From: a bacterium
GTDB lineage: Bacteria; UBA10199; JAIBAG01
Assembly (NCBI GenBank): GCA_019695305.1
Contig: JAIBAG010000025.1
Span: 1-33,292 of the forward strand
Direction: 5' to 3'
Length of the DNA stretch: 33,292 bases
Part shown: positions 1-33,292 of the stretch, piece by piece
Layout: the number at the start of each line of letters is the position of its first letter
Position numbering within the stretch: position 1 is the stretch's first letter
Translations under genes and position numbers: made by a program
The notes under the pieces: model-generated
The model's input: only the letters and a program-made list of their open reading frames with translations
What the model was told of the DNA's origin: nothing
Databases searched by the model: none

Positions 1-245
1 TGGCCCCTAGCCTTTAAAATCGCGATCGTTTCTCGTTCAATTAAAGTAAATTGATAGTAGTTTTTACCCATATCCACTCAGAATACTCATCTATTCTAAG
101 TGGTGCACTTGCTTATTGAACCCAGGGTCTCACACAAGTCCGAAAATGAGACCGATACAGTCCGAGAGCGAGCCCCACCCATCGTCACCCCGGACTTGAT
201 CCGGGTCCAGGCTTCTCTGCACTTTGGTGGGGTATGACAAAAATA
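1..245. other. Intergenic stretch at left edge, no convincing gene
   Basis: No reading frame here looks like a complete gene. The first 54 bases read in frame 1 as a short open tail ending in TGA and could be the end of a plus-strand gene that starts outside the window, but 17 residues are too few to judge. An inverted repeat GGTCTCA / TGAGACC lies at 126-132 and 147-153 with a 14-base spacer. A REP-like palindrome (listed separately) occupies 184-238. Everything before the terminator at 246 appears non-coding. Confidence 0.5.
184..238. repeat. REP-like palindromic repeat
   Basis: Positions 189-194 (CCCGGA) and 200-205 (TCCGGG) form a perfect 6 bp hairpin around a 5-base loop. It is enclosed by GTCACCCC at the left and GGGGTaTGAC at the right, which pair apart from a two-base bulge. 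The word CACCCCGGACTTGATCCGGG resembles the dispersed extragenic palindromes found in many proteobacterial genomes. Only one copy is present here, so calling it a repeat rests on resemblance and not on multiple copies seen. Confidence 0.5.
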
Positions 246-276
246 AAAAGGGCGGGGGAAAATCCCCCGCCCTTTT
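246..276 (-). terminator. Rho-independent terminator of nrdJ
   Basis: Bases 246-259 and 263-276 form a perfect 14 bp stem (AAAA, GGGCGGGGGA and its complement) around a 3-base loop. Read on the minus strand the stem is followed by a run of T broken by one A. It lies about 54 bases past the nrdJ stop codon, so it most likely ends the nrdJ transcript. The outer A/T base pairs also give a T run on the plus strand, so it could act in both directions. Confidence 0.85.
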
Positions 277-310
277 CAGTAATTCGTTTTTCGTTCACGT
301 TCTTCGGGGC

Positions 311-331
311 AATTTGACCTTCGGTCAAATT
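311..331 (-). promoter_or_regulatory. Hairpin spanning the nrdJ stop codon
   Basis: AATTTGACC (311-319) and GGTCAAATT (323-331) are perfectly complementary with a three-base loop. The right arm covers most of the nrdJ stop codon (330-332). A second stem, CGGGG (305-309) with CCCCG (339-343), can close outside it. No T run follows, so it is not a terminator by itself. It may protect the mRNA end or slow the ribosome at termination; either role is inference. Confidence 0.35.
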
Positions 332-3300
332 ACGAACACCCCGTCGTTCCACCGCAGCTGTTACATTTTAAACAGCTACCGTTGCGCACCAGTGTTAACT
401 GGCCGCATTCGGGGCAGGGGTCGCCTTCGTAGCCTTTTAATTTGGCTTGCGTGAGGCGTGCTGTAGCCGCGTCAAACTCCTTTAATACCGCTTTAAACGT
501 GAGCGGTACATTGGTGTTGCGGTTAGCGGCATTGGCCTGCAAGGTTTCCGGAGCCTTTTTCTTTTCGGGTACCGGAGCATATACCGGAACTGTTACTTCG
601 GTTTGGGTTCCATCGGGGCCAGCTACGGTTTGTGTCATTTGACCTGTGGGAATTTTACGCACCGAAATGACTTCTTCATCGTCAAAAGGAACTTCTTCGT
701 CCTTTTTAACCGTATCGTTACGCAAATCATCGGGCGATACGTGTACTAAATCGTAACGGCCCAAATAATTCATGGCCAATTCGCGGAACACGTAATCAAT
801 AACCGATGTGGACATCTTGATATTGTCGTGACCTTTTACCACACCGTTTGGTTCAAAACGGGTAAAGGTAAAAGCTTCTACAAATTCTTCGAGAGGCACA
901 CCGTATTGCAAGCCGATGGACACGGCGATGGCAAAACAGTTCATTAAGCTACGGAAAGCAGCGCCTTCTTTGTGCATATCCAGGAAAACTTCGCCCAAAG
1001 AACCGTCTTCAAATTCACCGGTGCGCAGGTACACTTTATGTCCGCCCACTTCGGCTTTTTGCGTATAACCATCGCGGCGCGAAGGCATGTTGCGGCGTTT
1101 GGCCAAATAACGGTAAACCAGTTTTTCAACAATTTGAGTTTGAGACGGACGTTCGCCGGTTTCAGCTTCAATCGCTTGCATATCGGCGTACAAGTCGCTT
1201 GCTACAGCGTTAAGCGGTTGCGAGAGCTTGGAACCATCACGATACAAGGCATTAGCCTTAATCATCATGCCCCACGATTTTAAATAAGCACCTTGTACAT
1301 CTTCTACAGTGGCTTCATGCGGCATGTTGATGGTTTTAGAAATAGCACCCGAGATAAACGGTTGCGAGCACGCCATCATCTCGATGTGGCCATCAGCGCG
1401 GATAAAACGTTTACCGTATTTGCCGCACTTGTTGGCGCAATCAAAAACGGCCAGATGTTCATCTTTTAAGAAAGGAGCGCCTTCAATGGTCATGGTGCCG
1501 CAGCAATAATCGTTGGCTTTGCTAATCTGTTCGGCTGTAAATCCTAAATCGGCCAAGAGATTGAAAGCCGGCGAGTTAAAGCGATCTTCAGCAATACCCA
1601 AAGTATCTTTTAAGAAAGCTTCACCAAGCGTGAACTTATTGAACACGAAAGTGATATCGAAAGCCTGCAAGAGCTGGCTTTCAACTTTTTCTAAGATGGC
1701 ATCGGTAAAGCCTTTTGCTTTTAAAGTTTCGTGATTAATTTCGGGAGCACCGCGTAAACTACCGGCACCGCGGCAATAGTTGATGATGGTTTCAATTTCT
1801 TTTTCGGAATAACCCAAGCGGCGTAAAGCAGGAGGCACGCTTTGGTTGATAATTTTAAAGTAACCACCACCAGCGAGTTTCTTAAATTTCACGAGGGCGA
1901 AATCGGGTTCAATGCCTGTGGTATCACAATCCATCACTAAACCGATGGTACCTGTGGGCGCAATAACCGTGGCTTGTGCATTACGGAAACCGTAACGTTC
2001 GCCTAAGCTTAAAGCATTATCCCATGTTTCGCGGGCAGCTTTGAGCATATCAGCCGGGCAGAGTTTTTCGTTGATGCCCATGGGGAGAATGGAGAGACCT
2101 TCGTATTCTTCGGGCTTGGCATTGTAAGCCGCACGACGATGATTACGAATCACGCGCAACATGTCATCGCGATTTTCTTCGTATTTAGGAAAAGCACCCA
2201 TTTCTTTGGCCATCTCGGCACTGGTGGCATACGATTCACCACACAAAATAGCGGTTAAGGCACCAGTTACAGCACGGCCCATTTCACTATCGTAAGGAAT
2301 ACCCATTACCATAAGAAGCGCGCCAATGTTGGCATAGCCCAAACCAAGCGTACGGTACTCGTGTGTTTTAATGGCAATTTCACGGCTGGGGAATTGCGCC
2401 ATGAGTACCGAGATTTCCAAAATGATGGTCCAGAGTTTTAAGGCATGACGATAGGCTTCGATATCAAATACACCCGTATCGGCATTGTAGAATTTCATGA
2501 GGTTGAGCGAGGCCAAGTTGCAAGCCGTATCGTCCAAGAACATGTATTCGGAGCAAGGGTTAGAAGCATTGATGCGGCCACCTTGAGGGCAGGTGTGCCA
2601 TTCATTTACAGTGGTATCAAACTGCATGCCAGGGTCAGCACAGCTCCAAGCGGCGTACGCAATATCATCCCATAATTTTTTAGCCGAGATGGATTTAAAT
2701 ACTTTACCGTTGGTACGGTTGATTAAATTCCAATCTTTGTTTTGCAACACAGCTTGCATGAAATCGTTAGAAACACGCACCGAGTTATTGGAGTTTTGGC
2801 CGCTAACAGTTTGATAGGCTTCGCTTGTCCAATCGGTATTGTATTCGCGGAATTCAATGTTTGAAAAACCCTGACGAGCAAATTGAATAACACGATAAAT
2901 ATAATTTTGAGGCACTTCGTGTGCACGGGCTTCGCCAATGGCTTTGCGCAACACAGTATTGTGCTTGGGATCAAAACGATTATCGCCAAGATCTTTTACT
3001 TCTTTATCGTGACAGGCCTTCATGATGCGGCCTAAATATTTTTTGCACAAACGCGAACCAGTAACCAAGGCTGCTACCTTTTGTTCTTCAATTACTTTCC
3101 AGTTTACGTATTGTTCAATATCTGGATGATCAATATTCACCACAACCATCTTAGCGGCACGGCGTGTGGTTCCACCCGATTTAATGGCACCCGCAGCTCT
3201 ATCGCCGATTTGCAAAAAACTCATGAGGCCAGACGATTGACCGCCACCCGATAATTTTTCACCAGCACCACGGATGGCGCTAAAGTTGGAACCCGTACCC

Positions 3301-3956
3301 GAGCCGTACTTAAACAGGCGAGCTTCCTTGGTCCACAAATCCATAATGCCGCCTTCGCTCACCAGATCATCAGAAACGGATTGGATAAAGCAAGCATGCG
3401 GTTGAGGGCGTTCGTAAGCGCTTTGCGATTTAGCCAGCTCTTCGGTTTTGGGATCTACATAATAGTGACCTTGTCCGGCGCCCGAGAGTCCATACGCATA
3501 ATGAAGACCGGTGTTAAACCATTGGGGAGAATTAGGTGCCGCCATCTGGTCGGCCAGCATACGACAGGTTTCATCGTAAAAATTAACCGCATCATCATGC
3601 GTATCAAAATAACCGTATTTTTCGGCCCAGTAGGTCCAGCAACCCGCTAAACGGTGAAACACTTGGCGGCTATCATGTTCACTACCGGTCTGATCGGCTG
3701 GTAAATTTTGAGGCGCTTTATATCCATCATAATGGAGAGCATCGCCCGATTGATTGAGTGGAACACCTGTTTTACGAAAATATTTTTGAGCCAACACGTC
3801 GCTGGCCACAAACGACCAGCTTTCGGGAACCACCACATTATCCATACTAAAAACGACGGACCCGTTAGGATTCTTCATTTCGGATTTACGGGTTACAAAT
3901 TTAATGCCTTCATACGGTGAAACACCTTTTTTGGTGAAGAGACGCTTAATTTTCAT
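330..3956 (-). CDS. nrdJ: Adenosylcobalamin-dependent (class II) ribonucleoside-diphosphate reductase
   Basis: This 1208-residue cytoplasmic enzyme should reduce ribonucleotides to deoxyribonucleotides using a thiyl radical generated from adenosylcobalamin, with no need for oxygen or a separate radical subunit. Visible marks are an N-terminal ACFIQ redox cysteine region near residue 190, the loop NPCSE near 467 holding the radical cysteine and general base, CNLASLNL shortly after, and [20 protein letters not shown] near 670. A TSCPD-type domain around 1000-1080 (NCFAIAVS) and a C-terminal zinc-ribbon/CxxC tail ([17 protein letters not shown]) follow. Length and order fit the long NrdJ form. 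The ATG has a clear GGGGAGG ribosome site at 3964-3970. The gene stands alone, with a terminator downstream and NrdR- and DnaA-like sites upstream. Confidence 0.97.
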
Positions 3957-4140
3957 TGTTTTTCCTCCCCAGGAAATTTTTAAACGTTAAAAATGAGACT
4001 TTTTAAGCCTTAAAACCTACGGTTTTATAATTTTTGAGCGAAAAGTATCCCCAATTTTGTATTTCTAATCAAAAAATCGATGACTTTTTGGTTATTATGC
4101 CTTTAAAAGGGCTACCAGGACATCTAGTATTTATTTTTAC

Positions 4141-4185
4141 TTATCCACAGTTTAGGAACGGACGATGTTGATAAACTGTGCATAA
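4141..4185. promoter_or_regulatory. Inverted pair of DnaA boxes upstream of nrdJ
   Basis: TTATCCACA at 4141-4149 is the exact consensus DnaA box on the plus strand. TTATGCACA on the minus strand at 4177-4185 fits the relaxed TTATNCACA form. The match extends outward: the 13-base arms 4141-4153 and 4173-4185 are complementary at 12 of 13 positions. DnaA is known to control nrdAB in Escherichia coli, so control of nrdJ by DnaA-ATP is a plausible inference. The right box directly abuts the first NrdR-like box. Confidence 0.55.
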
Positions 4186-4201
4186 CCACAATATGTGGTA
4201 G
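4186..4201. promoter_or_regulatory. NrdR box 1 (proximal to nrdJ)
   Basis: CCACAATATGTGGTAG matches the NrdR consensus (ACACWATATATWGTGT) well in its left half and centre, and is itself a near-palindrome ACCACA-ATA-TGTGGT. It starts exactly 32 bp before the same CCACAATAT word in box 2, i.e. three helical turns, which is the usual spacing of tandem NrdR boxes. NrdR is the Zn/ATP-cone repressor of ribonucleotide reductase genes. Confidence 0.6.
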
Positions 4202-4217
4202 ATGCTTGAGGATTAAG

Positions 4218-4233
4218 CCACAATATACAGTGG
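4218..4233. promoter_or_regulatory. NrdR box 2 (distal)
   Basis: CCACAATATACAGTGG fits the 16-base NrdR consensus at all but about three positions and has palindromic ends CCAC / GTGG. Together with box 1 it makes the tandem arrangement typical of NrdR-controlled promoters. The boxes lie about 230-280 bp upstream of the nrdJ start, so a long leader or a second promoter nearer the gene must be considered. Confidence 0.65.
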
Positions 4234-4612
4234 TGGGCAAGACGGTTTTCCAAAATACTTTTTAAGTATTTGAAATTATTCAGTAAAAAAAATCATAACG
4301 CAATGTCCCATTTGATTTTGTGCGTTAAAAATTCAAAATAACTATTTAAAATCAAATATTTAAAGTCTGTGACTCCATTATTAAGTGGCCCTGCCTCATC
4401 AAGACAGGATTTTACCTCTAGAAAAATTAGAAAAAGCCCTTTTAATTGCTTTTTAGACACTTATGGACAAATTTTTATCTCACTATTTATGCGCTCATGA
4501 TCCATTCTGACTTCTATACCAAATCTTGTAGTTATTCCCATACTTTGCCACCTTTATAGAAAAAGGCTTTTTTTCTTGCCAGAAAATTACTTTTACTATC
4601 TATTTTGCCTTC

Positions 4613-6220
4613 ATGACTCTTTCGCAACAAGCAGATGCTGTAATTATTGGTGGCGGTATTGCCGGCATCACCACGGCACTGGAACTACTCAACAACCATA
4701 AATCAGTTATTCTTATAGAGCGCGGCCCCAAACACGATTTTGGCGGGCTCGCTCCCTGGGCCTTTGGCGGTATTTTTCTGGTGAATAGCAAATACCAACG
4801 CTGGGGCGGCATTAAAGATAATGTGACTTTAGCCTGGGACGACTGGCAAGCCTTTGCCAACTATGGCCCAAACGATGACTGGCCCAAAAAATGGGGCGAA
4901 ACCTATGTGAATCGCTGCACCCAAGATGTGGGAGCCTGGCTTAACAAACAGGGCGTTGGTTTTTTTCCCGTGGTCCACTGGGTAGAAAAAGGACTTACCA
5001 CACGCGGCAACTCCGTTCCCCGCTTTCACATGGTATGGGGCACGGGGTACGGACTAACAAAAACTCTCATTGGTCATCTCCTCAATCATACCCACAAAGA
5101 AAAGCTGACTATACTGTTTGATCATTGCGTGGAAAAACTACTCACAACAAACGGACGTGTTACAGGCGTGCACGGCACTACTAACGGACAAAGTTTTGAA
5201 ATGAGCGGTGATCACATTATTGTAGCCACCGGCGGCATGGGTGGCGCCATTGAACGGGTGAAAAAAAATTGGGCCACCGATGAAGGAACACCCCCAGAAG
5301 TAATCTTAAACGGAGCGGAACCCAATTCGGATGGACTTGTGCACGATGCCGCACAAAAAATTGGAGCCAACATCACGCATTTAGATTGGATGTGGAATTA
5401 TCCGGGAGGTATTCATCATCCTAAACCCCGTTTTAAAGACCACGGGCTCTCGCTTATTCCACCTAAATCAGCGTTATGGGTGGACAGTCGCGGAAAGCGC
5501 ATTGGCCCCCTGCCCATTGTGACGGGTTATGACGGCAATTACATGGTGAAACGAATTTGCGAATTAAAACAACCCTACACCTGGCAAATTCTTAATTACA
5601 AAATCATGCTCAAAGAACTGGCCATTTCGGGCAGCGAGCATAACGAAAGCATACGCGATAAAAGCATTGTTGGATTTTTAAAAACAGTTCTCACCGGCAA
5701 TAAAAAACTAGTAGAACATTTATTAAAAGACTGTATCGATTTTGTAACTGCCAAAAGTTTTGAGGAACTCGCCGAAAAAATGAATGCTCTTTCCGGCAAC
5801 CACTGGATTGAATCAGAAGATTTGAAAAATGAAGTACTGAATTATGACGCTCTTGTGGGCGATGCTAAAAATGGAAATATTCATGATAAACAGATGGAGC
5901 TGATTGCCAAAAGTTTAAAATATCGTGGCGATAAAGCCCGTACCTGCAAGTTTCAAAAAATTAATGACGAGAACGCTTATCCCTTAATAGCCATTCGCGA
6001 ATTTATTCTCTCGCGAAAAACCTTGGGTGGTATTCAAACTAATTTGTCGTCGCAGGCGCTGTACAACAATGGAGCCGTGATTCCTGGATTATATGCCGTT
6101 GGCGAAGCCGCAGGTTTTGGTGGAGGTGGATCACACGGGCGGAAATCGCTTGAAGGAACATTTTTGGGTGGCTGTATTTTAACAGCACGCATTGCCGCGG
6201 AAAGTATCGTGAAAGGATAA
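4613..6220 (+). CDS. FAD-dependent dehydrogenase, ketosteroid-dehydrogenase/fumarate-reductase fold (COG3573-like)
   Basis: This 535-residue flavoprotein begins with a dinucleotide-binding loop GGGIAG at residues 13-18 and an acidic strand end (E36) for the FAD ribose. It has WAFGGIFLV near 45-60 and a C-terminal FAD-binding segment GLYAVGEAAGFGGGGSHG near 491-508. This order matches FAD_binding_2 dehydrogenases related to 3-ketosteroid 1-dehydrogenase and fumarate reductase, which add or remove hydrogens next to a carbonyl. The substrate is unknown. The ATG at 4613 has no Shine-Dalgarno sequence, but it sits just before the Rossmann strand, so a later start is unlikely. The stop codon is one base from the next ATG, so it is cotranscribed with the ThDP enzyme and probably acts in the same pathway. 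Confidence 0.85.
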   Translation: MTLSQQADAVIIGGGIAGITTALELLNNHKSVILIERGPKHDFGGLAPWAFGGIFLVNSKYQRWGGIKDNVTLAWDDWQAFANYGPNDDWPKKWGETYVNRCTQDVGAWLNKQGVGFFPVVHWVEKGLTTRGNSVPRFHMVWGTGYGLTKTLIGHLLNHTHKEKLTILFDHCVEKLLTTNGRVTGVHGTTNGQSFEMSGDHIIVATGGMGGAIERVKKNWATDEGTPPEVILNGAEPNSDGLVHDAAQKIGANITHLDWMWNYPGGIHHPKPRFKDHGLSLIPPKSALWVDSRGKRIGPLPIVTGYDGNYMVKRICELKQPYTWQILNYKIMLKELAISGSEHNESIRDKSIVGFLKTVLTGNKKLVEHLLKDCIDFVTAKSFEELAEKMNALSGNHWIESEDLKNEVLNYDALVGDAKNGNIHDKQMELIAKSLKYRGDKARTCKFQKINDENAYPLIAIREFILSRKTLGGIQTNLSSQALYNNGAVIPGLYAVGEAAGFGGGGSHGRKSLEGTFLGGCILTARIAAESIVKG

Positions 6221-6221
6221 T

Positions 6222-7958
6222 ATGAAAAAAAATGGAGCACAGTTGGCAGTTTTTGCCTTAGAACAAATTGGTGTTCAATTTACTTTTGGCATACCGGGCG
6301 TGCATAATATTGAACTTTATGACGCGCTGAATAGTTCCGAAAAAATTACTCCCATCCTCACCACGCACGAAAACGGCGCGTCATTTATGGCCGATGCCAT
6401 CTCGCGCACCAGCGAATCCATTGGTGTAGCCATGATTGTGCCGGCTGCAGGTGCCACCAATGCCATGAGTGGAATTGGGGAAGCTTATTTAGACGGCATT
6501 GCAAGCATGATTATTTCTGGCGGCACACGCCGCGATAGCGGGCGCCATTATCAACTCCATCAAATGGATCAGGGCCGTTTGCTTGATGGCATTGTTAAAA
6601 AATATTATCTGATTGAAAAACACGAAGACATCATCCCCACTATTTATGACGCGTTTGAAGAAGCAACCAGTGGCGAGCCCGGGCCTGTGTTTATTGAAAT
6701 TCCGGCCGATTTGCAGATGTTTCAGGGTGAAGTGGATGAACTCACGCCCTACACACCCAAACGCAAACGCCCGCAGATTGATCAAAAACTTATTAGTCAG
6801 GCTGTTGATTTATTATTAAACGCAAAAAATCCGGGTTTGTATTTGGGTTGGGGCGCTATTCCCGCTTATGACGATACCCATAAAATTGCGGATGTACTGG
6901 GAGCGCCTGTAGCCACCACACTTCAGGGTCTTTCTTCTTTTTCGGCCAAACATCCCCTTCACACCGGCGTGGGCATTGGGCCCGCTTCGGTACCGGCCGC
7001 ACAAGAAACTTTTAAAAACTGCGATGCTCTGCTGGCCATCGGCTGCCGTTTTGGCGAACTGGCTACTGGCAGCTACGGTTTTAATGTGACGGAAAATTTG
7101 ATTCATGTGGATATTAATCCCCAAGTATTTAGCAAAAACTATCCCGCTAAAATTGCCATTCATGGTGATTCGCGCGATGTAGCGCGCGCGCTTTTGGCCG
7201 AGCTTCACTATCGCGGTCATACCTCACCCAAGCCCGCTCAAGAACTAAAACAAAAAATTGCAAAAGAAAAAGCCGCCTATTTAGAAAGCTGGCATAAACC
7301 GGAAGATAAAAACAAAGTAGCGCCTGGCCTCTTTTTTAGAAGCCTGCGTCAACAATTGGAAGATGATGCCATGGTTGTTGTAGACGATGGTTCGCACACT
7401 TTTTTAACAGCCGAACTCATGCCCATCCACCGTGCCCGTGGTTTTATTTCGCCAACCGATTTTAACTGCATGGGTTATTGCGTGCCGGCCGCCATTGCCA
7501 CAAAACTGGCCAATCCCGATAAAACCGTTGCGGCGATCGTAGGCGACGGCGCCTTTTTAATGACGGGTTTAGAAATGCTGACAGCATCCACCTACAAAGC
7601 CGGCATTGCCTACTTTGTGTTTCATGATGGTGAATTAGGACAAATCTCGCAATTCCAGGAAGTACCGTTAAATCGCAAAACCTGCACGGTAATTGGCGAC
7701 GTAAAATTAAAAGGTGTGGCCGATGCGTGCGGGGCCGAATATATCGATTTAGATGATAATTCTAAAATTGATGAGGTCATTAAAAAGGCTATAGCCATCA
7801 CCAAAGAAAATAAACCGGTATTAGTTGATGTACGGATTGATTACTCGCGCAAAACAATGATGACCAAAGGCGCCATTAAAGTAAACTTGGGGCGTTTTCC
7901 GTTAAAAGAAAAGATGCGTTTTATTGGACGAGCCATTAAACGGCATGTGACGGGATAA
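6222..7958 (+). CDS. Thiamine-diphosphate-dependent enzyme, acetolactate synthase / benzoylformate decarboxylase family
   Basis: The 578-residue protein has the three-domain layout of the family: an N-terminal pyrimidine-binding domain with the catalytic glutamate E50 (THENGASF), a central domain (about 190-330), and a C-terminal diphosphate-binding domain with the GDG motif at 441-443. The Mg2+ ligand 27 residues after D442 is Asp469 (HDGELG) where most family members have Asn; Asp at this site is acceptable for metal binding. Such enzymes cleave or join carbon-carbon bonds next to a keto group. Exact chemistry cannot be read from the sequence, and true acetolactate synthase is unlikely because no regulatory subunit or ilv gene is adjacent. 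An AAAGGA ribosome site lies just before the ATG, within the end of the FAD gene. Confidence 0.85.
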   Translation: MKKNGAQLAVFALEQIGVQFTFGIPGVHNIELYDALNSSEKITPILTTHENGASFMADAISRTSESIGVAMIVPAAGATNAMSGIGEAYLDGIASMIISGGTRRDSGRHYQLHQMDQGRLLDGIVKKYYLIEKHEDIIPTIYDAFEEATSGEPGPVFIEIPADLQMFQGEVDELTPYTPKRKRPQIDQKLISQAVDLLLNAKNPGLYLGWGAIPAYDDTHKIADVLGAPVATTLQGLSSFSAKHPLHTGVGIGPASVPAAQETFKNCDALLAIGCRFGELATGSYGFNVTENLIHVDINPQVFSKNYPAKIAIHGDSRDVARALLAELHYRGHTSPKPAQELKQKIAKEKAAYLESWHKPEDKNKVAPGLFFRSLRQQLEDDAMVVVDDGSHTFLTAELMPIHRARGFISPTDFNCMGYCVPAAIATKLANPDKTVAAIVGDGAFLMTGLEMLTASTYKAGIAYFVFHDGELGQISQFQEVPLNRKTCTVIGDVKLKGVADACGAEYIDLDDNSKIDEVIKKAIAITKENKPVLVDVRIDYSRKTMMTKGAIKVNLGRFPLKEKMRFIGRAIKRHVTG

Positions 7959-8004
7959 AATGTTTTGAATAAAGCAGTATCAAGGGATTTATGAAACGCG
8001 TAAG
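7959..8004. other. Short convergent gap, nothing seen
   Basis: The 46 bases between the ThDP-enzyme stop and the ferredoxin stop hold no hairpin with a T run. How transcription ends for the two converging units is not visible. Confidence 0.5.
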
Positions 8005-8235
8005 CTAAGCGTCGTTGCCGATCGCTTCTACAGGACATTCTTCCATAGCCTGTTTGGCAAGCTTTTCTTCTTCTTCGCCTTCGGGCTGCTTGTATACGTA
8101 AGAATATCCTTCGTCGGGATTTTGTTTAAAGCTGTGGGGGGCGGTAGTACGGCACAAATCGCAATCAATACACTGGGTATCAACAAACCATTTTCCGGAA
8201 ACGTTATCTTTTACCTTGTCATTCTTATCAGCCAT
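8005..8235 (-). CDS. Single [4Fe-4S] cluster ferredoxin
   Basis: This 76-residue acidic soluble protein carries C22-x2-C25-x2-C28 and a distant C67 followed by Pro (ECPVEAI). These are the four ligands expected for one [4Fe-4S] cluster in small monocluster ferredoxins. It would be a cytoplasmic one-electron carrier; its partners are unknown. A strong AAGGAG-type ribosome site (8241-8248) precedes the ATG. It converges on the FAD/ThDP operon, so proximity hints at, but does not show, a link with the flavoprotein. A candidate TTGACA promoter lies about 33 bp upstream. Confidence 0.9.
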   Translation of the reverse strand: MADKNDKVKDNVSGKWFVDTQCIDCDLCRTTAPHSFKQNPDEGYSYVYKQPEGEEEEKLAKQAMEECPVEAIGNDA

Positions 8236-8267
8236 ACCATTCTCCTTAGAGTTTCAATGATGCGCGG

Positions 8268-8296
8268 TATCTAGAATAATCGGCCCCGCTTGTCAA
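8268..8296 (-). promoter_or_regulatory. Candidate sigma-70 promoter of the [4Fe-4S] ferredoxin
   Basis: On the minus strand a perfect -35 TTGACA (8291-8296) is followed after exactly 17 bases by TAGATA (8268-8273), a weak -10. A start near 8261 would leave a leader of about 25 bases containing the AAGGAG ribosome site. The geometry is good, but the -10 matches the consensus at only three of six positions. Confidence 0.4.
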
Positions 8297-8320
8297 CCCA
8301 GCAATAGAGCACCCTTTTAA

Positions 8321-9196
8321 TTACACATCCATCTCAACTACCGTGGGCGAACGAGTACGATTAATACGGATAATACCAATACTTGATACAATAATCATCA
8401 GTGCTCCAATAAGCGACCAATGATCGGGCTTTTCGCCCCAAAACAAAAACCCCCAAAGGGCACAGAATAAAACATTGGTATAAGAGTAAGGACTTACAAT
8501 AGAAGCATCGGCAAACTTATAGGCATAGGTTAAAAAAATTTGTGCCAAAGTTGCAATAATGCCAATACCTAAAAGCGCCAACGCCTCGTGGGCATGCGGC
8601 CACAAAAAATGGGGGGCCATCAAAGGGAACGACAGTAACGAACTAAACCAGGCGAAGTGAAAAATAACTGTCATATGATGTTCGGTTTTATGCAGATTTT
8701 TAATGGAGATATAAGCAATAGCCGCAAAAACTCCTGAGGTTAATCCCAGCACGCCCGGTACATTTATCACATTAAAACTAGGTTTAACGATAAAGGCCGC
8801 CCCAATAAGCGCAAAAAATATAAAAAAGAAAAGGAAGCCCGATGGTTTTTCTTTAAGATAAAAAATAGAAATAATGGCCACAAAAACAACCGACGTATTA
8901 TTAAGAATGGAGGCATCAGCCAATGTAATTTTAGTAGTCACATAAAAAGCAAGAACAAGAGCCGTAAACCCGGAGGCCGAACGAATAAACATAGCGGGAG
9001 CATTAATGGGCCAAATTCGAATTTTATGAATAAGCATCCAGGGCAAGAGAAATAAAAACATTAAAAAAGTGCGAAAAAAAACAACTTCATGGGAATTTAA
9101 ACGCACCGTAGAATACTTAACAAGCCCCCCCATAATAGAAAAACAAAAGGAGGCCATCACCATTAGCAAAATTCCATTTTTCTTCAAAGACTGCAT
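8321..9196 (-). CDS. DMT-superfamily (EamA) permease
   Basis: A 291-residue inner-membrane protein with about ten hydrophobic helices arranged as two EamA-like halves, the usual size for drug/metabolite transporters such as RhaT- or YdcZ-type exporters. The first helix (MVMASFCFSIMGGLVKY) and the region around residues 210-235 (LAQIFLTYAYKFADAS) are typical EamA starts and loops. The substrate cannot be inferred. The ATG at 9196 has a GGAAGGGG ribosome site just upstream. It is transcribed away from the RND exporter, with a 74 bp divergent spacer in which no clear promoter could be assigned. Confidence 0.9.
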   Translation of the reverse strand: MQSLKKNGILLMVMASFCFSIMGGLVKYSTVRLNSHEVVFFRTFLMFLFLLPWMLIHKIRIWPINAPAMFIRSASGFTALVLAFYVTTKITLADASILNNTSVVFVAIISIFYLKEKPSGFLFFFIFFALIGAAFIVKPSFNVINVPGVLGLTSGVFAAIAYISIKNLHKTEHHMTVIFHFAWFSSLLSFPLMAPHFLWPHAHEALALLGIGIIATLAQIFLTYAYKFADASIVSPYSYTNVLFCALWGFLFWGEKPDHWSLIGALMIIVSSIGIIRINRTRSPTVVEMDV

Positions 9197-9270
9197 GCCC
9201 CTTCCTACCCCAGCTTGACTGGAGATTCAAAGGAAAAGCTCAACTCTTTACTTCATCGTTTAAATGCATT

Positions 9271-11607
9271 ATGGCTTTAAGCATTGTGCACAAGCTCTAT
9301 TCTATTGTAGACCGCATTATAGAAAACATCATCAAATGGCGTTTTCCCATTTTATTTTTAGGATTCACTATCTTTTTTGCCGCTTTTTACGTTTACGCAC
9401 AAAATCTCACCAATTCCGACAATAGTATGCCCGTGTGGATGAAACACAACGATCCCGTATATGCGTATTACCAAAAATTTACTCAAGAGTTTGATAACGA
9501 TAGATTGTTGGCTGTTTCTATAAGGGTTCCCTATGCTTTTGGGAAAAATGAACTCGAATTTACTAAAAAACTCTCCGAACGTTTTAAGGCCTTAAAACAT
9601 GTAACAAAAGTACTCAGTATCACCGAATACGAAAGTATAAAATCGGAAGACGATTCTTTGGTTATTAAAAAGCCCTTTGAAACTATTCCTCAAAATGAGA
9701 GCGCCATAGAAATTCTAAAAAAGGAAATTACCGAAGATCCGGTTACCGCAGAGATTCTCACCAACACAAAACAAAATATAACAGCGTTTTATTTGTATTT
9801 AGATGTGCACGAGGGAGACATCCAGGCTTCCGACCAAATGATTAATGAAGTGGAACAAATTATTAAGGAAGAAAATAAAAATAATTACGAATATTATATG
9901 GCCGGCCGGCCCGTTGGTGACACTGCTTTTAACCGTTATTCCGTACGTGATCAACGTGTATTTCTACCTTTACTCTTTTTACTCATCACCATCGTTACTT
10001 TTGTATTTTTTAGAAACATTTATGTTTCCATCTTACCCATGACAGTGATGATTTTTACCGTCATTGTCATCATCGCTCTCTATTTTGTTATGGGGAATAC
10101 CTTAAATGCCGTGACAGCCATGATGGGGACCATCCTTATTGCCGTATGCGTGGCCGATAGCGTACACATGATGCTTGCTTATTACGAAAACGAGGCCTTA
10201 TATCCCGACAAGCTAACAGCCATTAAAAACACCGCTCGCCAACTTCTTGTACCCTGTTTTTTTACCGCCCTTACAACATTTGCCGGATTTTTATCGTTTA
10301 ATGCAAGCCCTCTTGTTCCCAACCAAGTGTTAGGGCAATACAGCTCGGCTGGTGTGATGCTGGCTTATGTTCTCACTATTTTCTTTTTACCCATTCTTAT
10401 TTGGTTTTTACCTCGCCATAAATCAAAAATTGCCATCATTATGGATGATGGGGCCATGCAAACAGTTTTAAATAAGGTTTTTAAAATTGTTTCAAAACAT
10501 ACCAATGCAGTTTTTTATTTTTTTATGGCTATCACTCTTATAAGCCTTTGGGGAACAACCAAAGTTGGGGTAGAAACCAATGTGATAGACTATTTTCCTA
10601 AACAGGATAAAACCCGTCAGGGTATTGATCACTTTGAACAAGAACTCTCTGGCGCTAATACAGCCGAACTTATTATTGAAAGTACTAATAAAAACTACAG
10701 CCCCGCTGTTGATCCTGTTTTTTTAAACAAACTGGAAACATTTATTAAAAAATCTGGCAATAATCATAGCTATTTTATTGCCAAAACCATTACCTATTCG
10801 GAATATGTTAAAAAACTAAACCAGGCTTTTCATAATAACGATCCGGCTTATTACAGTATCCCCAATACAACTGATGAAATTGCTCAACTATTACTGCTGG
10901 CCGAAAGCGCCGGCGATCGTGAAATTGCTCGCTATAAAACTGTTGATAATCAAAAAATTAGAATCAACATTAAAAGCCACTGGCGCTCCAGCGAATCCAT
11001 GCACAAATTTTCAAAAACTTTTACTAAAGAAGCACAACAGGCTTTCTCAGAATTTCCAGTAAAAGTACAAGAAACAGGCGGCAATATTGTGTGGCTGGAA
11101 GTGGATGACAATTTACTAAAAGCTGAATATCAAAGCTTTAGCACAGCTCTAGTATCGGTACTTGTGATGATGATACTGGTATTACGCAGCCTTAAGGGTG
11201 GCATCATCACCATGATACCCAATGTAATTCCTATTTTTATTACCTTAGGCCTTATGGGCCTTTTTGACATTAAACTCAATATTGCAACCGTGATGACAGC
11301 GGGAATTTCTATTGGCATCACAGTTGATGACAGTATTCACTATTTGATGAAGTTTAAAAAGCTGGTGGTTCTTCATAAAGACTACGAAAAAGCTATTTTG
11401 GAAACTAACAAGAGTATTGGTACTGCCGTTATTTTTACATCAGTTGTATTGGTGCTTGGGTTTGGCGTGTTGGGGTTAAGTAATTTTCAACCCATGAAAA
11501 ACTTTGGTGCGGCTACAAGTTTTACATTGTTTATTTCAATTTTTACGGAAATATTTTTAATGCCGGTTTTGTTGTTAAAATTTAAACCCTTTAAAACTGA
11601 TATTTAA
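9271..11607 (+). CDS. RND-superfamily exporter (MMPL / COG1033 type)
   Basis: The 778-residue protein has the duplicated RND layout: one helix (about 27-45), a large periplasmic loop to about 230, five helices, a seventh helix near 410, a second periplasmic loop, then five more helices. Each half contains the conserved RND segment with acidic residues in the helix 4 region (VCVADSVHMM near 292 and ITVDDSIHYL near 686) that carry proton flow. This smaller form belongs to the predicted lipid/hydrophobe exporters (MMPL/HpnN-like) and not to the drug-efflux AcrB form, which is about 1000 residues and travels with a membrane-fusion gene, absent here. The cargo is unknown. No Shine-Dalgarno sequence is visible. 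The stop codon overlaps that of corA. Confidence 0.88.
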   Translation: MALSIVHKLYSIVDRIIENIIKWRFPILFLGFTIFFAAFYVYAQNLTNSDNSMPVWMKHNDPVYAYYQKFTQEFDNDRLLAVSIRVPYAFGKNELEFTKKLSERFKALKHVTKVLSITEYESIKSEDDSLVIKKPFETIPQNESAIEILKKEITEDPVTAEILTNTKQNITAFYLYLDVHEGDIQASDQMINEVEQIIKEENKNNYEYYMAGRPVGDTAFNRYSVRDQRVFLPLLFLLITIVTFVFFRNIYVSILPMTVMIFTVIVIIALYFVMGNTLNAVTAMMGTILIAVCVADSVHMMLAYYENEALYPDKLTAIKNTARQLLVPCFFTALTTFAGFLSFNASPLVPNQVLGQYSSAGVMLAYVLTIFFLPILIWFLPRHKSKIAIIMDDGAMQTVLNKVFKIVSKHTNAVFYFFMAITLISLWGTTKVGVETNVIDYFPKQDKTRQGIDHFEQELSGANTAELIIESTNKNYSPAVDPVFLNKLETFIKKSGNNHSYFIAKTITYSEYVKKLNQAFHNNDPAYYSIPNTTDEIAQLLLLAESAGDREIARYKTVDNQKIRINIKSHWRSSESMHKFSKTFTKEAQQAFSEFPVKVQETGGNIVWLEVDDNLLKAEYQSFSTALVSVLVMMILVLRSLKGGIITMIPNVIPIFITLGLMGLFDIKLNIATVMTAGISIGITVDDSIHYLMKFKKLVVLHKDYEKAILETNKSIGTAVIFTSVVLVLGFGVLGLSNFQPMKNFGAATSFTLFISIFTEIFLMPVLLLKFKPFKTDI

Positions 11608-12677
11608 AACCACTTTTTCTTTTTGAAAAAAACAACCATCCCCAATGTTAAAACAGTCATAAAAATCCAAACGGCAGGATAACCAAATTCCCATCTTAGC
11701 TCAGGCATAAAATCAAAGTTCATCCCATACACCCCCACTATAAAAGTAAGCGGCATAAAAATGGTGGCCATCAAAGTTAAGGTTTTCATCACACTGTTTT
11801 GCTGATTACTAATAGTTGTTAGATAAATATCCATCAAACCCTGCACCATATCGCGATCGGTTTCTACGGTTTCCATAATTTGAACAGCATGATCGTACAC
11901 ATCTCTAAAATATTTTTTTGTACCAGGAGCTACCAACTGAGACTCTGTTCTATCTAAAAACAACATAACTTCACGCAAAGGCCACAACGAACGCCTAAGC
12001 GTGATAAGATTTTTTTTAAGATGATGGATGGTACTTAAAAATTGAGAGCTAAGCTCATGCGTTACAGCCTCATCGGTTTCTTCAATAACATCGCCCAGTT
12101 TTTCTAAACACTCAAAGTAATGATCTACAATAACATCCAAAAGTGAATAGAGCAAAAAGTCGGTACCACGCTCTATTAAAGTACCTGCACCTGTTTTAAT
12201 TCTATCCCGAAGAGAATTAAAAACATCGCCCTGAAACCCTTCCTGAAATGAAACCAGCCAGTTGGGGCCCACAATAAAACTCACCTGTTCTGAAAAAACT
12301 TCCCGCTTTACCTCGTCAAAACGAAGCATTTTAAGAACCAAATAAATATAAGACCCAAAATCTTCAATTTTGGGTCTTTGGTTAGAGTTCATCACATCTT
12401 CTAACACTAGCGGATGAATATTAAGCTCTTTACCCAAATATGCTACAAGCGCCGTATCGTGAATACCTTCCACATTTAACCATTCCACATGGTTAGCTTG
12501 GGATGCCAACTTAAAGCTAAGTGGATTTTCTAACACTTGCTGCACGCAAGTGCCTTTCCCATAATAAAAACGCTCTACAATAACCGGAGCCTTGGGCTCT
12601 TCACCTACATACACTAAACTTCCGGGGGGAAGACCCTTCTTTTTAGAGCGGCGGCTTTTACTTTTTAAAAGCGTCAT
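11604..12677 (-). CDS. corA: CorA-family magnesium/divalent-cation channel
   Basis: A 357-residue protein with a cytoplasmic N-terminal domain of alpha/beta and long helices, ending in two membrane helices. The signature YGMN (GMN at 318-320) closes the first helix, and a basic tail KKKKWF ends the protein. CorA pentamers conduct Mg2+, Co2+ or Zn2+ into the cytoplasm. The ATG overlaps the stop codon of the upstream APC permease as ATGA, so translation is coupled. Its own stop TAA shares bases with the convergent exporter's stop TAA. Metal specificity cannot be told from sequence. Confidence 0.93.
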   Translation of the reverse strand: MTLLKSKSRRSKKKGLPPGSLVYVGEEPKAPVIVERFYYGKGTCVQQVLENPLSFKLASQANHVEWLNVEGIHDTALVAYLGKELNIHPLVLEDVMNSNQRPKIEDFGSYIYLVLKMLRFDEVKREVFSEQVSFIVGPNWLVSFQEGFQGDVFNSLRDRIKTGAGTLIERGTDFLLYSLLDVIVDHYFECLEKLGDVIEETDEAVTHELSSQFLSTIHHLKKNLITLRRSLWPLREVMLFLDRTESQLVAPGTKKYFRDVYDHAVQIMETVETDRDMVQGLMDIYLTTISNQQNSVMKTLTLMATIFMPLTFIVGVYGMNFDFMPELRWEFGYPAVWIFMTVLTLGMVVFFKKKKWF

Positions 12678-14509
12678 ATATTTTTATATTTTTCAATACG
12701 GAAATTAACATTGGGAAAATGCTTGGGCATTTTCATAAACTGATACACCATCACGCCAATAGAAAAACGATCAAGCCACGAAGATGTGGGCCATCCAAAA
12801 TGAACTGTAATATTTTTTTGAGATAATTCGTAAAGAACCAGATGCAAAATAGCCACTATACTATTGTAAATGCTGGCGCCTTTAAGTGGCAGGCGAAAAT
12901 GGTTTGGCGCTAAACGCGGCGGAATAGGTCTGCGTGGCGAATAAAATGTAATAAAAACCGAAGTGCCATAAAGTTTTTCTTGGGGGGAATCAAACGGGCG
13001 TTTAAAATAAAGCTGCACATTATCATCGCTTGCTTCGGCAATATAAAAAAGAATATCCATGGGGTTTTCACCCTGTTCAATTTGAACAAACTCGGGAGAT
13101 TTTTTGCGCGTGCCGTAAATGCCCACCATCAAAAACAAAATGCTCACAAAAAACCAAAGAAAAAATCCAACAGGCTTATGATAGGAGAGATAAACAAAGC
13201 ATGAAAAAATAATGATGAAAAAAACAAGTGTACCGCTGCGACTCACGTTAAAAGCACTCACTTCTTTAGTGCCCATAAAATAACGGTAAATAAGGAGAGA
13301 GGCGAGATTAATAACGAAACTAGCCACCAAACCCACCGCATACATTTCGGCCAGCATTTTTTGCCCGCCTTGGGTTACATAGATGATGATAGAAAAGAAA
13401 ATGGCACTGGCAATATGAATGCGATAAAGCGAGTCACGTTCGTTGGTTTTAATAATCCAATGAAAACCATAACGATGGGCCACACGTTCTAACAGCTCGC
13501 TACTAGCTACAAAGGCCGTATTAACAGCCATAGTAAGTGTAGCAAAAGCTACCAGTGAAAAAATCATACTAAAGGTCTTACCACCTAAAAGGTTAGCAAA
13601 ATGCGGGATTAAATCGCCTTCGTGCTCCAAAAAATTGATGCCAGGAGCCGACAGTACCAACACACTCACAAGCGGTGTTAAAATACCTACCGTAAGAGCC
13701 AAAAACATATAGGCCTTGGCTACCACTTTCCAGTTTTCAACAAGACTGGCCGTTTGCAATACCGATTCAATTCCGGAATAAGCCAAAATACAACTGGAGA
13801 TTGCTCCAATAAAAAAGAAATAACCGCTAAAAACTCCGTGTCCTTTAAAAGAAGTAATTGTGTCTGTAACCCCAGTGGCAAAAGCTGTAACGGGATTGCT
13901 ACCAAAATGAATAAAGCCCAAAAGGATCAGATTTAAAAATACAACGGCAGTGATAAGAAACGTAGCAAAGGTTACTTTGGTATTTTCACGAATCCCGTAA
14001 ATATTAAGGCCGGCAATAAGCCAAATGACCCCCATCTCTACCGCCAGCTTTCCAGATAAACCCAATTCTACAAAAGGGGTTAAATTTTCAATAGCCGAAA
14101 CCGATGATAGAGCCGCCGTTAAGGTATAATCCACCATAATGGATGCCACCGCTACAAACGACATCACAGGCCCTAACACCAAATAAGAAAAATTATAAAC
14201 CCCGCCACCTTTTAAATTATGCACATCCAAAATTTCGGCAATTTCCACCATGCGCGTGGTCATGTAATGGATAAAAAGTGCGGTAAAGGGAATGAAAACA
14301 ATAGCCGCAACGCCAATGTAACGATGGGCTTCGCTGGGAGCATAAAAAATACTGGTGAGCTCATCCATAAGAGTAATAACTCCCACAGCAAGCCAGGTAA
14401 GCCACCACTGGCCTCCTTTAAAATTACTGAGTAAATTACGACGTGTAAAAAGATAAATAGCTCCCGAAACCAGGATCAGATTCAATAAGGTGAGTAGAGC
14501 AACTTTCAT
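12674..14509 (-). CDS. APC-superfamily permease with C-terminal soluble domain
   Basis: A 611-residue inner-membrane protein with about twelve helices covering residues 1-465 and then roughly 145 hydrophilic residues of unrecognised type. The membrane part resembles the amino acid-polyamine-organocation family (COG0531), with DELTSIFYAPSEAHRYIG near residue 49 in the first broken helix and a helix-6 region around SGIESVLQTA near 241-250. The extra tail could be a regulatory domain. The substrate could be an amino acid or a cation. A -10 like TATACT (plus-strand 14529-14534) lies 20 bases before the ATG without a clear -35. The gene overlaps corA by four bases, suggesting a shared task in ion handling. 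Confidence 0.85.
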   Translation of the reverse strand: MKVALLTLLNLILVSGAIYLFTRRNLLSNFKGGQWWLTWLAVGVITLMDELTSIFYAPSEAHRYIGVAAIVFIPFTALFIHYMTTRMVEIAEILDVHNLKGGGVYNFSYLVLGPVMSFVAVASIMVDYTLTAALSSVSAIENLTPFVELGLSGKLAVEMGVIWLIAGLNIYGIRENTKVTFATFLITAVVFLNLILLGFIHFGSNPVTAFATGVTDTITSFKGHGVFSGYFFFIGAISSCILAYSGIESVLQTASLVENWKVVAKAYMFLALTVGILTPLVSVLVLSAPGINFLEHEGDLIPHFANLLGGKTFSMIFSLVAFATLTMAVNTAFVASSELLERVAHRYGFHWIIKTNERDSLYRIHIASAIFFSIIIYVTQGGQKMLAEMYAVGLVASFVINLASLLIYRYFMGTKEVSAFNVSRSGTLVFFIIIFSCFVYLSYHKPVGFFLWFFVSILFLMVGIYGTRKKSPEFVQIEQGENPMDILFYIAEASDDNVQLYFKRPFDSPQEKLYGTSVFITFYSPRRPIPPRLAPNHFRLPLKGASIYNSIVAILHLVLYELSQKNITVHFGWPTSSWLDRFSIGVMVYQFMKMPKHFPNVNFRIEKYKNI

Positions 14510-14642
14510 ATTTTGAAACTCTAGTTTTAGTATAGCTCAAATTAAAGTACAAGCGCTTCGTACAGCATCAAGACTTTAAGTATCCTTAAAAAATGAACTT
14601 TTTAACAAGTTGATTAAAAATAGGGCAAAAAATAATAAATAT
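14510..14642. other. Divergent spacer between the permease and the [2Fe-2S] ferredoxin
   Basis: AT-rich non-coding DNA. A possible minus-strand -10 TATACT for the permease is at 14529-14534; no matching -35 is seen. No repeat or hairpin of note apart from the short palindrome AAGCGCTT at 14553-14560. Confidence 0.4.
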
Positions 14643-14671
14643 TTGACATAACATAGTCTGCCGCCTATTTT
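14643..14671 (+). promoter_or_regulatory. Candidate promoter of the [2Fe-2S] ferredoxin
   Basis: A perfect TTGACA at 14643-14648 is followed after 17 bases by TATTTT (14666-14671), four of six to the -10 consensus. The ferredoxin ATG is only 13 bases past the -10, so a start about seven bases downstream gives a leader of about seven bases, with AGGA falling in the discriminator. The message would be leaderless or nearly so. Confidence 0.4.
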
Positions 14672-14684
14672 AGGAAAATCCCTC

Positions 14685-14963
14685 ATGCCAAAAGTAACTT
14701 TTATAACTGATAATTTAACCGTTGAAGTGCCTACGGGGTCTAAAATCCCGGACGTGGTAGATGAATGTGGTGCCTCTCTCCCCTTTGGTTGCCGCATGGG
14801 GAGCTGCGGTACTTGCCGTTGCATTATTGTAAAAGGGAGTGAAAATTTAAATAAACAAACAGAGGCCGAAGTAGAACTATTTAGCAATTTAACATCGGTA
14901 GGCTTGGATGAACGGCTTGGTTGTCAGCTAGTGGTAAAAGGCGATGTGACCATTCGGTCTTAA
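14685..14963 (+). CDS. Plant-type [2Fe-2S] ferredoxin
   Basis: A 92-residue soluble electron carrier of the beta-grasp type. Cluster ligands are C36, C41 and C44 in the pattern C-x4-C-x2-C (CRMGSCGTC) and C80 in LGCQL. This is the chloroplast/plant-type spacing, not the adrenodoxin/Isc spacing (C-x5-C). An extra cysteine C46 follows the third ligand and C28 lies upstream. The partner reductase or oxygenase is not in the neighbourhood, and the gene is a single unit between two minus-strand genes. Confidence 0.92.
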   Translation: MPKVTFITDNLTVEVPTGSKIPDVVDECGASLPFGCRMGSCGTCRCIIVKGSENLNKQTEAEVELFSNLTSVGLDERLGCQLVVKGDVTIRS

Positions 14964-14971
14964 TCGTGTAA

Positions 14972-15925
14972 TCAATCGTGCCAATAAATATCAAAATTGC
15001 GGGCATCTAGGCTTAACTGCGTATTCCATTGGCGGATTTTTTCGGCAATTTGTGGCATGAGACTATCGGCCATAAACTGCATGAGGGAATCAATTTTGGA
15101 ATAATTATTGTGAAGCGGATCAAGGAAATAAACGGGAAATTCTTTTTCAATGGAGCTGCCCGATTTTTTAAGATCGGACAAGCGTGTTAAAGCAGCCTCT
15201 AAAAAAGTATACCCCATAATGTGCGCGTTACGCGAAAGCGTAACAGGCGTTAAATTGGGAGCATGATGGAAAAAATCAATAAAGGCCGATTCGTAAATAA
15301 GATCGAACCCAATGGTAATAAAATCGCGGCGTGTGCCATCGGGATTATAAAGTGAAATAAGTTGCGTTTGCGTGAGAGGCTCGGCCGAGGCCGTTAAGTA
15401 CGTTTGAGACAATACTTCTTCCTGAATACTTTTGCGAAACACAATGTATTGCGAATGCGGATAAATACGTTTTTCTCGGTTGCCGGTAATATAATCGAGT
15501 GCCGAGAGATTCACGTCTATAAAAACACGGGCAAAAAACTGGTTAAAGCCTTCAATATATTTTAAGTCGTACGAATGCATCTCCACATTTTCGGCTTCCA
15601 TGGGGTTGGGAGGAGAATCGTATACAATTTTCTTTTGGGATAATTTGGCTTTAGAAGATAAGGATCGCAGTTCTTCGATGGGCACTTGAAAGAAAAGACC
15701 CGACACTCTGATTAAACGCTTGCGGATATTGGTGCGGTCTTCGTGCGTTACATCCCACTTATAAAAATTCATCAAATCTTTATAAAGAATTTTTAAAAAA
15801 CCTTCTTTGTAATGTTTAAAATCTTTGGCGTCTTTGTCCATTTGAACAAAGTTTTTAAGAATGTCCCGTTCGTCATCACTAAACGGTTCAAACTGCTGCG
15901 CCAGTAATTTTCCAAGATCGGTCAT
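14972..15925 (-). CDS. Hypothetical protein, family not recognised
   Basis: This 317-residue protein has no signal peptide, membrane segment or catalytic motif that I recognise. It is rich in charged and aromatic residues, looks soluble and mostly helical, and ends in a run including DIYWHD. Several FFARVF / DFFHHAP aromatic patches could form a hydrophobic core. Its ATG lacks a good ribosome site. It ends eight bases from the convergent ferredoxin stop, and lies 66 bp after the acyltransferase on the same strand, so the two may be cotranscribed. It codes in typical fashion for the region, with no sign of decay. Function is unknown. Confidence 0.75.
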   Translation of the reverse strand: MTDLGKLLAQQFEPFSDDERDILKNFVQMDKDAKDFKHYKEGFLKILYKDLMNFYKWDVTHEDRTNIRKRLIRVSGLFFQVPIEELRSLSSKAKLSQKKIVYDSPPNPMEAENVEMHSYDLKYIEGFNQFFARVFIDVNLSALDYITGNREKRIYPHSQYIVFRKSIQEEVLSQTYLTASAEPLTQTQLISLYNPDGTRRDFITIGFDLIYESAFIDFFHHAPNLTPVTLSRNAHIMGYTFLEAALTRLSDLKKSGSSIEKEFPVYFLDPLHNNYSKIDSLMQFMADSLMPQIAEKIRQWNTQLSLDARNFDIYWHD

Positions 15926-15991
15926 AAATTAAAAATTGGGCTATTGTTACAAAGCAACAGTTTAGCCTTATTTTTGAGTGTTTTCCAGTAG

Positions 15992-16741
15992 TTATTTAGA
16001 AGATTTTTGAGCCATATCCTGAAGCTCCTTCATAGACCGAATCACTTCTTTGTGGATACGCAGCACCTGTTTGGGCTTACTTTCGCCCTTTTTAGGGGTT
16101 ACAGGGATGGGTTTTCCCACGTAATGGGTAAGTTTTTTGGGATATGGCAAGAGGCCAATGCCATGAAAAAGGGGTAGGGAAAAACGGGTGGCCTCCAGTA
16201 TTTTAATGCGTAATTTTAAGAGAAAAGTGGAGTTATCGTATACATCATTAACCGCCGGGCAATTGCTGGGAACAATAGGAACCCCGGCATCACACGCTAA
16301 TTTCACAAAACCTTTACGGCGCTCCCAAGGAATACGCTTCATGCCGGGCTGACATACAAGCCCCTCGTAAATACCCCCGGGGGCCAGCATCACAATTTGC
16401 TTTTGCTTGAGCAAAGCCTGAGCGTTTTTAGGGTTCGCATTTACCGCCCCGCTTTTTAAAAAAAACTCACGCACTAAAGGGATATCAAACAAAAATCCAG
16501 CCCCCAAACCACGGGGATAAATCCCCTTATCCATCATCTTTTTGGCCAATAAAAACCCATGCCAGGGGATAATGCCGTGGTTCATCACCAGGAGACACCC
16601 GGTATTTTTGGGTATATTCTCAAGCCCTACTACTTGATAGCGAAAATACTTTTCCAGTACTTTAAAAGCCCCTTTAACCCGATTAATAAAATCGGGGTCG
16701 TGATGATGGAGTTGGTTACGGATGTGAAGTTTTTTGCTCAT
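15992..16741 (-). CDS. PlsC/LPLAT-like acyltransferase with altered HxxxxD motif
   Basis: A protein of 249 residues from the ATG at 16741; an in-frame TTG at 16786 would add 15 residues, but neither start has a clear ribosome site. The layout fits the lysophospholipid acyltransferase/DGAT-like family that moves acyl chains from acyl-CoA or acyl-ACP to glycerolipids at the inner membrane. Motif I reads NHGIIPWHG (N54-G62), where related bacterial proteins have a form such as NHSGGxPWDG: the histidine is kept but the aspartate appears replaced by His61. Motif III APGGIYEG is intact near residues 120-127. Altered catalysis is possible. It sits between the unrecognised protein and the FG-GAP lipoprotein on the same strand. 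Confidence 0.8.
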   Translation of the reverse strand: MSKKLHIRNQLHHHDPDFINRVKGAFKVLEKYFRYQVVGLENIPKNTGCLLVMNHGIIPWHGFLLAKKMMDKGIYPRGLGAGFLFDIPLVREFFLKSGAVNANPKNAQALLKQKQIVMLAPGGIYEGLVCQPGMKRIPWERRKGFVKLACDAGVPIVPSNCPAVNDVYDNSTFLLKLRIKILEATRFSLPLFHGIGLLPYPKKLTHYVGKPIPVTPKKGESKPKQVLRIHKEVIRSMKELQDMAQKSSK

Positions 16742-16888
16742 ACTCGGTTGCGAGCTGGGATATAGCAAACGGAATAAAACCTGCAAGTGTTATGGAAAAA
16801 ATTGAGATGCGCACCTGAATATGACTCTTAGACTGATTAAGCCTACGTATAAGCTGTTGAAATAAGAAACGTTTATAGTCTTTTTCTG

Positions 16889-16912
16889 ATTTACTCACCA
16901 TGCTGAGTAAAT
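16889..16912 (-). promoter_or_regulatory. Perfect inverted repeat upstream of the acyltransferase
   Basis: ATTTACTCA (16889-16897) and TGAGTAAAT (16904-16912) are perfectly complementary with a 6-base spacer. It lies between the lipoprotein gene and the acyltransferase. No T run follows on the minus strand, so a protein-binding site is as likely as an RNA hairpin. Confidence 0.35.
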
Positions 16913-16995
16913 GTAAGGAGGGTAATTAGAAAGGCTGCGCTTTTAAAATGCGTTGTTAAATAAGATGAGAGATATTGTGCACAGTCATTCCAAAA

Positions 16996-19900
16996 CTAAT
17001 AACCATTCAAAAATAAGTTAACTGTTCCGGAGCTAATACTAGGAATTGCACTGATTAAAATATCATTTTCTCCATTACCATCAATATCACCTACGATAAT
17101 ATCATTACCCATAGAACCGTCTCGCGTTGCTCCATTAAAATAATAATCTGACGGATTTAAATAAATAGAACCTTGAAACCTAGTACCACTACCAAGCATC
17201 AAATGAACCCTACCTCCCCTCACGATACCGTTATAAGTTTCATCCGCGTAAGCTATAAAAACGTCATCATAGCCATCCATATTTACATCAGCTATTTCTG
17301 ACGCCCCAATTTCAGCAGTACTATTACCAATAAAGGAAGGGTATATAGATAAATATCTTGAGCCACTTAATCGCGAACTCGATCCATATACAATATAAGC
17401 TCTTCCAGCCCCTAAACCGCCATCATCATTATACGGTGCATTAATCAATACATCACTATAACCATCATTGTTCAAATCACCTGTATGAATACCATGTCCG
17501 ACACCCTCTCTAGATTCAGTTTCACCTAAAAACACAGGATATACTGCCAATGCATGATCACCTGTAAACTTAGTTGGCGACCCATAAACTAAAAATACTT
17601 TACCATCATGATAAGGAGCTGAAATGAATAAATCATCATATCCATCACCATTCATATCGCCAGCAGCAATACTACTTCCTGCAAGATCATATGAAGTTTC
17701 ACCAGTAAATGAAGTGTAATTAGATAAGTACCTATCCGTAAGAGAGGACAATTTAACGCCAGAACCGTATATTATATAAACTTTTCCCGTTGCATCAGAA
17801 CCATTCGCATAAGCAGCGACAATAATATCCTGATAGCCATCACCATTAATATTTCCCATAGTTAAAGCAGAGCCCGCCTTACCACCCCCTGGTTCACCTA
17901 CAAAACGCACATAATTGCCTACTGAACGCGTTCCAGAAAATTTAGTTGAAGAACCATATATCAAATACACTTTTCCTGATTGATCTCCACCTGTATCATT
18001 ATACAAAGCGCCTATAGCAATATCATCATACCCATCTCTATTTACATCACCCGTTGCTAAGGAATACCCAGCTTCATCTTCAGCAGCTTCACCCGTAAAA
18101 ATAGCATCATAAGTAGCTGTATCAAAGGTTGATATATCTGCTCGACCATAAAAAAGATATACTTTACCTATACTATGAAAAATATGAGCAGAAACAATTA
18201 AGTCATCATACCCATCTCCATTAATATCTCCTGTCACAATTTTTGTTCCAAAATTATCAGTACTTGTACCATCACCTAAAAACTCTGTATCCGCATCGGT
18301 AATCATAATATTTCTAAAATCCCCATCACAATCATCATCAATCAAATTAAAACGTTCTTGCGCATTAGGATACACATCCTCGTTTAAATCATTACAATCA
18401 TTTCCTCCAAAATTACTTCCAATATAACCATCATCATCCGCATCATTATCACACGCATCACCCAATCCATCAGAATCATAATCAGCCTGATTTGAATTAC
18501 TAGCAGTTGGGCAATTATCGTGACTGTTATCTCCCCTTCCATCTCCATCCACATCTAAATGTTCACTTGGATCATTATCAAAAGGATCATTTTCACTATC
18601 ATATCCATCGCCATCATTATCAAAATTAATATGAATTATTTGACTGCTTCGGTTAAAACTGGCCAAACTAGCATCTAAATGAGTAGCTTTATTAACAGAA
18701 CAAAAAATGTAATCAGCGGTTAAAAGAGAAGTGGCGGCTACGTTGACAGATGTTACTGTGGAATTCGTATTACTAAAAACAACATCTGTACTCTGACAAT
18801 TAGTACCTTTAACTAATTTTTCTTCATCCGATAAAACATCACTCACATTCCACGTAAAATTAAGTACGCGATCATTGGTTAATGTTAAAGTAATACCTGT
18901 TTGATTAGCTTGGTTAGTATTGTTGTACACTCCAACAGACTGACCATCAATTTGAAGCGCATTTATAGACGGAGTATTTTGAACTTCCATCGTAAAGGAC
19001 TTGTTACTGGGATTGTTAGCTGCATCTGTTGCAGTAAAATTAAAGGTCACTTTATCACCATCATTTAGTAACGTAGTATCAAAATCATTTTTGTAGGTGT
19101 CTTGCCCTAATAATACTGGCACTCCCAACATAGCAGCATACAAAGTCCCCTGATTAGGATACATGTTTAGCGTGCTAACCCCTGCATAATCCAAATTAAG
19201 AACTCCACTTTTAGAATCTACGGCCAAAGCACTAAGCTCCACTTTATCGTAGACTTTTTCGCCATTATTAAAATTGATTTCATTTAATACAGCATCTCCC
19301 ACTTTACTACGTACACTTAAAGTAATAGCAGGCCCTGCCTTATCTGTACCATTTGAAATTAAAACCTGAATTGTACTTGTAGTAGTTAAAGTAGAATCGG
19401 AAGCTGTTGCCTGTAATGTATAACTACCGTCAGGATAATCCTCTGTTCTCCATTCAGCTTGATACGTACCATTTTCCAAATCAACCACTCCATTAATAAC
19501 AGGGCTATCCAAAGTTAACTGGGTTAACCCATTTTCATCACGAGCCGATATAGCAATTAAAACGGTACCATCGACTGTTTGGCCATTTAATAAATTCCAA
19601 CTAATAAGGGGCGGCACATTTTGACCATTGCTCGTAATTAAGATAACCGCTTCTTTCTGCGTGGTTAAATCCAGCGCATTTGTTACTTGTATAAGAACGG
19701 TAAGCTCTCCGGGAGCATACTGAGGATTTAAAATGGCCGTATAATGGCGACTACTCTCACCAACATCCCCGCTTAAAGAACTTTGCATGGCACTTTTTAA
19801 ATAGTCGGCGTTTACACCATCTAAATAAAAATGAAGATCCACATTTTTAATACCGTTGCCATCGAATAAATCGGCATCAATCGTTAATTTATTTCCATTT

Positions 19901-20478
19901 TCAGTTAAAGAAAGCGCGTAATTAGATATAGTGGGCCCTAATGGAATACTATCAGCAGCATCCGGATTAGTACCGGCCAAAATTTCTGTATAATTACTGT
20001 AGCCGTCACCGTCCAAATCCAAATTTGGTAAAATATTATTTGCTTCTTCGCTGGCAATTTGATCCGCAGAAATATCGGTGCGAATACCGCTTAAGTTAAG
20101 CTGCTCTTGTGTAAATGTAATTTTATCATCACCACTAGCCGCAATTACCTGGGTAATGTCTACATAAGCAATGGGCACATCATTGTAATTAATAATGAGG
20201 ACAAAGCGATAGGCTTTACCACCTTTTAAATGTACCACTGGAGAGGCAACCGTAAGACCATTAGTGCCGTTAAAAAAATAGAGATCGGCTTTTTTTAAAA
20301 GACTGCCGCTACCGCTTTGTTCAACCGAATAAACAGACAAGGTTCCCGATAAAGCATCCACACTGCGCGCTAAGGGCCCTGTTATTTGCATGAGAGGGAT
20401 AGAATTGTTTTTATTGTTGGAAGTGGAGCAAGCCGAAACAATTAAAAGCAGTAAAAATATTTTAAAAAAGAACCTCAT
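16996..20478 (-). CDS. Large FG-GAP (integrin-like) calcium-binding lipoprotein
   Basis: A 1160-residue surface protein. Residues 1-16 are a signal peptide with lipobox VSA before C17, so it is likely lipidated. Then come a Ca-binding EF-hand-like loop DLDGDGYSNYTE near 156, several Ig/cadherin-like beta domains (about 180-600), and a thrombospondin type 3 region with many Asp-rich loops (about 620-690). A MopE-type metal motif DCNDLNEDVYPNAQE and DDDCDG follows, and from about 730 to the end seven FG-GAP repeats (GDxNxDGYDD signatures, the sixth and seventh diverged), which would fold as one seven-bladed propeller. This looks like an adhesin or matrix-binding protein needing Ca2+. The ATG is preceded by a hairpin that covers its weak ribosome site. 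Confidence 0.93.
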   Translation of the reverse strand: MRFFFKIFLLLLIVSACSTSNNKNNSIPLMQITGPLARSVDALSGTLSVYSVEQSGSGSLLKKADLYFFNGTNGLTVASPVVHLKGGKAYRFVLIINYNDVPIAYVDITQVIAASGDDKITFTQEQLNLSGIRTDISADQIASEEANNILPNLDLDGDGYSNYTEILAGTNPDAADSIPLGPTISNYALSLTENGNKLTIDADLFDGNGIKNVDLHFYLDGVNADYLKSAMQSSLSGDVGESSRHYTAILNPQYAPGELTVLIQVTNALDLTTQKEAVILITSNGQNVPPLISWNLLNGQTVDGTVLIAISARDENGLTQLTLDSPVINGVVDLENGTYQAEWRTEDYPDGSYTLQATASDSTLTTTSTIQVLISNGTDKAGPAITLSVRSKVGDAVLNEINFNNGEKVYDKVELSALAVDSKSGVLNLDYAGVSTLNMYPNQGTLYAAMLGVPVLLGQDTYKNDFDTTLLNDGDKVTFNFTATDAANNPSNKSFTMEVQNTPSINALQIDGQSVGVYNNTNQANQTGITLTLTNDRVLNFTWNVSDVLSDEEKLVKGTNCQSTDVVFSNTNSTVTSVNVAATSLLTADYIFCSVNKATHLDASLASFNRSSQIIHINFDNDGDGYDSENDPFDNDPSEHLDVDGDGRGDNSHDNCPTASNSNQADYDSDGLGDACDNDADDDGYIGSNFGGNDCNDLNEDVYPNAQERFNLIDDDCDGDFRNIMITDADTEFLGDGTSTDNFGTKIVTGDINGDGYDDLIVSAHIFHSIGKVYLFYGRADISTFDTATYDAIFTGEAAEDEAGYSLATGDVNRDGYDDIAIGALYNDTGGDQSGKVYLIYGSSTKFSGTRSVGNYVRFVGEPGGGKAGSALTMGNINGDGYQDIIVAAYANGSDATGKVYIIYGSGVKLSSLTDRYLSNYTSFTGETSYDLAGSSIAAGDMNGDGYDDLFISAPYHDGKVFLVYGSPTKFTGDHALAVYPVFLGETESREGVGHGIHTGDLNNDGYSDVLINAPYNDDGGLGAGRAYIVYGSSSRLSGSRYLSIYPSFIGNSTAEIGASEIADVNMDGYDDVFIAYADETYNGIVRGGRVHLMLGSGTRFQGSIYLNPSDYYFNGATRDGSMGNDIIVGDIDGNGENDILISAIPSISSGTVNLFLNGY

Positions 20479-20480
20479 AG

Positions 20481-20513
20481 TTAACCTATCTAAAAGAATT
20501 TTGGATAGGTTAA
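20481..20513 (-). promoter_or_regulatory. Leader hairpin over the start of the FG-GAP lipoprotein gene
   Basis: TTAACCTATC (20481-20490) and GATAGGTTAA (20504-20513) are perfectly complementary; after one mismatch a further AAAA/TTTT pairs around a GAA loop. In the mRNA the 3' arm includes the only Shine-Dalgarno-like AGG and ends two bases before the ATG at 20478. Folding would hide the ribosome site, so translation could be controlled by a protein, an RNA or temperature. That role is inference. Confidence 0.5.
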
Positions 20514-20605
20514 AAAATGAGCAAAGACAATACTAAAAGTAAAAAAGATGTGCCGCAGCGCAGCAAAAATATGAATTTATGGATATCTTTATATCCTAAA
20601 AATAA
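20514..20605. other. Short spacer upstream of the FG-GAP gene
   Basis: AT-rich non-coding spacer between the lipoprotein leader and the terminator. A minor hairpin GGATAT-CTTT-ATATCC is at 20581-20596. No firm promoter found; a weak -35 TTGCTG with -10 TTTACT (minus strand) is possible. Confidence 0.35.
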
Positions 20606-20638
20606 AAAACCCCCTCCGCTTTTGGCAGAGGGGGTTTT
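20606..20638 (-). terminator. Rho-independent terminator of the frameshifted lipoprotein gene
   Basis: AAAACCCCCTC (20606-20616) pairs with GAGGGGGTTTT (20628-20638) around an 11-base loop. On the minus strand the stem is followed by a T run broken by one A. It lies 23 bp past the stop codon of the small lipoprotein gene and is the expected end of its transcript. The palindromic A/T ends may let it work on both strands. Confidence 0.85.
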
Positions 20639-20660
20639 GAAAGTCTTAATCTAATTAAAA

Positions 20661-21274
20661 TTAGATAGTGTCACAACGTTCTTCGTAAAGGTTAACTAAA
20701 TCAGTAATAAAAGTATCCGATTCAGAATCGAGAGGTTCAGTGCCTTCAAAGTCGCAACCAACTGAGCCATCAGCTCCGCAATCAACGTTAAACGAACCGG
20801 TTAAAGCAATACTTGTACCAGTAATCGCATAACCATAGTTAGTATAGTTGATATCGCAACCTTCACTGGTCAAGTCACCGTTAAAAGTAAAACCATAATC
20901 ATCGCCAGTAAAATCCACATCAATGCTCATAAGCCCATCCAAACCTTCACAGTCTTGGAAATCCATATCAAAACTATAAAGCAAACCGTCAGAGTCATCA
21001 TATGAGCCTGAATAAGTAACTGTACCAGGATCACCAGATTCGCAATCATAAGTTTGTTCTTCAATGTCGGTACGGGTTAAGGCAGAAGAAACACTAGCAG
21101 TAGGGTTAGCTAAAGCTATGGTTAATGCTTTGGTTTGTGCGGCTGTAGTTGCCGTTTGCGCACGAGTTGTAGGCGAATCGGATCACTACTCGAATCACTG
21201 CTATCACCACAAGCCACAGTGCCCAAAGCCAAAGCGCCAGCGCACAACAAAACTAACAATTTGTTTAATTTCAT
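20661..21274 (-). pseudogene. Frameshifted small lipoprotein (Asp-rich, Cys-containing)
   Basis: The ATG at 21272-21274 has a clear AGGAG ribosome site and opens a classic lipoprotein signal (MKLNKLLVLL, lipobox GTVAC) followed by the linker GDSSDSSSDP. That frame then hits a stop within about 25 codons. The rest of the gene continues in another frame from SDSPTTRAQ to CDTI, where a TGA blocks entry from upstream. A single missing base at about 21181-21184 (GATCC where GATTCC would restore the frame) links the two frames into one 204-residue lipoprotein. The mature part is Asp/Gly-rich with beta-like stretches and six or more cysteines; no family is recognised. The cause may be a true mutation, phase switching or an assembly error. 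A terminator follows. Confidence 0.8.
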
Positions 21275-21410
21275 AAAAAAAGCTCCTAATTTTTTAAGGT
21301 TAATGAAAATGAAAAAATACTAATACTTTTACCTACGCCCAGCGGCTTTTAGTGTCAAGCGGCTATTGCACCTTGAATACAGTTTTTTACTTTTGAATAC
21401 GGCACCATAC
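21275..21410. other. Upstream region of the small lipoprotein / tail of ATPase gene
   Basis: A perfect minus-strand -35 TTGACA lies at 21353-21358, but the best 17-spaced -10 (TAGGTA, 21330-21335) is poor. The word TTGAATAC is repeated directly at 21373-21380 and 21393-21400, 20 bp apart. No terminator for the ATPase gene is seen. Confidence 0.35.
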
Positions 21411-22631
21411 CTACCCTAACACGCTTAAAAAATGGGCAGCCGATACAATGATTTGTTTTAACTCATTAATACGTGTTATTTTAAAAATATGGGGTTTGTG
21501 TACCAGCTGCACCACAATGGGTATTTTTAGTTTTTGCTGATAATACAACAATGAAGGATCGGGATTGTCATCGGATATCTTTGCTTCGATAAGCACAAAG
21601 GGTTTTCCATTTTGCACAAGAGCAAAATCCACTTCACGCTTTTGTTTATCGCGCAAATAACACAAGCTCCATTTTTTTTCGCCCAACATATTCCATAAGG
21701 CCACCATTTTAAACAAATGCAGGGCTACCATATTTTCAAATTTTTTTGCCTCATCATTAAGTTCGGCCCAATCGTACAAATAAATTTTGGGTTCTTTTTT
21801 AATCATCGATGCAAGCTTTGCGGTAAAAGGCAATACCTGAAATGTGTAATACACCATATGAAACAAGCTCATCCAGGCCCGTATTGTTTCAAAGGCTACG
21901 CCAACATCTTCACGCAACGAATTAATTGAAAAAGTGCTTCCAACTTTTTGAGGAACCAAATGACCTAATATTTCAAGCTGGGAAATTTCCCGAATTTGGG
22001 ACAAATACCGCAATTCATCGCGCACAATAATTTGCTTACGTTCATCGCTCCAACGTAAGTAATAGGCCATCTCCCCCTTGGTTAGCGGATCGGGAAATCC
22101 ACCAAAATTCCATAAGGCCTCATAATTCACTAGCGCCTGTGGATGAATAGAATCGGGGTTTTCCAGCCAAGTAGCAACACTTGAACTAGCAGGCAACTGG
22201 TTTAAAAGTTCTCCTACCGTTAATGGAAACAGTTCGTATGTTAAATAACGCCCTAACAACGAATCGCCAACTTTTTTATGTACGTTTATTTTGCCACTAC
22301 CGGTTACCAAAAAACGATAGTCGTGATGGTAAGTATCAAAAGCGCCCTTTAAATAGTTTTTCCAGCGGGAGTATTTGTGAATTTCATCGAAAATCACCAA
22401 AAAATCTTTTTGAGGCTCCCTATTTTCTGAACTAAAAAAATAAGGCTGGGCCAACATTTTTTTTTGATGATTAATATCGTCCCAGTTAAAATAAATTCCC
22501 TGCCCACATTTCTTTTTTAATTCCTCCGCCAGCGTTGTTTTACCCACTTGCCGCGGCCCCGATAACAACACCATTTTATTCCACTGAGTGAGTGCTTTTA
22601 ATAAGGGATTAACGAGCGTACGTTCAAACAT
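21411..22631 (-). CDS. AAA ATPase with DUF4143 C-terminal domain
   Basis: A 406-residue protein of the AAA_14/DUF4143 family. The Walker A loop GPRQVGKT is at residues 25-32 and Walker B with sensor is at FLVIFDEIH (D82, E83), followed by TGSGK. The C-terminal half includes a PD-(D/E)xK-like pattern with D335 (VDFA), E349 and K351 (IEAK) that suggests a nuclease-type fold. Members occur in many bacterial genomes as solo genes of unknown role, often horizontally mobile. The ATG has no ribosome site; a perfect palindrome covers the region just upstream. The gene stands alone between nuoN and the lipoprotein. Confidence 0.9.
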   Translation of the reverse strand: MFERTLVNPLLKALTQWNKMVLLSGPRQVGKTTLAEELKKKCGQGIYFNWDDINHQKKMLAQPYFFSSENREPQKDFLVIFDEIHKYSRWKNYLKGAFDTYHHDYRFLVTGSGKINVHKKVGDSLLGRYLTYELFPLTVGELLNQLPASSSVATWLENPDSIHPQALVNYEALWNFGGFPDPLTKGEMAYYLRWSDERKQIIVRDELRYLSQIREISQLEILGHLVPQKVGSTFSINSLREDVGVAFETIRAWMSLFHMVYYTFQVLPFTAKLASMIKKEPKIYLYDWAELNDEAKKFENMVALHLFKMVALWNMLGEKKWSLCYLRDKQKREVDFALVQNGKPFVLIEAKISDDNPDPSLLYYQQKLKIPIVVQLVHKPHIFKITRINELKQIIVSAAHFLSVLG

Positions 22632-22638
22632 AAAACCA

Positions 22639-22697
22639 TTTTAGAGTGAACTCTAAAAAAGTAAATACTTTTTTAGATACAACTCTAAAAAAGTATT
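22639..22697. promoter_or_regulatory. Cluster of overlapping inverted repeats upstream of the ATPase gene
   Basis: Three perfect inverted repeats overlap in 59 bp: TTTTAGAGT-GA-ACTCTAAAA (22639-22658), AAAAAAGTA-AA-TACTTTTTT (22655-22674), and 14-base arms 22664-22677 / 22684-22697 (AATACTTTTTTAGA and its complement, 6-base loop). The 15-base word AACTCTAAAAAAGTA occurs twice, at 22649-22663 and 22681-22695, 32 bp apart. It begins 8 bp upstream of the ATPase ATG and also follows nuoN, so it could be an operator array, a terminator region or the end of a mobile unit. Confidence 0.6.
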
Positions 22698-22744
22698 CTC
22701 ACGACAAAGAATAATAAAAAAGCATTATTTATCAAATATTTATA
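22698..22744. other. Spacer past nuoN
   Basis: An AT-rich spacer between nuoN's stop and the inverted-repeat cluster. Only weak A/T hairpins are visible; no GC-rich terminator for the nuo operon is seen. Confidence 0.35.
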
Positions 22745-24238
22745 TTACTGAGCAGGATTAACCGCCATAAGCGCAATATCGATGTAGTCTTTGGGATTAA
22801 TACCCAAAATAAGAATGGCCACTACACAAAACACCACCGCAAACATAAGCGGCAGCGGAATGGAGGTGATTACCAAACGATCGGATTTGCCTTTAAAGTA
22901 CATAGCCACCATAGGACGCAAATAATAGTAAGCCGACACAATGCTCATAATCACACCAAAAATGGCTAAAGGAATTTGTCCGTGTGCTACAGCATAACTA
23001 AATACAAAATATTTGCCTACAAACCCTACCGTGGGAGGAATACCCAAAAGCGAGAGCATAAAAAGCGAAAAACAGGCTGCTAAAACGGGACGCGAATAAC
23101 CCAATCCGTTTAAATCCGAAAACTGACAGGCTTCTTTTTGATGATCCACCATTACCGACAGCACTCCAAAAGCCCCCAAGCTCATTACCGAATAACCAAT
23201 GAGATAAAAAAGAACAGCCGTAGAGGCTTGTGGATCAAACTGACCATCTTTAAAACCCGAATAAAGACCAAGCAACATATAACCCGCGTGGGCAATGGAC
23301 GAATACGCCAGCATGCGTTTTAAATTTTCCTGCATGAGGGCACCCAAATTGCCCACGGCAATGGTTAAAATCACGCACACAAATAAAATTTTAGAAACCA
23401 TCACATCGGGAATAAAATGCAAATTGGTAATAATGCGGATAAAAAACGCAATGGACGCGGCCTTAACAGCCGTAGACATAAAACCCGTTACCGGCACCGG
23501 CGCGCCCTCGTACACATCGGGCACCCAAAAATGAAACGGAGCAATGCCTAATTTAAACAACACGCCGGCCAACACAAAAACCAAACCAATGCGCGGTAAA
23601 AATTCGGTAGAAGCTCCCACACCCGATAATTGCGAAAACGTTAAAAAACCAAAAGAGCCATATAACAAAGCAATACCATAAAGTATAAAAGCCGAAGCCA
23701 CCGAGCCTAATACAAAATATTTCATAGCGGCTTCGTTAGAACGCGGATCATCTTTTTTACTTCCAACCAAGACGTATACCGCGAGCGACATGATTTCGAG
23801 CCCGATGAAACTGGTAATAAGATGATCGGCCGAAAATAAAAATACCTGCCCCGCAATAGAAAATAAAATGAGTGTTACCATAGAGGCCCCTAAAGGACCT
23901 TTAGCGGTAGAGGTGGAGGATGTGTGTGTTTTAAGATAGGCATAAACTTGGCATAAGCTTAAAAGGCCTACAACCAGCACCAACACAATAAAAAAACGGG
24001 TTAAGAGATCGAGCTTTAAAGCCGTTTGCGGTAAAGCAGCAGTTTGATCCCATTGGTTAAAACAAACGGCGAGCGTTGCCACCATGGTGGCAATACCGGT
24101 TAAGTAAACCACAAGGCTGCCTTTGCGATTAAAAATAGCATCTAATAAAAGAGCCAATACTCCGCCCCCGCACAAAATCCATACGGGTAGCCCAGCCATC
24201 AGCACTGCTTTATAAGAATCAATATCAATAGGTGTCAT
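22745..24238 (-). CDS. nuoN: NADH-quinone oxidoreductase subunit N
   Basis: A 497-residue membrane subunit of complex I, one of the three antiporter-like proteins of the proton-pumping arm. About 14 helices are visible. The conserved acidic position is in FIGLEIMSLAVYVLVG near residue 145, and the lysine and loop region is in LGIAPFHFWVPDVYEGAP near 225. Length is close to the family's usual 480-500. Its ATG shares one base with the nuoM stop (TAATG), so translation is coupled. It is the last gene of the operon; no terminator is evident. Confidence 0.96.
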   Translation of the reverse strand: MTPIDIDSYKAVLMAGLPVWILCGGGVLALLLDAIFNRKGSLVVYLTGIATMVATLAVCFNQWDQTAALPQTALKLDLLTRFFIVLVLVVGLLSLCQVYAYLKTHTSSTSTAKGPLGASMVTLILFSIAGQVFLFSADHLITSFIGLEIMSLAVYVLVGSKKDDPRSNEAAMKYFVLGSVASAFILYGIALLYGSFGFLTFSQLSGVGASTEFLPRIGLVFVLAGVLFKLGIAPFHFWVPDVYEGAPVPVTGFMSTAVKAASIAFFIRIITNLHFIPDVMVSKILFVCVILTIAVGNLGALMQENLKRMLAYSSIAHAGYMLLGLYSGFKDGQFDPQASTAVLFYLIGYSVMSLGAFGVLSVMVDHQKEACQFSDLNGLGYSRPVLAACFSLFMLSLLGIPPTVGFVGKYFVFSYAVAHGQIPLAIFGVIMSIVSAYYYLRPMVAMYFKGKSDRLVITSIPLPLMFAVVFCVVAILILGINPKDYIDIALMAVNPAQ

Positions 24239-25731
24239 TACTTAACCTCAGCATCCGTCACATCTCCCGCCATTTGCATAAACAACTGTTCGATGGGAGC
24301 ATCCAAAGTTTTCATAAAAGTTTTAGGCATAATGCCCATCCACAAAATAAAAACAATTAAAGGAACCAACACTACAATTTCACGCAATGATAAATCGGGA
24401 ATTTTAATGCCTACAGGTGTTTTAGCTTCACCGTAAAACACGCGTTCTACCATCCACAACATATAAACTGCCGATAAAATAACACCCGAAGCTGCCACAA
24501 TAGTGGGCCAGCGTGCCGTTTGAAACGAACCCACCAAGGTTAAAAACTCTCCTACAAAACCGTTAGTAAGAGGCAAACCAATAGACGACATGGTCACCAG
24601 CACAAACACCACTCCATACCAGGGCATAATTTTCATTACGCCGCTGTGCTCGGCTATAGCACGCGAATGGGTACGTTCGTAAATAATACCCACTAAAAAG
24701 AAAAGTGCTCCGGTAGAAATACCGTGAGCCAGCATCTGAAAAAGCCCACCCATCATGGCCGTACGGTCCAAAGCAAACAAACCTAACATTACAACACCCA
24801 AGTGCGATACAGACGAATAAGCAATCAGCTTTTTAATATCGGTTTGCACCATGGCTACCAAAGCTCCATACACAATACCTACTACAGAAAGGAAAATGAG
24901 GTAGGGCTGAAATACTATAAAAGCCTGAGGAAAAAGCGGCATGGCAAATCGAAAAAAACCATAGGTACCCATCTTTAAAAGTACGCCAGCCAAAATAACC
25001 GAACCGGCTGTTGGCGCTTCTACGTGTGCATCAGGCAACCAGGTATGGAGCGGAAATAAAGGAACTTTTATGGCAAAAGCTAAAGCAAAAGCAGCAAACA
25101 ACCAAAATTGAACAGCGGGATCAAAACCCTGTTCGTACAAATCCACCAAACTGAATGTGCCGGTTTTTGAATATATATAAAGGATGGCAATAAGCATGAG
25201 CAGCGATCCAGCCATTGTGTAAATAAAAAACTTGAGCGCTGCATAAATTTTACGTTTGCCGCCCCATACACCAATTAAAAGATACATGGGTACCAACATC
25301 ACTTCCCAAAAAACATAAAACAGGAAAAAATCGAGTGCACTAAACACACCCACCATACCGGCTTCTAGCACCAATACAGCCATTACAAATTCTTTAACGC
25401 GCGTGGTTACTGCATGCGTGGCCGATAGCAATACAAGAGGGGTTAAAAAGGTAGAAAGAAGAATAAGTAATAAACTAACGCCATCAATGCCTACAAAATA
25501 ATTAATTTTCCAGGTGGGAATCCACGAGAGCATTTCGGTATATTCAAAGGTACCGGTACCAACAAAATGAAAATACAAATGAAGCGAAATAAAAAATTCA
25601 ATTAAGGCCAGCAAAATGCCCAAGCGATGAATAAGCGTTTTTTCCTCGCGGGGCAGCAGCATAATAATAAGCGCCGCAGCTACAGGGAAAAAAATAACAA
25701 GAGACAAAATATGGTTATTAATAAATTCCAT
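24238..25731 (-). CDS. nuoM: NADH-quinone oxidoreductase subunit M
   Basis: A 497-residue antiporter-like membrane subunit of complex I. The glutamate of the key charge pair is in FWEVMLVPMYLLIGVWGG near residue 140. The lysine and surface loop are in IKVPLFPLHTWLPDAHVE near 220-240, and LLKMGTYGFFRFAM follows. These match the proton-channel residues known for the family. The gene follows nuoL by six bases and overlaps nuoN by one, so it is part of the same message. Typical length and composition; no oddity seen. Confidence 0.97.
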   Translation of the reverse strand: MEFINNHILSLVIFFPVAAALIIMLLPREEKTLIHRLGILLALIEFFISLHLYFHFVGTGTFEYTEMLSWIPTWKINYFVGIDGVSLLLILLSTFLTPLVLLSATHAVTTRVKEFVMAVLVLEAGMVGVFSALDFFLFYVFWEVMLVPMYLLIGVWGGKRKIYAALKFFIYTMAGSLLMLIAILYIYSKTGTFSLVDLYEQGFDPAVQFWLFAAFALAFAIKVPLFPLHTWLPDAHVEAPTAGSVILAGVLLKMGTYGFFRFAMPLFPQAFIVFQPYLIFLSVVGIVYGALVAMVQTDIKKLIAYSSVSHLGVVMLGLFALDRTAMMGGLFQMLAHGISTGALFFLVGIIYERTHSRAIAEHSGVMKIMPWYGVVFVLVTMSSIGLPLTNGFVGEFLTLVGSFQTARWPTIVAASGVILSAVYMLWMVERVFYGEAKTPVGIKIPDLSLREIVVLVPLIVFILWMGIMPKTFMKTLDAPIEQLFMQMAGDVTDAEVK

Positions 25732-25737
25732 AAAAAA

Positions 25738-27693
25738 TTATTTGGTCACTACATACAGCATGGCAATTAAACTAATTAAAATGAGAATAGCGTAATGAGC
25801 CACAAGCCCCGATTGCACGCGTACAATCACACCCGCCATAAAGCGAGCTAAATTGCCCCAGCCATGTACAATAATACCATCTATCAACTTCACATCAGCC
25901 ACCTTCCACAACAAGGCATCCGAAATATGTTTAAGGGGCTGAATGATGACGGCATTATACAATTCATCAATATAAAATTTATTACTCATTAAATTATGGA
26001 GGGGTTTAAGCTTAATTTTAATATTTTTAGTCCATTCCAGGTTACGGCTATAGAGCGCTAAAGAAATAAGAGAAAGCAAAAGGGCCCAAGCAGCCGACAC
26101 ACCCATAAGCATGAGTTCGGTATGATGATCACCTTCTAAAGCTGGAAGTCCAGCCGTGAGCTCGTGCAACCAATGATGAAAATGATTATGCCCACCCAAT
26201 ACTTCAGGAATTCCCATCAGCCCGCCTACCACCGCTAAAATTCCTAAAATAAGAACGGGAAAATTCATGCTGGCCGGCACATGATGAACCTCATGGCCAC
26301 GAAACTTTCCTAAAAAGGTGTAGGCAAATAAACGGAACATGTAAAATGCCGTAAGGCCTGCAGCCATAAGTGCCAATACATAATAGGTGGTATTACCACT
26401 GGCATACACATGCCACAAAATTTCATCTTTAGAGAAAAAGCCGGCAAAGGGAGGAATACCGGCAATGGCAATAGTGGATAATAAAAACATAAAACCGGTA
26501 AGAGGAATCTTTTTTAAGAGCCCACCCATATGACGAATATCTTGTTCGTGATGACAGGCGTAAATGACAGAGCCGGAACCAAGAAACAAACAAGCTTTAA
26601 AGAAAGCGTGAGTCACAACGTGGAAAATAGCGGCCTGCGGTGCACCCACACCTAAGCCTAAAAACATGTAGCCCAATTGCGATACGGTAGAATAAGCCAA
26701 TACCTTTTTAATATCGTACTGGGTGATAGCGATAAGAGCCGCACCAATGGCAGTAGCTAAACCAATGGTTGCAATAATATGTAAAGTAAACGGGGCCATG
26801 GCATACACAAAAAAGAGACGTGCTACCATATAAACGCCGGCAGTCACCATGGTGGCCGCATGGATTAAAGCAGAAACCGGCGTAGGACCAGCCATGGCAT
26901 CGGGTAACCAAACATAGAGTGGAATTTGCGCCGACTTACCTGTTGCACCGGTAAATAAACAAAGAGTAATAAGCGTTGCAAAAGGAGCCAACACCTCTTT
27001 ATGGGCGGCCAAAAAGTCGTAATTAAAAAAACGTAAATCACTGCTCTGTGCCTGCGATGTAAATGCAAACACAATAAAAAAGAGACCAATTAAAAATCCA
27101 AAATCACCCACGCGGTTAGCTACAAAGGCTTTTTTGCCGCACTGAGCTTTAGCCGCATCGGTAAACCAAAACCCAATAAGAAGATACGAACAAAGCCCCA
27201 CACCTTCCCAGCCCACAAAAAGAACTAAAAGGTTATCGCCTAAAACCAACAAAAGCATGAAAAAGAGAAAGAGATTAAGATAGGCAAAAAAGCGCGAAAA
27301 ACCTTCGTCGTCGTGCATGTATCCGCGAGAATATATATGGATAAGGCTGCCCACACCGGTGACAACAAGTGTCATCACGCTTGATAGGTGATCAAACAAA
27401 AAACCAAATGAAATATTGATAAGCGGCGTTGATAACCAAGGGAGCACTGCATCCGTAGCCAATTTTCCTTCCCCTTCGGGCAAAGCTTTTAACGTTAAAA
27501 AAGCCCACACGGTAAGCGCAAACGAAAGAATTGGAAATAAACAGCCCACAAAAGCCGAAAACATTTCGGGATTTTTAACAGCAGGATTATGAAGCCTATC
27601 ACGCGACACCTTAAGCGCCACAGTGCCATTAATTAAAGCTCCTGCTAGAGGCATTAAGGGAATTAATGTTAAAAATTGTGTGTTAAATTCCAT
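25738..27693 (-). CDS. nuoL: NADH-quinone oxidoreductase subunit L
   Basis: A 651-residue antiporter-like subunit at the far end of complex I's membrane arm. The glutamate in GWEGVGLCSYLLIGFW near residue 155 and the lysine region TGKSAQIPLYVWLPDAM near 252 are intact. The C-terminus has extra hydrophilic and hydrophobic segments that would include the long lateral helix. The ATG is 215 bp past the nuoK stop, and the gap holds a large inverted-repeat element. Only a distant GGAAG resembles a ribosome site. Function should be normal. Confidence 0.97.
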   Translation of the reverse strand: MEFNTQFLTLIPLMPLAGALINGTVALKVSRDRLHNPAVKNPEMFSAFVGCLFPILSFALTVWAFLTLKALPEGEGKLATDAVLPWLSTPLINISFGFLFDHLSSVMTLVVTGVGSLIHIYSRGYMHDDEGFSRFFAYLNLFLFFMLLLVLGDNLLVLFVGWEGVGLCSYLLIGFWFTDAAKAQCGKKAFVANRVGDFGFLIGLFFIVFAFTSQAQSSDLRFFNYDFLAAHKEVLAPFATLITLCLFTGATGKSAQIPLYVWLPDAMAGPTPVSALIHAATMVTAGVYMVARLFFVYAMAPFTLHIIATIGLATAIGAALIAITQYDIKKVLAYSTVSQLGYMFLGLGVGAPQAAIFHVVTHAFFKACLFLGSGSVIYACHHEQDIRHMGGLLKKIPLTGFMFLLSTIAIAGIPPFAGFFSKDEILWHVYASGNTTYYVLALMAAGLTAFYMFRLFAYTFLGKFRGHEVHHVPASMNFPVLILGILAVVGGLMGIPEVLGGHNHFHHWLHELTAGLPALEGDHHTELMLMGVSAAWALLLSLISLALYSRNLEWTKNIKIKLKPLHNLMSNKFYIDELYNAVIIQPLKHISDALLWKVADVKLIDGIIVHGWGNLARFMAGVIVRVQSGLVAHYAILILISLIAMLYVVTK

Positions 27694-27744
27694 ATTTTTA
27701 TTTCACTTCCACTAAACTTTCTTAATCACCACCATCAAAAAGAT

Positions 27745-27904
27745 TTTCCTAATCAGGTGCTTTTTTAATTTTTGGGGCGACTGTAGCCCACCTTAAAGCC
27801 CTCACCCTACAAGCACGTAGCCTATCTTCACAGAACTTGTGAGGGCGTTATATGATCCTGACTTTCAGGCGCACAAAAAATTAAAAAAGCACCTGGTTAG
27901 GAAA
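27745..27904. repeat. About 160 bp element with long inverted arms inside the nuo operon
   Basis: A left arm of 30 bases at 27745-27774 (TTTCCTAATCAGGTGC, then TTTTTTAATTTTTG) is matched by 27874-27904 in reverse complement, with one mismatch and one extra A. Between them, GCCCTCAC (27798-27805) and GTGAGGGC (27839-27846) form another perfect 8 bp stem. No open frame lies inside, and no flanking duplicated site is evident. It resembles a MITE or a folded RNA element. Confidence 0.6.
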
Positions 27905-27908
27905 CACC

Positions 27909-28217
27909 TTATCCCCCCATAATGCGCCATTCATCGGTACGCACCGTGTGCCGATTTCTATACATCATAATCACAATCGCCAAACCCACAGCGGCTTCTG
28001 CCGCTGCCACCGCCATCACAAAAAATACAACCACATGGGCTTCCATTTTTCCAAAATAACGGGCCAGTGCAACAAACGAAAGATTGGCGGCATTCAGCAT
28101 AATTTCAATGCACATAAACACGATCAGTAAATTTTTACGCAGCACCACGCCCCAAAGACCAATGCCAAACATGGCAGCAGAAAGAATGAGATAATGAACA
28201 ACGGTAATATTTTGCAT
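27909..28217 (-). CDS. nuoK: NADH-quinone oxidoreductase subunit K
   Basis: This 102-residue, three-helix membrane subunit is of normal length for NuoK. The two conserved membrane glutamates are visible, the first in FMCIEIMLNAANL near residue 38 and the second in AAAEAAVGLAIVI near 74; they form part of the proton path. Its start shares one base with the nuoJ stop, so the two are coupled. It is separated from nuoL by the inverted-repeat element. Confidence 0.97.
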   Translation of the reverse strand: MQNITVVHYLILSAAMFGIGLWGVVLRKNLLIVFMCIEIMLNAANLSFVALARYFGKMEAHVVVFFVMAVAAAEAAVGLAIVIMMYRNRHTVRTDEWRIMGG

Positions 28218-28717
28218 TACCGACTCTCCTTTTTAGCAAGTAGCACCACGCCAATGATGGAAACAAGCAGCAATACCGAGGTGATTTCAAACGGGATTAA
28301 ATAATCGGCAAATAAAATTTTACCTACTTCTTTGGGAGCTCCAAACGAAGCATCAACAGCAGGAAAAGCTCCCGTACCCAGGCTTAAAAATTTACGAACC
28401 AGTAAATAAATAAAAATACCAGCCAAGGGTAAGGTAAAAAGCTTGGGAAGTGTCACTTGATCGTCTATTAAATCTTGGTCGCGCAATTTTAAAAGCATAA
28501 CAACAAAGATAAAGAGCACCATAATGGCACCTGCATAAACAAGCACTTGCATCACCGCAACAAACGGAGCCATCAGCAATACATAGAGACCAGCCAAATT
28601 AAAAAGCGCCATCACTAAACATAAAGCACTCGCTACAGGGTTCTTTTGAATAACGGTTAAGAAAACCATCAACAAAGCGAGGCCTCCAAAAATATAGAAT
28701 AAAATCGTTTCACCCAT
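28217..28717 (-). CDS. nuoJ: NADH-quinone oxidoreductase subunit J
   Basis: A 166-residue membrane subunit of complex I with five helices. The segment VLVYAGAIMVLFIFVVMLL near residues 58-76 is the conserved helix that changes shape during turnover. Its upstream neighbour would usually be nuoI, but here the gap of 106 bp to nuoH holds only two hairpins. No clear ribosome site lies before the ATG, so translation may depend on ribosomes finishing nuoH or on a leader structure. Confidence 0.95.
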   Translation of the reverse strand: MGETILFYIFGGLALLMVFLTVIQKNPVASALCLVMALFNLAGLYVLLMAPFVAVMQVLVYAGAIMVLFIFVVMLLKLRDQDLIDDQVTLPKLFTLPLAGIFIYLLVRKFLSLGTGAFPAVDASFGAPKEVGKILFADYLIPFEITSVLLLVSIIGVVLLAKKESR

Positions 28718-28740
28718 AAAGTAAGATAACCCACCTCTAT

Positions 28741-28801
28741 CTCCTCCCTTAATCTAAGGGAGGAGCACTTTCTTTCCCCTCCCCCTTAAATTAAGGGGGA
28801 G
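28741..28801. repeat. Two tandem perfect hairpins in place of nuoI
   Basis: The first has arms CTCCTCCCTTA (28741-28751) and TAAGGGAGGAG (28755-28765) around a 3-base loop. The second is a perfect palindrome with CTCCCCCTTAA (28779-28789) and TTAAGGGGGAG (28791-28801). Their words are alike (CTCC..CTTAA), as in dispersed palindromic repeats found in many bacteria. They occupy most of the gap between nuoH and nuoJ. No T run follows either on the minus strand, so termination is unlikely. Confidence 0.65.
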
Positions 28802-28823
28802 CCGGAGGGGGTTACTCTCCTGT

Positions 28824-30068
28824 TCATACAAACAACATTACAATACTGGTTATCACCAAATTCGCTAAAGCGAGCGGTATCATCCCCTTCCAGCCAATAT
28901 TCATCAACTGATCATAGCGGAAGCGTGGAAGCGTCCAACGCACCCAAATAAAGAGCCAGCAGAAAAAGAGAACCTTGGCCATAAACACACCAAACTGAAT
29001 AAAAGCCGTAAAAATCTGCGAGCCGGTATCACCCAAATTAAATGAACCGGTAAAGAAAGCTAAGAGCGCTAAACCTAAACCACCCAAGAGAAGCGGCGCG
29101 CCCACGACAATCACTTCGTAATCACGCTTATCGCCATAATGGCCTTTTTTAAATTTTTTCAGCAGGAAGGCCCCGATGATCATAAACAACACCGCATGGG
29201 CCATAATAATGATGAAGAGTCCGGTATCGGCATGGGCACGGATAAAATCGGTAGAGAGAAAAGGAACCTGCCAACCGCCAAAAAAGAGTATGGAGATAAG
29301 ACAAGAAGCCACAATCATGTGTGCATATTCTGCCATAAAGAACATAGCGAATTTCATGGAGCTATATTCCACGTGATAACCCACAATTTCCGATTCACCT
29401 TCGGGTAAATCAAACGGGTTGCGGTTAGTTTCAGCAAAAGCAGCCACGGTAAAAAGAAAGAAAGCAATCGGCTGACGGACAATATTCCAGTGCAGCATGT
29501 TTTCGGTTTGATTGGTGATAATATGATGAAGCTCCAGCGAACCACCCAACATAAGAACACTTAAGAGGGATAAGCCCATTGAAATTTCGTACGAAATCAT
29601 TTGAGCTGAGGAACGAGCGCCTCCTAAAAGAGCATATTTATTGTTTGCAGCCCAACCGGCTAACATAATGCCAAACACACCCATGGAGGCCATGGCCAAT
29701 ACATACAGAACACCCACGTTGATGTTAGCTGGCTGCAAAACAAATTCGGTACCATTGATGGTGATGGGATGCGCAAACGGGATAACAGCAAAAGTTACAC
29801 AAGCAACAGCCAAGGTTAAAAACGGAGCGATTGTAAAATAAGGATTGGTGACATGACCGGGAGTAAAATCTTCTTTGGTCATGAGCTTGATAACATCCGA
29901 GAGCGAATGTAATAAACCACCCAAACGCAAGCCCTTGATGCTGGCACGGTTAGGACCATGGCGCCCCTGAATAAAAGCCGAACCTTTTCTTTCCGCCCAA
30001 ATAAGAAGGGGGATAATGTTAAAAATAATGAGAAAAGGGATAAGAATTTTAAGAATAATAATAATCAT
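28824..30068 (-). CDS. nuoH: NADH-quinone oxidoreductase subunit H, with an extra segment
   Basis: A 414-residue membrane subunit linking the peripheral arm and the membrane arm near the quinone site. The conserved cytoplasmic loop FAETNRNPFDLPEGESE near residues 215-231 and the start AERKGSAFIQGRHGPNR (about 25-41) are intact. The length is about 75 residues above the usual 325-350. The extra part lies between FGGWQVPF and VLFFCWLFIWVRW (about 265-365) and contains two predicted helices with a charged loop (GHYGDKRDYE). The start shares one base with the nuoG stop. nuoI is absent after it. Confidence 0.95.
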   Translation of the reverse strand: MIIIILKILIPFLIIFNIIPLLIWAERKGSAFIQGRHGPNRASIKGLRLGGLLHSLSDVIKLMTKEDFTPGHVTNPYFTIAPFLTLAVACVTFAVIPFAHPITINGTEFVLQPANINVGVLYVLAMASMGVFGIMLAGWAANNKYALLGGARSSAQMISYEISMGLSLLSVLMLGGSLELHHIITNQTENMLHWNIVRQPIAFFLFTVAAFAETNRNPFDLPEGESEIVGYHVEYSSMKFAMFFMAEYAHMIVASCLISILFFGGWQVPFLSTDFIRAHADTGLFIIIMAHAVLFMIIGAFLLKKFKKGHYGDKRDYEVIVVGAPLLLGGLGLALLAFFTGSFNLGDTGSQIFTAFIQFGVFMAKVLFFCWLFIWVRWTLPRFRYDQLMNIGWKGMIPLALANLVITSIVMLFV

Positions 30069-31519
30069 TAAAATACCGAAACCGCCTCCGCCTTTTTAGC
30101 ACTCATGCCCAATGCCAGTGTTATTGCATCTAACCACTCACCCACCAAACGCGATTCACCACGAGGGGCAAAAGCCTGTGAAATTTTTTGCACCACAGCA
30201 TTTACGTTGGTAAGGTGGCCATCCTGTTCAGCAAAAGTAGGAATTGGACAAACCACACTTGCATGTGGCAATGCATCACCAACATTAGCTGCAAAAATAG
30301 CCAAGATAGGAATATTTTTCTTTTTCAAAATTTCAAAATCGGCTTCGCTTAATCCATTGAGCACAAGCGCTGCTTGCGCATTTTTAATCTCGGATACGGG
30401 TTTTAATTTTAGATCGTTAATGTACGCTTGATTAGGATTTTTATCGGCCGTGCGTAAAATAGTATCGGAGCTAGGATTTTTTACCTCGTTACGACTGTAA
30501 TAACGCAAATCGGTTTTAAGAACATTTTTGGAAAACTCATCAAATGCTTTTAATACCTCATTGGTTTCACCCGCGTGAGAAATAGTGGCAATCTCACTGC
30601 TATTCATCGTTTTTAATTGAGAGGCTAAATAAGCGGCAGCTTCGGCAAACGAAACTTCCTGCATGGCGCCGTTTTTAATAATTTGAGCACGCAGCACGCG
30701 GTTATCGTTTACAAAATGATACCCATGGCGGCCTTCGTCACACATCCAGTACTGATTAACGTTTGGATTATAGCGCGGAATAAGACGATAAATTTTATTC
30801 CCTTCGTGATGCACTTCGATATTACAACCGCGTGAACAACCCGTGCAAACAGACGGTGTGCGTTTTAAATACCATACGCGCTTTTTAAAACGGAATTCAT
30901 CACTGGTAAGCGCTCCCACCGGGCAGATATCCACCACATTTCCGGCATAAGGATTGGAAAGCTTTTTACCAGGGAAGGTGGTGATGGTCACATGGTCGCC
31001 ACGGTTAGCCAAAGCCAATTCATCTTGGCCGGCAACATCACGGCAGAAACGAATACAACGCGTACAGGCAATGCAACGTTCCTGATCGAGCATCACGGAA
31101 GACCCTAAATCGATCATTTTATCTTTATGAACTTTTGTTTCTTCAAAGCGCGACGGAATACGGTCGTACTTCATGTAATAATCTTGCAGACGACATTCAC
31201 CAGCCTGATCACAGGTGGGACAATCGAGAGGATGGTTGATGAGTAAAAATTCCATCACCGACGCACGCATCTTTTTTACTTTATCGGTTTGTGTATGCAC
31301 CACCATGCCGGGAGCCACTTTGGTATTGCAGGCAATTTGTGGTTTTGGAGATTTTTCGATGTCCACCAAACACATGCGGCAGTTACCATCAATTTTAAGA
31401 CCGGGATGGTAACAATAATGCGGCACTTCCACACCAATCTGACGTGCGGCTTCAATAAGGTTGGTGCCTTCTTCTACGTCTACACTCTGTCCATCAATTG
31501 TTAAATTTACTTTAGCCAT
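30068..31519 (-). CDS. nuoG: NADH-quinone oxidoreductase subunit G (short form with N7 motif)
   Basis: A 483-residue peripheral subunit, about half the usual length. In order: a [2Fe-2S] domain (CYHPGLKIDGNCRMC near 36-50), the His/Cys cluster N5 motif (HPLDCPTCDQAGEC near 96-109), two further cluster motifs (CIACTRCIRFC and CPVG), and C-x2-C-x3-C-x27-C (about 224-260), which is the ligand set of the extra cluster N7. The remaining region is a shortened molybdopterin-type domain without the long C-terminal lobe. It passes electrons from NuoF towards the quinone. It lies between nuoF (20 bp gap) and nuoH (1 bp overlap). Confidence 0.95.
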   Translation of the reverse strand: MAKVNLTIDGQSVDVEEGTNLIEAARQIGVEVPHYCYHPGLKIDGNCRMCLVDIEKSPKPQIACNTKVAPGMVVHTQTDKVKKMRASVMEFLLINHPLDCPTCDQAGECRLQDYYMKYDRIPSRFEETKVHKDKMIDLGSSVMLDQERCIACTRCIRFCRDVAGQDELALANRGDHVTITTFPGKKLSNPYAGNVVDICPVGALTSDEFRFKKRVWYLKRTPSVCTGCSRGCNIEVHHEGNKIYRLIPRYNPNVNQYWMCDEGRHGYHFVNDNRVLRAQIIKNGAMQEVSFAEAAAYLASQLKTMNSSEIATISHAGETNEVLKAFDEFSKNVLKTDLRYYSRNEVKNPSSDTILRTADKNPNQAYINDLKLKPVSEIKNAQAALVLNGLSEADFEILKKKNIPILAIFAANVGDALPHASVVCPIPTFAEQDGHLTNVNAVVQKISQAFAPRGESRLVGEWLDAITLALGMSAKKAEAVSVF

Positions 31520-31539
31520 TCTTTTGTTAAATCAAAAAA

Positions 31540-32826
31540 TTATATTCCCACTCTCACAGCCTGAGGCCTATTTTTCAAATGCCGTCTAAAATCATCCGGA
31601 AACTTTTTAATAAAACTTATCACCGGCATGGAGAGAGAATCAGCCAACACACAAATTGTTTTACCCATCATGTTGTCGGAAAGCTCATTTAAGAGTGCAA
31701 TGTCTTTTTCTTCTCCACCTTCGCGCAATATACGTACCAGCATTTTATCAATCCAGCCTGTTCCTTCACGGCACGGTGTACACTGGCCGCACGATTCATG
31801 CGCATAAAAACGAGAGAGATTACGCAACACCCACACCATATCAACATCTTCGTTCATGACGATAACTCCACCAGAACCCAGCATGGTTTGATGCGCCGTC
31901 ATTGATTCGTAATCGAGTGTCACAGTTTCACAATCTTTAGCTGTTAAAATGGGCATGGAGGTTCCGCCAGGAATTACCGCTTTTAAAGCCTTGCCATCTT
32001 TCATTCCCCCGCACACTTTATTGATAAGATCTTTCATGGGATAACCCAGAGGCAATTCATACACACCGGGTTTATTCACATGACCGGAAACGGAAAATAA
32101 TTTTGTGCCGGGCGATTTTTCGGTACCAAACTTTTTGTAGGCATCGGCACCATTATTAAGAATGTAAGGAAGCGCCGAAATAGTTTCGACGTTATTAATA
32201 ATGGTAGGACAACCAAAAAGACCCACTACAGCCGGAAACGGTGGTTTAATACGAGGCTGACCTTTGTTACCCTCAAGCGAACTTAAAAGCGCTGTCTCTT
32301 CTCCACAAATATAAGCGCCAGCACCGCGATGCACGGTTACATCCAGTTTATAATTTTTGCCAAAAAGATTTTTGCCCAAATAACCCTTTTGATAGGCTTC
32401 CTGAACCGCTTCTTCGATGCGACGATAGGCTAAATCGAATTCACCACGAATATACACATAGGCACTTTCGGCACCAATGGCGTAGCAGCAGATGATGATG
32501 CCTTCAATAAGTTGATGCGGATCATCTTCTAAAAGATAGCGATCTTTAAAAGTGCCCGGCTCCGATTCATCGGCATTCACGCACAGATATTTGGGTTTAT
32601 CCACGTTTTTGGGAATAAAACTCCACTTAAGACCAGCGGCAAAACCAGCACCACCGCGGCCGCGCAAGCCGGACTTTTTAACTTCTTCAATCACATCATC
32701 AGGCTTCATCGAAAAAAGTTTGTCGATGGATTTATACCCGCCCGTTTTTTGATACACGTCGGCCGTATACGATTTTTCGAGTCCAAAACGGGTGGTAAGA
32801 ACTAAATTGTCTTTGTTATCGGTCAT
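31540..32826 (-). CDS. nuoF: NADH-quinone oxidoreductase subunit F
   Basis: A 428-residue peripheral subunit that oxidises NADH and holds FMN and one [4Fe-4S] cluster. Visible are the glycine-rich NADH loop GRGGAGFAAGLKW near residues 55-67, the FMN region DESEPGTFKDR near 85-95, and GAGAYICGEETALL near 168-181. The cluster motif ESCGQCTPCREG lies near 343-354. Length is normal. The ATG overlaps the nuoE stop codon by four bases (ATGA), so translation is coupled. Confidence 0.97.
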   Translation of the reverse strand: MTDNKDNLVLTTRFGLEKSYTADVYQKTGGYKSIDKLFSMKPDDVIEEVKKSGLRGRGGAGFAAGLKWSFIPKNVDKPKYLCVNADESEPGTFKDRYLLEDDPHQLIEGIIICCYAIGAESAYVYIRGEFDLAYRRIEEAVQEAYQKGYLGKNLFGKNYKLDVTVHRGAGAYICGEETALLSSLEGNKGQPRIKPPFPAVVGLFGCPTIINNVETISALPYILNNGADAYKKFGTEKSPGTKLFSVSGHVNKPGVYELPLGYPMKDLINKVCGGMKDGKALKAVIPGGTSMPILTAKDCETVTLDYESMTAHQTMLGSGGVIVMNEDVDMVWVLRNLSRFYAHESCGQCTPCREGTGWIDKMLVRILREGGEEKDIALLNELSDNMMGKTICVLADSLSMPVISFIKKFPDDFRRHLKNRPQAVRVGI

Positions 32827-33292
32827 GCTAATTCCGCCAAAATTTTATCTAATTTTGCTGGTGTTAAATTTTCGTGATACGCCTCGTTAATCATAATAGC
32901 CGGCGCGGTACCACAACTAGCCAAACATTCCACCGTGCAGAGAGAAAACTTTCCGTCACGCGTAGTTTCGCCTTCGTTAATTTTCAATTTTGTTTTGAGA
33001 TGATCCACCAGACTATCGGCCCCCATCATGGCACACGAAAGCGTTCGGCAAACCTGAATATGATGTTTACCCACAGGTTTGCGGTTAAACATCGTATAAA
33101 AAGTCACCACACTCAGCACGTGCACGGGCGATAAATCGAGCAACTTGCCAACATACTCCATAGCCTCATCCGAAATAAAACCATATTGCCCCTGCACCAA
33201 CCACAAGGTGGGCAAAATAGCCGCTTTTTTGGTAGGATAACGCGTTAAGAGCGTGTCAAATTTCTTTTTATTATCTGCTGTAAATTCAATCG
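32823..33292 (-). CDS. nuoE: NADH-quinone oxidoreductase subunit E (start beyond window)
   Basis: The C-terminal about 155 residues of the thioredoxin-like [2Fe-2S] subunit are visible; the frame stays open to the right edge, so the gene continues outside. The upstream part reads as FTADNKKKFDTLL and TRYPTKKAA, typical of the N-terminus, so an internal TTG at 33215 is not the start. Cluster ligands are in CRTLSC (C-x4-C) and CTVECLASC (C-x3-C). It pairs with NuoF to form the NADH-binding tip. nuoA-D are expected further right. Confidence 0.95.
   Translation of the reverse strand, partial: IEFTADNKKKFDTLLTRYPTKKAAILPTLWLVQGQYGFISDEAMEYVGKLLDLSPVHVLSVVTFYTMFNRKPVGKHHIQVCRTLSCAMMGADSLVDHLKTKLKINEGETTRDGKFSLCTVECLASCGTAPAIMINEAYHENLTPAKLDKILAELA

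Follow-up and report, generated by a model that had tools for sequence, protein, structure and literature searches.

We analysed a window of 33,292 nucleotides, which is the whole of contig C25 in an assembly that totals 2.78 Mb in 58 contigs and is 95.6% complete. Its minus strand carries a run of genes for NADH:quinone oxidoreductase (complex I), whose subunit identities were assigned with NCBIfam models. In the order of transcription these are a partial nuoE (32823..33292), nuoF (31540..32826), nuoG (30068..31519), nuoH (28824..30068; 414 aa), nuoJ (28217..28717; 166 aa), nuoK (27909..28217), nuoL (25738..27693), nuoM (24238..25731) and nuoN (22745..24238). The contig end cuts nuoE, the start of which lies on contig C9 (L063). 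The first bases of that contig (C9:1-127) are identical to the window's last bases within nuoE, and this overlap of about 127 bases is of a size that would be typical of an assembler's k-mer; nuoD, nuoC, nuoB and nuoA follow on C9, with nuoD (C9:153-1307) present as a single copy in the genome. Joined in this way, the full operon reads nuoA-B-C-D-E-F-G-H-J-K-L-M-N, from which one gene, nuoI, is absent.

Several other features of the window were recorded alongside the operon. NuoG is only 483 aa long and has a short C-terminal domain, with the molybdopterin-like domain mostly absent and Pfam PF00384 matching residues 416-456 only; the nuoG loci of relatives in the class look comparably short. 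Adjoining nuoN is a gene for an AAA_14/DUF4143 ATPase (21411-22631), and similar genes, recognized by reading the sequences, occur near nuoI in a relative (G004; L178). Positions 16996-20478 encode a probable lipoprotein of 1160 aa with Ig-like, TSP3, MopE-type metal-binding and FG-GAP repeats.

The usual site of nuoI is the intergenic gap between nuoH and nuoJ, which here spans 106 bases (28718..28823) from the nuoH stop (28824) to the nuoJ start (28717). An earlier note had described this gene order and spacing correctly, and had proposed that nuoI was missing, either because it had moved elsewhere, because a different ferredoxin had replaced it or because the complex works without it. No open reading frame falls within the 106 bases, which leave no coding room for nuoI, and a whole-genome search with NuoI gave no match on the window's contig. 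The gap contains two perfect 11-base palindromes and is predicted to form a strong hairpin (-57.6 kcal/mol, z -4.9). In the repeat search, the motif AACCCCCTC..CTCCCNNTTA had 35 copies genome-wide, whereas its reversed control had none, and the copy at 28736-28813 is REPIN-like in layout. We therefore rejected a nuoI remnant in the gap, the content of which is a single copy of this dispersed palindromic repeat.

The claim that nuoI is missing holds for the operon but not for the genome. The NuoI-family search of the same genome returned one match (G000:C1:81498-81848), which lies inside a 170-residue open reading frame at C1:81402-81914 and has both CxxCxxCxxxCP motifs, CTACMLCATVCP and CIYCGFCVEACP (L001:1405-1914). 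This is the search that the earlier note had proposed as a check, naming a nuoI elsewhere in the genome as the outcome that would count against its claim, and it bears out the first of its three options, namely that the gene had moved. On contig C1, nuoI lies downstream of a gene for a CNNM/CBS protein and upstream of a 136-aa open reading frame for which no Pfam match was found. With subunits A-D on C9, E-H and J-N in the window and I on C1, the genome encodes 14/14 complex I subunits.

The identity of this protein is supported at several levels. Its top-ranked NCBIfam models are those of NuoI (E 2.6e-30), and the eight cluster cysteines are all invariant across 25 NuoI orthologues. Its scores of 103-105 bits fall under the curated NCBIfam cut-offs of 113 (TIGR01971) and 135 (NF004538), which are annotation thresholds and no biological feature. 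Among 13 matching control genomes, 7 passed the TIGR01971 cut-off and 6 missed it, indicating that the threshold does not decide membership of the NuoI family. Furthermore, a profile of the class NuoI matched solved NDUFS8 and bacterial NuoI chains in the PDB with E values of about 1e-34 to 1e-30, and the NDUFS8 profile alignments start at query residue 14, so that they include the N-terminal region before the clusters. An AlphaFold2 model of one orthologue (L065) was of low confidence (mean pLDDT 45.8).

The separation of nuoI from nuoH extends throughout the class. Both genes were present in 37 class genomes, a count that covers those in the relatives search, the source genome included, with a long-type or related NuoH plus this NuoI, and they were adjacent in none of the 37. 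In three of these genomes the two genes share a contig, at distances of 33, 593 and 703 kb. No NuoI was found between nuoH and nuoJ at any class nuoH locus with nuoJ in view; at most loci nuoJ directly follows nuoH, at one (L055) another open reading frame lies between them, and some have no nuoJ within 1.5 kb. Three further class genomes (G006, G032 and G045) have nuoH and no detected solo NuoI, and these are probably incomplete bins. The solo NuoIs group in a single clade, which has a bootstrap of 92 and an SH-aLRT of 76 and requires one change of state. The class NuoHs are likewise a single clade, and NuoI and NuoH distances are correlated (Mantel r 0.68, p 0.001; 19 genomes), as expected if both had been inherited vertically together. 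Outgroups including FCPU426 and Krumholzibacteria keep nuoH-I-J. Second complexes in class genomes, which served as an internal control, provided 15 pairs in which nuoH and nuoI are neighbours.

In its new locations, nuoI is found in neighbourhoods that recur across families, with gene names given by reading the sequences. In one, it accompanies an isocitrate/isopropylmalate-dehydrogenase-like gene and is divergent from CBS-korA-korB (L179, L180, L182 and L187); in another, it lies between dcd and a dnaJ-like gene; in a third, which occurs in the window's own order, it is near nadA or ribF. In several families the unlinked nuoI has a conserved place beside korAB and the isocitrate-dehydrogenase-like gene, and this is the only hint that its product, in addition to its role in complex I, might also accept electrons from 2-oxoglutarate:ferredoxin oxidoreductase (KOR). 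Were this so, the coupling would give complex I a ferredoxin entry. In the source genome, however, korA lies on a different contig (C4) from nuoI, which makes a functional link between NuoI and KOR speculation, and we regard this additional role as highly improbable.

Taken together, these results make us confident that the organism encodes a complete 14-subunit complex I in which nuoI has relocated from the nuoH/nuoJ site to an unlinked position at C1:81402-81914. The gene is present as a single intact copy with both cluster motifs, and the 13 other genes keep their order. The relocation is found throughout the class and appears to have happened once; the simplest reading of the sequences would be a single move in the ancestor of the class, with additional moves later. 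Electrons pass from NuoG to NuoB by way of clusters N6a and N6b, which are indispensable for this step, as is well established. The unlinked NuoI would be translated separately and then assemble into the complex, where it would carry these two clusters between NuoG and NuoB as usual. That it assembles there is suggested by the content of the genome, which has one complex I and no other NuoI, and the resulting enzyme is probably an ordinary complex I.

Among the alternatives, the one that fares least badly is loss of the native nuoI, with its role passing either to a foreign NuoI or to another ferredoxin, the latter being the second option of the earlier note. An unlinked gene whose neighbourhoods differ between families could be read in this way. 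However, the unlinked NuoIs show the full NuoI architecture and form a single clade. In the tree this clade shares a broader region with canonical NuoIs from those lineages that are closest by NuoH, and the unlinked NuoIs co-diverge with NuoH. One vertical relocation explains this architecture, placement and co-divergence better than replacement does, and we consider a foreign origin unlikely, with very little probability left to a takeover of either kind. Even less credible is an assembly artefact in which nuoI was collapsed or lost at the gap. Although the assembly is fragmented, the gap contains a repeat and a contig ends inside the operon at nuoE, the nuoH-nuoJ junction without nuoI recurs in independently assembled genomes of the class, and nuoI is intact and unlinked in an independent public assembly as well (MGRG01000014.1; L065). 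That the complex works without NuoI, as the earlier note had also suggested, with the unlinked gene serving for instance as electron acceptor for KOR as its kor-associated position in several families might imply, is likewise barely conceivable, given the need for N6a and N6b, the lack of a second NuoI in the genome, the distance of korA from nuoI in the source genome and the fact that the class NuoI has kept both its invariant ligands and the N-terminal region. The class-wide arrangement, the single clade and the persistence of nuoH-nuoI in outgroups and second complexes together argue decisively for relocation of nuoI and against loss, a collapsed assembly or a substitute ferredoxin.

Division of the nuo genes among separate clusters is widespread in bacteria, and a recent survey reports that split and single-cluster forms occur together in most clades of complex I (PMC12361115). 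The canonical nuoA-N operons of FCPU426 (L067) and Krumholzibacteria (L073/L074) resemble the present one in having the 13 other genes in the same order and a long type of NuoH, but carry nuoI between nuoH and nuoJ, whereas here it is unlinked. The additional residues of this NuoH, about 70 near positions 280-350 relative to shorter NuoH proteins, are shared by outgroups such as L067-L074; since these have a canonical nuoI, we rejected the insertion as a trait coupled to the relocation. In Bdellovibrionota (L085/L089) and Acidobacteriota (L101), as here, the genes of the complex are divided between separate sites, and nuoI is not next to nuoH. However, in the former nuoI comes after nuoG, within a cluster for the peripheral arm, and in the latter it comes after nuoD, whereas here nuoI alone has moved and the rest has stayed together. 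The second complex I found in the same class of organisms (H2-I2) has homologous subunits but retains the nuoH-nuoI adjacency, and it is absent from the source genome. A nuoI on a Poribacteria contig (L120:8001-8492) also has no nuo neighbour within 8 kb, and a relocation like that in the class may have happened there too.

With these precedents, the present operon is another split nuo cluster. A literature search on unlinked nuoI returned nothing relevant, and we did not find a class-wide move of nuoI alone described. The finding also carries a warning for genome annotation, in that operon-based annotation can call the complex I of this class incomplete when nuoI is merely unlinked and scores under the usual model cut-offs. 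For the organism itself, what looked like a missing part of a core respiratory enzyme has been accounted for.
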